From positions 6,265,684-6,329,683 of the forward strand of contig NZ_CM001558.1 of NCBI RefSeq assembly GCF_000281895.1: a stretch of 64,000 nucleotides of DNA, read 5' to 3'. Below, piece by piece: positions 1 to 64,000 of the stretch. The DNA is from Pseudomonas fluorescens Q2-87 (lineage in GTDB: Bacteria > Pseudomonadota > Gammaproteobacteria > Pseudomonadales > Pseudomonadaceae). The notes beneath the pieces were generated by a model. That model was not told the DNA's origin. It made no database searches and saw only the letters and a program-made list of their open reading frames with translations. Position 1 is the stretch's first letter. Every line of letters begins with the position of its first letter. Position numbers and translations under genes: made by a program.

Positions 1-1387
1 AGCGCCATCGCAAAGTCCAGCTCAGAGCGCAGCGAACCGGATCGTCCGAGCACTTGGCTGATACTCGCGTCGCTGAAGTGCGGCCCGATCAGATCGAGCC
101 AGATTTGCATGGCGTAATCCGGTCGTATCCTTTGAAGGCGGCCCAATATGCCGGGCGTATTGAACAGGATGGCGACTCGGCTATTGGAAGGCATCTGTCC
201 CGGCGGGCTGAATAGATTCGCGACGGCAGGCACATCAATATTGCCGATGTTCTCCCGACCGGTGCCGAGGTACTTCACGAAGTCGATCAGGTTTTGCTGG
301 TAAGTGACGATACTTTGCAGGTTCTGATCGTCAAACAGTTGCATCCAGTCAATGTCGATACTTTCCATACTCTGCATTTCGGCGTAACGGGTGTCGGCAT
401 ACTCGGCGATGATCTGATAACGCCTGTCGGACAGTGCCGGGTTGCGTATCCACCTGGCGAGTTCATTCACACGCAGCATGCCACCCAGGTTATTGGCGAT
501 AACCCGCGACCTCAAAAGAAAGTTCGCGCGCCTCAGCAAAGTCGGAAAACGCCCGAGGGCCGTCCTCAGCAGGTCGACTGTCCGCTCGGCCGTGTCGGTG
601 TATATAAAATGATAAAACAGCTCGGAGACGTCCTCGACATCCTTGCCGGCATCACGCGCGAGCAGATCCTTTACGTCATCCAGATCGTTGCTGTCCACCA
701 GATAGGCACCGTCGAGCAGCGCTTCAAGCTGGCCTTCATCAAGATGCCCGTGCAGCGCCTCGTCGTGCATGACATAGGCCGAACTGCTGTTGGGGTGGTG
801 ATCGAGCAATTGTCTGGCCGTGACGCCGTACTCAAGCAGGATATGGACCACGTCATTGGAAATCAGCAGATACCGGTCATCGAGCAGTTGCTGGACCAAC
901 CGACCCTCGACAGGACTCACCAGCAGGTCCTCGAAGACTCGCTTCATGGATTGCCTGTCCTGCCCGGAAAAAGGCGCGCTGATGCCTGCCTTCAATCTCG
1001 CCGGAGGCCTGGACGAGAGCATGTGCCCGACTTGCTGGAGGATCTCGGGCGGTAATCTGGACGATGGTTTTTCGGTGATTGCCCTGCGCACGGCACTGTT
1101 TGCATGCAGGTCCAGGTAGCGCAAGGTCGGTTGAAACAAGCGATGCGGGTTAGGCGTGCCATAGACGATCCGCGTAAGATCGAGCATTGCCTCTTGGCCC
1201 AACAGGCTGGTCAACGAAGGCGCATTCTCAACGAGTGCCTGTTGTGTCCTGGTGGGTGGCGTCGCCACGAATTGCCCGACCTGTGGATGCCGTTCGATAT
1301 AACCGGCCACTTCGTTGCGCAACCCCTGCATCGAGAACGTATCCCGGGCCAGTCCTGCGTTCAGCCCACGGGAAACGGCATTGAAAA
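1..1387 (-). pseudogene. Out-of-frame C-terminal continuation of the large toxin-like protein, cut by the left edge
   Basis: Reading the minus strand from the T-run at 1384-1388 in the frame one base off the upstream gene gives an uninterrupted coding stretch of about 460 codons to base 1, beginning FFNAVSRGLNAG and continuing with LRNEVAGYIERHP. It has no plausible start of its own and picks up exactly where the upstream frame stops, so it is the displaced 3' part of the same gene. The first 40 residues look like the helix after the catalytic Cys of OTU proteases; the rest is helical and unrecognised. Adding one T to the run would join the two parts into a protein of more than 1,700 residues. 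A sequencing error, a real inactivating deletion or -1 slippage on the U-run would all give this picture. Confidence 0.8.
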
Positions 1388-4300
1388 ACAATCACCGTCG
1401 CTGGGGATCTCCACGATTTCCTCACCCAGCACCAAGCTGTAGTGGTCCTGGGTCTGTCGACTCAGGACGACATCGGTGTCCGCTCGATCCGGATGGCTGC
1501 CCAGTGGATAGATGGTTTCGTCTTGCCCAGGGGTGAAGCGCACTGACCAGAGATGCTCGGGACTCTGTTCGTTGATGATCAGCAGGCTTCGGTTTTGCGG
1601 CCAATTGGCCAGACGCGTCATGATCGACGGAATCAGATCCATGAGCTGATTGTTCCAGGTACCCGGCGTACGGATCTGCGTGGAAAGTACGGCGGACGAA
1701 AGGGCCGGTTTCTTGGGTTTCGAAGGGCCCGGCTGGGGGTTCGGATCGCCCGGTCGTTTTCCACCGCCCCGACCAAACCCGACGGCGCGCCATTCGCCAT
1801 CGGACATCCGTGCCACGGTACTTCTCATCACGCCACTGGCGCGGATGTCCAATGCCGTCACCGGGTCGACCAGGGTGGCGTCGGTCGCGCTCAGCTTCGT
1901 CGCGTCATGCACCCGGAACACGGTGCCATCAGGTTGCCGCACGTACACGGGGCGGGCCGTGACGCTGCCGGTGGCCACGTTGCTGACGGTCGCGCGATAA
2001 AAACCCCGGGCGTCCGCAGTCACTCCTCGTATCACCGAGGTGTCCGCCACGGCATAACGACCATAGATCGCGGCATCCAACGGCAGCCCCGTCGCCGCCT
2101 CGTCCGGGCCCTGGCGCGCCGTTACCGCGCGGAAAAACGACTGGCTTCGTGTGGGCACCGTCACGCCCGTGGCCAGCCGCCATCCGCCATGGTTCGCCAC
2201 GGCATGCACCAACGCCAGGGTTTTGAAATTCAGCGGAATGGCCCCGGTCCTGTACACCAGCAAGCCCGTCTTGATTGCGCTCTTGAGCATTTGGAGACCG
2301 GGTGCCAAAAACATACCGGCCAGCTCCAGGACGATCTCGATCACCACCTGCCCGAGCCGACCATAGGTTTGATGACGGACATCCCGGTTGCTGTTGGAGC
2401 GATGATCGGCGTGAGCACTCTGGAAATGAACGTGTGCTTGATGCAGGGTCTCAAGCAAGTCGCCGGTAATCAACGCGCCGCGAATCAAGGGCCGTCCGCC
2501 CTGCTGCCCCAATGTCCGTTTGATCTCTGTCAGGTTGCTCGTGGAAATGCGCGCCCGAAAATAGGCCTGCCAATCCTCCCGTGGCAACAACGCTGCAACG
2601 CCGTCGCTCAGATCGGCAAACTCGTGGAAATCTTCCCCTTCGGGTGCATCCGGGAAATAAACGCCAACGGTGCCCTTGATATCTGGCCCGTCCTGGTCGG
2701 AGAAAATCAGCGCCCCATCGATGCTGATTGCATTGGCCATCCGCCCATGCTGCCCTCCCGCATCCACGCTGCCCCCGAGGACGAGACCGTAGACATGCAC
2801 CGCTCGGCCCATGACCGGGCTGCGGTGCCCTGCCGATGGCGACCGCAGGACAGCGTCCAGCCAGAGGGCGATTTTCCTGGTCGGTTTCGGTGGCGTGAAA
2901 GCCTTGTCTAACACGATGCTCTTGAACACTTCGCCGCCCTTGAGCGAAGCCTCGAAGCCCTTGAACTTCAGGTTGGCGAGATAAGCGGTCTGCCAGGCTT
3001 TCTTGTAGTCCGGCTTATTCATCCGCACCTTGAGCATGGCCTGGTAACTTCCACCGGCATCAATGCTCGTCACCATCCGCGCTAGCTCACGCCCGGTCAG
3101 CGTGACGAAATAGCCGTTGGCCGGGTTGCGGATGCGTTGGCCGTCCGGGTCGATCAGGTAGGCGCTCAGCACTTCGCGCATGGCGTTCGGGTACTGGGAC
3201 GGGCGCAGGTTATCGAGCATCAGTTGGGTCAGGCTGCTGATGCGGGACTGATTGGGATTGGCGCGATTGCCCTGGAAAAGCGTGACCAAGGTCTGGTCCG
3301 GATCGGGATCGATGCCGGGATGCACGGTGTTTTGCAGGTACTCCTTTGCCCTCTGGCGGGTGAATTGCAACAAGGTCTGGATGGCGCTGTTGCCCAGCGC
3401 ATAGGCGGCGTCCAGCACTTGTGTTTCCAGGTTGCGATAGTTGGTTTTTTCCGCCCGCGTCGCGCTTTTATAGAACGCGGCGCGGCTGTTTTCGACCAGC
3501 GTTTCCTGACGAACCGCCAGCGGCCCGGCAAGCGAAAGCATGGGCAAATCCAACGCATCTTCAGCGTTTAACGCAAAGGCCGCCAAAGCGGCCGTCTGGT
3601 TTTGCGGCGCGTTCAGATAGGCCTCCAAGGAGGCACCCTGAAGCCGCAACAACGCATCCGCTGCCACTTCAAAAACATGCCCCGACAACTCAGTGGAAAT
3701 ATCCTGGATGTTGCGTTTCTGCCCTTCGTGAATGGGGTTTACGTTGTTGAGCAAGTCTTGGAAGGCATTGAATCGCTGCAGACCGCTTTCCAATGAATAC
3801 AGGAACAACCAGGGCTGATCCGTGCGCTTGATCACCATCGCCGCCGGCCATGTGCGCGGTGCCGCAGGGCCCATATCGAGCATGACGGCATAGACATGCG
3901 GGACGGGCGCGCGCAGTAAGCGGCTTCTGTCGGCCTGGGACGGATGGGTGGTGATGAGGTCCAGCAGGCGGTCTTCTTCGCGCTGAAGGGTTCGCGCACT
4001 TTGGTCCAGTTGGATGGTTGGATCTCGATCGATTTTGTACAGGTCGAACAGATGCAGGAAACGTCGGGACAGCAGCTGAGCGAGGCTCTCTCGGACGGTG
4101 GACGGGGTAGGCGTGTCGAGAACGTCTGCGCCGTTTTCACCTTGGCCAAAGTTGACCAGGTCTTCACGGAACTGACGCTTGAAGCCGTCATCGGTTGTCG
4201 GTTCGGCGATATAGAAGACAGTTTCCATGATCGCTGCAGTTTTGCTATCCAGCGGCTTGGCAAAGACGCTGTCCGCTTCCTCCAGCGAGTCAGGACGGAT

Positions 4301-5107
4301 AAAAAAACCCACGCTGTCCACCGAGTAGGTGGGCGGTGTATCGGTCGCCAGGCAGTTCAATATTTCATCGGTGAACGATTGCGAAGCGCTCAATGAACGT
4401 CCGCCTATTGAATCGACGCTAACGCGGTTCACGTACCAATGATCCGGGTCGATGTGCTGGAACACTGCACCGCGAAATGTGCTTTGTGGGAACTTCGCCT
4501 TGATCCGGCTGACCAGCAGGTTCTTGAGCACCGAGTCGAACGTGGGAAGACCAGCGAACAAGCGCGCCAGCTTCACTTGGTTGGTGTCCAGCAGCGCCAG
4601 TTGCCTGACTTGTTCTTTTTCATGGGCACTGAGCAGGTTGCCTTGGGCATCCACCTCGTTAATGACGGGCTGTCCGACGCCCTGGTAGCCGGGCGCGATG
4701 CCGCTCTGCAATTGCTGAATGACGTTTTGCGCGGGCACCTTGCCGTTGACCCGCAGTGACGGGAAGTCCACGGACAAATGGCTTATGTGCGGGTAAACCC
4801 AGCCTTCGCGCGGCGAGTGGCTGGAGGCAAGCGCCCTGCTTTGATGGGCGAGCACGAAGCCTTGGGTTACGGCGTCCCGCAACGGCACAGACGTGCTCTT
4901 GGCAACAGCGGCGGAGTCGACCGTCTCGACTTCCTGGTAAGTGACGTTGACCTGCATGTCGCCGGTCAGGCCCCACTGGCCCAACCATTGATCGGCGAAA
5001 GCGTGCGGTTGGAATCGAACGCCGTTGGCTAACAGGCTGATGGGCTTCAAGCGCGCAGCAGAAACCGAGGCTGACGCGCCAGTTTCGTGTTCAGAAAAGA
5101 CAGACAT
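1361..5107 (-). CDS. Large dermonecrotic-toxin-like (DUF6543-type) protein, N-terminal 1248 residues before a frameshift
   Basis: The 1248-residue product resembles the very large, poorly characterised toxin-like proteins of fluorescent pseudomonads (DUF6543/dermonecrotic-toxin-like architecture); this family assignment is from recollection of the style of sequence. No signal peptide is visible. A hydrophobic stretch (VIEIVLELAGMFLAP and following) lies in the last third, and a Pro/Lys-rich linker at about residues 1117-1136 precedes a small terminal domain. That domain has strands resembling the C-terminal half of an OTU protease, including DHYSLV with H1222, followed 18 residues later by SDGDC with C1240. 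The frame then ends after 8 aberrant residues because of a one-base shift in a T-run (1384-1388). It stands alone; the next gene upstream is separated by a REP pair. Target and secretion route are unknown. Confidence 0.75.
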   Translation of the reverse strand: MSVFSEHETGASASVSAARLKPISLLANGVRFQPHAFADQWLGQWGLTGDMQVNVTYQEVETVDSAAVAKSTSVPLRDAVTQGFVLAHQSRALASSHSPREGWVYPHISHLSVDFPSLRVNGKVPAQNVIQQLQSGIAPGYQGVGQPVINEVDAQGNLLSAHEKEQVRQLALLDTNQVKLARLFAGLPTFDSVLKNLLVSRIKAKFPQSTFRGAVFQHIDPDHWYVNRVSVDSIGGRSLSASQSFTDEILNCLATDTPPTYSVDSVGFFIRPDSLEEADSVFAKPLDSKTAAIMETVFYIAEPTTDDGFKRQFREDLVNFGQGENGADVLDTPTPSTVRESLAQLLSRRFLHLFDLYKIDRDPTIQLDQSARTLQREEDRLLDLITTHPSQADRSRLLRAPVPHVYAVMLDMGPAAPRTWPAAMVIKRTDQPWLFLYSLESGLQRFNAFQDLLNNVNPIHEGQKRNIQDISTELSGHVFEVAADALLRLQGASLEAYLNAPQNQTAALAAFALNAEDALDLPMLSLAGPLAVRQETLVENSRAAFYKSATRAEKTNYRNLETQVLDAAYALGNSAIQTLLQFTRQRAKEYLQNTVHPGIDPDPDQTLVTLFQGNRANPNQSRISSLTQLMLDNLRPSQYPNAMREVLSAYLIDPDGQRIRNPANGYFVTLTGRELARMVTSIDAGGSYQAMLKVRMNKPDYKKAWQTAYLANLKFKGFEASLKGGEVFKSIVLDKAFTPPKPTRKIALWLDAVLRSPSAGHRSPVMGRAVHVYGLVLGGSVDAGGQHGRMANAISIDGALIFSDQDGPDIKGTVGVYFPDAPEGEDFHEFADLSDGVAALLPREDWQAYFRARISTSNLTEIKRTLGQQGGRPLIRGALITGDLLETLHQAHVHFQSAHADHRSNSNRDVRHQTYGRLGQVVIEIVLELAGMFLAPGLQMLKSAIKTGLLVYRTGAIPLNFKTLALVHAVANHGGWRLATGVTVPTRSQSFFRAVTARQGPDEAATGLPLDAAIYGRYAVADTSVIRGVTADARGFYRATVSNVATGSVTARPVYVRQPDGTVFRVHDATKLSATDATLVDPVTALDIRASGVMRSTVARMSDGEWRAVGFGRGGGKRPGDPNPQPGPSKPKKPALSSAVLSTQIRTPGTWNNQLMDLIPSIMTRLANWPQNRSLLIINEQSPEHLWSVRFTPGQDETIYPLGSHPDRADTDVVLSRQTQDHYSLVLGEEIVEIPSDGDCFSMPFPVG

Positions 5108-5260
5108 TCACGTGTCCCGGTTGTGATAAAGGCTGGGACCCTATCGCGCCGTTCGATCGTCAATGACATACATATGTATAGGGGTGGCTGGCGGGCTCGG
5201 AGAAAAGCGTAAGTTTGGATGTCCTCCATGCCATGCGTCAGCTTGCAGGATCTCATCCGG

Positions 5261-5353
5261 TGGCGAGGGAGCTTGCTCCCGCTCGGTTGCACAGCAACCG
5301 CTTAGATCTTGGGGCTGCTGCGCAGCCCAGCGGGAGCAAGCTCCCTCGCCACA
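5261..5353. repeat. REP doublet (REPIN-like inverted pair)
   Basis: Two copies of the fluorescens-type REP core face each other: GGCGAGGGAGCTTGCTCCCG on the left and its inverse ending CTCCCTCGCCACA on the right, separated by GC-rich palindromic spacer. It lies between the toxin-like gene start and the 3' end of mmuM. REPINs are non-autonomous repeats mobilised by RAYT proteins; no RAYT gene is in this window. Confidence 0.85.
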
Positions 5354-5384
5354 GGGCCCCATCGAGGTGACCCTCTCGACAGCT

Positions 5385-6320
5385 TCAGGCCAGCTGTTGC
5401 GCCAGCACCGCAATATGCTCCGGCCCGATCCCGCAGCAGCCACCCAAATGGCTGGCGCCGCGCTTCTGCCAATCCGCCGCCCATTGCAGGTACCCCGGCG
5501 GATCAAGGTCTTCGCGCAGCGGATCCAGGCCATCGTTGGCCGTCGCTTCCTTCGGTTGCGGCGGGAAGGCGTTGGCGTAGGCACCGATGTGGATCTTCAC
5601 GCCCAGGCGCTCGAAGGTTTCGCGCGCGGCATCGATCGCCGCGCCGATCACTTCCGGCTGGCTGCAGTTGAATAGCAGGGTCTCGACGCCCAGCTCAGCG
5701 GCAACCGCCGCCGCCTCCGCCACCGGCTCACCGGAGCGCAGGCGCGGTACTTCATCGGTGTCTTCATCTTTCAGAGTGAACGACAGCCAGAACGGCTTGC
5801 CATCCTTTGGCAACCCGGCGTGAATCGCCCGCGCTTCGACGGTGGAACTCTGGGTTTCAGCCAGCCACAAATCGACATGCGGCGCAAGGCCGGCCACCAG
5901 TGGCGCCAGCAGTTCACCGGCGCGGGACGCGTCGAACAGGTCGGGGCGATAGGAACCGAACAATGGTGGCAGCGATCCGGCGACCCGTACCGCTTTACCT
6001 GAAGCCTGCACCGCCCGCCGGGCCAGCTCACCGGCCAGCGCCGCCAGGGCCTGGCCCTCTGCGGCGAATCGCGCCTCGCCAATATGGAACGGCACCACCG
6101 CATAGCTGTTGCTGGTAATCACGTTGGCGCCACTGGCAATGTAGGCCGCGTGTACGGCCTCCACTGCCTGGGGGGCTTCGCTCAAGGCCAGCGCCGACCA
6201 CTCGGGCTGCCGGAACGGCGCGCCCCGGCGTTGCAGTTCGCGGCCCATGCCGCCATCGAGAATGACTGTCGTTGCTGCGCCCATATGCGATTCACTCATA
6301 AGCTTATGAAAAATACTCAC
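5385..6320 (-). CDS. mmuM: Homocysteine S-methyltransferase
   Basis: This zinc enzyme transfers a methyl group from S-methylmethionine (or S-adenosylmethionine) to homocysteine, giving methionine in the cytoplasm. The N-terminus carries ILDGGMGRELQRRG typical of the Hcy-binding barrel, and the three zinc-ligand cysteines are present: C219 in LFNCSQPE and C295/C296 in GGCCGIGPEHI near the C-terminus. The 311-residue length fits the family. The first codon is GTG; ATG codons 7 and 12 codons downstream are alternatives, and none has a clear ribosome-binding site. It is divergent from an amino-acid-type ABC binding protein and permease at 6398-8049, which suggests, without proving, that the transporter brings in S-methylmethionine or a related sulfur amino acid. 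Confidence 0.9.
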   Translation of the reverse strand: MSIFHKLMSESHMGAATTVILDGGMGRELQRRGAPFRQPEWSALALSEAPQAVEAVHAAYIASGANVITSNSYAVVPFHIGEARFAAEGQALAALAGELARRAVQASGKAVRVAGSLPPLFGSYRPDLFDASRAGELLAPLVAGLAPHVDLWLAETQSSTVEARAIHAGLPKDGKPFWLSFTLKDEDTDEVPRLRSGEPVAEAAAVAAELGVETLLFNCSQPEVIGAAIDAARETFERLGVKIHIGAYANAFPPQPKEATANDGLDPLREDLDPPGYLQWAADWQKRGASHLGGCCGIGPEHIAVLAQQLA

Positions 6321-6397
6321 TACCGGAGTTGTTCTTATAACTATTTAATACGCACCATTCAGCGAACTACAACTTATTTTTCTAACAGGGCCCTCAC

Positions 6398-7219
6398 ATG
6401 AAATTCCAACCATTGCTGGCCCTGGGCCTGACTCTTCTGGCTGCCTCTTCCCAAGCGCTCGCCGGCGTCACGCTGGATCGCATCGAACAGAAAAAAGAAC
6501 TGGTCGGTGTGCTGATGGAAAGCTATCCGCCCTTCTCGTTCCTCAACGATCAGAACCAACTCGACGGATTCGACGTCGACGTGGCCAAGGCCGTGGCGCA
6601 GAAACTGGGCGTGAAGCTGCGTCTGGAAACCCCGTCCTGGGACGTGATCGCAGCCGGTCACTGGAGCGGACGCTACGACATCTGCATTTGCTCCATGACG
6701 CCGAGCAAGGCCCGCGCCGAAGTGTTCGATTTCCCAGTGCAGTACTACGCCTCGCCTGCGGTAATCGTGGTCAACGCCAAGGACAACAGCATCCATGGCG
6801 CCAAGGACCTGAGCGGCAAGAAAGTCGGCCTCACCAGCGCCTCCAGCTACGAAAGTTACCTGAACAAGAACCTGGTGATCGAAGGCGCCGAGGATACCCA
6901 ACTGAGCTATCCGTTCGAGGATGTGCAGGTCGCTCCATACGATACCGACAACGTAGCGTTCCAGGACCTGGGCCTCGGCGCCGGGGTACGCCTGGACGCG
7001 GTGCTGACCAACCTGGTGACCGCCCAACCGCGCCTGACCGAAGACAAGCGCTTCAAACTGGCCGGCGAGCCGCTGTATTCCGAGCCAAACTCGGTCGCCA
7101 TCGAAAAAGGCGACGCCCAATGGGACAGCCGGGTGCGTGAAGTCTTCGCCCAGTTGAAACAGGACGGCACCTTGAGCAAACTCTCGCAGAAATGGATCGG
7201 CGCCGACATTACTCAATGA
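6398..7219 (+). CDS. ABC transporter periplasmic substrate-binding protein (amino-acid type, SBP_bac_3)
   Basis: A 273-residue exported binding protein with a Sec signal peptide at residues 1-22 (hydrophobic LLALGLTLLAAS, cleavage near ALAG). The mature part has family-3 solute-binding features: a start like LDRIEQKKELVGVLMESYPPFSF, then GFDVDVAKAVAQKLG, and the CSMTPSKARAEVFDFPVQYY segment. Such proteins bind polar amino acids or analogues and deliver them to a His/Gln-type permease. The stop overlaps the permease start by 4 bases (ATGA), indicating co-transcription. Substrate is not readable from sequence; the divergent mmuM makes S-methylmethionine or a related compound plausible. Confidence 0.88.
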   Translation: MKFQPLLALGLTLLAASSQALAGVTLDRIEQKKELVGVLMESYPPFSFLNDQNQLDGFDVDVAKAVAQKLGVKLRLETPSWDVIAAGHWSGRYDICICSMTPSKARAEVFDFPVQYYASPAVIVVNAKDNSIHGAKDLSGKKVGLTSASSYESYLNKNLVIEGAEDTQLSYPFEDVQVAPYDTDNVAFQDLGLGAGVRLDAVLTNLVTAQPRLTEDKRFKLAGEPLYSEPNSVAIEKGDAQWDSRVREVFAQLKQDGTLSKLSQKWIGADITQ

Positions 7220-8049
7220 CTTCTTTTCCGCCCCCTCAGCCGCCGCCACCGGTGGCTGAGTCACGCCTGCAAAAATTCTTCGGCTTTCGCACCCGGCTGT
7301 ACCTGACCTGGGCAGCGATGCTGGTGCTGTTCGCGAGCTTCTTCCTGAGCTTCGACCTGAAGTTTTCCATCATTTTGGACAAACTGCCGAACCTGCTCGG
7401 CGTGCACCTGGCCCCCAATGGCTTTTTGCAGGGGGCGGCGCTGACATTGTTCTTATGCCTGTGCTCGATCGTCGCGTCGTCACTGCTGGGCTTCATCACC
7501 GCCCTGGCGCGGCTGTCCAGCAGCGCAGTGGCGTTCGGCATTGCCAGTTTCTACGCGTCATTCTTTCGCGGCACGCCGTTGCTGATCCAGATCCTGCTGA
7601 TCTACCTGGGCCTGCCCCAACTGGGCGTCGTCCCGGGTGCGATTGCCGCCGGGATCATCGCGCTGTCACTGAACTACGGCGCCTACCTGAGCGAAATCTT
7701 CCGCGCCGGCATCCTCGGCGTCCCCAACGGCCAACGCGAAGCCTCCCTCGCCCTGGGCCTGAGCGAAACCGTGATCTTCTGGCGCGTCACCCTGCCCCAA
7801 GCCATGCGCACTATCATCCCGCCGACCACCAACCAGTTCATCTCCATGCTCAAGGACTCCTCGCTGATCTCGGTGATGGGCGTCTGGGAGGTGATGTTTT
7901 TGGCGCAGTCTTATGGGCGTTCCAGTTATCGCTATATTGAGATGCTGACTACGGCGGCGATTATTTACTGGTTGATGTCCATTGCGCTGGAGCTGATTCA
8001 GGCGCGGATGGAGCGGCATTATGGGAAGGCTTATCTTAAGCGCAGCTGA
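7216..8049 (+). CDS. Amino-acid ABC transporter inner-membrane permease (HisM/GlnP type)
   Basis: A 277-residue polytopic permease. After a Pro-rich cytoplasmic N-terminus come several hydrophobic segments and the cytoplasmic EAA loop (GQREASLALGLSETVIFWRVTLPQA) that contacts the ATPase. The ATG at 7216 overlapping the upstream stop is preferred over one 24 bases upstream because of the ATGA coupling. The matching ATP-binding subunit would normally follow, but the next gene, 52 bases on, is the convergent restriction endonuclease of a lower-GC island. The ATPase has either been displaced or is supplied from elsewhere. Confidence 0.88.
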   Translation: MTSFPPPQPPPPVAESRLQKFFGFRTRLYLTWAAMLVLFASFFLSFDLKFSIILDKLPNLLGVHLAPNGFLQGAALTLFLCLCSIVASSLLGFITALARLSSSAVAFGIASFYASFFRGTPLLIQILLIYLGLPQLGVVPGAIAAGIIALSLNYGAYLSEIFRAGILGVPNGQREASLALGLSETVIFWRVTLPQAMRTIIPPTTNQFISMLKDSSLISVMGVWEVMFLAQSYGRSSYRYIEMLTTAAIIYWLMSIALELIQARMERHYGKAYLKRS

Positions 8050-8101
8050 CCTGAGTAACACGACAGCAGCGGATCAAGACTCCTAGGGGAACTTGAGAAT
8101 C

Positions 8102-9190
8102 CTAAAGGGCTTTTTTCGCCTCAATAGCTACGTTGAGATTTGCGAGTCGGCTCACGCCATTTTGAAGAAGCACGAGATTGTCAGGCTCAGACATGAACCA
8201 TGCAAAGGTGCCCCAAGCCAGACCCGTTATAGTTTTCTTGAATCCAGCTGCCTCCCTGTCTGCGTAAGCCGTAACAAAAGCGACTTGCGAGCGGCTGAAG
8301 CCACCATTGTCTGTTATCGCGTATAACGCTTCCTGCCTGCGGGGTGTAATAGCGCCGTCGGTGGCGACAACCTCAACAAATACGATCAACGGCTCGGCCG
8401 GACCAAGATCCACCAGAATCAAGTCCGGAAGATTTTTCTGAGCCTCTATATCAAGCCCGATAACTGAAGCAAGCTGGAGGTCAGGATGAGCAACTTTGTT
8501 ACCTGACTCACTCAGCCAAATTACCCCCGGCCTTTCCAAAAACTTGACGGCGAAAACCTCCACGACGGCTTTCGATATGTCTGAGCTAGGTCCCGGAACG
8601 AGCCGGCGGGTGTCTCCATTCGGGAAAGAAACCAAGACCCCATCCTTTCCCGTTGTACCAGCTCGCATAAGGGACACACGTGCTCGTGCACTGCGGGATA
8701 GATGCTTTTCCTGCCATGCCAGTATGGCGGCCAACAAATCCTCTGCGACAAGATCAGGGTCAAAAAGAGCAGCAAGGTCCGCCTTAAGTGCATAACGAGG
8801 AGCGCCTGATGTCGTCGGTACGTCAGGCCGCTCGAGCACAGCCCCCACCACCAGCAAACCCTCTCTCAAGGTTTCGTCGCGAATAGGTTCACGGGTGTTG
8901 TCCGCATACCAACGGACGCCAGGTACCTGAAAGGTTTTCTTCCGCAAATTGGCCCGGTAACTTAAACGAGCGATCTCGCAACAATCTTCAGCCTGTGCAT
9001 CCGTCATCCGATAAACATGCACCGGCCCCAGCCAAACATCCAAACCTTCGACTGCTCCAATATAAAGCATCGCAAAAATTGTGCTTGCCGCCAGCTCACG
9101 TGTGCAATAGGAACGGTTAGGCGTTCCCTCTGGAAAAATCAGAGGCAACCTTTCGGATATCAACGAACGTGAGACATAAGGTGGTAGCAC
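8102..9190 (-). CDS. Type II restriction endonuclease, BsuBI/PstI family
   Basis: This 362-residue protein matches the BsuBI/PstI endonuclease family, whose characterised members cut CTGCAG. An N-terminal helical domain is followed from about residue 200 by the nuclease domain: VSFPNGDTRRLVPGPSS, an acidic strand PDLILVDLG, then FVEVVATDGAITPRRQEAL carrying the probable metal-binding Glu, and AWGTFAWFMSEPDNL near the end. It starts 9 bases after the methyltransferase stop, so methylase and nuclease form one operon with the protective enzyme first. Base composition is visibly less GC-rich than the flanking genes, consistent with horizontal acquisition. Specificity for CTGCAG is an inference from family only. 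Confidence 0.85.
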   Translation of the reverse strand: MLPPYVSRSLISERLPLIFPEGTPNRSYCTRELAASTIFAMLYIGAVEGLDVWLGPVHVYRMTDAQAEDCCEIARLSYRANLRKKTFQVPGVRWYADNTREPIRDETLREGLLVVGAVLERPDVPTTSGAPRYALKADLAALFDPDLVAEDLLAAILAWQEKHLSRSARARVSLMRAGTTGKDGVLVSFPNGDTRRLVPGPSSDISKAVVEVFAVKFLERPGVIWLSESGNKVAHPDLQLASVIGLDIEAQKNLPDLILVDLGPAEPLIVFVEVVATDGAITPRRQEALYAITDNGGFSRSQVAFVTAYADREAAGFKKTITGLAWGTFAWFMSEPDNLVLLQNGVSRLANLNVAIEAKKAL

Positions 9191-9199
9191 ATTTCTTCC

Positions 9200-10993
9200 T
9201 TAGAAAAGTTTGGAACAAGCTGCTTCGATGGACTCTTTTGAAGCGTCAGCCTCAACCAACCCTGCTAACTCCTTCAAGGCCGCCGGATCGGGTAAAGGCA
9301 AGGATTCAAGCTCATAGGCTGAAACTGCTACAGAACCACTGACGCAACGAAACGCACGGTCAGCCGCCCCGCTGTTCAAAAAAGCAGCAAGCACAGCAGT
9401 ATTAACTTTGGGAACGTCTGTGATGGGTCTGACCATGTTGATATGGTTCTCTATCACCACTCCGCCATGCGACTGAAGAAAATCTATTGGTAACGCAGCT
9501 GCGATAAGGCGGCGGCTCTGCTCTTTTGCAGTGGTGCGCTGTAAAAGTACGCAGGGCTGGGTCGTCACCAACCATTGATCAGAGGGCGCCAGCTCAAAAT
9601 AAGGAGCATGGTTCTTTTTCTCTGCTCTAAAAACAAACTCCCCATCGGCTGTAATTGCCTCAGCCCATATAAGCGGTAGCCGACTGCTACCAGCTTGGTA
9701 GGTCAGTTGCGATTTATGGCGATTCCAGACCAACGGCCCCGTACTGACTCTATATCCCCAGTCAACAAGACGATGGGGCATCTCAGAAAGCCTTCCCACA
9801 AGTTTCGTTTGGTTGGGATTCCGAGGTAACAGCCAAGGCAAAGTGCAGTCTTTAGGCAGGATGATTGACCCTGTCTCTCTAATTTCAGTCACACCGTCCG
9901 CAGATATTATTTCAGAGACAACAACAGGAACGGCTTCGCCAGCCTTACGGTAGGTGGTGAGAGCCATTTCTTGAAGAACATCATCAAAAACACCTTTACG
10001 GGCCGCAACGAAATCTATGGAAATCGGAGGTGCTTCTTGGCCAATCAACGCACGCAGATTTTTGAAATACCCCCCCGCCAAAAAAGAAGTAGGGGTAACA
10101 AAAGCGATCAACCCACCCGGTTTGGTTTGACGAATGGCAAAGTCCGTAAACAGTCCGTAAAGATTGGCATGACCGTATAGAGAGCGCTTATATAACTCGC
10201 GCGTTTCGACATCCAGCTTGGCTTTGCCATACGGCGGATTACCAATGACCAAATCGAATCCGTCTTTAGGCGGGCTATTCCGCAACGAATCACAAACCGT
10301 GATCATGACAGGTAAGCGCAGACCCGACGAGCGACTGATGGGCAGCAACACTGCGTCCAAAGTAACTTGACTGAGCCAGGCTCCGAACGGATCTATTTCA
10401 AAGCCATGCAGCCGGTTACCAATACTTTGCAGCAGCAGTCGCGGGCTGCATTGTGCAAGCTCCTTCATAATCCGCTGCGCAATGGGTGCGAGAAACGCAC
10501 CACCGCCACACGCCGGATCCAGAACACGACATTTCGCCCAATCAACATTCGCTGACGTGGCCTGATCGATAAGCCGCGCGGTTAGAGCTGGAGGCGTATA
10601 GAAAATCCCATACTCTCCGCGATGCTCCACGGGCAGCATACTGGTGTAGGTAAGGCCTATCTGATAGGCAGCCGTCTCAGCATCGAATTCTGAGGCCGCC
10701 GTACCGATCTGCTCGGCAAGCAAGCTGGCGGCGTCTGAAAGTGTTGAGGTTTCAAATTCGGCAATCGGTGCACGAAGCTCCTGAGGAGCGATTTCATCTT
10801 GGTTGAGGCCGCGCCACCAAGCTTCAATTAGCCGAACGCCAAATGCTCTTGCCAAGCTCAACTGTTTGTCTATGGGGAACCCGGCAGCCAATGCACGAGC
10901 CGTAGCCCTGGCAGTAACCAACGACTGAACCGGTACCTTCAAAGCAAATGGAACGTCCAGCTCAGCAAATGTCATTTGCGCCTCTTTTGCCAT
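9200..10993 (-). CDS. Type II N6-adenine DNA methyltransferase (partner of the BsuBI/PstI-type nuclease)
   Basis: A 597-residue N6-adenine methylase. The SAM-binding motif I is LDPACGGGAFL (residues 159-168) and the catalytic motif IV is NPPY (252-255); GEYGIFYTPPALT just before motif I is typical of these enzymes. The C-terminal third (YRVSTGPLVWNRHKSQL onward) is the probable target-recognition domain. It protects host DNA from the downstream endonuclease. Start 10993 follows a G-run; an ATG at 10975 preceded by AGAGG is an equally good candidate. A LexA-type palindrome lies about 150 bases upstream (11144-11159). No controller (C) protein gene is seen. Confidence 0.87.
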   Translation of the reverse strand: MAKEAQMTFAELDVPFALKVPVQSLVTARATARALAAGFPIDKQLSLARAFGVRLIEAWWRGLNQDEIAPQELRAPIAEFETSTLSDAASLLAEQIGTAASEFDAETAAYQIGLTYTSMLPVEHRGEYGIFYTPPALTARLIDQATSANVDWAKCRVLDPACGGGAFLAPIAQRIMKELAQCSPRLLLQSIGNRLHGFEIDPFGAWLSQVTLDAVLLPISRSSGLRLPVMITVCDSLRNSPPKDGFDLVIGNPPYGKAKLDVETRELYKRSLYGHANLYGLFTDFAIRQTKPGGLIAFVTPTSFLAGGYFKNLRALIGQEAPPISIDFVAARKGVFDDVLQEMALTTYRKAGEAVPVVVSEIISADGVTEIRETGSIILPKDCTLPWLLPRNPNQTKLVGRLSEMPHRLVDWGYRVSTGPLVWNRHKSQLTYQAGSSRLPLIWAEAITADGEFVFRAEKKNHAPYFELAPSDQWLVTTQPCVLLQRTTAKEQSRRLIAAALPIDFLQSHGGVVIENHINMVRPITDVPKVNTAVLAAFLNSGAADRAFRCVSGSVAVSAYELESLPLPDPAALKELAGLVEADASKESIEAACSKLF

Positions 10994-11143
10994 ACACCCC
11001 CCATAGCGGGTCGCGATTCTACCTTGCTTTGAAGGTCAAGACGCCCCGGCTATCGCCCTTACGCGATGTTGCGTTAAAAAAAGGTAATCAACAATTAGCA
11101 ATTGGCTCGGCAAACCTAGCCATCAGCTTAAAGGCCGATAAAA

Positions 11144-11159
11144 CTGTATGAATATACAG
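11144..11159. promoter_or_regulatory. LexA (SOS) box candidate
   Basis: CTGTATGAATATACAG has the CTG-N10-CAG form of a LexA operator and, from memory, differs by one base from the P. aeruginosa consensus CTGTATAAATATACAG. It lies 150 bases upstream of the methyltransferase start and about 30 bases past the 3' end of the frameshifted small gene, so the only intact gene it could control is the restriction-modification operon. Confidence 0.7.
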
Positions 11160-11187
11160 CTTTATCGTAGCAATGCTAATTCATCGG

Positions 11188-11521
11188 CTAAACGGTTGAG
11201 CTGACTGAACCTGTCTGGCTTGCAGACGGATTGCTATTAGCCGGCGCCTGGAGATCACCCTCTCCATCGACGCGCCATCCCAACACCTCCAACGCATCGC
11301 AACCGTCCTGCAACAGCAGATGCGCGGCGCAGGTGAAGTGCTCCAGGTCATAAACCCTCGGCGTTTTTCATGCATAGACAGGAAATGCTGTTGAGTAAGT
11401 CTCGAGCAGCTTTTATACGATGGGCAGCCGTTTCCAACAGATCGGAGGCACTGGCTTCCGTGTCGATAAACAGTGTGGCTCCGACGCTGGTATTTGCTTG
11501 AAGGGGGTAATACTTGATCAT
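11188..11521 (-). pseudogene. Small Pseudomonas hypothetical protein gene, frameshifted
   Basis: From an ATG at 11521, preceded by AAGAGAG, the minus strand reads MIKYYPLQANTSVGATLF and on for 57 codons to a stop at 11348. The adjacent frame takes over at about 11355 with YDLEHFTCAAHLLLQDGCDA and continues to a stop at 11188 (ending SSTV). The two halves fit together as one helical protein of about 110 residues, a type of short acidic hypothetical protein common in fluorescent pseudomonads; I cannot assign a function. Total length is one base more than a multiple of three, so a one-base insertion or two-base loss near 11350-11360 broke the frame. A structured leader (11577-11649) precedes it. 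Confidence 0.65.
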
Positions 11522-11576
11522 CGGGTTGCTCTCTTGAGTTAAGAGCTACCACCGTTCGCGGCTAAACGAATATGGT

Positions 11577-11649
11577 GGCAGCTGTACGCGGGTTAGCCGA
11601 CCGGACAAGAGAATCCGGCACACCCGAAGATGTCCCCCGCACAGCCGCC
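11577..11649 (-). ncRNA. Structured leader RNA candidate upstream of the frameshifted small gene
   Basis: On the minus strand GGCGGCTGTGCG (from 11649) pairs over 12 contiguous positions, two of them G-U, with the 3' arm CGTACAGCTGCC ending at 11577. Inside are two hairpins: ACATC-TTCG-GGTGT, with the very stable C(UUCG)G tetraloop, and CCGGA-N8-TCCGG. The result is a closed three-way-junction shape 55 bases ahead of the small gene's ATG. Such defined folding in a 5' leader suggests a regulatory RNA element; I cannot match it to a named family. Confidence 0.5.
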
Positions 11650-12100
11650 ATAAATGTAAAAACATTGGGCGACAAAAAGCGCCGCCATCGGGGGCGCCCG
11701 TGCACTCTTGTTCGACCGGCTAAGATCGATCACCGATTAGTCGATGACGAGAGAACTATAGGCGAGGCCCCAACGAAACAACGCTGAGTTTCTGTATCTC
11801 GGAACCATCCTACGCGAAACACGGAATGGGTCTACAAAGCTTAATTTTGATCGGCCGGAAGCCTACCATCACGAACCCAATCTGTATCGAGCGGTTGATG
11901 CCCGATAAAATTGAAAGGTCCGAGCAGGCTGTAGGGCAAAGCTCAGCCCCATGAAATCCAACGACACGACACGCTGATCGCAGCACAAGCAGCCTACAAA
12001 TTTCATCCGCCGAATCTTGCTCTCGCAGCGAACAAGGCTGGCATCGCCACCCAGGCCGGAATTTTTACAGTGAGACCTCCGTCATAAAAAGGTCCACTCG
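11650..12100. other. Gene-poor intergenic stretch
   Basis: About 450 bases of relatively AT-rich DNA between the structured leader and the autotransporter. I see no convincing open frame. The sequence AACATTGGGCGACAAAAAGC just beyond the leader may be part of the small gene's promoter and leader region. AGTGAGACCTCCGTC at 12069-12083 is a weak ribosome-binding region for the autotransporter. Confidence 0.5.
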
Positions 12101-14239
12101 ATGCCAACCCAACCTTCATTTCTGCCCCAACATCTCGCGCTGGCGATAGCTTTGGCACTTGGCTGCGCCGAGGTTTCCATGGCTCAGTCAGTTGCCGAAA
12201 CTCCCACGACGGCTGTTCTTCAGGAGCGTCTCAAGACCCTCGAAGAAGCTACAGATACCAAGCATCACACTGTCTCCACCGCCCGCAAAGGCGGCATGAA
12301 ACTGACTAAGGCCAACGATCTGGTCAACGTCACCGCAAAGGGTGCGTTCAGCGGGCCTGTTGATGGAGGTGGCGGAAACAACGTTCTTCGATTGGGCGAT
12401 GCCCTGAGCCCAAGATTGGCTGAAACCCGCAATTTCGAAGCTTTGCACGTCACGAAAAACGAATGGGAACACACCGGGAATTTTGGCGGTTGGGCAGTGA
12501 TTGAAGCGCAAACCAAACTCGTAAATATCGGCCATATCGACGGACAAGTCGGGGTGCTCGGTACGTTCGATAACAAGGGGGTTGTCGCCAATCGCGTCAT
12601 CGTCGAGCCAGACGCCCATATGACCAACTCAGGCACGGTGAATGGCGCTGTCCATGTACGCGAGAAGGCCCGCTTCAGCGGCAGTGGATCTGTTGAGTTC
12701 CTGAGCGTGGCGGGCCAGCTGAAGGTCGGTCCTGAAATCGGCGCACCCTCGATCAACGGAAACCTTGAACTGTTGAAAGACGCCGAGCTGATCTACGGCA
12801 TCGATGCCGCGGGCGCCAGCGCCACGATCAATGTCGCAGGCACCGCGACCCTGAACGACGCGACCCTGAGGATCGACGCCGTAGAGGTTGAGAACATGGG
12901 CACAAGCCAGCACACCGTGATCCGTGCGAAGCAGATTGAAGGGAAGTTCGGCACGGTCATCGATAACCTTCCCTTCATGACCGCGACCCCACACTACAAC
13001 GGGACGGAGGTTGGCCTGGCTTATGCGCGTAATGACGTTCCGCTGAAGGCTGCTGCGAAGAACGAAAACGCTGAAAGATTCACTGGCGGTATCGAAAAAC
13101 CACAACGGGTCACAGCACTGCCACCCAAGCCTGTCGGCAACGTAGCGGTTTTTCAGGCACCTGCCACACTGCCGAAGGTCGATAGTCCAGCACAACACCC
13201 CAGCAAAACGCAGCCAGTCGCCAGCACTGAGCCGAAACCCAACGCCGCCATCACCGCCCTGCTCGGCACCAACATGACCACCGCCGCCGATGCCATTGAC
13301 CAACTCAGCGGTTACGACACCGCCGATCTGGGCAACGCCACCCTGAGCAGCGTCGCGCCGATTGCCACAGGCTTACTCTCTACCATGGGCCGCAAAACCT
13401 CGGGGGGCGGGCAAGATAACGGTCAGGTCTGGGTCCAGGCTGTCGGCCACAACGGAAGTCTCGCCAAGCAATTGGGAAGCTATGCCATGAAGCATTCGAC
13501 CAAGGGGGTGATGCTGGGCACCGACTGGGCGATCAGCCCCGATTGGCGGCTAGGGATCATCGGCGGCAAGACGCAAACCCGGCTGGACAGCCATCAGTTC
13601 GAAGGCGCACTCGACAGCTGGCTCGCGGGCGCATACGCCTTGCGCCAGGACGGGCCTCTGGCCCTGCGCCTGGGCGCCGTTTATGGCAGCCATGACGGCA
13701 GCACCAAGCGTCACGTTGCCTTCAACCGTTACAGGGACAACCTCAAGGGCAGTTACGAAGCCAACACGCATCAAGTCTTTGGGCAGGTTGGCTACCGGTT
13801 AAATATCGCCCATCTCGATATCGAGCCCTACGCCCACTTGGGTTATCAACGCTATCAACGCGAGCGCTACAGCGAAAAAGGTGGGGACGCCGCAGTGCAA
13901 TACAACGACCAGACCCAGGATCACTACAGCACCGATCTTGGTCTGCGCCTGGCCCGGCCCTTTACGTTTGACCAAGGCATGGCATTGACGCCCCGACTGG
14001 ATGTCAGTTGGAGGCATTTATACGGCGACATCAAAGGTAGCTCCCAGCAGCGCCTGATCAGTGGAGGAAACACCTATCGCATCGAAGGTGTCGAGCTGGA
14101 CCGTGACAGCCTGCTCGTGCAAGCGGGGCTGGACTTGGCCGTCTCGCCACGTCACATCCTGGGATTGAGTTACCGCAGTGAAACTGGGCAGGACAACCGC
14201 AGCGGTTCGCTAATGGGCCAATGGCGGATGATGTTCTGA
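12101..14239 (+). CDS. Autotransporter (type Va) with outer-membrane beta-barrel
   Basis: A 712-residue type V secretion protein. Residues 1-28 form a signal peptide (LALAIALALG, cleavage near SMA-QS). The passenger, about residues 30-330, is short and contains beta-solenoid-like repeats (FDNKGVVANRVIVEPDAHMTNSG, GNLELLKDAELIYGIDAAG). A Pro/Lys-rich linker (about 330-385) leads to a helix and then the C-terminal barrel from about residue 435 (GQVWVQAVGHNGSLAKQLG) to the terminal Phe of QWRMMF, the BAM-recognition residue. No protease triad or lipase GDS motif is visible in the passenger, so it looks like an adhesin-type surface protein. It stands alone, convergent with pycB. Confidence 0.85.
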   Translation: MPTQPSFLPQHLALAIALALGCAEVSMAQSVAETPTTAVLQERLKTLEEATDTKHHTVSTARKGGMKLTKANDLVNVTAKGAFSGPVDGGGGNNVLRLGDALSPRLAETRNFEALHVTKNEWEHTGNFGGWAVIEAQTKLVNIGHIDGQVGVLGTFDNKGVVANRVIVEPDAHMTNSGTVNGAVHVREKARFSGSGSVEFLSVAGQLKVGPEIGAPSINGNLELLKDAELIYGIDAAGASATINVAGTATLNDATLRIDAVEVENMGTSQHTVIRAKQIEGKFGTVIDNLPFMTATPHYNGTEVGLAYARNDVPLKAAAKNENAERFTGGIEKPQRVTALPPKPVGNVAVFQAPATLPKVDSPAQHPSKTQPVASTEPKPNAAITALLGTNMTTAADAIDQLSGYDTADLGNATLSSVAPIATGLLSTMGRKTSGGGQDNGQVWVQAVGHNGSLAKQLGSYAMKHSTKGVMLGTDWAISPDWRLGIIGGKTQTRLDSHQFEGALDSWLAGAYALRQDGPLALRLGAVYGSHDGSTKRHVAFNRYRDNLKGSYEANTHQVFGQVGYRLNIAHLDIEPYAHLGYQRYQRERYSEKGGDAAVQYNDQTQDHYSTDLGLRLARPFTFDQGMALTPRLDVSWRHLYGDIKGSSQQRLISGGNTYRIEGVELDRDSLLVQAGLDLAVSPRHILGLSYRSETGQDNRSGSLMGQWRMMF

Positions 14240-14243
14240 CGGA

Positions 14244-14271
14244 CAAAAAAAAGGGGAGCACATGCCCCCCC
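14244..14271 (-). terminator. Rho-independent terminator for the pycA-pycB operon
   Basis: Read on the minus strand, a GGGG...CCCC hairpin with inner GC pairs is followed by nine consecutive T residues (the A-run at 14244-14252 on the plus strand). It sits about 30 bases beyond the pycB stop and in the convergent gap with the autotransporter gene. Confidence 0.75.
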
Positions 14272-14302
14272 GAGGTTAAAGCGTTGTATCGAGGCTGTTA
14301 AC

Positions 14303-16117
14303 TCAGCCTTCGATCTCGATCAGGATCTCGCCCGGATTGACGCGGTCGCCCTTGGCCACATGAATCGCGGTGACCTTGCCGGCGATAGCCGCCTGCACTT
14401 CGGTTTCCATCTTCATGGCTTCGGTGATCAGCACCGCTTGGCCGGCCTTCACCACGTCGCCTTCCTTGACCAGCACATCGACGATGTTGCCCGGCATGGT
14501 GGTGCTGACGTGGCCCGGCGCGGTGGCTTGCTTGCGCTTGCTGCTGCCGCCGCTGACAAACTCGTTGAGCGGTTCGAAGACGACCTCTTCGGGCATGCCG
14601 TCGATGGAGAGATAGAAGTGCCGCTTGCCCTCAGCCTTGACGCCCACTCCGGTGATGTCGACGCGATAGGTCTCACCGTGAACGTCGATGACGAACTCGG
14701 TTGGCACACCTTCGCCACCCGCTGAACTCACGCTGCCCGCTTCTGGGATAGGCAACAGTACTTCTGGGGTCAGGGTGCCGGCTTCGCGTTCTTCGAGGAA
14801 TTTGCGACCGATGTCCGGGAACATGGCGTAGGTCAGCACGTCCTCTTCGGACTTGGCCAACGCGCCGATTTCCCCACGCAGCTTGGTCATCTCCGGCTTG
14901 AGCAAATCGGCCGGACGCACATCGATCACGTCTTCGCTACCGATGGCCTGGCGGCGCAGCTTCTCGTTCACCGAACCCGGCGCCTTGCCATAGCCGCCCT
15001 GCAGATAGAGCTTCACTTCGTTGGTGATGGTCTTGTAGCGCTCACCGGCCAGCACGTTGAAGAACGCCTGGGTGCCGACAATCTGCGAAGTCGGGGTCAC
15101 CAATGGCGGGAAGCCGAGGTCTTCGCGCACTCGGGGGATTTCCGCGAGCACTTCGTTCATGCGGTTCAGGGCGCCCTGCTCTTTCAGCTGGTTGGCGAGG
15201 TTGGAAATCATCCCGCCCGGTACCTGGTTGACCTGGACGCGGGTGTCGACTGCGGTGAACTCGCTTTCGAACTGGTGGTATTTCTTGCGCACGGCGTAGA
15301 AGTACAAGCCGATTTCCTGAAGCAGTTCCAGGTCCAGGCCGGTGTCGAACTCGCTGCCCTTGAGGGCGGCGACCATCGATTCAGTACCCGGATGGCTGGT
15401 GCCCCAGGCAAAGCTGGAGATGGCGGTGTCGATATGATCGGCACCATTTTCAATAGCCTTGAGCTGGCACATCGCAGCCAGGCCCGCGGTGTCGTGGGAA
15501 TGGATGAAGACTGGCAGCGACTGCTCGCTCTTCAGCGCCTTGACCAGTTCGCCAGTGGCATACGGGGTCAACAGGCCGGCCATGTCCTTGATCGCCACCG
15601 AGTCGCAACCCATGGCTTCCATCTGCTTGGCCTGGGCCACGAACGCATCGATGGTGTGCACCGGGCTCGTGGTGTAGGCGATCGTGCCCTGGGCATGTTT
15701 GCCAGCTGCCTTCACCGCCTCGATGGCGACCTTCAGGTTACGCACGTCGTTCATCGCATCGAAAATACGGAACACATCGATGCCGTTGACCGCAGCCTTG
15801 GCGACGAACGCCTTGACCACGTCATCGCTGTAGTGGCGGTAGCCCAGCAGGTTCTGGCCGCGCAGCAGCATTTGCAGGCGAGTGTTGGGCAGCGCGGCGC
15901 GCAGTTGGCGCAGGCGCTCCCATGGATCTTCCTTCAGGAAGCGCACGCAGGCGTCGAACGTCGCGCCGCCCCAGACTTCCAGGGACCAATAGCCGACTTT
16001 GTCGAGCTTGTCGCAGATCGGCAGCATGTCTTCGGTGCGCATGCGGGTGGCGAGCAGCGATTGGTGGGCGTCGCGCAGGATTGTGTCGGTAACAAAGATC
16101 TTCTTGGACATGGTCAT
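14303..16117 (-). CDS. pycB: Pyruvate carboxylase subunit B (carboxyltransferase plus biotin carrier; oxaloacetate decarboxylase alpha-like)
   Basis: This 604-residue subunit transfers the carboxyl group from carboxybiotin to pyruvate, giving oxaloacetate for anaplerosis. The N-terminal TIM barrel shows the family start VTDTILRDAHQSLLATRMRTEDML and the metal-site HSHDTAGLA. The conserved carboxylase region follows, and a C-terminal biotinyl domain carries EAMKMETEV with the biotin acceptor K569. The Pro/Ser/Thr-rich linker before it serves as a swinging arm. It lies 6 bases downstream of pycA, clearly the same transcript, and ends in a strong terminator. The fused carrier and absence of beta/gamma membrane subunits favour the two-subunit pyruvate carboxylase over the sodium-pumping decarboxylase. 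Confidence 0.93.
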   Translation of the reverse strand: MTMSKKIFVTDTILRDAHQSLLATRMRTEDMLPICDKLDKVGYWSLEVWGGATFDACVRFLKEDPWERLRQLRAALPNTRLQMLLRGQNLLGYRHYSDDVVKAFVAKAAVNGIDVFRIFDAMNDVRNLKVAIEAVKAAGKHAQGTIAYTTSPVHTIDAFVAQAKQMEAMGCDSVAIKDMAGLLTPYATGELVKALKSEQSLPVFIHSHDTAGLAAMCQLKAIENGADHIDTAISSFAWGTSHPGTESMVAALKGSEFDTGLDLELLQEIGLYFYAVRKKYHQFESEFTAVDTRVQVNQVPGGMISNLANQLKEQGALNRMNEVLAEIPRVREDLGFPPLVTPTSQIVGTQAFFNVLAGERYKTITNEVKLYLQGGYGKAPGSVNEKLRRQAIGSEDVIDVRPADLLKPEMTKLRGEIGALAKSEEDVLTYAMFPDIGRKFLEEREAGTLTPEVLLPIPEAGSVSSAGGEGVPTEFVIDVHGETYRVDITGVGVKAEGKRHFYLSIDGMPEEVVFEPLNEFVSGGSSKRKQATAPGHVSTTMPGNIVDVLVKEGDVVKAGQAVLITEAMKMETEVQAAIAGKVTAIHVAKGDRVNPGEILIEIEG

Positions 16118-16123
16118 GATTCC

Positions 16124-17539
<1,416 letters not shown>

Positions 17540-17663
17540 TTGGAGGTTCCCTTGAGCCGGTGATACCACGACCTGGGATCCAGGCCGACGCGTGACCAGA
17601 TGTAACAATTGGTCGCACCTCCACACTAGCCCTGGCTGTTGATTAACAAAAATGAATAATTAT

Positions 17664-17699
17664 TGGGCCATGCATAAGCAAAGACTTATAGTTGGCCCA
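17664..17699. promoter_or_regulatory. Nested inverted repeats, probable LysR-type operator for pycA
   Basis: Outer arms TGGGCCA (17664-17670) and TGGCCCA (17693-17699) enclose inner arms ATAAG (17674-17678) and CTTAT (17685-17689). The inner ATAAG-N6-CTTAT has the T-N11-A form bound by LysR-type regulators. It is centred between the divergent pycA and LysR genes, closer to the latter, as expected for an activator site that also governs autoregulation. Confidence 0.6.
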
Positions 17700-17726
17700 T
17701 TCGTCATGGTCCAGAGTGTGTAGAAA

Positions 17727-18689
17727 ATGCGTAAGTCATTGATGCGTATGACGTTGCGTCAATTGCAGATTTTCAACGAGGTGTGCGACTTGAGGTCCTA
17801 CAGCCGCGCAGCCGATGAAATGTCTCTCACCCAGCCGGCCGTTAGCCTACAGATCCGGTCCCTTGAAGAGCTGATTGGCCAGCCGCTGTTCGAGTATGTG
17901 GGCAAAAAACTCTACATGACCGAGGCCGCCGAAGCGCTGCAACGGGCCAGCCGGGACATTTTTGGACGCCTGGAGAACCTCGACATGCAGCTTTCGGACA
18001 TGCAAGGCTCGCTGCAGGGTCAGCTGAAGCTCGCCGTTGAATCCAGCGCCAAGTACTTCGTTCCGCACCTGTTCGCTGCGTTCAAGCGCCAGCATCCGGA
18101 GGTCAACCTGAACCTCACCGTGGTCAATCGCGGCCAGGTCATTCGACGGCTGTCGGACAACCGGGACGACGTGGTGATCATGTCCATGGTGCCGCAGGAC
18201 ATGGGCCTGGAATTCCTGCCGTTTCTCAACAATCCCATCGTGGCCGTGGCCCCGCCGGATCATCCGTTGTGCCACATGGGCCCGCTGCGCTTGCAGGACC
18301 TGGAACCCTACACGTTGCTGCTGCGCGAGCCGGGGTCAGGCACGCGGCTGGCGTGCGAGGAGTATTTCAAGGAGAAACGGGTGCACTTCACGCAGACACT
18401 GGAGGTGGCTTCGGCGGAGGCCCAGCGCGAGTGCGTGGTGGCCGGGCTGGGCGTGGCGCTGTTGACGCGCCACGCCGTGAGCCGGGAGTTGTCTTCCGGT
18501 GCGCTCGTCGAACTGCCGATAGAAGAGTTGCCGCTGTATCGCAGTTGGTGCCTGGTACAGGCCAGGGCGAAACGCTTGTCGCCGGTGGCCCACGCCTTCC
18601 TGGCGTTCGTTCGCGCCGAGCGCGCTCAGATCATCGGTCTGGTTGAGCGCTTCGACGGGAAGCCGCCGGCGTTGCCTGCCAGTAATTGA
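17727..18689 (+). CDS. LysR-type transcriptional regulator divergent from pycAB
   Basis: A 320-residue LysR-family regulator: N-terminal winged helix-turn-helix (MTLRQLQIFNEVCDLRSYSRAADEMSLTQPAVSLQI split over residues 8-43), linker helix, then a periplasmic-binding-protein-like effector domain from about residue 98. Three in-frame ATGs lie within the first eight codons; the third gives the usual MTLRQLQIF start. The position opposite pycA and the ATAAG-N6-CTTAT palindrome between them suggest control of pyruvate carboxylase. Its last 59 bases overlap the 3' end of the small antisense gene at 18631-18840. Confidence 0.9.
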   Translation: MRKSLMRMTLRQLQIFNEVCDLRSYSRAADEMSLTQPAVSLQIRSLEELIGQPLFEYVGKKLYMTEAAEALQRASRDIFGRLENLDMQLSDMQGSLQGQLKLAVESSAKYFVPHLFAAFKRQHPEVNLNLTVVNRGQVIRRLSDNRDDVVIMSMVPQDMGLEFLPFLNNPIVAVAPPDHPLCHMGPLRLQDLEPYTLLLREPGSGTRLACEEYFKEKRVHFTQTLEVASAEAQRECVVAGLGVALLTRHAVSRELSSGALVELPIEELPLYRSWCLVQARAKRLSPVAHAFLAFVRAERAQIIGLVERFDGKPPALPASN

Positions 18690-18840
18690 ACTCCACCGTG
18701 TCAGGGAATTCGCTGATCTCAGCCAAGAGCTGGCGTTGCTCACAGCGGTCTTCGATTGCACGACGAAACGCCATGCGGCGCTGGTCTTCCTGCTGACGAC
18801 GGGTTTTGACGGCGCTGCGTTCTTCGTAGGACTGGGTCAT
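18631..18840 (-). CDS. Small conserved Pseudomonas protein, PA3496-like
   Basis: A 69-residue basic, highly charged protein beginning MTQSYEERSAVKTRRQQEDQ and continuing with RRMAFRRAIEDRCEQRQL. This VKTRRQQEDQRRM-type start resembles the short Pseudomonas family annotated PA3496-like putative envelope integrity protein. A GGGAG ribosome-binding site lies 7 bases before the ATG. The coding sequence overlaps the end of the convergent LysR gene by 59 bases, so both frames are used there. No signal peptide or membrane segment is visible; function is not known from sequence. Confidence 0.65.
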   Translation of the reverse strand: MTQSYEERSAVKTRRQQEDQRRMAFRRAIEDRCEQRQLLAEISEFPDTVEFNYWQATPAASRRSAQPDR

Positions 18841-18940
18841 GTCGAGACTCCCAAGACGTATACGGGAGCTTTACGATGAAGGCACGGGATGACGGTTTGG
18901 CGGCGCGAAGATTACAAGACGATGAATTCGGGCGGTGTCC

Positions 18941-19064
18941 CCTGTGACGAGGGAGCTTGCTCTCGCTCGGCTGCGCAGCAGTCGCAAACCTGTCAACGCG
19001 GTGTGCCTGGATAACCGTTGGGGGTCGCTTCGCAACCCAGCGGGAGCAAGCTCCCTCGCCACAG
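18941..19064. repeat. REP doublet (REPIN-like)
   Basis: Left REP GACGAGGGAGCTTGCTCTCG and right inverse AGCGGGAGCAAGCTCCCTCG frame about 80 bases of partly palindromic spacer. It shares its core with the doublet at 5261-5353 but has one substituted arm. It lies between the small PA3496-like gene and the 3' end of the RpiR gene. Confidence 0.82.
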
Positions 19065-19083
19065 AAGCCCCCCCAGACCGGGC

Positions 19084-19950
19084 TCAGTCATCCAACGCCT
19101 TCACCGATTTGGGCGACAGCCGCAAGCTGCGCAGGCTGCGCTTCACGCTCTTGAGGTGGTTGACCAGGCTCGGGCCACGGGCCATGGCGACGCCCATTGC
19201 CAATACGTCGATCACTACCAGATGGGCAATGCGTGAGGTCAACGGCGTGTAGATTTCGGTGTCTTCATGCACATCGATCGCCAGGTTCACCGTCGAGAGT
19301 TCCGCCAATGGCGTCTGGCTCGGGCACAAGGTGATCAGCGAGGCGCCGCTTTCGCGCACCAGGTTCGCGGTGATCAACAGGTCTTTGGAACGCCCCGACT
19401 GGGAAATACAGATCGCCACATCGGTGGGTTTCAGCGTAACCGCCGACATCGCCTGCATGTGCGGGTCGGAATAGGCCGCCGCCGTAAGCAGCAAGCGGAA
19501 AAACTTGTGTTGGGCATCGGCCGCCACAGCGCCCGACGCGCCAAAACCATAAAACTCGACACGCTGGGCCTGGGACATGGCCGTGACGGCTTTCTGCAAC
19601 GCCACCGGGTCGAGCTTCTCGCGAACTTCCATCAGGGTGTGCAGGGTCGTGTCGAAGATTTTCAGGCTGTAGTCGGCGACTGAATCGTCTTCATGAATCG
19701 CAAACTGACCGAAGCTGGCCCCGGCCGCCAGGCTCTGGGCCAGCTTGAGTTTCAGGTCCTGGAAACCCGAGCAACCGATGGCCCGGCAGAAACGCACGAT
19801 GGTCGGTTCGCTGATGCCGACACTGTGGGCAAGATCGGCCATGGAGCTGTGCATGACGGCCGCAGGATCAAGCAGTACGTGATCGGCGACTTTCAGCTCC
19901 GACTTGCGCAGCAGGTGGCGTGACTGGGCGATGTGTTGCAACAGGTTCAA
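19084..19950 (-). CDS. RpiR-family (HexR-like) transcriptional regulator
   Basis: A 288-residue regulator with an N-terminal HTH_6 domain (DLAHSVGISEPTIVRFCRAIGCSGFQDLKLKLAQSLA, residues about 40-76) and a C-terminal SIS sugar-phosphate domain (about 125-255) containing ISQSGRSKDLL. HexR proteins of this family sense Entner-Doudoroff sugar phosphates and repress central carbon genes. It appears to be the second HexR-type paralogue of pseudomonads rather than the one beside zwf/edd, so no symbol is given. Initiation is from TTG at 19950: an in-frame TAA five codons upstream leaves no ATG. A perfect HexR-type palindrome 46 bases upstream (19996-20010) suggests autoregulation. Confidence 0.88.
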   Translation of the reverse strand: MNLLQHIAQSRHLLRKSELKVADHVLLDPAAVMHSSMADLAHSVGISEPTIVRFCRAIGCSGFQDLKLKLAQSLAAGASFGQFAIHEDDSVADYSLKIFDTTLHTLMEVREKLDPVALQKAVTAMSQAQRVEFYGFGASGAVAADAQHKFFRLLLTAAAYSDPHMQAMSAVTLKPTDVAICISQSGRSKDLLITANLVRESGASLITLCPSQTPLAELSTVNLAIDVHEDTEIYTPLTSRIAHLVVIDVLAMGVAMARGPSLVNHLKSVKRSLRSLRLSPKSVKALDD

Positions 19951-19995
19951 GGGGCTGGACTCTTGTTATTGGCAGGTGCCGTGATGTAGCAAGCT

Positions 19996-20010
19996 TGTAG
20001 TTATACTACA
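19996..20010. promoter_or_regulatory. HexR-type operator
   Basis: TGTAGT-TAT-ACTACA is a perfect 6-3-6 palindrome, extended by one more matching pair each side (CTTGTAG.../...CTACAAG). It has the TGTARTNNNAYTACA form known for HexR. It lies 46 bases upstream of the RpiR/HexR-like gene. Two partial half-sites, GATGTAGC, lie at 19984-19991 and 20083-20090. Confidence 0.8.
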
Positions 20011-20358
20011 AGAATTGGCTTTTTGCCTGTTCAAAACGCAACTCTATCGCCTCGCTGCCCTTTGTTTTGGCTGGGGATCCCATGATGTAGCAGCGTGTGC
20101 CGCGGTGAAGCACGATTTCACCGCTGCGAGTGATTTACATCCATGACGTCTTACCCTCCAGCCCCGCTTGACCGAGCGAGGCGGACACCGGAAGGATTGT
20201 CGTGCTCGCCTCAATCAAACCAATATGCCACGACTAAACGGCACCATTTAACACTGCTCAGGCCCAGAGTTTAGTCATAAAAATAACACCTCGCGGCGCA
20301 TCTTTAATCATTAGCTGCGACGGTACAATCATGCGATGTCTCGATAGCGAGAACTAGC

Positions 20359-20484
20359 ATGGATAACTTCCCCTTACAAACTCAACTTCAATTAGCCTCA
20401 CACCGGCCGATCAAAATCGATATATTGGCCCCGCAGGACGCCATCAACTTACTACAGGAGTTACAACATGAGCATTACTTCTAA
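20359..20484 (+). CDS. Possible 41-residue leader or small protein
   Basis: An ATG at 20359 opens a 41-codon frame (MDNFPLQTQLQLASHRPIKI and on to QHEHYF) whose 3' end overlaps the start of the next gene by 17 bases. A TACAAT -10-like hexamer lies 30 bases upstream at 20324-20329. The frame has a weak ribosome-binding site and no recognised relative. It may be a coupled upstream gene or chance. The rest of the 19951-20467 gap holds only the HexR-type operator and no other gene I can support. Confidence 0.3.
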   Translation: MDNFPLQTQLQLASHRPIKIDILAPQDAINLLQELQHEHYF

Positions 20485-20782
20485 AAACTGGACCGCGCAA
20501 ATCGACCGCATGCCCGGAGCCGCTTCTTTCCGCACCTTCGGCACCGTAACCGTTGCCCACAGTGGCATTACACCGATCTTGGTACTTAGCGACAAACAGG
20601 ACAAATCGTTTGATCTGCGACTGGAGCTGAAACTCCAACACGCCGATGACATTTCCTTGCCGGTACTGACCGACAAGTTTGTTGAATACAAAGTGCTCGG
20701 CGACTCTAATGTCACAGGGGTCAGCATTTTCTTCGAAGGACAGTTGCTGCATCATATCGATGAAGTCTTGATGACTCATTAA
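20468..20782 (+). CDS. Hypothetical protein, 104 residues
   Basis: The product (MSITSKNWTAQIDRMPGAAS and on to HIDEVLMTH) has no signal peptide or membrane segment and looks like a small beta-rich soluble protein: alternating hydrophobic stretches such as FRTFGTVTVAHSGITPILVL and FDLRLELKLQ. CAGGAG lies 6 bases before the ATG, supporting the start. It is more AT-rich than its neighbours and is flanked by a long untranslated region and a 12-bp hairpin. I do not recognise the family. Confidence 0.65.
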   Translation: MSITSKNWTAQIDRMPGAASFRTFGTVTVAHSGITPILVLSDKQDKSFDLRLELKLQHADDISLPVLTDKFVEYKVLGDSNVTGVSIFFEGQLLHHIDEVLMTH

Positions 20783-20793
20783 TCCATGTACAT

Positions 20794-20831
20794 AACTTCC
20801 CGCCGGAAACTTCGTTATTCGGCGGGAAGTT
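20794..20831. terminator. Hairpin between convergent genes
   Basis: Perfect 12-base arms AACTTCCCGCCG and CGGCGGGAAGTT surround a 14-base loop, placed 11 bases after the hypothetical gene and 26 bases before the 3' end of the GGDEF-EAL gene. There is no following T-run, so it is either a weak bidirectional terminator or an mRNA-stabilising hairpin. Confidence 0.55.
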
Positions 20832-20857
20832 GCTGCGAGAACGGAAACTCACTGCAT

Positions 20858-23725
20858 CTATTGCGCCCGCAACAACTGCGCCAAACCCTCTGCTTCTATC
20901 GGCCGGCTGATCAGGTACCCTTGGACCTCATCGCATTGTTCATTCCGGAGAAATTCAAGCTGCTCCGACCGCTCCACGCCTTCCGCCACCACCTTCAGCG
21001 ATAAGCCGTGCGCCATCGCAATGATCGCGCGGGTAATGGAAGCATCCATGCTGCCCTCACCCAGCCCGCGGATGAACGTCTGGTCGATTTTCACGTAATC
21101 CACCGGGATCCGCTTGAGGTAACTCAAAGATGAGTAACCGGTGCCAAAATCGTCGATCGCCAGTTTGACCCCAAGGTCACGCAACTGCTGGAACGTGGCA
21201 ATGATGTGCTCCACGCTGTCGAGCAATTGGCTCTCGGTCAGCTCCAGCTCCAGGTATTGGGGCGCCAGGCCGGTTTCTTCCAACACTTGCCGCACCAGGC
21301 TGACCAGCTTGCCCTGGCGCAGTTGATGGACCGACAGATTGACCGACACCCTGATCGGCGCCAGCCCCTGGCGCTGCCATTCGCACGCCTGCCAACAGGC
21401 CTGACGCAACACAAACTCGCCGATCGGTCCGATCAGCCCGGTTTCTTCTGCCAGGCCGATGAACTCCCCCGGCGGAACCCGACCCAGGACTGGATGATCC
21501 CAGCGTACCAAGGCTTCCGCGGCGTTCAAGCGGCCGGTCGCCAGGCACAGCTTGGGCTGATAAAAGACCTTCAATTGCTGCTCTTCAAGAGCCTTGCGCA
21601 GCTGATTTTCCAATTGCAGGCGTTCGAGCGTACTGGCTTGCAGGCTGTCGGTGTAAAACTGGAAATTATTCCCTCCCAGGTGCTTGGCGTGCTGCATGGC
21701 CATGTTCGCCTGGCTGACCAGCGTGGATATTTCCCGTGCGTTGTCGGGCAACAGGCTGATGCCGATGGAGGCGCTGACCACCAGCTCATGGCCTTCGATG
21801 GTCACCGGCAGGCGCAGCTTGGCAGACAAGCGGGTCGCCACCCGAGCCAGGCTGGAGAGGTTGCCATAAGCGTCGAACAACACCGCGAACTCATCGCCGG
21901 ATAACCGGGCAATGGTGTCCGCCTCGGGCAATGCATTGATCAGGCGCCGGGCCATTTTCCGCAGCAGCTCATCGGCCACGTCATGACCAAGGCTGTCGTT
22001 GAGCAGTTTGAAACGGTCGAGGTTGATATGCAGCAACGCCAGGCTGCGCCGCCCGCCTTGGCGCACGCGCTGATGAGCTTCCTGGAGACGTTCGCGAAAC
22101 AGCGAGCGATTCGCCAGGCCAGTCAGCTCGTCGTAATGCGTCAGGTAGCGCATCCGTTCTTCGGATTCACGACGCGCAGACAGATCGGCGAAGAAGCCGA
22201 CGATATGGCTGACGTTTCCCCGCGCATCGCGCACGACATTCAATTGCAGCCATTGCGGGTAAAGCTCACCGTTGGCCCGCGCTTCAACCAGCTCACCTTG
22301 CCAGGTGCCGTGTTGCTTGAGGGCTTGGCGGATAACGGGATAGTGGCGGCGCGCGTCGCGACTGCACGGCAGGTCGACGACGTTGCGCCCGAGCATATCG
22401 GCGATGTCGAAACCGGTGAGCCGGGTAAAGGCCTGGTTTGCGGCCAGCAACGCATAATTGGGGTCGAAGATCACGATGCCTTCACTGGCGGCCTCGAACA
22501 CCGTGGCCGCCAATTGCCGCTGCTGTTCGAGTTCCTTGGCCGCGCTGATGTTTCGCCGCGTGCCAACCATGCGCAACACCCTGCCGTTTGCGCTGCACTC
22601 CACCGCCCGGCCACGGTCTTCGATCCAGACCCAGTGACCATCGCCGTGACGCACCCGGTATTCGATCTGGTAATCCTCGCTGCGGCCCTTGAGGTGTTCG
22701 ACAAGGGCACGCTTGAGCGCTGGCACGTCCTGGGGGTGCAGCCGCGGGGTGAGATGGCTGAGCATCGCCGTGACGTATTCGGGCTCCAGCCCAAACAGCT
22801 CTTTGAGTTGGGTATGGTGGACTTCGTCAGTCTGCAGATTCCAATCCCACAAACCCAACTCACTGGCCTTCAGGGCCAGCGCCAGACGCGCCTCACTCTT
22901 GCCCAGGGCCTGGCTGGCCACTTCCAGCTCGCGGCTTCGCTGCGCCACCCGTGCCTCCAGCTCAACCTGGGCCGCGCGTAGTTTGTCCTCGGCACAGCGA
23001 CGTTGCTCGACCTCCCGGGCCAGGGCCTCGTTGAGCTGCGCACCTCGGGATTGGGCCTCTTGCAAATGCTCTATCAGCGCCTGGTTCTGGAAGCGTCGCA
23101 GCATGCCGCTCTGTATCAAGCGATTGACTTGCCAGGCCACCACGCTCAGCGAGACCAACACCACCAGTCCGAGCCAACCCCACCCGCGCTGTTGCTCATC
23201 CCCCCCCCAGAAGAGGTAACCGATGGCTGGCAACAGGCAGGGCAAGGTAAAGGACAGAAACGCCGGAAGGCTCACGGCATAGGCCACGCTGGCCGACAGG
23301 GTGGCTGCGCCGATCAGGCCGAACACCCAGGCCTGTTGCTGGAAACTGTCGGCCGGGACCAGCGCGATGCCGGCCCCGGCCAGCGTCAGGCCGGTCATCC
23401 CGGAGCCCAGCAGGAACATGCGCAGCCAGATCGGGTGTGCCTGGCGGCTTGGCATGGCCGAATCGAAGGCGGCCACCTGGATCACCCGCAACGCGACCAG
23501 CGACAGCAACCAGACCAGCCAGACGCTGACCAGGAAATAGCGCGACGGCTCCCATAACAGTGCGGCGCAGACCAGACCGTTGACCAACATGAACAGCGTG
23601 GGTAGCAGCGAGCCCTGGTACAGCAGACGTGTGCGTTCGACCGCCATCTCCGTGGCGTACTGCTTGCGGATGGCCCGCCGTTCCACACAGGGGCCCGCCG
23701 GATCGGAATTGAGGATCATTGGCAC
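20858..23725 (-). CDS. Membrane-bound PAS-GGDEF-EAL cyclic-di-GMP protein
   Basis: A 955-residue signalling protein. Residues about 36-190 form a multi-segment membrane region, followed by a coiled coil (about 205-265), two PAS domains (about 275-385 and 400-510), a GGDEF domain (about 525-685) and an EAL domain (about 700-950). The GGDEF motif reads SGDEF (ARLSGDEFAVL), and no RxxD inhibitory site stands before it. The EAL domain has the full catalytic set: AEALVRW, NLSVHQL, LTES, DDFGTGYSSL, VKIDQTF, VAEGVE and QGYLISRP. It is therefore probably a phosphodiesterase lowering c-di-GMP, with a doubtful cyclase half. A similar gene precedes uvrD in P. aeruginosa. Confidence 0.9.
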   Translation of the reverse strand: MPMILNSDPAGPCVERRAIRKQYATEMAVERTRLLYQGSLLPTLFMLVNGLVCAALLWEPSRYFLVSVWLVWLLSLVALRVIQVAAFDSAMPSRQAHPIWLRMFLLGSGMTGLTLAGAGIALVPADSFQQQAWVFGLIGAATLSASVAYAVSLPAFLSFTLPCLLPAIGYLFWGGDEQQRGWGWLGLVVLVSLSVVAWQVNRLIQSGMLRRFQNQALIEHLQEAQSRGAQLNEALAREVEQRRCAEDKLRAAQVELEARVAQRSRELEVASQALGKSEARLALALKASELGLWDWNLQTDEVHHTQLKELFGLEPEYVTAMLSHLTPRLHPQDVPALKRALVEHLKGRSEDYQIEYRVRHGDGHWVWIEDRGRAVECSANGRVLRMVGTRRNISAAKELEQQRQLAATVFEAASEGIVIFDPNYALLAANQAFTRLTGFDIADMLGRNVVDLPCSRDARRHYPVIRQALKQHGTWQGELVEARANGELYPQWLQLNVVRDARGNVSHIVGFFADLSARRESEERMRYLTHYDELTGLANRSLFRERLQEAHQRVRQGGRRSLALLHINLDRFKLLNDSLGHDVADELLRKMARRLINALPEADTIARLSGDEFAVLFDAYGNLSSLARVATRLSAKLRLPVTIEGHELVVSASIGISLLPDNAREISTLVSQANMAMQHAKHLGGNNFQFYTDSLQASTLERLQLENQLRKALEEQQLKVFYQPKLCLATGRLNAAEALVRWDHPVLGRVPPGEFIGLAEETGLIGPIGEFVLRQACWQACEWQRQGLAPIRVSVNLSVHQLRQGKLVSLVRQVLEETGLAPQYLELELTESQLLDSVEHIIATFQQLRDLGVKLAIDDFGTGYSSLSYLKRIPVDYVKIDQTFIRGLGEGSMDASITRAIIAMAHGLSLKVVAEGVERSEQLEFLRNEQCDEVQGYLISRPIEAEGLAQLLRAQ

Positions 23726-23980
23726 TGTTCTTGTTCTTATTCAGCGAAGCGTGGGGAACCCGAAAGATCCACCGAGCATACACAAGCCAAAGGCCTTCCC
23801 ACACTGCTTGCGGTCATAAAAACTTCGAAAAAAGTCGCTATTTCATTGGGTGGCGCCCCCCTCGAGCGAGCCCGGCCAATACTTGCAGGCCATGACCAAC
23901 CGGTCATCCTCAAACGGTCTTTTATCGGTTTGGGCAAAGCTCGGTTTGCCCGTGGTGACGCCGCACCCTAGAATGCCCCG

Positions 23981-26164
23981 ATGCGCGATGATCTCTCCCT
24001 TCTGCTGAATTCCCTCAACGATGCCCAACGTCAGGCCGTAGCCGCCTCCGTGGGTCGTCAGTTGGTCCTGGCCGGTGCTGGCTCCGGTAAAACCCGAGTG
24101 CTGGTGCACCGTATCGCCTGGTTGATCCAGGTCGAGAACGCTTCGCCCCATTCGATCCTGTCGGTGACTTTCACCAACAAGGCCGCAGCAGAGATGCGCC
24201 ATCGCATCGAGCAACTGATGGGCATCAACCCTGCGGGCATGTGGGTCGGCACGTTTCACGGCCTGGCGCACCGTTTGCTGCGGGCGCACTGGCAAGAAGC
24301 CGGCCTGAGCCAGACCTTCCAGATCCTGGACAGCGACGACCAGCAACGCCTGGTCAAGCGGGTGATCCGCGAGCTGGGCCTGGACGAGCAGCGCTGGCCC
24401 GCCCGTCAGGCCCAGTGGTTCATCAATGGCCAGAAAGACGAAGGCCTGCGGCCGCAGCATATCCAGGCCAGCGGCGACCTGTTCCTGGCCACCATGCGCA
24501 GCATCTACGAAGCCTACGAGGCGGCGTGCCAGCGCGCCGGCGTCATCGACTTTTCCGAATTGCTGCTACGAGCGTTGGACCTGTGGCGCGATCATCCGGG
24601 ACTGCTGGCTCATTATCAGAAACGTTTCCGGCATGTATTGGTGGACGAGTTCCAGGACACCAACGCCGTGCAGTACGCCTGGTTGCGCCTCTTGGCCAAG
24701 GGCGGTGACAGCCTGATGGTGGTGGGCGACGACGATCAGTCGATCTATGGCTGGCGCGGCGCCAAGATCGAGAACATTCATCAGTATTCGGCGGACTTTC
24801 CTGACGCCGAAGTGATCCGCCTGGAACAGAACTACCGCTCCACCGCCGGTATCCTCAAGGCCGCCAACGCCCTGATTGCCAACAATACCGGGCGCCTGGG
24901 CAAAGAGTTGTGGACCGATGGCGGTGAAGGCGAAGCGATCAACCTCTACGCCGCCTTCAATGAACACGATGAGGCGCGCTACGTGGTGGAAACCATCGAG
25001 AGCGCGTTGAAAACCGGGCTGGCCCGCAGCGACATCGCCATCCTGTATCGCTCCAACGCCCAATCGCGGGTATTGGAAGAAGCCTTGCTGCGCGAACGGA
25101 TCCCGTACCGCATCTACGGCGGCCAGCGCTTCTTCGAGCGCGCCGAGATCAAGAACGCCATGGCTTACCTACGCCTGCTCGAAGGCCGCGGCAACGATGC
25201 GGCCCTGGAGCGGGTGATCAACGTGCCTACCCGGGGCATCGGCGAGAAAACCGTCGAAGCGATTCGCGATCACGCGCGCCATAGCCACGTGTCGATGTGG
25301 GAAGCCATGCGGCAACTGGTGGCCAACAAAGGCGTGACCGGCCGTGCCGCCGGGGCACTGAAAGCATTCATGGACCTGATCGAAGACCTCGCCGCCAAAT
25401 GCGGGGAGATGCCGCTGCACCTGATGGCCCAGACCGTTATCGAGCAGTCCGGCCTGATCGCCTATCACGAAGCGGAAAAAGGCGAAAAAGGCCAGGCCCG
25501 GGTAGAAAACCTCGAGGAACTGGTCAGCGCTGCACGCAACTTCGAGAACACCGAAGAGGACGCCGACCTGTCGCCGCTGTCGGCCTTCCTCGGCCACGCC
25601 TCCCTGGAAGCCGGCGACACCCAGGCCGACGAGCATGAAGACAGCATCCAACTGATGACCCTGCACAGCGCCAAGGGTCTGGAATTCCCCTACGTGTTCC
25701 TCGTGGGCATGGAGGAAGGCCTGTTCCCGCACAAGATGAGCCTGGAAGAACCGGGGCGCCTGGAAGAAGAACGGCGCCTTGCCTATGTCGGCATCACCCG
25801 GGCCATGCAGAATCTGGTCATGACCTACGCCGAGACCCGACGCTTGTATGGCAGCGAGACCTACAACAAAGTGTCGCGCTTCGTACGCGAAGTACCGAAA
25901 GGCCTGATTCAGGAAGTGCGGCTGTCCAACAGCGTCAGCCGTCCGTTCGGTGGTGGTCAGCAGCAAAGCACCAGCAGCCTGTTCGGCGGCAGTGGTATTC
26001 CGGAAACCGGCTTCAGCCTCGGCCAGACCGTGCGCCATTCGGTGTTCGGCGACGGCGTGATCCTCAACTTCGAAGGTGCCGGCGCCCAGGCGCGGGTCCA
26101 GGTGAATTTCAGCGAAGGCAGCAAGTGGCTGATGCTGGGGTATGCCAAGCTAGAAGCGATCTAG
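23981..26164 (+). CDS. uvrD: DNA helicase II (UvrD)
   Basis: A 727-residue superfamily-1 3'-5' helicase for nucleotide-excision and mismatch repair. The sequence shows the Q-motif start LNSLNDAQRQAV, Walker A AGAGSGKT (residues 31-38), motif Ia VTFTNKAAAEMRHRI, Walker B DEFQDT (222-227), motif III GDDDQSIYGWRGA, motif IV NYRST, motif V TLHSAKGLEF and motif VI EERRLAYVGITRA. The C-terminus ends with the Tudor-like segment (GDGVILNFEG...ARVQVNF) that binds RNA polymerase. Length matches the family. No SOS box is evident in the upstream 255 bases, which contain nothing else I can identify. Confidence 0.96.
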   Translation: MRDDLSLLLNSLNDAQRQAVAASVGRQLVLAGAGSGKTRVLVHRIAWLIQVENASPHSILSVTFTNKAAAEMRHRIEQLMGINPAGMWVGTFHGLAHRLLRAHWQEAGLSQTFQILDSDDQQRLVKRVIRELGLDEQRWPARQAQWFINGQKDEGLRPQHIQASGDLFLATMRSIYEAYEAACQRAGVIDFSELLLRALDLWRDHPGLLAHYQKRFRHVLVDEFQDTNAVQYAWLRLLAKGGDSLMVVGDDDQSIYGWRGAKIENIHQYSADFPDAEVIRLEQNYRSTAGILKAANALIANNTGRLGKELWTDGGEGEAINLYAAFNEHDEARYVVETIESALKTGLARSDIAILYRSNAQSRVLEEALLRERIPYRIYGGQRFFERAEIKNAMAYLRLLEGRGNDAALERVINVPTRGIGEKTVEAIRDHARHSHVSMWEAMRQLVANKGVTGRAAGALKAFMDLIEDLAAKCGEMPLHLMAQTVIEQSGLIAYHEAEKGEKGQARVENLEELVSAARNFENTEEDADLSPLSAFLGHASLEAGDTQADEHEDSIQLMTLHSAKGLEFPYVFLVGMEEGLFPHKMSLEEPGRLEEERRLAYVGITRAMQNLVMTYAETRRLYGSETYNKVSRFVREVPKGLIQEVRLSNSVSRPFGGGQQQSTSSLFGGSGIPETGFSLGQTVRHSVFGDGVILNFEGAGAQARVQVNFSEGSKWLMLGYAKLEAI

Positions 26165-26180
26165 AAGTTTGCGTAGACCC

Positions 26181-26209
26181 TGTGGGAGCGAGCTGGCTCG
26201 CTCCCACAG
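26181..26209. repeat. REP palindrome, TGTGGGAGC type
   Basis: TGTGGGAGCGAGC and GCTCGCTCCCACA form a near-perfect inverted repeat 16 bases after the uvrD stop. This is the short second REP type of fluorescent pseudomonads and may also act as the uvrD 3' hairpin. Confidence 0.75.
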
Positions 26210-26403
26210 TTTGTTTAGACGCCAGAGCATTTCCGATAGAACTTGTCCCTCCTTCCTACAGCCCAAAGCGAACAAGCCTTCTTGCGCGACTGGAGCTGAA
26301 CCTAACCTGTCACGCAAAAGCCCGAAACACTCTGCCGCTAGCCAGCAACAGTTCAGCTGTGCAACATGGCGCGCGTGCTATCCACAAATGGGAATGCCTT
26401 TAT

Positions 26404-27279
26404 ATGAAACGTTTTCTTAGCATCGCCATGGCGTTGTGCATCGGCCTGACGATGGCCATCGACGCCAATGCCGCCAAGCGTTTTGGCGGTGGTAAAAGCT
26501 CGGGCGCGGCCCCGACTCACCAGACCAGCCAGATGGCGCCGTCCTCTGCCGCCGGTTCCACTGCTGCCACCGCAGGCGCGGCCGGTGCCGCTGGCGCTGC
26601 CACCAAGGCCAGCGGCGCTTCGCGCTGGCTCGGCCCGTTGGCCGGCATCGCCGCCGGTGGCCTGCTCGCCTCCATGTTCATGGGCGACGGCTTCCAGGGC
26701 ATGCAGATCTTCGACATCCTGATCATGGCGGTCATCGCCTTCCTGGTGTTCCGCTTCATTGCTGCCCGTCGCCGCAAGCAGCAGGAGCAATTCGCTCCAG
26801 CCGGCCACGCGCCGATGCAGCGTGAAGTGTTCAATCAGCAACCATCCGCCGGTGGCGCGATCTTCGGTGGTTCGGCAGCTCCGGCCGCACGGCCGGTCAT
26901 CAATGCGCCAGCCTGGTTCAACGAGCAACGCTTCATCGAAGCCGCGCGCAACCACTTCATGTCCCTGCAGCAACATTGGGACGCGAACGAAATGGACAAG
27001 ATTGCCGAATTCGTGACCCCGCAACTGCTGGAGTTCCTCAAGCGCGAACGGGCCGACCTGGGTGATGGCTTCCAGTCCACCTACATCGATAACCTGCAAG
27101 TGCAGCTGGACGGCGTCGATGATCGCGCCGACAAGACCATCGCTACCCTGACGTTCAGCGGTGTGTCGAAAGATTCCCGCTTCGACAAGGGTGAAGCCTT
27201 CAGCGAAAGCTGGAACATGGAGCGTGCCCAGGGCGACGACCAGCCTTGGCTGGTAGCGGGTATTCGCCAGAACGGTTGA
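26404..27279 (+). CDS. Tim44-like domain membrane protein
   Basis: A 291-residue envelope protein. The start at MKRFLSIAMALCIGLTMAID is chosen because it begins a clear signal peptide (cleavage near ANA-AK) and a GGGA element lies about 10 bases upstream. An Ala/Ser-rich low-complexity region (about 30-75) is followed by two hydrophobic segments (about 78-120) and, from about residue 165, a Tim44-like domain (FIEAARNHFMSLQQHWDANEMDKIAEFVTPQLLEFL). In mitochondria this fold binds membranes; the bacterial role is not established. It follows uvrD after a REP and has its own terminator. Confidence 0.85.
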   Translation: MKRFLSIAMALCIGLTMAIDANAAKRFGGGKSSGAAPTHQTSQMAPSSAAGSTAATAGAAGAAGAATKASGASRWLGPLAGIAAGGLLASMFMGDGFQGMQIFDILIMAVIAFLVFRFIAARRRKQQEQFAPAGHAPMQREVFNQQPSAGGAIFGGSAAPAARPVINAPAWFNEQRFIEAARNHFMSLQQHWDANEMDKIAEFVTPQLLEFLKRERADLGDGFQSTYIDNLQVQLDGVDDRADKTIATLTFSGVSKDSRFDKGEAFSESWNMERAQGDDQPWLVAGIRQNG

Positions 27280-27313
27280 ACTTTGGCGCGCTTCGCATGT
27301 TGAAATAAAACAA

Positions 27314-27340
27314 CCCCGGCCCAGGCCGGGGTTTTCTATT
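27314..27340 (+). terminator. Rho-independent terminator after the Tim44-like gene
   Basis: CCCCGGCC-CA-GGCCGGGG is an 8-bp perfect GC stem followed by TTTTCTATT, 34 bases after the stop codon. Confidence 0.88.
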
Positions 27341-27369
27341 TCGCGGTTGCATCTATAGCGAGCTACTGT

Positions 27370-27397
27370 ATAAACCGCTCCATATAAACCGCGCCAT
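27370..27397. repeat. Tandem 14-base repeat upstream of the SUKH gene
   Basis: ATAAACCGCTCCAT is followed directly by ATAAACCGCGCCAT, one mismatch apart, ending 21 bases before the GTG start of the next gene. It could be a duplicated operator or promoter element. Confidence 0.5.
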
Positions 27398-27418
27398 CGA
27401 GAAAGAGGATCCCCGGAC

Positions 27419-27826
27419 GTGGAAGAAATCATCGAACAATTGCGTGAAGCCAACGAACCCGTACCGGTCCCGCTGGAGCTGCCCGACGAAGACTTGCTGG
27501 TGGAGATCGAAGAGCAGCTATTCATCGACATCCCGTTCGTCTTCAGGGAGTTTTTGCTGACCGTCAGCGACGTGGTCTACGGCAGCCTGGAACCGGTGAC
27601 CGTCACCGACCCGCAGTCCCACACCTACCTGCCGGATGTGGCCGCCAACGCCTGGGACGCCGGTGTCGATCGCAGCCTGATCCCGATTTGCCAGGACGGC
27701 GACGACTATTACTGCGTCGAAGAAGACGGCACCGTGGTGCTGTGGCAGGCAGAAGAAGAATTGATCGCTGAAGAAACCTGGGAATCGGTCTGGCACTGGG
27801 CCCGGGACGTCTGGCTGGAAAGCTGA
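27419..27826 (+). CDS. SMI1/KNR4 (SUKH) family protein
   Basis: A 135-residue very acidic protein starting from GTG, with GAGG about 10 bases upstream. The core reads LLVEIEEQLFIDIPFVFREFLLTV, then the hydrophobic/aromatic pattern of SUKH domains (LIPICQDGDDYYCVEEDGTVVLWQ). SUKH proteins often act as immunity proteins to polymorphic toxins, but a lone chromosomal copy conserved beside a Kef-type antiporter is just as likely to be housekeeping. No toxin gene adjoins it. Confidence 0.8.
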   Translation: MEEIIEQLREANEPVPVPLELPDEDLLVEIEEQLFIDIPFVFREFLLTVSDVVYGSLEPVTVTDPQSHTYLPDVAANAWDAGVDRSLIPICQDGDDYYCVEEDGTVVLWQAEEELIAEETWESVWHWARDVWLES

Positions 27827-27839
27827 TCCGCCCGTTGCC

Positions 27840-29603
27840 TCAATGCCCGGACGACTCCTTGTGGTTGTCCAGGGTTTCGAGCAAGGCCACCTGCATGCGT
27901 GTATGCAGGCGGACGAACCAGCGCCAGAGCAAAGCCGCCACGGCAATCGCCACCACGGCAATCAGCAAGAGCAATTTGTTGGTCGGCAGGATGCTGGCCG
28001 ACAAGGCTGTCAATAGCAGGAAGATCACCAGCAGCGAAAGCAACGGGATCACTTCGGCGATCACACGACGCACGCGCTGGGTGTGGCGGCCCGCCATCTC
28101 CGGTTTCACCCCCATCTCCGCCAGCAGCATCGACAGTGCCTTGAGCTTGCGATAGGCGGCGATCAGGAACGGCAGCGACAGCAATAACGCCCCGCCCCAG
28201 ATCAATGCCTTCTGCCAGCTCGGGTCGCTGATCCATCCTTGCAAATATGCCGAAATCCGCTCGGCGAAATAAGCGCCCGAGACAAAGATCGCAATGACCA
28301 GCGCCAGGTTGACGCCGACCTGCAGCAGAATCCGCCTGATCATCGAGGCCAACACCGCGCCTTCACCTTGGGGCTGGATGCTGCGCAGCCATTCACCATA
28401 CATCCCCAGTACCCGCGTCAAGCGTTGCGGCATCACCGTCGCCAACCTGACGGACAATGGATCGGCGGCCCGGATCAAGTATGGCGTCATCAGCGTGGTC
28501 AACACCGAGACGGCGACCGCGACCGGATAAAGGAAATCGCTGGTGACCTGGAGGGTCATACCCAGCGACGCGATGATGAAGGAAAATTCGCCAATCTGCG
28601 AAAGACCCATCCCTACTCGCAGCGAGGTACGTCCGTCATTGCCAGCGATAAAGGCACCGAGGCCGCAGGAGAGCATCTTGCCGAGCACCACCGCACAGGT
28701 GATCACAGCAATCGGCCAGGCGTACTGCAGCAATATGGCCGGATCGAGCATCAGCCCGATGGCAACGAAGAAAATCGCGCTGAACAAATCACGCACCGGC
28801 TCTACCAGTCGCTCGATTTTCAGCAGTTGCCGGGACTCGGCCATGATCGCGCCGATCAGGAACGCGCCGAGCACCATGCTGTATTCCAGCTTGACCACCA
28901 GCAGGCAGAAGCCGAAGCACAGGCCCAGCACGGTGATCAGCAGCATCTCGTTACTGTCGAATTTCGCCACGTAGGCCAATAGCCTGGGTACCAACAGGAT
29001 GCCGATCACCAACGCAACGATCATGAACAGCGACAACTTGCCGACGGTGGAAAATACCTCGCCAGAGCTCACCGTGCCGCTGACGGCAATGCTCGACAGC
29101 AAGGCGATGATGCCGATGCCGAGGATGTCCTCCACGATCAGTACCCCGAAGATCAGCTGTGCGAAGCGCTCGTTCTTCATCTTCAGGTCGTTGAGAGCCT
29201 TGACGATGATGGTGGTGGAAGAAATCGCCAGGATGGCGCCCAGGAACAGCGAGTCCATGGTGTTCCAGTCGAACCAGCGACCCATTTCATAGCCGATCCA
29301 GATCATCAATACGATCTCGAGAAACGCCGCGATGAACGCCGTGGCCCCCACCTTGAACAATTTGCGCAGGCTGAATTCCAAGCCCAGGCAGAACATCAGG
29401 AAGATGACCCCCAGCTCGGCCAGTGTCTTGATCGTGTCTTCGTCGTGGATGAAACCGAACGGTGGCGTATGCGGGCCGATGATGAAGCCGGCGACGATGT
29501 AGCCCAGCACCACCGGCTGCTTGAAGCGGTGAAAAAGAACAGTGACCAGCCCCGCCGCCATCATGATGATCGCCAGGTCTTGAATGAAACTGATGGCATG
29601 CAT
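27840..29603 (-). CDS. Kef/CPA2-type monovalent cation:proton antiporter
   Basis: A 587-residue CPA2 transporter: about 12 hydrophobic segments over residues 1-385, starting QDLAIIMMAAGLVTVLFHRFKQPVVLGYIVAGFIIGP, with the family motifs ELGVIFLMFCLGLEFSLRKL and VVLGKMLSCGLGAFIAGNDGRTSLRVGMGLSQIGEFSFII. A second membrane cluster (about 415-560) ends the protein. The TrkA-N/RCK nucleotide-binding domain of KefB/KefC is absent, so glutathione-adduct gating is not expected. It probably exports K+ or Na+ in exchange for protons. A perfect 8-bp inverted repeat lies just upstream (29626-29649). Confidence 0.87.
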   Translation of the reverse strand: MHAISFIQDLAIIMMAAGLVTVLFHRFKQPVVLGYIVAGFIIGPHTPPFGFIHDEDTIKTLAELGVIFLMFCLGLEFSLRKLFKVGATAFIAAFLEIVLMIWIGYEMGRWFDWNTMDSLFLGAILAISSTTIIVKALNDLKMKNERFAQLIFGVLIVEDILGIGIIALLSSIAVSGTVSSGEVFSTVGKLSLFMIVALVIGILLVPRLLAYVAKFDSNEMLLITVLGLCFGFCLLVVKLEYSMVLGAFLIGAIMAESRQLLKIERLVEPVRDLFSAIFFVAIGLMLDPAILLQYAWPIAVITCAVVLGKMLSCGLGAFIAGNDGRTSLRVGMGLSQIGEFSFIIASLGMTLQVTSDFLYPVAVAVSVLTTLMTPYLIRAADPLSVRLATVMPQRLTRVLGMYGEWLRSIQPQGEGAVLASMIRRILLQVGVNLALVIAIFVSGAYFAERISAYLQGWISDPSWQKALIWGGALLLSLPFLIAAYRKLKALSMLLAEMGVKPEMAGRHTQRVRRVIAEVIPLLSLLVIFLLLTALSASILPTNKLLLLIAVVAIAVAALLWRWFVRLHTRMQVALLETLDNHKESSGH

Positions 29604-29625
29604 GTCGGGGCTCCCTGTTCAAAAT

Positions 29626-29649
29626 GACTTATCGAGAGTTGGATAAGTC
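29626..29649. promoter_or_regulatory. Inverted repeat upstream of the Kef-type gene
   Basis: GACTTATC (29626-29633) and GATAAGTC (29642-29649) are perfect inverted arms around 8 bases, 22 bases upstream of the antiporter start. It may be an operator or a leader hairpin; the regulator is unknown. The rest of the 277-base divergent gap shows no gene. Confidence 0.45.
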
Positions 29650-29880
29650 CGCTTCCTTTGTAGGAATCGCCCTCACTCAGGGGCTTTTGAAGGTTAACAC
29701 CGCGACTTCCAACAAAAAGTCGGTGCAATATATGGAAACAGATCCACCGGGGCGTGACGGCAACCACAAGCGCAGCGTCCCGATATCGGTGGTTTTGAAA
29801 ACCTCGTGGCCTGCCTGGCCACGCACCAGCATCCGCAGAGGTGCACTTCCCGAATGGCTGCCTTGAACCGTGAGTACGTT

Positions 29881-30366
29881 ATGGAACCCGGAAACGCCCA
29901 ACTGTCGATGACGGTGTTGATGACCCCCGATATGGCCAACTTCTCTGGCAATGTCCATGGCGGCACCTTGCTCAAATACCTCGATGAAGTCGCCTATGCC
30001 TGCGCCAGCCGCTACGCCGGCCGCTATGTGGTGACCCTGTCGGTCGACCAGGTGATCTTCCGCGAGCCGATTCACGTCGGCGAGCTGGTGACCTTCCTCG
30101 CGTCGGTGAACTACACCGGCAACACCTCGATGGAAGTGGGCATCAAAGTCGTGACCGAAAATATTCGTGAACGCTCGGTACGCCACACCAACAGTTGCTT
30201 CTTCACCATGGTTGCGGTGGACGATCAGCGCAAACCCGCGGCCGTGCCGCCACTGCAACCGCAGAACAGCGAAGCCAAGCGCCGTTACGAACAAGCCCAG
30301 CAACGCCGGCAGATCCGCCAGGAGTTGGAAAAGCGCTATCAAGAGATCAAGGCAGACGGGCCATAA
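29881..30366 (+). CDS. Acyl-CoA thioesterase (hotdog fold, BFIT/BACH type)
   Basis: A cytoplasmic thioester hydrolase of about 161 residues. The single hotdog domain shows MTPDMANFSGNVHGGTLLKYLDEVAYACASRYAG, with the catalytic Asn/His-Gly-Gly and Asp positions of the family, and ends in a charged helix (RRYEQAQQRRQIRQELEKRY). I start it at MEPGNAQLSMTV; in-frame ATGs 9 and 25 codons upstream add residues without family similarity. It releases CoA from acyl-CoAs; chain-length preference cannot be read. Confidence 0.85.
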   Translation: MEPGNAQLSMTVLMTPDMANFSGNVHGGTLLKYLDEVAYACASRYAGRYVVTLSVDQVIFREPIHVGELVTFLASVNYTGNTSMEVGIKVVTENIRERSVRHTNSCFFTMVAVDDQRKPAAVPPLQPQNSEAKRRYEQAQQRRQIRQELEKRYQEIKADGP

Positions 30367-30384
30367 CGGACCGCCGAAGATCAA

Positions 30385-30406
30385 CTGTGGGAGCAAGCTC
30401 CCACAG
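30385..30406. repeat. Short REP/terminator hairpin
   Basis: CTGTGGGAGC-AA-GCTCCCACAG is a perfect 10-base inverted repeat between the convergent thioesterase and pdxY genes. It is the core of the TGTGGGAGC REP type and probably serves as a bidirectional transcription end. Confidence 0.75.
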
Positions 30407-30419
30407 AGGTTTGCATCGA

Positions 30420-31292
30420 TCAGAGGCTGATCGGCACAGCCTCGAAGCGCACTCGCGGATGGGCAATCCGATCCTGCGCGCGGACCAGTTCCAGCTCGTA
30501 GCTGGCGCAGACCTGGGTTTCCAGCAGTACTTCGTGCACCGCTGCGGCGGTGAACTCGAACGCTGCTACCACGTTGTCTCCCAATAAAATCCGCGCCAGG
30601 AACAGCCCCGACGTCAGGTCACCCACGCCCACCGGCTGGCGAGGGAATGCCAACAGCGGACGGCGCAGGTGCCAGCTGGCATCGGCGGTGACCAGCAGCA
30701 TTTCGAAGCTGTCGTCGGGTTTTCCAGGGTAGGACAGATGCTTGACCAGCACGGTCTTCGGCCCGCGGGCCACCAGCGCACGGGCCATGGCCAGGCAATC
30801 GAGGAGCGACTGCGCCTTGCGTCCTGAAAAACTGTCCAGTTCCAACTGATTCGGACACATGATGTCCGCGACGGCAGCGGCCTCTTCCAGCAGAAACTCA
30901 CTCACCTCGGGCGCCACGATGCAGCCTTTTTCCGCATGCCCCATGACAGGGTCACACAGGTACAGCGCCTTGGGATTGACGGCTTTTATCCGTGCCACGC
31001 CGGTCAGGATCGCTCGCCCCTGGGCCGCACTGCCCAGGTAACCGGACAACACCGCATCGCAATTACCCAGCTCGCCAATGGCCGCGATTCCCTCCACCAA
31101 TGCTGGAATCTGGACCGGTGCGAGAACTTCCCCAGCCCATTGGCCGTACTGGGTGTGGTTGGAAAACTGTACCGTGTTCAGCGGCCAGACGTTAACCCCG
31201 ACCCGCTGCATCGGAAACACGGCAGCGCTGTTGCCAGCGTGACCGAACACCACGTGGGACTGAATGGCTAGCAGATGAGGTGTACGTTTCAT
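30420..31292 (-). CDS. pdxY: Pyridoxal kinase PdxY
   Basis: Ribokinase-fold salvage enzyme that phosphorylates pyridoxal to pyridoxal 5'-phosphate. The 290-residue product begins [20 protein letters not shown]; an upstream in-frame start adds 11 residues that PdxY proteins lack. Visible motifs are the substrate pocket [27 protein letters not shown] in the middle, and the anion-hole/catalytic [16 protein letters not shown] with the catalytic Asp near residue 230. Length matches PdxY (about 287). Confidence 0.93.
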
Positions 31293-31411
31293 GCGGGAAT
31301 TTTCCGTAAAACGATTGAAATTCAAGCCGCGCAGTATGCGACTAAACGCAGCCTGTACGACAGACCGGTGAGACAGTTAAGCTGGCAACAACTTGTTGGA
31401 GCACTTCGTTC

Positions 31412-31834
31412 ATGCTGACCCTTGGAAATATGTTCGTGCTGATGCTGCTGGCCACCGGTGGTGCCTGGCTGTGGCACAACCATGGCTTGCGCGAACGGGC
31501 GTTGGCGAGGGTGATGCAGCATTGCATCAACCTCAAGATCGAATTGCTGGACGGCAACGTGGCGCTGAAAAAAATCGGCTTCGTGAAAGACGCCAGTGGT
31601 CGGCGACGATTGGCTCGTGTCTACACCTTCGAGTTCACCGTCACCGGTGAAAGTCGCCATTCGGGCACCATCACCCAGTTTGGCGCCCACAGCGCACACA
31701 TCGAGCTGGCCCCCTACCCAATGCCATTCGAAGAAACACCGCCCGCACCGATCGATTCGGTCCAGACCCGACCCAGGGCCGAAGTCATCGAACTAAGCCA
31801 ATGGCGCCAGGAACATAACAAGTGGAAGCCCTGA
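31412..31834 (+). CDS. DUF3301 family membrane-anchored protein
   Basis: A 140-residue protein with one N-terminal membrane segment (about residues 4-20, NMFVLMLLATGGAWLW) followed by the DUF3301 signature HGLRERALARVMQHCINLKIELLDGNVALKKIGFVKDASGRRRLARVYTFEFTVTG and a Pro-rich tail. GGAGC precedes the ATG. DUF3301 genes are frequent beside cobW-type genes in pseudomonads; function is unknown. Confidence 0.87.
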   Translation: MLTLGNMFVLMLLATGGAWLWHNHGLRERALARVMQHCINLKIELLDGNVALKKIGFVKDASGRRRLARVYTFEFTVTGESRHSGTITQFGAHSAHIELAPYPMPFEETPPAPIDSVQTRPRAEVIELSQWRQEHNKWKP

Positions 31835-31846
31835 TACAAGGCTGAC

Positions 31847-32812
31847 TCAAGGACACCGGCAAACAGCCAGACCGGCCTGCAGGACATCAGCATCTTGCGG
31901 CGCATCGAAAATCAATTCCAGTCGTGAATCCTGTCGCCATTCGCTGGCCCGCCAAGCCAATGCCGCGCCTTGCAACGCGTTAGCAGACATCCAACCATCA
32001 GCGCCGCGAACCACCATCTTCGCCCTTCTCCAGCGTTGGCTATGTAGCCATAGGGTCAACGCCGCTGTGTCGAATCGTTGGCTTGGATGCCAGCGCCAAC
32101 CGATGCTCCAGCCGCCCTCTTGGGCCTGATAAAGACAGATTGGCAATGCCGGATCGGTCCAAAGCGCCGGCACTTCGCCCAGCCCTTTGGGTAGATTCAG
32201 GTTATCCACAGCCCCATGTCCCCGCTCGGCAACACCGGGCAACTGATCGAGGGGCAGCGCGCCTTGTTCTGTCCAGTACAGTACGAGCCCTGGCAGCTGC
32301 TGGGTGACACGCTCGCGATCGGCTTGCGTAAGGCTCTCGGATTTATTCAGCACCAGCAATCCGGCATGGGCCAAAGCCTGCTGTTGAGGATCGGGCAATG
32401 GCTTGCCCTGCGCCATCGCTCGGGCATCCAGCACCAGCACACAAGGCTGGACCGTCAACACACCGAGCCAGGGCGCTTCGTTCAATTGCCGCATCAACTG
32501 CGCCGGGTGGCCCAGCCCCGAGGGCTCGATAAACAACCGGTCCGGTCGAGCCTTGCGCAGCAAGCGCCCAAGGCCAATCTGAAACGGCGCGCCGTTGACG
32601 CAACACAAGCAGCCCCCGGCCACTTCGCCCAGTGCGATACCATCGGCGGACTCGGTCAGCAACGCGGCATCCAGGCCGATCTGGCCAAACTCGTTGATCA
32701 GTACGGCCCAGCGTTCATTGGTTGGGCGCTGGGCCAACAGGTGCCTGATCAGGCTGGTCTTGCCAGCGCCCAAAGGACCGGCGATGACATGAGTGGGAAT
32801 GTGCTGCAACAT
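31847..32812 (-). CDS. CobW/COG0523 family GTPase (metallochaperone-like)
   Basis: A 321-residue G3E GTPase. Walker A is AGPLGAGKTSLIRHLL (residues about 11-26), followed by the switch region INEFGQIGLDAALL, the metal-binding GGCLCCVNG (CxCC), FIEPSGLGHPAQL and the NKSE specificity motif. The C-terminal CobW_C domain (about 225-315) completes it. COG0523 proteins deliver zinc to client proteins when zinc is scarce. Its start is only 27 bases from the start of the divergent six-cysteine protein, and zigA/folE2/zinc ABC genes lie immediately beyond, so it probably belongs to the same zinc-limitation set. Confidence 0.88.
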   Translation of the reverse strand: MLQHIPTHVIAGPLGAGKTSLIRHLLAQRPTNERWAVLINEFGQIGLDAALLTESADGIALGEVAGGCLCCVNGAPFQIGLGRLLRKARPDRLFIEPSGLGHPAQLMRQLNEAPWLGVLTVQPCVLVLDARAMAQGKPLPDPQQQALAHAGLLVLNKSESLTQADRERVTQQLPGLVLYWTEQGALPLDQLPGVAERGHGAVDNLNLPKGLGEVPALWTDPALPICLYQAQEGGWSIGWRWHPSQRFDTAALTLWLHSQRWRRAKMVVRGADGWMSANALQGAALAWRASEWRQDSRLELIFDAPQDADVLQAGLAVCRCP

Positions 32813-32839
32813 AATCGACGGCTTTCGATGGAGGTGGAA

Positions 32840-33193
32840 ATGCGGATAATCGGCTGGTTATTACTGACACTGGCTTCGAATCAGGCACTGGCCCAGGCCT
32901 GCGTGGTACACAGCCAGGCGGAACGACTCGACGTGAAGGTCTGCCAGCAGAACCGCAACATCCCGCCGAAACTCTTCGCTGATGGCTTCTGCCAGCCAAG
33001 CCTGGCCGGGCAAAAGGTCGAGGTGCAATACGTCGAACAATGCCCCGAGGGGGCGTTCGGTGTCTGTAGCAACGCCCAAGTCGCCAATATGCCCTACCGT
33101 CAGGATATTCACTATTACGGCGTGGCGACTGATGCGGCTTATCTGCAACCGTTTTGCGAGGGAAAGAGCCAGGGCACCTGGCTCAAGCCTTAG
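32840..33193 (+). CDS. Small exported six-cysteine protein
   Basis: A 117-residue protein with a signal peptide (MRIIGWLLLTLASNQALAQA, cleavage after ALA) and six cysteines in the mature part, at QACVVH, KVCQQN, GFCQPS, EQCPEG, GVCSNA and PFCEGK, likely three disulfides in the periplasm. The ATG at 32840 follows GGAGGTG. Relatives near zinc genes in fluorescent pseudomonads carry misleading NADH:ubiquinone oxidoreductase labels; nothing here supports that. Its 3' end is 6 bases from that of zigA. A role in periplasmic zinc handling is only contextual inference. Confidence 0.75.
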   Translation: MRIIGWLLLTLASNQALAQACVVHSQAERLDVKVCQQNRNIPPKLFADGFCQPSLAGQKVEVQYVEQCPEGAFGVCSNAQVANMPYRQDIHYYGVATDAAYLQPFCEGKSQGTWLKP

Positions 33194-33199
33194 GAGCGC

Positions 33200-34408
33200 T
33201 TACGCAGCGACCTCCTCATGCCATGGACCGAACGGATCGGGCAACTGGCGCCACGCTTCAATCCCAAGTGCCATCTCGGCGTCAGTCAGCAAGCAGGCGT
33301 CCAGCTCGGTGGTCAGTTGGCCGAAATCGACATCCTGGCCGATGAATACCAACTCTTGGCGGCAATCGCCGGTGCCGGCGAGCCAGTTTTTCATGATGGC
33401 GGCGATGCTTTCCTCATCCTGTGGCCATTGTTCTTTTGGCACGAACCGCCACCAACGCCCGGCGAACCCATGACGCATCAAGCCGCCGGCCTGGGACCAA
33501 CTGCCGGCTTCTTCAGGTTTGCTGGCCAGCCAGAAAAAGCCCTTCGAACGGAGGATTTTCCCGTTCGTCCACGGACGGTCGATAAAGTCGAAAAATCGCT
33601 GCGGGTGAAACGGTCCGCGTGCCCGATAGGCCGTCGAGGCGATGCCATATTCCTCGGTCTCCGGCAGGTGCTCGCCACGCAGCTCCTTTAACCAGCCGGG
33701 CGCCTGGGCGGCACGCTCAAAATCGAACAGGCCGGTGTCGAGGATTTTTCCCAGGGGCACCTGCCCCATGACCATGGGAATGATCTGCGCCTGGGCATTG
33801 AGACGCTGCAGAATCGCGACCAATTCCTCCCTTTCGTCCTGGCCGATCAGGTCGATTTTGCTGATCAGGATTACGTCCGCAAACTCGATCTGCTCGATCA
33901 GCAGGTCCGTAATGGAGCGCTCATCGCCCTCGCCCAGCGTTTCGCCTCGGGATGCAAGACTGTCGGCGGCCTGGTAATCCAACAGGAAATTCACGCCATC
34001 GACCACCGTCACCATGGTGTCGAGTCGCGCGACATCGGCCAGGCTTCGCCCTTCGTCATCGCGAAACGTGAAGGTTTCCGCCACAGGCAACGGCTCGGAG
34101 ATGCCGGTGGATTCAATCAGCAAATAATCGAAACGCCCTTCCCTGGCGAGCTGGCCGACTTCTTCCAGCAAGTCCTCACGCAAGGTGCAGCAGATGCAGC
34201 CATTGCTCATCTCCACCAGTTTTTCTTCAGAACGACTCAGGGAGACGTCTCGCTGGACTTCGCTGCCGTCGATATTGATCTCGCTCATATCGTTGACGAT
34301 CACGGCGACCCGCAGATTGTCGCGATTACGTAGCACATGGTTGAGCAGCGTACTTTTACCGGCTCCGAGAAATCCGGAGAGCACAGTTACGGGTAGGCGA
34401 TTGGGCAT
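33200..34408 (-). CDS. zigA: Zinc metallochaperone GTPase ZigA (COG0523)
   Basis: A 402-residue COG0523 GTPase induced by zinc starvation in pseudomonads, thought to move zinc to essential enzymes. It has Walker [17 protein letters not shown] (about 11-26), the Zn-binding [15 protein letters not shown] (CxCC), [23 protein letters not shown] and a C-terminal CobW domain ([19 protein letters not shown]). It is divergent from folE2 with two Zur-type palindromes in the 207-base gap (34496-34510, 34572-34586), consistent with repression by Zur. Confidence 0.92.
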
Positions 34409-34495
34409 GGGAAATCCTCATCAGGCGGCCGTCGCTGCTGTGTGCTGCGGCTCGTTTTCTGGCTTCGGTTGAGTTTAAAGTCGCTTCACTTTTCA

Positions 34496-34510
34496 TGTTA
34501 TAGTATAACA
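34496..34510. promoter_or_regulatory. Zur box (perfect palindrome)
   Basis: TGTTATAGTATAACA has 7-base arms around one central base and fits the GTTATA-N-TATAAC form of gammaproteobacterial Zur sites. It lies 88 bases upstream of zigA and 106 bases upstream of folE2, both zinc-starvation genes. Confidence 0.85.
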
Positions 34511-34571
34511 CTAACGCTCAACCAGCCTGATGATGAAACACTCTTCATCGAAAAACATACCGTGCACTAAG

Positions 34572-34586
34572 TGCAATACTATAACA
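34572..34586. promoter_or_regulatory. Second, half-conserved Zur box
   Basis: TGCAATACTATAACA keeps the right arm TATAACA intact and has two changes in the left arm relative to the palindrome 76 bases away. It is 30 bases upstream of the folE2 start, close to the expected promoter. Confidence 0.65.
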
Positions 34587-34615
34587 TTCGAACAAACCTG
34601 TGATGGACCTAGATC

Positions 34616-35509
34616 ATGAATGCGTTAACGCTGCCCGACGTTGCTGCGCAGACCTCACGTCAACCGCTCCCCCTTGATTGGGTTGGTATGCACGGCATCG
34701 CAACCCCAGTCTTAATTGGTGGCCAGCGCTTGAGCGCGATTGCCGATGCGGGTGTCAGCCTCGACGACGAGGAAGCTCGGGGCATTCACATGTCACGCTT
34801 ATACCTGGCGCTAGAAAAGCTCGAAGAGACGGAGCTTTCACCGAAGCTGCTGCATCAAATCCTGCAGCAATTTCTCGACAGTCACGAAGGCTTGTCCCGC
34901 ACTGCATCCCTAAGCATTCACACGGATCTATTGCTTAAACGTCCGGCGTTAGTCAGTCCTTTGGCCGGCTGGAAGCGCTACCCCGTGAGCATCGAAGCGC
35001 ATCTGCAAAACGCAGTGTTCCACGTGGAACTAAAGATTGAGGTTCCTTATTCTTCTACGTGTCCGTGCTCAGCAGCCTTGGCCCGCCAGTTGATCCAACA
35101 GCGATTCGTGGATGACTTCGCTAACAAAAAACTCGAGCACGCCGAGATTTTGGCCTGGCTGGGTTCAGCAAATGGCATTGTCGCAACCCCCCACAGCCAG
35201 CGAAGTACCGCCACACTGAACCTGCGGTTGAATACCGACACCGATGGGTTGCCGCTGCTGGCATTCATCAACGAGGCCGAAGCAGCCCTCGGCACCGCTG
35301 TGCAAACCGCAGTCAAACGTGCCGACGAACAAGCCTTCGCCCTCGCCAACGGACAGAACCTGATGTTCTGCGAAGATGCCGCTCGGCGATTGACCACAGC
35401 GCTGAGGCAATCCCATCACCTCGCTGCACTCGAAGTACGAGTGGTTCATGCCGAAAGCCTGCACGCTCACGACGCCGTGGCCCTAAGCCGTTGGCAGCGG
35501 GAGGCATGA
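34616..35509 (+). CDS. folE2: GTP cyclohydrolase IB (FolE2)
   Basis: A 297-residue COG1469 enzyme converting GTP to dihydroneopterin triphosphate for folate synthesis. It replaces the strictly zinc-dependent FolE when zinc is scarce because it tolerates other metals. Features seen: LDWVGMHGIATPV at the start, RGIHMSRLYLAL with the metal-ligand His, and SSTCPCSAALARQ carrying the active-site Cys. It begins 30 bases after a Zur-like site and its stop overlaps the ABC ATPase start by one base, so it leads the importer operon. A parS-like palindrome is embedded in its coding sequence (35016-35031). Confidence 0.95.
   Translation: MNALTLPDVAAQTSRQPLPLDWVGMHGIATPVLIGGQRLSAIADAGVSLDDEEARGIHMSRLYLALEKLEETELSPKLLHQILQQFLDSHEGLSRTASLSIHTDLLLKRPALVSPLAGWKRYPVSIEAHLQNAVFHVELKIEVPYSSTCPCSAALARQLIQQRFVDDFANKKLEHAEILAWLGSANGIVATPHSQRSTATLNLRLNTDTDGLPLLAFINEAEAALGTAVQTAVKRADEQAFALANGQNLMFCEDAARRLTTALRQSHHLAALEVRVVHAESLHAHDAVALSRWQREA
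35016..35031. promoter_or_regulatory. parS-like centromere site inside folE2
   Basis: TGTTCCACGTGGAACT contains the perfect 14-base palindrome GTTCCACGTGGAAC, matching the chromosomal ParB-binding parS sequence of pseudomonads (TGTTCCACGTGGAACC/A). It is read in frame through folE2. Confidence 0.82.
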
Positions 35510-36177
35510 TGATCCGTTGCAAAGACTTGTCCTGGGGTGCTCCCGGGCGACCTCTCGCTCCGCCGCTGAATATGGAGCGGCCAACAGGCAGCCTGACGGC
35601 CATTATCGGCGCCAACGGATCGGGCAAGAGCAGCCTGTTGAAAGTACTCGCCGGGCTGCAAAAGCCACTGTCAGGTAAAGTCATGCTGGAGGTTCCACGG
35701 CATGGCGGCATCTCGTTCCTGCCGCAGCAGCAACATTTGGACCGACAATTCCCTATCAGCTTGCAGGAGTTGGTAGCCGCTGGTTCGTGGGGTAACCGGC
35801 ATACGCCAGCCATGCGCAGACAGTTGCTCCAAGCCGCACTGGCAGGCTGGGCGCTGAATGGGCTGGAACATCATCCGCTGATGGCGCTGTCCGGGGGCGA
35901 GTTACAACGTGCCCTGCTCGCTCGCTTGAGCCTCGCCGAAGCACCGCTGTTATTGCTCGACGAACCTCACGCGGCCCTCGATGAGCAAGGCCAGGCGCTG
36001 CTGTGGAAATACATTCATGGCTGGCATGCAGAAGGCCGGACGGTGGTGGTGGTTTGTCATGATCTGGCTGCGGTACGCGAACATATTCCCCATACGCTGC
36101 GGATCAATGGCGCCGGGTGCGTGCTGGATCGCAGCGTCGACCTGATTGCGCAACAACCTCGAACGTTGGAGGCCTGA
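35509..36177 (+). CDS. Zinc/manganese-type ABC transporter ATP-binding protein
   Basis: A 222-residue ABC ATPase with Walker A IGANGSGKSSLLKVL, Q-loop FLPQQQHLDRQ, signature LSGGELQRALLARL, Walker B LLLLDEPHAALDEQG and the switch His in VVCHDLAAV. It energises the cluster-9 metal importer with the next two genes. The second of two adjacent ATGs (35509) is preferred because GGGAGG ends four bases upstream. It is shorter than classic ZnuC, so I leave the symbol empty; AztA-type or a second Znu-type system are both possible. Confidence 0.88.
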   Translation: MIRCKDLSWGAPGRPLAPPLNMERPTGSLTAIIGANGSGKSSLLKVLAGLQKPLSGKVMLEVPRHGGISFLPQQQHLDRQFPISLQELVAAGSWGNRHTPAMRRQLLQAALAGWALNGLEHHPLMALSGGELQRALLARLSLAEAPLLLLDEPHAALDEQGQALLWKYIHGWHAEGRTVVVVCHDLAAVREHIPHTLRINGAGCVLDRSVDLIAQQPRTLEA

Positions 36178-37043
36178 TGCTCGCGGCCTCTCATCTGTGG
36201 CAACCCTTCCAGGAGTTTGTCTTCATGCGCCGGGCCTTGCTGGGCGGCCTGGTATTAGCGTGCAGCACAGCCCCGCTGGGCGTATTCCTGATCCTGCGCC
36301 GCATGAGCCTGATCGGTGATGCCGTCGCCCACGGTATTCTCCCCGGCGCCGCCCTGGGTTTCTGGTTCGCCGGTTTGAGCCTGCCGGCGCTGACGTTGGG
36401 CGGCCTGGGAGCGGGCCTTGGTATGGCCGGGCTGGCGGCCTGGATCACCCGTCGCACCGGCCTGCGCGAAGACGCCAGCCTCGCGGCGATCTATCCCATT
36501 TCCCTGGCTGCCGGCATCTTGATCCTTGGAATGGCCGGCAAACGCCTGGACCTTCTTCACCTGTTGTTCGGCTCGGCATTGGCGGTGGATGCGCCAACAC
36601 TCACCGGCATGCTTTGGGTGTGCGGGATCAGCCTGGCAGTGATGGCGCTGATCTATCGACCTCTGCTACTCGACACCCTGGATCCGTTGTTCTTGCAAAC
36701 GGTAAGTCGTCTCGGCCCATTGGCCCACGGCGTATTCCTCACCCTTGTGGTACTTAACCTAGTCATTGGTTTCCAAGCCATTGGTGCGCTGATGGTGGTC
36801 GGCCTGATGATGCTACCGGCGGCCGCTTCGCGCTTCTGGAGCCGCCGCCTGCCGATTCTGATGATGGTCGCGGCGCTGCTCGGTTGCCTCTCGGTGTGGC
36901 TTGGCTTGTTGCTGTCTTTCTATTTTTCACTGCCCAGCGGGCCGTCCATCGTACTGGTGGCGGGCGCGTTGTATCTGATGTCCGTGGTGTTCGGGCCGGT
37001 GCACGGTTTGTTGCGCCGCCCGCCTTTGCTCACATCCCAATGA
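36177..37043 (+). CDS. Zinc/manganese-type ABC transporter permease
   Basis: A 288-residue ABC-3 family permease with about eight membrane segments. The characteristic start region FMRRALLGGLVLACSTAPLGVFLILRRMSLIGDAVAHGILPGAALGF is complete, including SLIGDAVAH, where the ATPase docks. The start overlaps the ATPase stop by one base (TGATG), and the binding protein follows 11 bases after its stop, so the three subunits are co-translated. Confidence 0.9.
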   Translation: MLAASHLWQPFQEFVFMRRALLGGLVLACSTAPLGVFLILRRMSLIGDAVAHGILPGAALGFWFAGLSLPALTLGGLGAGLGMAGLAAWITRRTGLREDASLAAIYPISLAAGILILGMAGKRLDLLHLLFGSALAVDAPTLTGMLWVCGISLAVMALIYRPLLLDTLDPLFLQTVSRLGPLAHGVFLTLVVLNLVIGFQAIGALMVVGLMMLPAAASRFWSRRLPILMMVAALLGCLSVWLGLLLSFYFSLPSGPSIVLVAGALYLMSVVFGPVHGLLRRPPLLTSQ

Positions 37044-37054
37044 GGTGTTTCCCG

Positions 37055-37930
37055 ATGCGCGCCCTGCTCGTGCTGTTCAGTCTCATGCTGTCCATGTCCC
37101 TGTCCGCCGCCGAAAAGCTGCAGGTGGTGACCAGCTTCAGCATCCTCGCCGACATGACCCGACAGGTCGGCGGTGAGCATATTCAAATCACCAACATGGT
37201 CGGCCCCGATACCGATGCGCACACCTACGAACCCACGCCAGACGATGCAAAGGCGTTGCTCAAGGCAAAACTGATTATCAAGAACGGGCTCGGCTTCGAG
37301 CCTTGGTTGGATCGCCTGGTCGCCAGCACCGAAACAACTGCGCCGGTGATCAGCGCCAGCCGCGGGGTCATTCCCCGCTCAATGGACGAAGATGGCGAGA
37401 CCATGCCCGACCCCCATGCCTGGCACAACCTGGCGAATGTCGAGTTGTATGTGGCGAATATCACCAAGGCGCTGGAGGCGGCCGATCCGACCAACAAGGC
37501 CGACTACGAACACAACAGCCAGGCCTACCTGAAGAAAATCTACGCCCTGCTCGCTGAAGCCAAGGCCAAGTTCGGTGCGTTGCCGGCGGGCAATCGCAAG
37601 ATCGTGACATCCCATGATGCGTTCGGTTACCTGGGCCAGGCCTACGGCATCGCGTTCATGGCGCCCCAGGGCTTGTCCACTGAACGTGAACCTTCGGCAG
37701 CCGAAGTCGCGGCACTGATTACTCAGATCCGACAGGCGAAAGTCAAAGCGGTATTCATGGAAAACATCAAGGACGCGCGCCTGCTCAAGCAGATTGCCGA
37801 CGAGAGCGGCGCGCACATTGGCGGTACGTTGTACTCCGACGCTCTCGCGGCGAGCGGGCCGGCCAGCACCTTTACCGGCCTGTTCGAGTACAACCTAAAC
37901 ACGCTGTACGAGGCGTTGAGCCGACCTTGA
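37055..37930 (+). CDS. Periplasmic metal-binding protein of the zinc ABC importer (cluster 9)
   Basis: A 291-residue exported binding protein (signal peptide about 1-19, cleavage near LSA-AE). All four metal ligands of the ZnuA/TroA/PsaA family are visible: His in DTDAHTYEPTP, His in DPHAWHN, His in TSHDAFGYLG and Asp in LYSDALA. The long His-rich loop of canonical ZnuA is absent, replaced by a short acidic stretch (SMDEDGETMPD), which suggests a ZnuA variant or AztC-type protein. The start at 37055 follows GAGGTG at a good distance. Zinc is favoured over manganese by the folE2/Zur context. Confidence 0.9.
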   Translation: MRALLVLFSLMLSMSLSAAEKLQVVTSFSILADMTRQVGGEHIQITNMVGPDTDAHTYEPTPDDAKALLKAKLIIKNGLGFEPWLDRLVASTETTAPVISASRGVIPRSMDEDGETMPDPHAWHNLANVELYVANITKALEAADPTNKADYEHNSQAYLKKIYALLAEAKAKFGALPAGNRKIVTSHDAFGYLGQAYGIAFMAPQGLSTEREPSAAEVAALITQIRQAKVKAVFMENIKDARLLKQIADESGAHIGGTLYSDALAASGPASTFTGLFEYNLNTLYEALSRP

Positions 37931-37946
37931 TCCGGGCTGAGCAATT

Positions 37947-37975
37947 GGGTCTGCTTCGCAGCCCAGCGGGAACGG
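37947..37975. repeat. Degenerate REP fragment
   Basis: GGGTCTGCTTCGCAGCCCAG followed by CGGGAACGG resembles the inner half of the fluorescens REP unit (loop plus GCAGCCCAGCGGGA) without the outer CTCCCTCGCC arm. It lies in the short convergent gap between the metal-binding protein and DUF3617 genes. Confidence 0.45.
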
Positions 37976-38497
37976 TCAGGCCCTCGGCTTGACCGTCCCG
38001 CAATCCTGCCCCAGCCATACGGCGCGGGTATCGAGGCTACCGTTCTGTTGGATGCCGGTGGCATTGAAGGTGCCGTTGACCTTGGTCGTGAATTCACGGT
38101 CGCTCTGGAACGTCGCGACACCATTGCCCTGGGCTTTCGGACAGCTGAAGCGGAACTTCCATTGATTGCCGGTACGCTCGGTGATCTGTTGCTTGCACCC
38201 GGATTGAGGATCTTGCAGCGGAATATCGTTGGTCTGCACTTGCGCCGGGGTCAGGCACACGCGAATGCCTTTGCCACCCATGGTGATGCCCTGCTTTTCC
38301 AGCATCGCCCGCTGCTCCGGCGTCATCTGGCTTTGCACCTGCCCGAGGATCAGCTGCAGGTCCGGCAGATTCTGGTTATCGATTTTCATGTTGCTCGTCG
38401 TCAGCTCCCACAAGCCCGGTTGCAGCATTTGCGCCTGAGCGGCCATCGGAACCGACAAGCCAATGGCCAAGGCCAAACCCAGCAGACGAACATTCAT
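37976..38497 (-). CDS. DUF3617 family exported protein
   Basis: A 173-residue periplasmic protein beginning [20 protein letters not shown] with cleavage near AQA-Q. The mature part has the DUF3617 pattern [42 protein letters not shown] and [30 protein letters not shown], with four cysteines probably forming two disulfides. Starting at 38497 puts the signal peptide at the N-terminus; longer readings would bury it. Function is unknown. Confidence 0.87.
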
Positions 38498-38636
38498 TGC
38501 ATACACTCCAGAGGACAAGTGGCCGTTAGACGCCGCCCACAGGCTTCGGTTCAGGCCTGGGGCAAGTGAATTAAATAGCGACATTGGCGGTGGAAAATGG
38601 TCTGTTAAGCATCGAACATCAGGAGCAAGGTTACCC

Positions 38637-40076
38637 ATGGATTTTTTTGGCCCACATGTTTTCGGTTACCTGATTGCGCTGCTTCATACCCTGGGTTCCA
38701 TCGCCGCTGTCCACGCGGTGCTGACCGTACGCACCGCCCAAGGCTCGATCGCGTGGGCCCTGTCATTGGTGTTCATTCCCTACCTGACGTTGATTCCGTA
38801 TCTGGTTTTCGGTCGCAGCACGTTCGACGGCTACATCAAGGCCCGCAGGCAAGCCAACGAAGAAATGCGCAAGGCCATCTCCGAGCTGAACTGGCGCCCT
38901 TGGGTTGAGGAAGCCCTGACCGCCCGCGCTTCCCAGGCCTACGCCTCGTTACGAGCCATGCCCAAGCTGGGACGCACCCCCTGTCTGGCGAACAATCAGG
39001 TGCGATTGCTCATCAACGGGCACGCCACGTTCGAGAGGATTTTCCAGGCCATCGACGGCGCGCGAGAGGCCGTGCTGATTCAATTTTTCATCATCCATGA
39101 CGATCGTCTCGGCCGGCGGTTGCACGCACTGCTGCTAAAGAAAGCCGCCGAAGGCGTCGCGGTGTATCTCCTTTACGACCGCATTGGCAGTCATTCACTG
39201 CCCCACCATTACGTCCAGGCATTGCGCGACGGCGGTGTCCATGTAAAGGCCTTCGCCACACGCAGCGGCTGGCTCAACCGGTTCCAGGTCAACTTTCGTA
39301 ACCATCGCAAAATCGTTGCGGTAGACGGGGTGCTGGGCTTCGTCGGCGGGCACAACGTCGGCGACGAGTACATGGGTGAAAAACCGCCCCTGGCGCCGTG
39401 GCGTGACACTCATGTCGAAGTACACGGGCCGGTGGTCGGGAGCATGCAGGAGTCGTTTGCCGAAGACTGGTTCTGGGCCGCTCGCTCGTTGCCGCCGCTG
39501 ATCCTGCCGGACACTTACCCGGACGGCGGGGTGCTCTGTCAGTTGTTGGCCAGCGGCCCGGCGGACGCCTACGAAACCTGCTCGCTGTTTTTCGTCGAGG
39601 CTATTCACGCGGCCAGCGAACGGGTATGGATCACCACACCGTATTTCATTCCAGACGAGGCGGTATTCGCGGCGTTACGCCTGGCGGTACTGCGCGGCGT
39701 CGACGTTCGGATTCTGCTGCCGTCCCGACCGGACCACAAAATCGTCTATGCGGCGTCCAGCCTGTATGCATTCGAAGCAGTGCGGGCCGGTGTGCGGGTG
39801 TTTCGTTATTCGCCAGGCTTCCTGCATCAGAAAGTGGTTTTGATTGATCGGGAAATCAGCGCCATCGGCAGCGCGAACCTGGACAACCGTTCGTTCCGGC
39901 TGAATTTCGAAGTGATGCTGCTGACCGTGGACATCCCCTTCGCCACGGAAGTCGAGCAGATGCTTGAGCAAGACTTCGCCCAGGCCCAGGAAATCGATAA
40001 ACAGGAAAGCCGGGAGACCCACCGCCTTCAGAAAATCGGCATGCGGATCGCCCGGCTTATTTCCCCCATTCTTTAA
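38637..40076 (+). CDS. cls: Cardiolipin synthase (phospholipase D superfamily)
   Basis: A 479-residue inner-membrane enzyme condensing two phosphatidylglycerols into cardiolipin. Two N-terminal membrane segments (about 5-60) precede a pair of HKD catalytic motifs: H223-R-K225-IVAV-D230 and H397-Q-K399-VVLI-D404, each followed by the conserved Gly/Asn ([23 protein letters not shown]). The start [12 protein letters not shown] gives the normal length. It converges with the cyclopropane synthase gene, the two stops overlapping by 4 bases; both modify phospholipids. Confidence 0.93.
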
Positions 40077-41260
40077 GGCACGTAGATGTCGTCGCGGGTC
40101 CACGGCAGGTCGTGGCTGCCGTCCGCGTGCGGCTTCACCGCCAGGATCTGATGCAGGTTGATCCAGCCCTTGGCGAACGCATAAGCGCAGCCGGCCAGAT
40201 ACAAGCGCCATATCCGCAGTGCCTGCTCCGGCACCTCCTTCGACGCAGCCTCCAGATTGTCTTCCAGGCGCTCGCTCCAATGGTCGAGGGTGCGTGCGTA
40301 ATGCAGGCGCAGGCTTTCCACGTCGACGATTTCCAGGCCCGCCTCGCTGATCTGGGCAGAAATCATCGACAGGTGCGGCAGCTCGCCATTGGGAAATACA
40401 TACTTCTCAATGAATTCGCCCGCGCCGCGTCCGACCGGACGTCCGTCGGTGTGCTTGGCGGTAATGCCGTGGTTCATTACCAGCCCACCCTCCCGCACGG
40501 CGCCGAACAACGTCTTGCAGTACTGCTCCAGGTTGGCGTGGCCGACGTGCTCGAACATACCCACGCTGACAACTTTGTCGAAGCGGCCGTCCTGGGGCAG
40601 GTCGCGATAGTCGAGCAATTGCAGCTCCACCTGGTCTTCCAGACCTTGCGCCTTGACCCGTTCCCGGGCCAGCGTCAATTGCGCCTGGCTCAGGGTAATG
40701 CCAAACACCTTGGCGCCGAATTCCCGCGCCGCGTAGCGCGCCAATCCACCCCATCCGCAACCGACATCCAGCAGATAGTCACCCGGCTGCAGTCGTAGCT
40801 TGCGACACAAGTGCCGGAATTTGGCCTGCTGGGCCTGTTCGAGGGTTTCGCTGCCCGTCTCGAAATAGGCGCAGGAATAGGCCATGTCGCTGTCGAGCCA
40901 GAGCTGATAAAACGCGTTGGAAAGGTCGTAGTGATAGGAAATCGCCTTGGCGTCGGTTTCCTTGTCGTGGACGGTACGCACCGGCAGATCATCCGGATCG
41001 TCCTCCACCAGCGCCTGGCTCCACTCATCGCAAACCCGGATGACCTCGTGGATCGAGCCTTCGAGTTCCAGTTTGCCTTCGACAAACGCCGATCCCAGTG
41101 CATCCAGGCTGGGATGGGTGAATTGCGCGACCATTTGTGGGTCCTTTACCACGATCGTAACGCTGGGTTCGGCACCCAATATGTATTCATGGCCATCCCA
41201 GAGCCGCAGCCGAAGCGGTAGGTGCAGATTCTGTAAGGCCGGTGGAAGTTGCGCGAGCAT
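40073..41260 (-). CDS. cfa: Cyclopropane-fatty-acyl-phospholipid synthase
   Basis: A 395-residue SAM-dependent enzyme adding a methylene bridge across double bonds of membrane phospholipid acyl chains. It has an N-terminal lipid-binding region with [25 protein letters not shown], the SAM loop [16 protein letters not shown] (about residues 168-183), [15 protein letters not shown], and [18 protein letters not shown] of the active site. It converges with cls, overlapping it by 4 bases. A second Cfa enzyme elsewhere in the genome is usual in pseudomonads. Confidence 0.92.
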
Positions 41261-41444
41261 GACATGACCCCCCTTGTTTCAGAACGTCTGAAATGAGGGT
41301 AGACCATGTTAGAAAAATAGCAGGCTATCGATTTATAGCCTTTTTCTATTGCGGTACAAATCCGTCCATTGAGTTCGGAACGCCTCGGCCGGTACACCCC
41401 TCTCACATAGCAGACTGCAAGAGCGGCGCACAGTTCGCCCAGAT

Positions 41445-43364
41445 TTACGACACGGATTGCTGGTCCGAAACTTTCGTCAGCGGCTCCTGGAATCGCAGCA
41501 AGCGCCCCGCGTTTCCCAACACCAGCAGCGTGCTCAAATTGTGCAGCAGCGCGGCGATCATGGCACCCGCCGCGCCGAGCCAGCCGAACGCTGCGAAGGC
41601 AACGATCGCCAGTGTCCAACCCAGGCCGATGATCACGTTGACCTGCAGCGTGCGCCTGCATTGGCGGCTGAGGCGTACACAAGTGCCCAACCGCCGCAGG
41701 TCACTGCCGATCAGTACGATGTCCGCCGACGCGAGGGCTATATCCGCACCGCCCGCGCCCATCGCGACGCCAACCACGCCGGCCTTGAGCGCCAGGGAAT
41801 CATTGATGCCATCGCCCACCACCATGGGCCGGAACCCTTGGTTGATTTCGGTCATGACCCGCTTGAGTTTGTCTTCCGGCAAGGCCTGGGCCTGTACGTC
41901 ACTGATGCCGATTCCCCGCGCCAAGGTGTTGGCCACGCTTTGACGATCACCCGTCAGCAGCAACTGACGTCCCAGGCCTAACGCCCGCAGTTCCGCCAAT
42001 GCCACCTGTGCTTCCGGCCTGACGCTGTCCGCCAGCAACAGCCAGGCGAGGAATTGTCCGTCCAGGGCCAGACCGGCAATCGGACCGTCGTGCTCGGGCA
42101 CCGGTGAAGTCTTGATGCCTAACTGTGCGAACAGCTCCGGCCGGCCGAGCGCCGCTTCGCCCTGCCCGGTCATCGCCACCACGCCCAGTCCCTGCCGCTC
42201 ATGGATATCCGTCAGGGACGGATAATTCTCCTGCGCCACCAGGCCCGCCAAGGCACGGCTGACCGGATGACTGCTGGCAGAGCCGAGGCTGGCGGCCAGA
42301 GGCAGCAACCCGGGCAAATGATCAGCCTGTGCTCTTTCAATGGTTTGCAGGCGCAAGGCTCCATGCGTCAGCGTGCCAGTCTTGTCGACGACCAGGGAGG
42401 TGAGGTCCGCCAGTTCTTCCAGGAAAGCCGAACTGCGGATGAGTATCCCGTGTCGTGCCGCCACGGCAATCCCGGCGATGGCCGTCGCCGGTGCCGACAG
42501 CACCAACGCACAAGGACACGCAGCAACCAGCACCGCCAGCATCGCCTGGGCATCGTTGGTCACGAACCAGGTCACCGCCGCCAACAACAAAACCAGAACC
42601 AGATAGCTGCTGGCGTAGCGCTCCAGCAGACGGGTGATGGGCGGTTTTGAGCGTTCGGCGTTCTGCATCAGGGCAATCACTTTGCCCAGGGTTGATTCAT
42701 CCCCCGTGCGCGTCACTTGCAGGCGCAGCAACCCATCAAGATTGATTGCACCACCGAAAACTTCGGTGCCGACGACGGCCTCCAGTGGCACCGACTCGCC
42801 GGTGATGGGTGCGGTGTCGAGGCTGGCCTGGCCCGACAGCACCCGGCCATCGGCCGGCACGCGATCACCAGCGCGTACTTCGACGATATCGCCGGGCTGA
42901 AGCGTTCCGTTGTCCACCTCGATGATCGAGCCGTCTGCCTGGACTTTGCGCCCCTGGCTGCGAGTCAATTGGCCGAGGGCATGAATCGCCTCCTGCGAGC
43001 CGATGACACTGCGCTCCTCCAGCACGTGCCCGAAGATCATGATGATCGGCAACAATGCCGCCGTCAGCAGATCCCCAGTGGCCCAGGCGCCAAGCATCGC
43101 CAGGGCGATCAATTGGTCAGTGATGCCGTGCAGGCTCGGGAAACGCAAGCTGTACCAGGCAGAACGCATCACCGGCACCGCCACCAATAGCGAGGCGAAG
43201 CCCAACAATAACTGGCTGACACCGGATGGCTCCGGGGACCAGCCGCGCCACACCAGCCCCAAGGCAAGCAATCCCAGGGCGAGCATCGCCAACGTCAGTT
43301 GCCGGGCGGCGGCGCGTTGTTCGGCCGACGACAACATCGGTGCGGCAGGAGTTGAAGCGCTCAT
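41445..43364 (-). CDS. P1B-type heavy-metal ATPase, HmtA-like (probable zinc/copper importer)
   Basis: A 639-residue metal-pumping P-type ATPase. Motifs in order: TGE at 188-190, membrane metal site CPC at 283-285 (AACPCALVLSAPATAIAG), phosphorylated DKTGTLT at 327-333, the SSHP motif near 366, and GDGINDSLALK. There is no N-terminal heavy-metal-associated domain. It is the last gene of a four-gene overlapping operon with three SPFH proteins. From memory, P. aeruginosa has a Zur-controlled operon of HflK/HflC-like genes with HmtA, a P-type ATPase reported to import zinc and copper; this arrangement and the Zur-like site at 47470 point to the same role. Export cannot be excluded from sequence alone. 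Confidence 0.82.
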   Translation of the reverse strand: MSASTPAAPMLSSAEQRAAARQLTLAMLALGLLALGLVWRGWSPEPSGVSQLLLGFASLLVAVPVMRSAWYSLRFPSLHGITDQLIALAMLGAWATGDLLTAALLPIIMIFGHVLEERSVIGSQEAIHALGQLTRSQGRKVQADGSIIEVDNGTLQPGDIVEVRAGDRVPADGRVLSGQASLDTAPITGESVPLEAVVGTEVFGGAINLDGLLRLQVTRTGDESTLGKVIALMQNAERSKPPITRLLERYASSYLVLVLLLAAVTWFVTNDAQAMLAVLVAACPCALVLSAPATAIAGIAVAARHGILIRSSAFLEELADLTSLVVDKTGTLTHGALRLQTIERAQADHLPGLLPLAASLGSASSHPVSRALAGLVAQENYPSLTDIHERQGLGVVAMTGQGEAALGRPELFAQLGIKTSPVPEHDGPIAGLALDGQFLAWLLLADSVRPEAQVALAELRALGLGRQLLLTGDRQSVANTLARGIGISDVQAQALPEDKLKRVMTEINQGFRPMVVGDGINDSLALKAGVVGVAMGAGGADIALASADIVLIGSDLRRLGTCVRLSRQCRRTLQVNVIIGLGWTLAIVAFAAFGWLGAAGAMIAALLHNLSTLLVLGNAGRLLRFQEPLTKVSDQQSVS

Positions 43365-44413
43365 TGTTCGGCTCCCTGGATGATCAGGCGAGAATCGTCT
43401 TTGGGATCGACCGTGGTCACTGCGCCGGCCTGACGAAGGATTGCGGGCATGCGCTCACGGTAGAGGCGCAATAACGTTTGCGGATCATTGCCTTGGGTCT
43501 TCGCCAGGCCCAGCACCGTGGCGGTGTCGGCCGACGCTTTGGCGAGCCGTTCACTGGCCTGGGCATGGGCGACCAGAAGGGCTCGGTCAGACGACTGTCG
43601 CGCGGCCTGGGTGAGCTTTTCGGCTTCGGTGCGAGCATTGGCCACGGTTTTGTCAGCTTGCTGGCTGGCAGTCAGCACCGCATTGAAGGCACTCACGGCG
43701 GGCCCTGGCAGACTCGATTGCACATCGACCCGCACCACTTCGATGCCCAGTCCCTGCCCTGTTCCCGCAAGATCACCCAGCCGTCGATTGATGCCTTGGA
43801 CCAGATCGCCCCGCAATCGCTCGCGGCGTTCGGCGGCCTGGCTATCGCTGCCCATCAGTTCCGGACGAGCCACCAGAATGGTATCCAGGTCCCGGGCCGC
43901 TGTCAGGGCCACGGCGCTACGTGCCGCCAGGCGATCCAATGCGGGCAGCACATGCTCACCCTGCAGAACGAAAGCGTAAGGGTCGGTCACTTTGTAGAAC
44001 ACCCGCACATCCAATTGCACCACGCCGGCATCACCGGTCAATAAATACCCAGAGCCTGCCAGTGCATCACTGACCGGCGTGGCGAAACTGGCCACTCGGT
44101 CGGCCTGCAAGGCTTCATCCGAACGCAACAAATTCTCTACCCGCCGCTCCAGCACCCGATCCGCCGCCGGCAGCAGAATGATTTGTTCCACAGGACTCGG
44201 CCAAGCCAATAGCAAGCCTGCGTTCTGGATTCGATCCAGCGCACCGAAGTGCAGTACCACCGCGCGGTTTTGCGGGTCGATCTGCCGCACATTGGAGAAC
44301 ACCCACGCCAGCGCTGCCAGGACCGTGACCGCATAAAGCGCTAGAAACGTGAGGCGCCCGGCCTGAATCCACGGGCTGGATAACTCGTTTGTTCCACGTG
44401 GAACCAAACTCAT
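43361..44413 (-). CDS. SPFH-domain protein, HflC-like
   Basis: A 350-residue membrane protein with one N-terminal membrane segment (about 20-42) and a stomatin/prohibitin-type SPFH domain beginning RQIDPQNRAVVLHFGAL, followed by a helical region rich in Ala/Gln (ASQQADKTVANARTEAEKLTQAARQ). HflK/HflC-type proteins form large cage complexes in the inner membrane with the domain in the periplasm. Its stop overlaps the P-type ATPase start by 4 bases, and its own start overlaps the preceding gene by 4. A parS-like site covers its first codons. Confidence 0.85.
   Translation of the reverse strand: MSLVPRGTNELSSPWIQAGRLTFLALYAVTVLAALAWVFSNVRQIDPQNRAVVLHFGALDRIQNAGLLLAWPSPVEQIILLPAADRVLERRVENLLRSDEALQADRVASFATPVSDALAGSGYLLTGDAGVVQLDVRVFYKVTDPYAFVLQGEHVLPALDRLAARSAVALTAARDLDTILVARPELMGSDSQAAERRERLRGDLVQGINRRLGDLAGTGQGLGIEVVRVDVQSSLPGPAVSAFNAVLTASQQADKTVANARTEAEKLTQAARQSSDRALLVAHAQASERLAKASADTATVLGLAKTQGNDPQTLLRLYRERMPAILRQAGAVTTVDPKDDSRLIIQGAEQ
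44390..44405. promoter_or_regulatory. parS-like centromere site inside the HflC-like gene
   Basis: TGTTCCACGTGGAACC is identical, from memory, to the Pseudomonas parS consensus. It encodes part of the start MSLVPRGTNE on the minus strand and is 9.4 kb from the other site at 35016. Confidence 0.87.
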
Positions 44414-45450
44414 GGTTGTGTTCCACCCTTGGGTTCCACGCCAGGAGGACCGTCCACCAAGACACGAAATGGCGCAGCGTCGGTACGCAAAATCAGCTTC
44501 GTGCCCGGGCTCACGATGGTGCCCAAGGTGTCCAGCGAACGCAGCAAGTTGTAGAGCTGGGGCGCGCCCGCATACGCACGACCATAAATCCCGGCCGCCT
44601 CCACTCGGGATTGCGCCTCGATATCAGCGGCCTTCACCGTCGCGTCCGCTTGCAATACTCGCGCATCCCGTTCTGCCGCAGAGCGGATCTGAGCCGCTTC
44701 GCGCTTACCGATGGCGGTGCGTTCGGTGGCAATGGTTTCGCGTTCGGCGCGCATGCGATCCACCGTCGCGGTCAGCGTCACCGAAGGCAAGGTCAGGCGC
44801 TCAATGCCCACCTGCAACACGCGCACGCCGTAAGTGGCGAGTAACTGTTGATCGATTTGCTGGCGCAATTGCGCTTCGAAATCGGCGATACGCACCTGGC
44901 TTGCGTCGGTGTTGACCAGGTTGGCCAAGTCAAAACTGGCCGCCGTGGTCTCCAGCGCCGAACCGACGAACGTGCGGATCTGCCGTGCGGCTTCATCTGG
45001 CTGATTCTGCACCGCACGCATAAATCGTTGCACGTTGTCCGGGTCGCCCTGTACCTGCCACGCCACGTAAGCCTGGACGATGATCCGCAACCCGTCGCGC
45101 GTACCGACGTCTTGCAGTCCGCTGGACGTGGTGCGCAGGCGCAAGTCCACCGGGATCGCCGCCTCGAACGGCGCCGGCCAACGCCAACCCAGGCCAGGTT
45201 GCAACAGCACCCGCGCCGGATTGCCGAAGCGAGTGATAACGGTAGCCTCCCCCGAACGCACTTGCACCAGGCTCGCGGCCGCGACGGCAAACGCCACCAG
45301 CAATGCCGCCCAACCCATCCGCCGCCAGGGGAACGGGCCGGCGTCCTGCCCGGCGCCATGATGGTGGTGATGATGCCCATGGTGATGACCGGCATGACGG
45401 TGATCATGTCCGGCGTGGTCATGATGATCGTGTGAAGAGGACTGGCTCAA
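44410..45450 (-). CDS. SPFH-domain protein (HflC/HflK-like) with a His-rich N-terminal tail
   Basis: A 346-residue membrane protein whose first 31 residues contain 16 histidines (for example HDHHDHAGHDHRH and a run of six His), followed by one membrane segment (about 45-62) and an SPFH domain starting VRSGEATVITRFGNPARVLLQPGLGWRWP. With HflK/HflC topology the tail would lie in the cytoplasm, where it could bind zinc next to the co-encoded P-type ATPase. Both ends overlap neighbouring genes by 4 bases. The His tail is absent from ordinary HflC. Confidence 0.85.
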   Translation of the reverse strand: MSQSSSHDHHDHAGHDHRHAGHHHGHHHHHHGAGQDAGPFPWRRMGWAALLVAFAVAAASLVQVRSGEATVITRFGNPARVLLQPGLGWRWPAPFEAAIPVDLRLRTTSSGLQDVGTRDGLRIIVQAYVAWQVQGDPDNVQRFMRAVQNQPDEAARQIRTFVGSALETTAASFDLANLVNTDASQVRIADFEAQLRQQIDQQLLATYGVRVLQVGIERLTLPSVTLTATVDRMRAERETIATERTAIGKREAAQIRSAAERDARVLQADATVKAADIEAQSRVEAAGIYGRAYAGAPQLYNLLRSLDTLGTIVSPGTKLILRTDAAPFRVLVDGPPGVEPKGGTQP

Positions 45451-47408
45451 TGGGCAGCTCCTGGCTGGACAGGGTTACGCGGCGACGCGGGGTCTGCCGG
45501 CAGCGTGAAGGTACGCAGGTCAATGGTCGGCGCGTTACCGCTGCCGCCGAGGCGATGATCGAGGATCAGCAGTTTGGCATCGACAAGGCCTTGGCTCAGT
45601 TGGCTAAGGTATTGCTCCAGCACAAAGGCATGGCCGGCCTTGGCATAGGCTTGGCGATCCGCGCTGAATCGCAAATCGGCGGCCCGGGCGGTCGCGTCAA
45701 TTTCCCGGGCGATGGCTTGGGCCTGGTCATGGACAATGCTGGCCTGCAATTGCGCCTGGTTGGTCTGTTCCGCCGCCGCACCGCGTTCCCGGGCGATCGA
45801 TGCCTGGACGCCGATCTGCGCCGCTTGCACGCCGTGGTACGCATTGGCCGCACCGGCCGGTGGGTGAATCGCTTCGACGACCGTCGCGAGGATCTCCACA
45901 CCGCTGTCCAATGATTGCAAATCAGCCTGTACGGCGCGACCGATCTCCTCGGCCAGGCTGACACGGTCCGCGCCCAGCAAACCGTCCAGCGTACGGGAAG
46001 CGAACTCATGGACCAGGACCCGACTGGCAGTGCTGCGGATCAACGTCGGCACATCGGCGCTGTTGTAGGTCGCCGCCAGCGCCGCCGAATCGCTCAGACC
46101 GATGCGATAGACGAAGCGCACGTCCATGTTGACGATCTGGAAGCTCTGTTGGTCGGCACGTTGGCTGGCGATAACCTGGGATTTGTCATTCACATGGCTA
46201 GCATCCCAGAGACGATTGGCTATCGCCGGGGCCGGTCCCTCCGCCGGACTGATATCGGAGGGTGCGCCACTGTCGCCAACATTGGAGGCCAATTCGTGCA
46301 CGATCCCGTACTCGACGTTGAGCACCCTGCCCAAAGGCCAAGGCAAGGCGACATGCAGGCCCGGGCCGAAGACCTCCACCGGTTTTCCGAAACGTTCATA
46401 GATGCCGCGCCCTTGCAACGGCACCTCGTGCACACCCGTCAATAACCAGCCCACCAGCGCCACCAGGGCCAACACCGGCAAGAAGGCGCGGCGCATGTAG
46501 CTGAAAGCCCAGATCTGGCGCAAGTCGATGCCGAAACGGTTGTGCAATTCATGTTGCAAGGCCAGCAATGGTCGCGGCGGCCAGCGCAAGAGATCGGCGA
46601 TGACACTACGGCCCAGCAGCGTCGGCTCCAGGGCATCGCGTCGCGGGATGAACAACGACAGTACCGCCCGCAGCAATAACTCAACCGCCACCAGGCCCGG
46701 CAGAACGCCCATCAGCACGGCCAAGCGCACCGGCCAGACAGACGCGGGCGCGGCGAACAGCAAGCACAAGGCGCCGAACACCAGCACGATGATCGCCACC
46801 CGGGTCAGTTGCGCCAAAGGTGACGCTTCGGGCCACTCCACGGCGGGCTGCTGGGCCAGTTGTCGCTCGAACACCAACAGCCCGAAGGCCAACAATAACG
46901 ACAACACCGCACCCACACTGGCCGATGCGCCAAGGGTAGCCGCAGGCAACTGCAGGTTCCAGGCTTGCTGCAGGCTAACAAGCACGAGCACCGCCCAACC
47001 GGCCAGCCACAGGGTGGGCGCACCGATTTGCTTGAACAGCTCAACCCAACGCGCGCCGACTCGCTCAAGCAAACGTTCATACCAGCCGAGGTTATCCACA
47101 ATCCCAGGTTCCGGAACCTGATCATCCACCGCTGGCAGCAGCGCCCTGCTCCGCCACTGAGTGATCCACCAGGCCGACTGCAAGCCCGCCACCAATACCA
47201 ATAAGCCGGCGCTCTGGCTGACCAACAAGGCCGGCCACACCGATTGTGGCGAAAACAGCCCGATGAAAAAACCAGCGATCAGCGCCAGTGCGGCCACGCT
47301 ACCCAGCGCGAAGGCGATTCGCTTCAGGCGTTGCCCCTGAAACGACGCTCGCTGGAAGCGCGGCCATTCGGCCACTCGTGCCCCCTCGACATCAAGATCG
47401 ACTTGCAT
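45447..47408 (-). CDS. Large HflK-like SPFH protein with an N-terminal polytopic membrane domain
   Basis: A 653-residue protein, first gene of the operon. Residues about 25-270 contain several hydrophobic segments (ALGSVAALALIAGFFIGLF, LLVSQSAGLLVLVAGLQ, LWLAGWAVLVLVSL, LLSLLLAFGLLVF, VAIIVLVFGALCLLFA). One further segment near 310-330 leads into the SPFH domain (VPLQGRGIYERFGKPVEVFGPGLHVALPWPLG). A long Ala/Gln-rich helical region follows (AAEQTNQAQLQASIVHDQAQ). The size is well above ordinary HflK (about 400), the excess being the extra membrane domain. A Zur-like inverted repeat lies 62-86 bases upstream. Confidence 0.85.
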   Translation of the reverse strand: MQVDLDVEGARVAEWPRFQRASFQGQRLKRIAFALGSVAALALIAGFFIGLFSPQSVWPALLVSQSAGLLVLVAGLQSAWWITQWRSRALLPAVDDQVPEPGIVDNLGWYERLLERVGARWVELFKQIGAPTLWLAGWAVLVLVSLQQAWNLQLPAATLGASASVGAVLSLLLAFGLLVFERQLAQQPAVEWPEASPLAQLTRVAIIVLVFGALCLLFAAPASVWPVRLAVLMGVLPGLVAVELLLRAVLSLFIPRRDALEPTLLGRSVIADLLRWPPRPLLALQHELHNRFGIDLRQIWAFSYMRRAFLPVLALVALVGWLLTGVHEVPLQGRGIYERFGKPVEVFGPGLHVALPWPLGRVLNVEYGIVHELASNVGDSGAPSDISPAEGPAPAIANRLWDASHVNDKSQVIASQRADQQSFQIVNMDVRFVYRIGLSDSAALAATYNSADVPTLIRSTASRVLVHEFASRTLDGLLGADRVSLAEEIGRAVQADLQSLDSGVEILATVVEAIHPPAGAANAYHGVQAAQIGVQASIARERGAAAEQTNQAQLQASIVHDQAQAIAREIDATARAADLRFSADRQAYAKAGHAFVLEQYLSQLSQGLVDAKLLILDHRLGGSGNAPTIDLRTFTLPADPASPRNPVQPGAAH

Positions 47409-47469
47409 ACCACTCCAGCGCTTTGAGGCGATCAGAACCCGGGGCCGTGGACAGACGCCACCGCCGCTC

Positions 47470-47494
47470 CGTTATATGGCGTTACCTTATAACG
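47470..47494. promoter_or_regulatory. Candidate Zur site upstream of the SPFH/P-type ATPase operon
   Basis: CGTTATA (47470-47476) and TATAACG (47488-47494) are perfect inverted arms 11 bases apart. Within them GTTACCTTATAAC (47481-47493) matches 10 of 13 positions of the perfect Zur palindrome at 34497-34509. It lies between the divergent SPFH operon (start 47408) and lpd (start 47631). Confidence 0.65.
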
Positions 47495-47630
47495 ATTACT
47501 GTGAAATTTCCGTTTTGAATTCTTCATGACAAACCCCGTCCCTACCCCTTGACTTAAGCCTTGACCCAAAACCCGGGAAACGCTCATATTACGTACATAA
47601 TTTTTTATCAGGCCAAGCGGGAGAACAGCG

Positions 47631-49031
47631 ATGAGTCACTACGACGTAGTCATTCTGGGTGGCGGACCCGGTGGGTATAACGCGGCGATCCGCGCTGGAC
47701 AGTTGGGGTTGAAGGCCGCCTGCGTCGAAGGTCGCGCCACTCTGGGCGGCACCTGCCTGAACGTTGGCTGCATGCCTTCCAAGGCGTTGCTCCACGCCTC
47801 GGAACTTTACGAGGCGGCCAGCGGCGCGGAATTCGCCAACCTGGGTATCGACGTCAGCCCTACTCTCAACCTCGCACAGATGATGAAGCAGAAAGACGAA
47901 AGCGTGGCGGGCCTGACCAAAGGCATCGAGTTTCTGTTTCGCAAGAACAAAGTCGAGTGGATCAAGGGTTGGGGCCACATCGACGGGCCGGGCAAGGTCA
48001 CCGTAACCAGCGATGACGGGCTCAGGACCGAACTCAGCGCCAAGGACATCGTCATCGCCACCGGCTCGCAACCCATGCCATTGCCAGGCGTGACAATCGA
48101 TAACCGGCGCATCCTCGACTCCACTGGCGCATTGTCCCTGAGCGAAGTGCCCCGGCACCTGGTGGTGATTGGCGCGGGTGTCATCGGCCTCGAATTGGGT
48201 TCTGTCTGGCGGCGCTTGGGAGCGCAGGTGACCGTGGTGGAATATCTGGATCGCATTTGTCCCGGGGTGGACGGCGAGGCCGGCAAGACCCTGCAACGAG
48301 CCCTGGCTAAACAAGGCATTCAGTTCAAGCTCGACTCCAAGGTCACCGGCGCCGTGTCCTCAGCCACTGGCGTGCAGCTACAGGTCGAACCGGCGGCGGG
48401 CGGCGAAGCACAGACCCTGGATGCCGATTACGTGCTCGTCGCCATTGGCCGTCGTCCTTACACTCAAGGCCTGGGGTTGGAGAACGTCGGGCTGAGCCCT
48501 GACAAGCGTGGCATGCTCGCCAACACGCAGCATCGCACCGAAGCGCCGGGGGTCTGGGTAATCGGCGACGTGACGTCCGGGCCGATGCTCGCGCACAAGG
48601 CTGAAGATGAAGCCATGGTCTGTATCGAACGGATCGCCGGCAAGGCTGCGCAGGTCAACTATGCGCTGATACCCAGCGTCATCTACACCCGTCCGGAACT
48701 GGCCAGCGTCGGTAAGACCGAGGAACAGCTCAAGGCCGAAGGCCGCGCCTACAAGGTCGGCAAATTTCCGTTCACAGCCAACAGCCGGGCGAAGATCAAC
48801 CATGAAACCGACGGCTTCGCCAAAGTCCTGGCTGATGAACGTACCGATGAAATCCTCGGGGTGCACCTGGTAGGCCCGAGCGTCAGTGAAATGATCGGTG
48901 AATATTGCGTGGCGATGGAGTTCGGCGCCTCAGCTGAAGACATCGCCCTGACCTGTCATCCACACCCGACGCGTTCGGAGGCCCTGCGCCAGGCGGCCAT
49001 GGCTGTGGAGGGAATGGCGACGCAGATGTAG
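47631..49031 (+). CDS. lpd: Dihydrolipoyl dehydrogenase (Lpd3-type)
   Basis: A 466-residue FAD enzyme that reoxidises dihydrolipoamide with NAD+. It shows the FAD loop VILGGGPGGYNAAI, the redox-active disulfide C42-LNVG-C47, the NAD loop VVIGAGVIGLELGSVW and the dimer-partner catalytic dyad HPTRSE (H445, E450). The best family match is the third Pseudomonas paralogue, which is not part of the pyruvate or branched-chain dehydrogenase operons; no E1/E2 gene is near. GGGAGAAC precedes the ATG. It is divergent from the SPFH operon and could share its regulatory region. Confidence 0.93.
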   Translation: MSHYDVVILGGGPGGYNAAIRAGQLGLKAACVEGRATLGGTCLNVGCMPSKALLHASELYEAASGAEFANLGIDVSPTLNLAQMMKQKDESVAGLTKGIEFLFRKNKVEWIKGWGHIDGPGKVTVTSDDGLRTELSAKDIVIATGSQPMPLPGVTIDNRRILDSTGALSLSEVPRHLVVIGAGVIGLELGSVWRRLGAQVTVVEYLDRICPGVDGEAGKTLQRALAKQGIQFKLDSKVTGAVSSATGVQLQVEPAAGGEAQTLDADYVLVAIGRRPYTQGLGLENVGLSPDKRGMLANTQHRTEAPGVWVIGDVTSGPMLAHKAEDEAMVCIERIAGKAAQVNYALIPSVIYTRPELASVGKTEEQLKAEGRAYKVGKFPFTANSRAKINHETDGFAKVLADERTDEILGVHLVGPSVSEMIGEYCVAMEFGASAEDIALTCHPHPTRSEALRQAAMAVEGMATQM

Positions 49032-49050
49032 GGGCAACGCAAAGTGAGAT

Positions 49051-49073
49051 GAGGGAGCTTGCTCCCTCGCCAC
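49051..49073. repeat. Single REP palindrome
   Basis: GAGGGAGC-TT-GCTCCCTC followed by GCCAC is one fluorescens-type REP unit between the convergent lpd and exported-protein genes; it may double as a transcription end. Confidence 0.75.
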
Positions 49074-49097
49074 CTCCGAGATCGGCCGGTTGACCAT

Positions 49098-51248
49098 TTA
49101 GCTGGCCGAAATCCGGACCTTGCGCCGACGCCGACTGACCAATCCCAGCGCCACTGCCACCAACAGCACCACACCGCCCAGTTGCAACCAAGCCTTGTAA
49201 GGTCGCAATGCCGAGCGAATCGGGTCCAGGGCCTGGGTCACGTAGCGTTTGTCGGCATTGCGAAAGTCCGGCTCCTGGCATTGATGGCCGAAATCTCCGG
49301 CCCAATCCACATAAGGACCGTCCTTCACGTACCGCTGATACAAAGCGCTTTGCTCTTCCAGGCTGGAGTTGTACCCGACCGCTTTGCACAACACCGCCGC
49401 AAATGCCTGGCTGGTGTGGGGGAGATAATCCGCCGCCTGGCTCGCCAGCGCTGTGGCAACGAACCGATAGTGATAACGCACGTCTGGTTGCGCGGCGCTG
49501 GCCTGCTGACGTTTCAGCTCCCCTTGCGCCACCAGCGGGCCGACTTCAAGCTCAACGGGCTCCAAACTGTAACTGCCGTCCAAACTGGCGTAGTCCGGCG
49601 CCATCTCGTAGCCGAGCAACTCCATGCCAGATTTACGCGCCAACACGGACGCATTGAAATACGCCTCGGCCCGCCGGGTCGGCCACCATTTGGACTCCGC
49701 GTCCTGACGCGACTGCCCGTAGGCCGAAGCCTTGCCCTGCAAATCGGCATTATCGAAATAGGCCGGCGCCTCGTCATAACGCCCTTCCCTCAGCAAGCGG
49801 CGGCCCAACAGGTTGCGCAGGTTCGCGGCGACCGACAGTGGTACGTAGTTATCGCGATCCTGTTGAGTCAGCTCGGGCGGCGCCGGAACGTTGGCATCGA
49901 CGTACTGTTTCAGCTCATCGACCGTCAGCACCCGCTCGGCGACTGCCGCGGCGTCGTACCAATAGTTGCCCTGGCCGCGATAGAGCTGATCAAAGGCCTG
50001 CAAGTAATCACCCCGTTGCAATGCCAGGATCGCGCTTTCACCTTCGACCCGGCATTTGGGTTGTACCGTCTCGTAGTTCCAGTCCGGTGTACGTCGATTG
50101 CCCCAGGACTCATCGTTCGGGAAGGCCTGGGCGGCCTTGGCATAAGCGGCGGCCGCAGCGCCCTTGTCACCGTCACGCAACGCCAGTTTGGCGCGCACCC
50201 ACCAGGCCAGACCCGTGTCGGCGGCTTTCTGCACAAAAGCCTTGGCGCCGTCGAAATCGCCGTGCTGGTAACTCACCGCCGCCAGGCGGTCGGCATCTTC
50301 CAGGTTGTCCCGGGCGTTGGCTTGCAGCAATTGGACGAGTTTCTTTTCGCCCGAAGGTTCTTCGCCGTCCCACCAACCGACGCGGCTGAGCAGATACGCC
50401 GCCGCCAAGCCTTGCACCGCTTTGGCCTTGAGCAATTCATTTAGGCGTTCCTCCGGCTGGGCGCTAAGGTCGCCCGCCAATTGCAACAACGAGCTGTAGC
50501 CGACCGGGGAACCTTGCAAGGACTGGCTCGCATACAGGCCGATGGCACTGTTCCAATCGTCAGCGGTATAGGCCACCCGGGCTTCTTCGCCAAGGCTGGC
50601 GACGCCCAGCTCCAACGGGTCGCTGAAGCCGGCGATGCTCATCTCGCGGGCTTGGCGGAACGCTTCGCGCGCCTGGTTCTGCAAGACCACAGGGTCGCCG
50701 CTGCCCGCCTCGGTGCTCACGGCAAACAAGGCCCGTCCCAGGGAATAGGCGGCCCAGGTGCTGCGCAACCGGCGCTGGTCGGCCGGCAGCGCCAGCAACT
50801 GTTGGAACGATTCCACGGCGAGCTGATGCTCACCGGCATTGAAAGCGGCCGCGCCGATGGCATACAGCCGCAACTCGGCGGGCAGGTTGGCCGCTTCGGC
50901 CGTCACCTGCGCGATATCGCCCAGCGCTCGCAAGCGTTCCACTACCGCGAGCTGCGGCGGGGTCAGGCCGAGCTGCTCGGCCTTGTTGCGTTGCTCGACA
51001 TAGGAGGAAAGGTCGTCGTAGTTGTAGTCCGGGTTCCGGGTCGCCTCGGTAACCGGCTTGAGCCCGGCGATAGCCTGGCCCAGACGGCTGATTTCGAAGC
51101 GAAAGTTGCCTTCGGGTAACTCGGCCAATGATTGGGCGCGGTTATCCAGCAGGCGCATCGGAAAGTCCGGCCCGCAGGCCAGCGCCTGGCCCAGCGGCAG
51201 GCTAAGGCTCAAACAAAGCAGGCGGCGAGGCCACTTACGGGTAAACAT
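49098..51248 (-). CDS. Large exported TPR-like repeat protein with C-terminal membrane anchor
   Basis: A 716-residue protein. The start at 51248 follows a perfect AAGGAGG and begins a signal peptide (about 1-23, RRLLCLSLSLPLGQALACG). The body is helical with TPR-like stretches (AIGAAAFNAGEHQLAVESFQQLLALP, AARDNLEDADRL-like blocks, LLREGRYDEAPAYFDNADL). One membrane segment near the C-terminus (AWLQLGGVVLLVAVALGLV) precedes an Arg/Lys tail. It is therefore probably periplasmic and anchored in the inner membrane. It overlaps the DUF3142 lipoprotein gene by 14 bases, forming a two-gene operon of unknown purpose. Confidence 0.82.
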   Translation of the reverse strand: MFTRKWPRRLLCLSLSLPLGQALACGPDFPMRLLDNRAQSLAELPEGNFRFEISRLGQAIAGLKPVTEATRNPDYNYDDLSSYVEQRNKAEQLGLTPPQLAVVERLRALGDIAQVTAEAANLPAELRLYAIGAAAFNAGEHQLAVESFQQLLALPADQRRLRSTWAAYSLGRALFAVSTEAGSGDPVVLQNQAREAFRQAREMSIAGFSDPLELGVASLGEEARVAYTADDWNSAIGLYASQSLQGSPVGYSSLLQLAGDLSAQPEERLNELLKAKAVQGLAAAYLLSRVGWWDGEEPSGEKKLVQLLQANARDNLEDADRLAAVSYQHGDFDGAKAFVQKAADTGLAWWVRAKLALRDGDKGAAAAAYAKAAQAFPNDESWGNRRTPDWNYETVQPKCRVEGESAILALQRGDYLQAFDQLYRGQGNYWYDAAAVAERVLTVDELKQYVDANVPAPPELTQQDRDNYVPLSVAANLRNLLGRRLLREGRYDEAPAYFDNADLQGKASAYGQSRQDAESKWWPTRRAEAYFNASVLARKSGMELLGYEMAPDYASLDGSYSLEPVELEVGPLVAQGELKRQQASAAQPDVRYHYRFVATALASQAADYLPHTSQAFAAVLCKAVGYNSSLEEQSALYQRYVKDGPYVDWAGDFGHQCQEPDFRNADKRYVTQALDPIRSALRPYKAWLQLGGVVLLVAVALGLVSRRRRKVRISAS

Positions 51249-52428
51249 TGAAACCTCCTTGGTCGATTCTCGTACAGCGCGCCCAGCCGATTGCCCGGTG
51301 GGTGCCAGCGGCCAGGCGGCCTTCCTGAATGCGGGTGAAGGTAAGCAGTCCGGGAGTTTGTTGCAACGTGTAACCCGCCAAGGCATCGACGCCGTCACAC
51401 CCGCCGACCTTCAGCGTCAGGCGCTGGGGCCAGGGGCTGTCGAGATTGCCGCGGTTAGCCAGGCGAATATCGTACAAACCGCCCTGCTCGTGCAGATCCA
51501 GGCCGAGGTGACTGTCCAGGCTGTCCCCCCGCGCCACGGCGCCGAGGGTGGTCAGGCTCCAGGCGCGCCGGTCGCCCGCCAACGGCAGGCGAAACCAGAT
51601 CAGCCCGGCCAGGTGCCTGGGCGGTTCGGCACGCAACTGAGCCGCAAGCCCGGCCACCTGTTGCGGATCGGCCAGCAGTTCTCGACGCTCGCCGCCCCGG
51701 TCGATCGGCACTTCACTTTCCACCACCGGCACGCCGCTTTCCTGGGTCAGCAACGCCACGCCATAGGCCGGCAGGGCCAGATAAAACGGCCGCGTGGTGA
51801 CGCCGCCCCAACGTTCGGCCCAGCGCCGGGCCTGTTCCGGATCGAACAGCCCTTGCCGCGGATCGCTCACCGCGTGGACCTGCAACACACTGCTGTCCAC
51901 CATTGCCAGCAACCCAGGCAACGCCGGGCTGTCGAGCCAGGCCGGCAGCGCCGTGATGCTGAGTTTCAGTGTGGCCGGCAAGACTTGCCGCAGTCGACCC
52001 AGGAATGATTCATAGGCGGGCAAACGTGCGTTGCCCGCGTCGTGGTCGATCTCCACGCCCACCGGCGCCAGGCCCTGGGCGCTCCAATCAGCCAATACCT
52101 GCTGAATCTGCCCGATCACATCGTTCTGGTCCAAGGACTTGAGCTGGCCGTCCAGGCGAATCACAGCGATCAGCGGGCGGCCGTCAGCCTTGAGCAAGGC
52201 CGGATCGATCCGCGCACGACTCCAACCCGCCCCGGGAAAAGCTTGCAACGCCAGCACCCGCAGGCTCGAGAAATCGCCCCGACTCTGGCGCAGCGCCTGC
52301 TCGTGAGCCGGTGTCCACTGGCGCTGCCAGATATAGAGTTGTTGATCGAGCGCCGCAGTAGGTGGCTTTTCGCAGCCGCTCAAGAGCAAGGCGGCGAGGG
52401 CCAGCGAAAGCCGGGGAAGTACAGTCAT
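51235..52428 (-). CDS. DUF3142 lipoprotein
   Basis: A 397-residue protein with a lipoprotein signal (LALAALLLSGC, Cys at residue 19; next residues EK, favouring outer-membrane sorting). The mature part matches DUF3142: LYIWQRQWTPAHEQAL at the start, VGVEIDHDAGNARLPAYESFLGRLRQVLP in the middle and IWFRLPLAGDRRAWSLTTL, a pattern suggesting a TIM-barrel related to glycoside hydrolases. Catalysis is not shown. It precedes and overlaps the TPR-like exported protein gene. Confidence 0.87.
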   Translation of the reverse strand: MTVLPRLSLALAALLLSGCEKPPTAALDQQLYIWQRQWTPAHEQALRQSRGDFSSLRVLALQAFPGAGWSRARIDPALLKADGRPLIAVIRLDGQLKSLDQNDVIGQIQQVLADWSAQGLAPVGVEIDHDAGNARLPAYESFLGRLRQVLPATLKLSITALPAWLDSPALPGLLAMVDSSVLQVHAVSDPRQGLFDPEQARRWAERWGGVTTRPFYLALPAYGVALLTQESGVPVVESEVPIDRGGERRELLADPQQVAGLAAQLRAEPPRHLAGLIWFRLPLAGDRRAWSLTTLGAVARGDSLDSHLGLDLHEQGGLYDIRLANRGNLDSPWPQRLTLKVGGCDGVDALAGYTLQQTPGLLTFTRIQEGRLAAGTHRAIGWARCTRIDQGGFNVYP

Positions 52429-52490
52429 GAAGCCTCACCGCAAAAGCCGAGCAGATTACCGTCACCCGGGCACCGCGAAAACAGCGGCTA

Positions 52491-53312
52491 TCAAACCCCG
52501 CCAGGCTTACGCGCAATAATGACCTGACTCTTGGCCACCACCCCATCGAGCGCCTGCTTGATCTGCGCACCGCGGGGCGAATTCAACACGGCCTGCCAGG
52601 TGTCGGCCCAGTGGTTGAGCAATGGATGATCGGCGTTGCTGAAGTCGACCTTGGCCTCCCAGAACAAGAGCATCCACATCGACCAGTAAAAGCCGTATTG
52701 GCTATGGCTCAACACCTCCAGCCCGGCCTCGCTGACCATCGCCTTGAACTGCTCTTCGCTGATGATGCGAATGTGGTTGGGCTTCTGGAAATACTCCGGC
52801 GCGGCGATGTCCTTTTGCAAGTCCTCGGAGCTTGGGTGCGGCACGCTCAGCAGGTACAACGCGCCGGGTTGGCCGACCCGCACCAGTTCAGCAAGAAATT
52901 GCGCCGGATCGTCGACGTGCTCGATGACCTCGGTGGAGACCACGCGGGTGGCCGTGGCGTCGGCGATGGGCAACGGATTGCAGTCCGTCACGTGGCACTC
53001 GATGTCGCGCGCGGGTGTATCGCCCAGGCGCTGGCGGGTGGCTTCGACCTTGGCCGCGTCGATGTCGGCAATGATGATCTTTGCCCCGCGCATGCCGCAG
53101 AAATGCACATTACCGCCGTCGCCACAGCCCACATCCAATAGCGTGTCCTGGGCGGTCACCGGGAAACCGCTGAACAATTCGCCGGTCTGCTGGTTGAACC
53201 AGCCACTGAGCATCGCATCGTGCAGCCCGAGCATGTACGGATCGACTTTTTCGACCGCAGGCGTTGCGGGTGCGGGCGCGCCCGTGGCGAGTTTCTTAAA
53301 AAGGCTCAGCAT
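52491..53312 (-). CDS. Class I SAM-dependent methyltransferase (polysaccharide operon, copy 2)
   Basis: A 273-residue methyltransferase with SAM loop LLDVGCGDGGNVHFCGMRGAKI, acidic IIADIDAAKVE and EVIEHVDDPAQFLAEL. It is clearly paralogous to the 294-residue enzyme two genes upstream: both share DAML.GWF....GEL..GF, SV..P..EDLQ, YFQ.PNH and KSQVIIARKP at matching positions. It ends the five-gene minus-strand operon, overlapping the acyltransferase by 7 bases. It probably methylates a sugar of the surface polysaccharide; the exact acceptor is unknown. Confidence 0.85.
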   Translation of the reverse strand: MLSLFKKLATGAPAPATPAVEKVDPYMLGLHDAMLSGWFNQQTGELFSGFPVTAQDTLLDVGCGDGGNVHFCGMRGAKIIIADIDAAKVEATRQRLGDTPARDIECHVTDCNPLPIADATATRVVSTEVIEHVDDPAQFLAELVRVGQPGALYLLSVPHPSSEDLQKDIAAPEYFQKPNHIRIISEEQFKAMVSEAGLEVLSHSQYGFYWSMWMLLFWEAKVDFSNADHPLLNHWADTWQAVLNSPRGAQIKQALDGVVAKSQVIIARKPGGV

Positions 53313-54460
53313 GAAGGGGCTCCAGAGACGGGAAGGACGGTTCGAGCGGCGGACAGGCGTGCAACGAGGCGGGCGCCTCGGTTACGCATGGGCATTTCCA
53401 CCCAACGGTAATTGAGTTCGCTCAGCAGCCCGATCAACAGCAAGGCGCAGGCCAGGGCCAGCCAAGGGTGGCTCGCCGGGTCCGGCGAGCCCAAGGGCGA
53501 GAAACGAAACCACAGCTCGCGCAACAGGAAAAACACCGGGATGTGGATCAGGTAGATCGCGTAGGAACGACTGCCGACCCAGACCAGCGCTGTTTTCAAC
53601 CGGCCACGGGGCATCAGGTAATCGCGGTCATAGGAGGCCACCCACACCAGTACGGCACTGGACACTGCAATGACGCCGAGGCGATAGAACGACAGATTGA
53701 AATGCTCGGTGGCGATCCAGGCCATCAACCCACCGAGGAGCCCGATCAGCAGCACGCCCAGTCCAGGCCAGCGCAACCATGTGGGCTCGAACCGCCAATA
53801 GCTGGAGCGCAAGCTCCAGATCGACAGCAACACCCCGAGGGCCAGGGCGTCGGTGCGGATGACCGACAGCCACAGCGCCCGCCAGGTGAAAAACTGCACC
53901 AGTACCACCGCCAGCAGTACCCAGATCAGGTACCGGCGCGAGACAAACACCAGCAGCGGCAGGATCAGGTAGAACTGCTCTTCCAGCGACAGCGTCCAGT
54001 ACACGAAGCTCGCTCCGTATTCATAACGCATGAACGCGTCGGCAAAACGCAGGTTGGCAAATTGCAGCAAGCCGGCCACGGTCGCCTGCAGGTTGGCCTC
54101 GACGCTGCCGAACGCGCCGGAACGGTTGAGGAAAAACACGGCGAACAGCACCAGCAGCAGCCAGAGCCAGGCCGAGGGCAACAGGCGGAAGGCGCGGCGA
54201 ATCCAGAAATCCCGTGTCGTGGCCCAGAACTGCCGTCGCGTATCACAACGGCGCAGCTGCGCAATCAAGCTGCGCCCGATGACGAACCCCGATATGGCGA
54301 AAAACAGGTCCACGCCCCACCACAACTGAAAACTGTCGGACAGGGCCGTCAGTCGCGGCCATCCACCAGGAAACGGCATGCCTTGCAGGTGGTGGAACAG
54401 CACCCCTATCACCGCGACAGCGCGCAGCAACTCGATGTCCATGATCCGCTTGCTACTCAT
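53306..54460 (-). CDS. Acyltransferase family 3 (OafA-type) membrane protein
   Basis: A 384-residue integral membrane acyltransferase with about ten hydrophobic segments. The family signature is at the N-terminus: DIELLRAVAVIGVLFHHLQG with the catalytic His-His pair, then WWGVDLFFAISGFVIGRSL and YWTLSLEEQFYLILPLLVF. Such enzymes add acetyl or similar groups to O-antigen or other glycans. It sits between the two paralogous methyltransferases and overlaps each of them by a few bases. The C-terminal SGNH domain of larger relatives is absent. Confidence 0.9.
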   Translation of the reverse strand: MSSKRIMDIELLRAVAVIGVLFHHLQGMPFPGGWPRLTALSDSFQLWWGVDLFFAISGFVIGRSLIAQLRRCDTRRQFWATTRDFWIRRAFRLLPSAWLWLLLVLFAVFFLNRSGAFGSVEANLQATVAGLLQFANLRFADAFMRYEYGASFVYWTLSLEEQFYLILPLLVFVSRRYLIWVLLAVVLVQFFTWRALWLSVIRTDALALGVLLSIWSLRSSYWRFEPTWLRWPGLGVLLIGLLGGLMAWIATEHFNLSFYRLGVIAVSSAVLVWVASYDRDYLMPRGRLKTALVWVGSRSYAIYLIHIPVFFLLRELWFRFSPLGSPDPASHPWLALACALLLIGLLSELNYRWVEMPMRNRGARLVARLSAARTVLPVSGAPSC

Positions 54461-55341
54461 GAAGTTCTCCCGGACAAAGGGTCGGGCTTGCGCGCGATGA
54501 TCACCTGGCTCTTGGGCATGAACCGGTCCAGTACCTGCTTGACCGCCAACCCGCCGGGTTGCGTCAACAAGTCTTGCCAGACGCCCGCCCAGCGTTCCAT
54601 CAGGGGTGGATAAGGAGCGTGGATACGGTCGCGCACGGCGCCCTCGGGGTTGCGCCCCGCCGCCTGTTCGCTGGCCCAGAAGAAAATCATGCCCATGACC
54701 CAGAAAAATCCACTGGCCTGGCGATGCTCGATCACCAACCCGGCATCCTCCACCAGGGCGGCAAATCGTTCGGCGCTGAAAACCTGAACATGGTTGGGCG
54801 ACTGGAAGTAGCTCGCCGGTGCGATGCCACGCTGTAGATCTTCGCCTACCGGCGCTGGCACGCTGAGCAGATACTGTGCCCCTGGCCGGCCCATGCGCAC
54901 CAACTCCGCCATGAACGGTTCGGGATCATCGACGTGTTCGAGCACCTCCATGCAGACGATTTTGTTCGCGCAGCCATCGGCCAGGGGCAGCGGCAAGCTG
55001 TTGCTGACCAGCCCCAGGAAAGGCGCGGCGCCCTGGGCTTCGACCTGGCGAGCCAACTCTCGGACCTTGTCCTGTTCGCTGTCGGTAAAGATCACTGAAG
55101 CGCCTTGGCGCACCGCGAACAGCGTCGCCACGCCCTCGCCGCAGCCGACGTCGAGCAAGGTGTCACCCGCCGTGATGGCAAAGCCCTTGAGCAACTCGCC
55201 GGTTTCATTGCGGAACCAGCCATCGAGCATCGCGTCGTACAGGCCGGCGTCGCGGGGCGAAACAGCCGCCGCGGATGGCGCCGTCGACGGCGGCGACGGT
55301 TCGACCGGCGGCCTGAGCCAGGACAGTAATCGCCGGATCAT
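54457..55341 (-). CDS. Class I SAM-dependent methyltransferase (polysaccharide operon, copy 1)
   Basis: A 294-residue methyltransferase with LLDVGCGEGVATLFAVRQGASVIFTDSEQDKV and MEVLEHVDDPEPFMAELVRMG, paralogous along its whole length to the enzyme at 52491-53312. The N-terminal 25 residues are Pro/Ala-rich and variable. It overlaps the upstream glycosyltransferase and downstream acyltransferase by 4 bases each. A terminal methyl cap on the D-rhamnose polysaccharide encoded divergently is a reasonable guess. Confidence 0.85.
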   Translation of the reverse strand: MIRRLLSWLRPPVEPSPPSTAPSAAAVSPRDAGLYDAMLDGWFRNETGELLKGFAITAGDTLLDVGCGEGVATLFAVRQGASVIFTDSEQDKVRELARQVEAQGAAPFLGLVSNSLPLPLADGCANKIVCMEVLEHVDDPEPFMAELVRMGRPGAQYLLSVPAPVGEDLQRGIAPASYFQSPNHVQVFSAERFAALVEDAGLVIEHRQASGFFWVMGMIFFWASEQAAGRNPEGAVRDRIHAPYPPLMERWAGVWQDLLTQPGGLAVKQVLDRFMPKSQVIIARKPDPLSGRTS

Positions 55342-56630
55342 GGCTGCGGGGCGTTCCGGCGACGCTCGCAGGCCTGTTCAATAAATGCCCGCAAGCCTTG
55401 CTCGGCGTTGGCCTGGCTGCAGAATTTTTCCAGGCTGGTCACGGCATGGGCCGACATCCGGCGATAGCGCTCGGGATCATTGATGGCCACGTCGTAGCTC
55501 GCGCGGTAGGCCGAGCACAGCGAGTCCCAGTCGGTGACGTAGCGCAGGGTCCGATAGGCCGCTCGTGGGTCGTGGGGCCAGGCGGTCAGTTCTTCAGTCG
55601 AATCCACCACGAAGGCATTGTCGTGATCGATGTAGTCGGCCATCGCCGTGTTCAAGGGTGCGATGGCCGGACGGCCGCAGGACATGAACTCCATCAGCGG
55701 CAAGCACTGCCCTTCTCCGTAGGAACAATTGACCACGTAGCGGGTGGCTTCCACCAGTCGCTCGTAGTCCGCGTCCGCCAGGTAGCCGTGGATCAGCACA
55801 ATGCGGCAACGGTAGGACTGGTTCTTGTAGACGTGATGCAACATGTCGGTCAGCGCAGCGCTGACGTCGTGGTGGGTCAGCTTGAGCACCAGGGTCGCGT
55901 CAGGAACGTCGCGGAACGTCGTGCAAAACGCGCTGATCATGTCCTTCCAGTTCTTGCGCCCGTCGTAGGGGTTGAACACCGAGGTGTAGATCACGCCGTC
56001 CAGCAGCAACTCACAATCCTGCGCCGGGCCATCGAGCACCAGCGGAGTACCAGCCTGATGCGCCGGCGGGCCGTAGGGCCGCAAGTCAGTGGTGCGGCTG
56101 TCGATCAGCAGGCCACGCAATTGCAGGCGCATGTGATCGACCGTCGGCCGCTGGGCCAGCAGCGCGCCCCGGGCGGCAAACCGGTCCCAAACCGGCGCCG
56201 CGATGGCGACAATGGGGAAATCCGCGCCCATCGCTTCCCGGACGGTATCGACGGTGAAACTGGAATGTGTGATTGCCATGCCGGTTGTGCCAAGCACCAC
56301 TCGCCAGTCATGGCGGGGTTCGCCCTGCCAGCTTTCGGTCGGGATGGTGCTGAATTCCCAGGCAAACACGGGGATGGTCGGGCAGGCATAGTGCACTGCG
56401 GTGCGATGAGGTGGTGAGAACGACAGGAACACGCAGTCTTCGCCACGCCGCAGGCAATCGGCATGCAGCAGGTCGACCTCTTCGTCCGGCCGGGTCACTT
56501 CCACGACTCGCCCCAGCCGTTCGAGTACCGGACGGAACTCCTTGAGCACGAAGTAGTAGCTGTACTCGGGCTTGCCAAGGTTTTCGAGGATGTTGCTCTG
56601 GTTGGTTTCCGAATGAATGATGATCAGCAT
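55338..56630 (-). CDS. Glycosyltransferase (GT4-like), copy 2
   Basis: A 430-residue GT-B glycosyltransferase. The N-terminal half begins LIIIHSETNQSNILENLGKP and contains FAWEFSTIPTESW; the C-terminal half carries VFNPYDGRKNWKDMI and the donor-binding CSYGEGQCLPLMEFMSCGRPAIAP, the E-x7-E-like element of GT4 enzymes. It is paralogous to the first gene of the operon, which it overlaps by 7 bases, but lacks that protein's central insertion. It likely adds a sugar to the polysaccharide. Confidence 0.85.
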   Translation of the reverse strand: MLIIIHSETNQSNILENLGKPEYSYYFVLKEFRPVLERLGRVVEVTRPDEEVDLLHADCLRRGEDCVFLSFSPPHRTAVHYACPTIPVFAWEFSTIPTESWQGEPRHDWRVVLGTTGMAITHSSFTVDTVREAMGADFPIVAIAAPVWDRFAARGALLAQRPTVDHMRLQLRGLLIDSRTTDLRPYGPPAHQAGTPLVLDGPAQDCELLLDGVIYTSVFNPYDGRKNWKDMISAFCTTFRDVPDATLVLKLTHHDVSAALTDMLHHVYKNQSYRCRIVLIHGYLADADYERLVEATRYVVNCSYGEGQCLPLMEFMSCGRPAIAPLNTAMADYIDHDNAFVVDSTEELTAWPHDPRAAYRTLRYVTDWDSLCSAYRASYDVAINDPERYRRMSAHAVTSLEKFCSQANAEQGLRAFIEQACERRRNAPQP

Positions 56631-58255
56631 GATGCGGACCCCGCCTCGACCACCAGCGACAACTCATCGCCTTCTGGCACCGCGAGAAAATCAACCAGGC
56701 GCTGCTGCACCGGAGCAAAACCGCAATAACGGCGCATGCGCTCGTTGGCGGCCACGGCCATGGCCTGGTAGGCCTGCGGCTGGAGTTTGGCCAGGGCATA
56801 ACTCTGCTGGTAGGCAAGCTTCAATGAACCCCAGTCGGGCCGATGGCGCAGGGTGCGGTACAAAATGCGCGAATCTTCCGGCCAGATGGTCGGTTCGCGG
56901 CTGGACTTGACGATAAAGGCCACCTCGGCGTCGATGTAGTCGCGCATCGCCGTATGGTCCGGCGCAATGACCGGTCGCCCGCTAGACATGAACTCCATCA
57001 GCGGCAGGCACAGGCCTTCGCAGCGGGACGCATTGACGTAAAAACTCGCCGCACCATACAGCCGGGCGAATTGCTCGTCCTCCAGATAACCGTGCATCAC
57101 CACCACTCGACAACTGAACGGCGACAACTGGGACAGCAGCGTCAGCAGTTCGACGTAATAGGTCGACAGGTCGTTCTGGGTCATTTTCAGCACCAGCGTG
57201 GCGTCCTCGACATCCCGCAGGGCCCAGCAGAACGCGGTGATCAGGTGATGCCAGTTCTTGCGCCCGTCATCGGGGTTGAACACGCTGACATACACCACCC
57301 CGTTGACTTCGATTTCCACCACCTGACTGGTGTCCGGCAGCACGGCTTGGGGATGATCAACGGGAGCTGGCTCTGGATCTGGCGCCGGCAATGGCTCGAC
57401 AATCGGCAGTGACGGCGCCGGGCGGCCCCTCAGGATCCGGCTGACCAGCACACGTGCAGGCACCGGCACCAGGTCGCGGACCGCTTCGCGGTACCAGCAC
57501 AGCAGATTGTGCTTGAACAACCACAACGGACCCTGCTCGGCCTTGCCGGTGAAGGCACGAATGACCTCACGCAAATAATGACGGGAAATGAACGCGCGGC
57601 GCCGCCAGGTCAAGGGTGGCGGCTCGATGATCGGTTCTGGTTCTGGTTCCGGCTCCGGTTCTGGCACCGGTGTGTCTTCCAGCATTGGTGCGATCAAGCC
57701 ATCGGCAGAGAGCCCGAGGGGGCGGCTATCGATAATGCAGCCCTTGATCTGCAGGACTGTCCCCGGGTTGACCGGCCTGCTCGGAAATTGCTCACGAACC
57801 GTCGCGAAACGCTCCCATAGCGGCGTCGGCAAGACCAGTACCGGGAATTCCTCGCCCAAGGTACGGCGGATCGCTTCGGCCGTGTGGCTGGACAAGGTAA
57901 TCACCCGGCCATGACGGGCCAGGGTGCGGCTCCAGTCGTGGCGCAGGTCATCGTCCCAGTGCTCGGCCGGGATCGAATCGAACTCCCAGGCCACCACGCA
58001 GACCATTGGGCAGAGCAGATCGACAGGCGTCTTGTGGGGTGGGGAAAACGAAAGGAACAAGCAGTCCTGGCCGGCCTGCCGCAATTTCTGGTAAAGCGGA
58101 TCGACTTCCGCGACCGACGACACCACATGCACCGGGCCCAGGCTTTCAAGCACGGGCCGGTAAGCCTTGAGCACGAAATAATAGCTATATTCAGGGCGGC
58201 CAAGGCTCTGGCTGATGGAGTGATCGTTTACGTCCGAGTAAAGAATGAAATTCAT
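56624..58255 (-). CDS. Glycosyltransferase (GT4-like), copy 1, with Pro-Glu repeat linker
   Basis: A 543-residue relative of the downstream glycosyltransferase: same start (LGRPEYSYYFVLKAYRPVLESLG), same VVAWEFDSIPAEHW, VFNPDDGRKNWHHLI and CEGLCLPLMEFMSSGRPVIAP blocks. Between the two GT-B halves (about residues 195-320) is an insertion: a PEPEPEPEPEPEP run, a basic amphipathic segment (WRRRAFISRHYLREVIRAF) and a second Pro-rich stretch. The run is encoded by a hexameric DNA repeat at about 57630-57665. It is the first gene of the five-gene operon and is divergent from rmd. Confidence 0.85.
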   Translation of the reverse strand: MNFILYSDVNDHSISQSLGRPEYSYYFVLKAYRPVLESLGPVHVVSSVAEVDPLYQKLRQAGQDCLFLSFSPPHKTPVDLLCPMVCVVAWEFDSIPAEHWDDDLRHDWSRTLARHGRVITLSSHTAEAIRRTLGEEFPVLVLPTPLWERFATVREQFPSRPVNPGTVLQIKGCIIDSRPLGLSADGLIAPMLEDTPVPEPEPEPEPEPIIEPPPLTWRRRAFISRHYLREVIRAFTGKAEQGPLWLFKHNLLCWYREAVRDLVPVPARVLVSRILRGRPAPSLPIVEPLPAPDPEPAPVDHPQAVLPDTSQVVEIEVNGVVYVSVFNPDDGRKNWHHLITAFCWALRDVEDATLVLKMTQNDLSTYYVELLTLLSQLSPFSCRVVVMHGYLEDEQFARLYGAASFYVNASRCEGLCLPLMEFMSSGRPVIAPDHTAMRDYIDAEVAFIVKSSREPTIWPEDSRILYRTLRHRPDWGSLKLAYQQSYALAKLQPQAYQAMAVAANERMRRYCGFAPVQQRLVDFLAVPEGDELSLVVEAGSASC

Positions 58256-58679
58256 GGCATCCCATCATGGAGCCGCCATCCCGGCCACTCCACTTCATGA
58301 CGGTCGAGTCTCGAATCGAACCGGCCTGGGGCCGCATCCATTCGATCGTCTTCTGACCCGTCTCGTTCTTGTTTTTAGTAGCCCTGGCCGTGCGCTTCGA
58401 TCCGAGAATCAGAATCGGGCCGGCGTAGTGACGAGGGCATTCTAAACACATCCACCAAGCGTTCGTGAACCGCTCGATGAGAATAAACCGGCTATAAATA
58501 TGAGAACTGACCGGTCACGGTCTGCGCTGTTGAAATTGCGTTGAAATTGGCACAAATTGGCAACCAAACAACTACAACAAACGCTTCTCTACGCCGATTG
58601 TTGAGTGACTTTTCCCCGAACTTACGGAAATTTCCCACTCAGTTTGCGATAGACGAGGCAACCGTACGGGGGCTAGTGC
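58256..58679. other. Divergent intergenic region between two polysaccharide operons
   Basis: A 424-base gap, more AT-rich towards rmd (58500-58640), that must contain promoters for both the glycosyltransferase operon and rmd-gmd-wbpW-wzm-wzt. I see no open frame worth calling and no clear sigma-70 or sigma-54 promoter; GGGG at 58669-58672 is the probable ribosome-binding element for the TTG start of rmd. Confidence 0.5.
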
Positions 58680-60559
<1,880 letters not shown>

Positions 60560-60562
60560 GCC

Positions 60563-62005
60563 ATGCTCATTCCCGTAATTCTCTCCGGCGGCGCCGGGAC
60601 GAGATTGTGGCCGGTGTCCCGCGAGGGCCATCCCAAGCCATTCATGATCCTGCCCGACGGCCAGTCACTGCTGGGCAAGACCTATCGACGCGCCGCCGGG
60701 TTGTTCGACGGCCGGGGCGACATCGTCACTGTCACCAATCGCGAGTACTACTTCCAGAGCCGCGACCACTATCAAAGCGCTCATCTGGAGCGTTATCGCG
60801 GGCACTTCGTGCTGGAACCGACGGGGCGCAACACCGCGCCGGCCATCGCCGCCGCTACCTTGGCGGTGCAGGCCCTGCACGGTGACGACGCCATCCTGGT
60901 GGTCATGCCCGCCGACCACCTGATCCAGGACGAGGCGGCTTTCAAGGCCTCCGTGGGGCACGCGGTGGAGTTGGCAAAAAGCGGTCACCTGGTGACTTTC
61001 GGTGTGTTGCCCACGACACCGGAAACCGGCTTCGGCTACATCGAACGGGGCAAGCCCCTGGACACCAAGGGCGCGGCCAAGGTCGTGCGCTTCGTCGAAA
61101 AACCCGACCTGCCGACCGCAACCCAGTATCTGGAAAGCGGCCGCTTCCTGTGGAATTCGGGCATGTTCTGCTTTTCGGTCAAGACATTGCTGGCGGAGCT
61201 GCAAGCCCATGCGCCCGACTTGCTCGAACAGGCTCGTGCCTGCGTCGCGGCCAGCACGGCGGTGGAAACCTCAGGGTGCGTGCAACAGGAATTGTCGGCA
61301 ACGCACTTCGCCGAAATGCCGGACATTTCCATCGATTACGCCCTCATGGAACGCTCCGCCCACGTGGTGGTGATTCCAGCCGCATTCGACTGGAGCGATA
61401 TCGGCTCCTGGAGCGCCGTCGCCGGCCTGGTGCCCGCCGATGCTCAGAACAACCGCGCCACGGGCGAGACCTTGTTCATCGACAGCCAGAACAACTTCGT
61501 CCAGAGCGACGGACGATTGGTGGCCGCGCTGGGTGTGGAAAACCTGATCATCATCGACACCGCCGACGCCGTACTGGTGGCCCATGCCGACCGCGCCCAG
61601 GATGTGCGCCGCGTCGCCCGGCAACTCAAGGACAAGGAACACGAAGCCTATCGCCTGCACCGCACGGTCAGCCGCCCGTGGGGCAGCTACACCGTGCTCG
61701 AGGAAGGCCCGCGCTTCAAGATCAAGCGCATCGTGGTCAAGCCCGGCGCGTCGCTGTCCCTGCAAATGCACCATCACCGCAACGAACACTGGGTGGTGGT
61801 GGAGGGCATGGCCAAGGTCACCAACAACGGTTCGGGTTCGCACCTGGTGGCCAAGAACGAGTCGACCTTCATTCCCGCCGGCCACAAGCATCGCCTGGAA
61901 AACCCCGGTGTCATCGACCTGGTGATCATCGAGGTGCAGAGCGGCGAATACCTGGGCGAAGACGACATCGTTCGTTTCGAAGACCATTATGGCAGGGCCG
62001 TCTGA
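60563..62005 (+). CDS. wbpW: Mannose-1-phosphate guanylyltransferase / mannose-6-phosphate isomerase
   Basis: A 480-residue bifunctional enzyme (AlgA/WbpW/ManC type II) making mannose-6-phosphate and then GDP-mannose. The N-terminal nucleotidyltransferase carries GGAGTRLWPVSREGHPKPF (about residues 9-27) and FVEKPD; the C-terminal cupin isomerase (about 345-475) carries RPWGSYTVLEEGPRFKIKRI and QMHHHRNEHWVVVEG with the metal-binding histidines. Context beside gmd/rmd favours WbpW over the alginate enzyme AlgA. It overlaps wzm by one base. Confidence 0.93.
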   Translation: MLIPVILSGGAGTRLWPVSREGHPKPFMILPDGQSLLGKTYRRAAGLFDGRGDIVTVTNREYYFQSRDHYQSAHLERYRGHFVLEPTGRNTAPAIAAATLAVQALHGDDAILVVMPADHLIQDEAAFKASVGHAVELAKSGHLVTFGVLPTTPETGFGYIERGKPLDTKGAAKVVRFVEKPDLPTATQYLESGRFLWNSGMFCFSVKTLLAELQAHAPDLLEQARACVAASTAVETSGCVQQELSATHFAEMPDISIDYALMERSAHVVVIPAAFDWSDIGSWSAVAGLVPADAQNNRATGETLFIDSQNNFVQSDGRLVAALGVENLIIIDTADAVLVAHADRAQDVRRVARQLKDKEHEAYRLHRTVSRPWGSYTVLEEGPRFKIKRIVVKPGASLSLQMHHHRNEHWVVVEGMAKVTNNGSGSHLVAKNESTFIPAGHKHRLENPGVIDLVIIEVQSGEYLGEDDIVRFEDHYGRAV

Positions 62006-62802
62006 TGTTGCTGACCTTGCAACGCACACTGTGGAGCTATCGCGGCTTCGTCCTGGGTAGCGTCAAGCGCGAGTTCCAGGCGCGGTATCGCAACTCGCTG
62101 TTCGGCGCGTTGTGGACGGTGCTCAATCCGCTGTCGATGATCCTGGTCTACACGGTGATTTTTTCCCACATCATGCGTGCCCGCCTGCCCGGGGTCGAAG
62201 ACGGCATGGCCTACAGCGTCTACCTCTGCGCCGGGCTGCTGACTTGGGGCCTGTTCGCGGAGATCACCACCCGCAGCCAGGGCATGTTCCTGGAAAACGC
62301 CAACTTGCTGAAGAAGATCAGCTTCCCGCGGATCTGCCTGCCGGTCATTGTCTTGTTCAATGCCGGCATCAACTTCGCGATCATCCTCGGGCTGTTCCTC
62401 GGTTTCCTCCTCATCACCGGGCGCTGGCCGGGCATGGCCTTGCTGGCGTTGGTGCCGTTGCTGGTCTTGCAAGTGCTGTTCGCCGCCGGGCTGGGCATGT
62501 TGCTGGGGATTCTCAACGTGTTTTTCCGCGATGTCGGGCAACTGTTCGGTATCTGCCTGCAGTTCTGGTTCTGGCTCACGCCGATCGTCTATCCAATGAC
62601 AATCCTGCCGCCGTCGATCCAGCAACTGCTCGCCTTCAATCCCATGACCGCGCTGATGCAGAGCTACCAGAACCTGTTTCTGTACAACCAGTGGCCGGTC
62701 TGGAGTTCGTTGGTACCGTTGCTGGTGGTCGGCCTGCTGTTATGCACCTTGGGCTTGCGCATGTTTCGCCGGCGCGGCGGTGAAATGGTGGATGAACTCT
62801 GA
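62005..62802 (+). CDS. wzm: A-band polysaccharide ABC exporter permease (Wzm)
   Basis: A 265-residue ABC-2 type permease with six membrane segments. It begins with an amphipathic region (LWSYRGFVLGSVKREFQARYRNSLFGALWTVLNPL) typical of polysaccharide exporters and has FWFWLTPIVYPMTILP near the fifth segment. With Wzt it moves the finished D-rhamnan on its lipid carrier across the inner membrane. The start overlaps the wbpW stop (TGATG) and the stop overlaps wzt in the same way. Confidence 0.93.
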   Translation: MLLTLQRTLWSYRGFVLGSVKREFQARYRNSLFGALWTVLNPLSMILVYTVIFSHIMRARLPGVEDGMAYSVYLCAGLLTWGLFAEITTRSQGMFLENANLLKKISFPRICLPVIVLFNAGINFAIILGLFLGFLLITGRWPGMALLALVPLLVLQVLFAAGLGMLLGILNVFFRDVGQLFGICLQFWFWLTPIVYPMTILPPSIQQLLAFNPMTALMQSYQNLFLYNQWPVWSSLVPLLVVGLLLCTLGLRMFRRRGGEMVDEL

Positions 62803-64000
62803 TGGGACATTTGCGCGTCACTGGCCTGGGCAAGGCCTATAAGCAGTATCCGAACCGCTGGAGCCGGCTGTTCGAATGGTTGATTCCCTTTTCCCGGCCG
62901 CGCCATCAGTTGCACTGGATCCTGCAAGGCGTGGATTTCGAGATCCAGCCCGGCGAAGCGGTGGGCATCGTTGGGGTCAATGGCGCCGGCAAGAGCACCC
63001 TGCTCAAGATGATCACCGGCACCACCCAACCGACCTGCGGCCACATCCAATTGCAGGGGCGCGTCGCCGCGTTGCTGGAACTGGGGATGGGCTTTCATCC
63101 CGATTTCACTGGCCGGCAGAACGCCTTCATGGCCGGTCAACTACTGGGCATGCAGGTGGAGGAAATCGAAGCCCTGATGCCAGAGATTGAGGGGTTTGCC
63201 GAAATCGGCGACGCCATCGACCAACCGGTGCGCACCTATTCTAGCGGCATGCAGATGCGCCTGGCGTTCAGCGTCGCCACCGCCCGGCGTCCAGATATTC
63301 TGATCGTCGACGAGGCGCTGTCGGTGGGTGATGCCTACTTCCAGCACAAGAGCTTCGAGCGCATCCGCAGCTTTCGCAAGGCCGGCACCACGTTGCTGAT
63401 CGTGTCCCACGACCGTTCGGCGATCCAGTCGATCTGCGACACCGCCATCCTGCTCGAACACGGGCGCATGGCCATGCGCGGCAAGCCGGAAGAAGTGATG
63501 GATTACTACAACGCCATGCTGGCCCAGCGCGAGGGACAGGTGGTGCGCCAGGAGATGCTCGCCAACGGCCAGGTACGCACCATTTCCGGCACCGGTGAGG
63601 CCGGCATCCTCGATGTGCAATTGCTCAACAGCCAGGACCAGCCGGTGGAAGTGGCCGAGATCGGCCAGCCGATGGTGTTGCAGGTACGCGTGGAAATCCG
63701 CCAGGACATCGAGCGTCTGGTGCTGGGTTTCCTGATCAAGGATCGCCTCGGCCAGCCCATGTACGGCATCAATACTCATCGCCAGGACAAAGCCGTGACC
63801 GACCTCAAGGCCGGCGAACAGATCACCTTCCGCTTCAGCTTCGACATGCGCCTGGGCAAGGGCAACTACTCCGTAGCCCTGAGCCTGTCACGGCTGGATT
63901 CGCACCTGGACCGCAACTTCGAATGGCGCGACTACGGGCTGGTGTTTCACGTCATCAACAATCGCCAGGAAGACTTCGTCGGCTGTTCCTGGCTCCAGGC
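62802..64000 (+). CDS. wzt: A-band polysaccharide ABC exporter ATPase (Wzt), cut by the right edge
   Basis: The first 399 codons of the exporter ATPase, open to the last base. The nucleotide-binding domain has Walker [14 protein letters not shown], signature YSSGMQMRLAFSVATARRP, Walker B ILIVDEALSVGD and the switch His in IVSHDRSAI. After about residue 265 a separate beta-rich domain begins (GEAGILDVQLLNSQDQPVEV...), the carbohydrate-binding domain that in other Wzt proteins reads the capped chain end. Its presence fits with the capping-type methyltransferases encoded just upstream. ATG overlaps the wzm stop. Confidence 0.92.
   Translation, partial: MGHLRVTGLGKAYKQYPNRWSRLFEWLIPFSRPRHQLHWILQGVDFEIQPGEAVGIVGVNGAGKSTLLKMITGTTQPTCGHIQLQGRVAALLELGMGFHPDFTGRQNAFMAGQLLGMQVEEIEALMPEIEGFAEIGDAIDQPVRTYSSGMQMRLAFSVATARRPDILIVDEALSVGDAYFQHKSFERIRSFRKAGTTLLIVSHDRSAIQSICDTAILLEHGRMAMRGKPEEVMDYYNAMLAQREGQVVRQEMLANGQVRTISGTGEAGILDVQLLNSQDQPVEVAEIGQPMVLQVRVEIRQDIERLVLGFLIKDRLGQPMYGINTHRQDKAVTDLKAGEQITFRFSFDMRLGKGNYSVALSLSRLDSHLDRNFEWRDYGLVFHVINNRQEDFVGCSWLQ

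Follow-up and report, generated by a model that had tools for sequence, protein, structure and literature searches.

The closest described relative of the operon analysed here is the PA2434-PA2439 cluster of Pseudomonas aeruginosa, which likewise encodes HflK-, HflC- and HflC-like proteins together with HmtA; the passages on the cluster in the three reports concerned (PMC4542158, PMC8531726, PMC11761036) give its SPFH genes no role beyond the HflK/HflC names. Zinc regulation of this cluster is already published: mutation of znuA raises it 5.6- to 14.4-fold (PMC4542158), Zur binds at the PA2439 promoter in EMSA (PMC8531726) and the encoded proteins are raised upon zinc depletion (PMC11761036). 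PMC8041468 contains no passage on PA2439. A 2026 paper on strain PA14 (PMC13086221) names the trio PaFlo5-PaFlo6-PaFlo7 (PA14_33070/33080/33110) and describes its three SPFH genes as predicted to form an operon, with a patchy, probably horizontal spread; the words "ATPase" and "copper" are absent from its main text, "zinc" occurs once, with FtsH, and the passages on the trio make no connection with HmtA or zinc. Metal import by HmtA goes back to a single study as retold in two reviews (PMC10393844, PMC8456098), one of which wants confirmation. The structurally described counterpart of the SPFH proteins is the HflK/HflC cage on FtsH of E. coli (7vhp, 7wi3, 9cz1, 9cz2).

The window, a stretch of 64,000 nucleotides from Pseudomonas fluorescens Q2-87, carries an operon of this kind. 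Since its relative is induced at zinc scarcity and the SPFH trio accompanies the pump across bacteria, it may encode an uptake machine with a scaffold component that few studies have addressed. With a probability of roughly one half, we read it as a module for zinc import under Zur control, in which the SPFH proteins would form a cage around HmtA. What this analysis adds, at the level of sequence and prediction, is the conserved gene order and co-occurrence, the conserved promoter box, the histidine-rich tail of SPFH2, and the CDF-like domain and conserved histidines of SPFH1.

Organization and conservation of the operon

The operon consists of four minus-strand ORFs from 47408 to 41445, three for SPFH proteins and the last for a P1B ATPase of the HmtA type (Table 1), and each of its gene junctions shows a 4-base overlap. 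The four overlapping genes had been described in an earlier note made from the bare sequence, and are borne out by the ORFs and their Pfam matches. The fixed stoichiometry that the note had drawn from the overlaps does not follow, since roughly every second locus lacks the one between SPFH1 and SPFH2, and SPFH2 mostly starts with TTG (82/101 loci, with starts as placed in this analysis). Counted over 102 loci, minus those lacking a usable start or gene, and biased upward by the choice of start codons closest to a 4-base overlap, this overlap is present at 48/101 SPFH1/SPFH2, 78/99 SPFH2/SPFH3 and 81/85 SPFH3/HmtA junctions. A 4-base overlap at every junction is not general across loci.

Table 1. 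Positions within the window of the operon, its promoter elements and a neighbouring locus
Feature	Position	Strand	Remarks
SPFH1	45447..47408	-	653 aa; predicted N-terminal six-helix membrane domain, seventh membrane helix, HflK-like SPFH domain
SPFH2	44410..45450	-	346 aa; TTG start; HflC-like; one membrane helix; N-terminal His-rich tail predicted cytosolic
His-rich N-terminal tail of SPFH2 (coding sequence, first 40 residues)	45331..45450	-	
SPFH3	43361..44413	-	350 aa; HflK-like; single N-terminal membrane helix
HmtA-type P1B ATPase	41445..43364	-	639 aa; CPC, DKTGT, His608-Asn609, Cys562/Cys569
Zur-like box, GTTATAAGGTAAC on operon strand	47481..47493	-	72 bases upstream of SPFH1 start codon
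25-bp outer palindrome CGTTATA-N11-TATAACG	47470..47494	.	present at promoter
Neighbouring zinc-starvation locus	33200..37930	.	ZigA (minus), FolE2, AztA/B/C-like zinc ABC transporter (plus); outside SPFH-HmtA operon

The gene order itself is highly conserved. The four genes lie in the same order and on the same strand in 101 of 102 loci from Pseudomonas, Rhizobium and enterobacterial-looking genomes (one locus, L066 = L073, being counted twice), the lone exception being a contig of 3283 bases. Among 398 sampled genomes of the phylum, full-length SPFH1 (E < 1e-200) and the HmtA clade (E <= 1e-160) occur in the identical 11 genomes, where they adjoin. The unit sits in differing neighbourhoods across the three groups of hosts, and the four proteins have correlated pairwise distances (r 0.96-0.99). 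In trees from a set in which one enterobacterial-looking locus remained, Pseudomonas separates cleanly in the case of SPFH2 and SPFH3, whereas the SPFH1 and HmtA trees show no such split. The association of an SPFH trio with a single metal pump, previously noticed in this one stretch, is specific and recurs across loci. Within the order, full-length SPFH1 was found in 15 of the 38 genomes searched, that of the window included, and all 15 are Pseudomonas; for comparison, the trio is reported from 2/10 other Pseudomonas species in the relevant passage of PMC13086221.

By gene order, SPFH1, SPFH2 and SPFH3 are the probable homologues of PA2439/PaFlo5, PA2438/PaFlo6 and PA2437/PaFlo7, respectively; the sequence comparison with P. 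aeruginosa covered HmtA. The P. aeruginosa annotation adds PA2434 and PA2436, both missing from the window operon. One other locus (L069) has a 150-aa ORF between SPFH3 and HmtA.

A Zur-like box at the operon promoter

The promoter region holds the site CGTTATA-N11-TATAACG with its internal Zur match, as stated in the earlier note. Allowing up to two mismatches, this palindrome occurs once in the window (0.01 expected), and its internal 13-mer agrees with GTTATANTATAAC at 10/12 fixed bases, a pattern that marks a putative Zur-type operator. The box also resembles the zrm site GCGTTATAGTATATCAT given in the consulted part of PMC8456098. The strict form GTTATANNRTWAC, composed after the promoters of the SPFH-HmtA operon had been seen, is present upstream of SPFH1 in 79/82 Pseudomonas loci and in both enterobacterial-looking loci (2/2), and in none of 1640 shuffled Pseudomonas regions. 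It is absent upstream in L110, L116 and L043 (Pseudomonas) and in L089 (Rhizobium).

Conservation is confined to this 13-bp core. Of the 79 core-carrying Pseudomonas promoters, 2 have the outer arm as well, so that the 25-bp palindrome named in the note is mostly a local feature and is not supported as a functional unit; a double Zur site was rejected as a general feature on the same count. The proposed link to zinc limitation itself stands, resting on the conserved box and on the published Zur EMSA, RNA-seq and proteomics of the P. aeruginosa homologue. In Rhizobium, a different palindrome, GATACGTAATAACGTATC, is a candidate Zur box (17/18 promoters, one locus counted twice); with up to three mismatches it has a single place in the one Rhizobium genome searched, and no second zinc gene there carries it for comparison. 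A sigma-70 scan returned no promoter on the operon strand and one on the opposite strand. The motif TTCAY stands 12 bases before the box core in 75/79 promoters and is perhaps part of a -35 element.

The three SPFH proteins

All three proteins belong to the SPFH superfamily, with Band_7/SPFH Pfam scores of 71.4 (SPFH1), 111.5 (SPFH2) and 63.3 bits (SPFH3) against a gathering score of 23.6. Their top NCBIfam matches are the hflK and hflC models, whose cut-offs are not reached: SPFH1 and SPFH3 score 57.1 and 90.1 bits against 159.4 for hflK, and SPFH2 90.3 bits against 134.4 for hflC. Likewise, among solved structures SPFH2 is matched best by HflC, and SPFH1 and SPFH3 by HflK. The trio differs from HflK/HflC in having three subunits instead of two, six extra N-terminal membrane helices in SPFH1, a His-rich tail in SPFH2, scores under the curated cut-offs and a metal pump as genetic partner.

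The tail of SPFH2, predicted to be cytosolic, contains at least six His within the first 45 residues in 101/101 loci measured. The predicted structure of SPFH2 (mean pLDDT 46, 24 close sequences) was left out of the fold search. In SPFH1, seven near-invariant His are seen in the SPFH domain, each in 80 or 81 of 81 sequences. Residues 1-258 of SPFH1 are predicted to adopt a six-helix fold that may resemble that of zinc CDF transporters. The zinc ligands of CDF proteins are Asp and His residues in helices 2 and 5; inspected by eye, SPFH1 residues 57-90 and 195-217 (predicted helices 2 and 5) contain neither D nor H. Sequence comparison gave no CDF signal for this segment: the hhalign probability of the CDF profile was 0.3%, the profile match had P 0.24 against 30 ORFs picked by hydropathy at PF01545 hits, no CDF chain appeared among 11 matches at E <= 10, and residues 1-300 contain no Pfam match above its cut-off. 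Compared with CDF proteins (YiiP, ZnT), the segment is devoid of both sequence support and ligands, and is fused to an SPFH domain.

The nearest structures and family models also speak for the strongest alternative reading, in which the trio would be a zinc-starvation form of HflK/HflC acting on the zinc protease FtsH as its regulator (by sparing it, by retargeting it to zinc-rich membrane proteins or by taking the place of the normal cage), with HmtA simply under the same promoter. A passage of PMC11761036 names FtsH (HflB), a zinc metalloprotease, as partner of such proteins, and a canonical HflK/HflC-like pair elsewhere in the genome makes an alternative set possible. We nevertheless consider this reading unlikely: the trio scores well under the hflK/hflC family cut-offs, the His tail of SPFH2 is left unexplained, and so is the HmtA clade never occurring without the trio in the 398 genomes at the threshold used.

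The HmtA-type ATPase

The fourth ORF passes the Pfam cut-offs for E1-E2_ATPase and Hydrolase. Over 622 residues it shares 81% identity with P0156, a P-type ATPase that bears the name of the P. aeruginosa group and serves as a proxy for PA2435, which indicates a close kinship with HmtA. The CPx, DKTGT and HP motifs of P1B pumps are present, with C283, P284, C285, D327 and H366 in 81/81 sequences. The CPC lies in the sixth membrane helix and His608-Asn609 in the last one. These motifs are shared with ZntA (4umv) and a cadmium-translocating ATPase (7qbz), the best two solved matches; unlike these, the window protein carries conserved Cys562/Cys569, and an N-terminal metal-binding domain was not found by Pfam. 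By eye, His608-Asn609 replaces Asp-Thr of ZntA. In the same alignment, Asp714 and Lys693 of ZntA correspond to His608 and Thr584. The site is a different one, and says nothing on the direction of transport.

Over-expression of HmtA reportedly altered metal handling, with metal accumulation and hypersensitivity (as told in PMC10393844; also PMC8456098). The altered handling would fit a second alternative, that HmtA acts alone and the trio forms a general microdomain for the zinc-starved membrane with no HmtA contact, as would the small effects on biofilm and Galleria virulence given for a trio mutant in the relevant part of PMC13086221. A generic role would predict occasional separation of the genes, and the tight linkage in distant hosts with matched divergence makes this quite improbable. 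Export of metal by HmtA into an SPFH-enclosed periplasmic space, where during starvation it would supply zinc proteins of the periplasm or outer membrane, or assemblies of the FtsH type, is very improbable, although P1B ATPases of its class are usually exporters (as stated in PMC10393844), several close relatives are annotated Cd/Zn-exporting and the best solved matches are those named above, since zinc scarcity de-represses the homologous operon, and the reported accumulation and hypersensitivity speak against it.

Proposed mechanism of zinc import

For the preferred reading, a zinc-import module with caged HmtA, the sequence of events would be as follows. A drop in cytosolic zinc would take Zur off the box and the four genes would be made together. 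The three HflK/HflC-type proteins would then assemble into a hetero-oligomeric ring or cage at the periplasmic face of the inner membrane, a topology that we infer from likeness to HflK/HflC. HmtA would be the dedicated client of this cage and presumably an importer of Zn, perhaps of Cu. SPFH1 may serve as anchor through its CDF-like six-helix domain and offer its conserved histidines periplasmically, and the SPFH2 tails could form a zinc-holding fringe at the cytosolic metal release point of HmtA. The complex, the cage, the import direction and zinc binding by the histidines are all conditional on this reading. Tentatively, and with odds clearly against it, one can picture a membrane machine of a new class, a primary-active metal pump in a dedicated three-SPFH cage with one subunit on a ligand-less CDF scaffold and another bearing a His fringe at the cytosolic exit, in which the zinc of starved cells would pass from capture through pumping to delivery with no release on the way. 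To our knowledge, no earlier SPFH assembly dedicated to a metal pump has been described.

The tight genetic link points to a specific candidate client of the SPFH trio, HmtA, and to a condition for its test, zinc starvation, which could explain the near-silent trio knock-out in P. aeruginosa. The link is relevant, too, to the question of metal import by HmtA, which seems to stand apart from other P1B pumps and may have been studied without its SPFH partners.

Other zinc-related genes and boxes in the genome

A Fur-family gene is flanked by znuA (PF01297) on one side and by a gene for an ABC ATPase on the other. It is named zur by context, because its score (116.6 bits) is under the 167-bit cut-off of the model used; by this neighbourhood the genome carries a zur gene, and a sequence related to the Zur-like box lies between zur and znuA. 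Loose patterns gave no signal genome-wide: GTTATANTATAAC with two mismatches has 12 sites per strand against 41 in the reversed control, and GTTATNNNATAAC with one mismatch 30 against 54. The strict form GTTATANNRTWAC has three places in the genome, and since its reversed control has two matches it is informative only by their location, each next to genes of zinc starvation: the zigA/folE2/azt-like locus, the gene for a zinc uptake protein of the ZrgA family and the SPFH-HmtA operon.

The earlier note was silent on the second zinc-starvation locus of the window, as on the His-rich tail of SPFH2 and the CDF-like start of SPFH1. The AztA/B/C-like proteins of this neighbouring locus score under the Azt cut-offs, and an exact Zur-like box is located at 34497-34509.

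Organization of the operon and its proteins

The four-ORF operon described in the earlier note is present, on the minus strand, at the positions reported there, in a host genome of 6.37 Mb assembled as a single contig. The closest named protein matches of SPFH1 are those of Pseudomonas sp. Tri1 and P. brassicacearum (87%). The ATPase shares 81% identity with a P. aeruginosa-group protein, its best solved matches being a cadmium-translocating ATPase (7qbz) and ZntA (4umv). SPFH2 carries a His-rich N-terminal tail, predicted to be cytosolic, and conserved His residues are found in the SPFH domain of SPFH1. Elsewhere, the genome also encodes a canonical HflK/HflC-like pair, to which the SPFH trio is therefore an addition.

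Features of the operon, its promoter and other zinc loci of the genome (window positions unless indicated)
Feature	Position	Strand	Assignment
SPFH1, 653 aa	47408-45447, first gene after promoter	minus	Pfam and NCBIfam family; best solved match HflK
SPFH2, 346 aa	45450-44410, second gene	minus	Pfam and NCBIfam family; best solved match HflC
SPFH3, 350 aa	44413-43361, third gene	minus	Pfam and NCBIfam family; best solved match HflK
P1B ATPase (HmtA type), 639 aa	43364-41445, last gene of operon	minus	Pfam and NCBIfam family
Core box GTTATAAGGTAAC	47481-47493, 72 bases before SPFH1		Zur-like, by sequence
CobW-like GTPase, ZigA, FolE2, AztA/B/C-like zinc ABC transporter	31847-37930		Compact zinc-starvation locus
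Fur-family gene, zur by context	Locus L188 (genome contig G000:C1, near 54045)		Divergent from znuA, adjoins ABC ATPase gene

The Zur-like box and regulation

The pattern GTTATANNRTWAC precedes SPFH1 in 79 of the 82 Pseudomonas loci (positions -123 to -39) and in both enterobacterial-looking loci, with no occurrence in 1640 shuffled Pseudomonas regions. The larger 25-bp palindrome of the earlier note is present but mostly local, its outer arm being common, among 79 promoters, to the window and one relative only. In the whole genome the strict form is seen at three places: upstream of the SPFH1 operon; between zigA and the folE2/azt-like genes of the same window, where an exact GTTATAGTATAAC separates zigA and folE2; and about 30 bases before a gene encoding a zinc uptake protein of the ZrgA family (L160, G000:C1:5454224). 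Since this pattern was composed after viewing the promoters of this operon, only the last two places represent an independent test, and the reversed control gave two genome matches. Looser Zur patterns gave fewer genome matches than their reversed controls. A sequence related to the box, GTTATTATGTTAC, is located between znuA and the gene taken as zur by context.

In 17 of 18 Rhizobium loci the box is replaced by a different 18-bp palindrome. This palindrome, GATACGTAATAACGTATC, is strongly conserved upstream of SPFH1 in Rhizobium loci L073-L088, and was found at a single place in the one Rhizobium genome searched.

The regulation is already known in a relative. In published work, the hmtA-containing P. 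aeruginosa cluster PA2434-PA2439 has a weak predicted Zur site and, when znuA is mutated, increases 5.6- to 14.4-fold, PA2436 being unlisted (PMC4542158). Zur plus zinc shifts the PA2439 promoter, and zinc addition caused no drop in hmtA mRNA (PMC8531726). Levels of HmtA and PA2437-2439 proteins rise upon zinc depletion, not all significantly (PMC11761036), as do PA2437-2439 transcripts with N-acetylcysteine (PMC9431628). A review states that Zur binds all uptake promoters except that of hmtA (PMC10393844), which fits badly with the PA2439 shift (PMC8531726); the distance could explain this conflict, as hmtA is here the last gene of the operon and the box lies 4 kb ahead of it. The same SPFH trio was named PaFlo5-7 and deleted in a 2026 study, with slight effects, about 20% less biofilm and attenuation in Galleria; the text examined does not mention HmtA, and the word ATPase is absent from the main text (PMC13086221). 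In the accessible open-licence PMC literature the genes are listed as one cluster, and no SPFH role with HmtA was found.

Linkage and spread of the module

A total of 102 loci selected by SPFH1 were compared: the best 80 of 395 confirmed relatives from a scan of named genomes (63 Pseudomonas, 17 Rhizobium or Rhizobiales), the window itself, 14 loci from relatives and another 7 loci, with one locus present twice (L066 and L073). The order SPFH1-SPFH2-SPFH3-HmtA on a single strand is conserved in 101 of them, the exception being a 3283-base contig. Given this selection by SPFH1, the reverse search starting from HmtA was also made. With HmtA matches counted at E up to 1e-160 and the best three candidates scored per genome, 11 of 398 genomes drawn from the phylum are positive, the same 11 that have full-length SPFH1; 7 more show only weak and partial SPFH1 matches. 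What is new is the four-gene module, nearly obligate within the sample taken, together with specific features of the SPFH proteins that lend themselves to testing.

The module is patchy, with full-length SPFH1 in 15 of 38 genomes (mostly of the genus and order, own included) and weak partial matches in 3; a 369-genome draw of the class gave a full match in the window's own genome only. In the 81 loci with four intact genes (21 of the 102 dropped), pairwise distances of the four proteins correlate at r 0.96-0.99, as shared descent would also produce. All four trees place Rhizobium in one split, and Pseudomonas is a clean split in two of them. The most economical explanation has the four genes spreading and evolving together, as a single unit.

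The best reading of these data makes HmtA the dedicated client of an SPFH cage, both being made in zinc starvation, with histidines on both faces that would hold zinc. The main rival, in which the trio is a set of HflK/C proteins for zinc starvation that acts on FtsH, accounts for the HflK/C resemblance of the trio but not for its exclusive tie to HmtA. The interpretation in the earlier note is partly supported: the genes, their linkage, the box, the His-rich tail and the conserved residues are seen in the sequences, and the assembly, zinc binding and import are proposed.

In the two enterobacterial-looking genomes the module is flanked by msrA and a CNNM/CorC-type gene, and their relatives bear database names that include Buttiauxella, Leclercia, Enterobacter, Cedecea and Sodalis. 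In one of these genomes SPFH2 is broken into two ORFs (L068:7014-7997), the other three genes being single ORFs. The Rhizobium rhizogenes assembly JAAMEZ01 contains the module twice, on separate contigs (L076, L077). At another locus, from a genome with an HmtA that matches Pseudomonas sp. PSE14, a 150-aa ORF with a signal-peptide-like start (by eye) and no Pfam match lies between SPFH3 and HmtA (L069:8242-8694), perhaps in the place of PA2436. In one relative, the interval from hmtA to cfaB holds an MbnB/TglH-type RiPP modification enzyme and a DUF2063 protein (L071:2983-4625).
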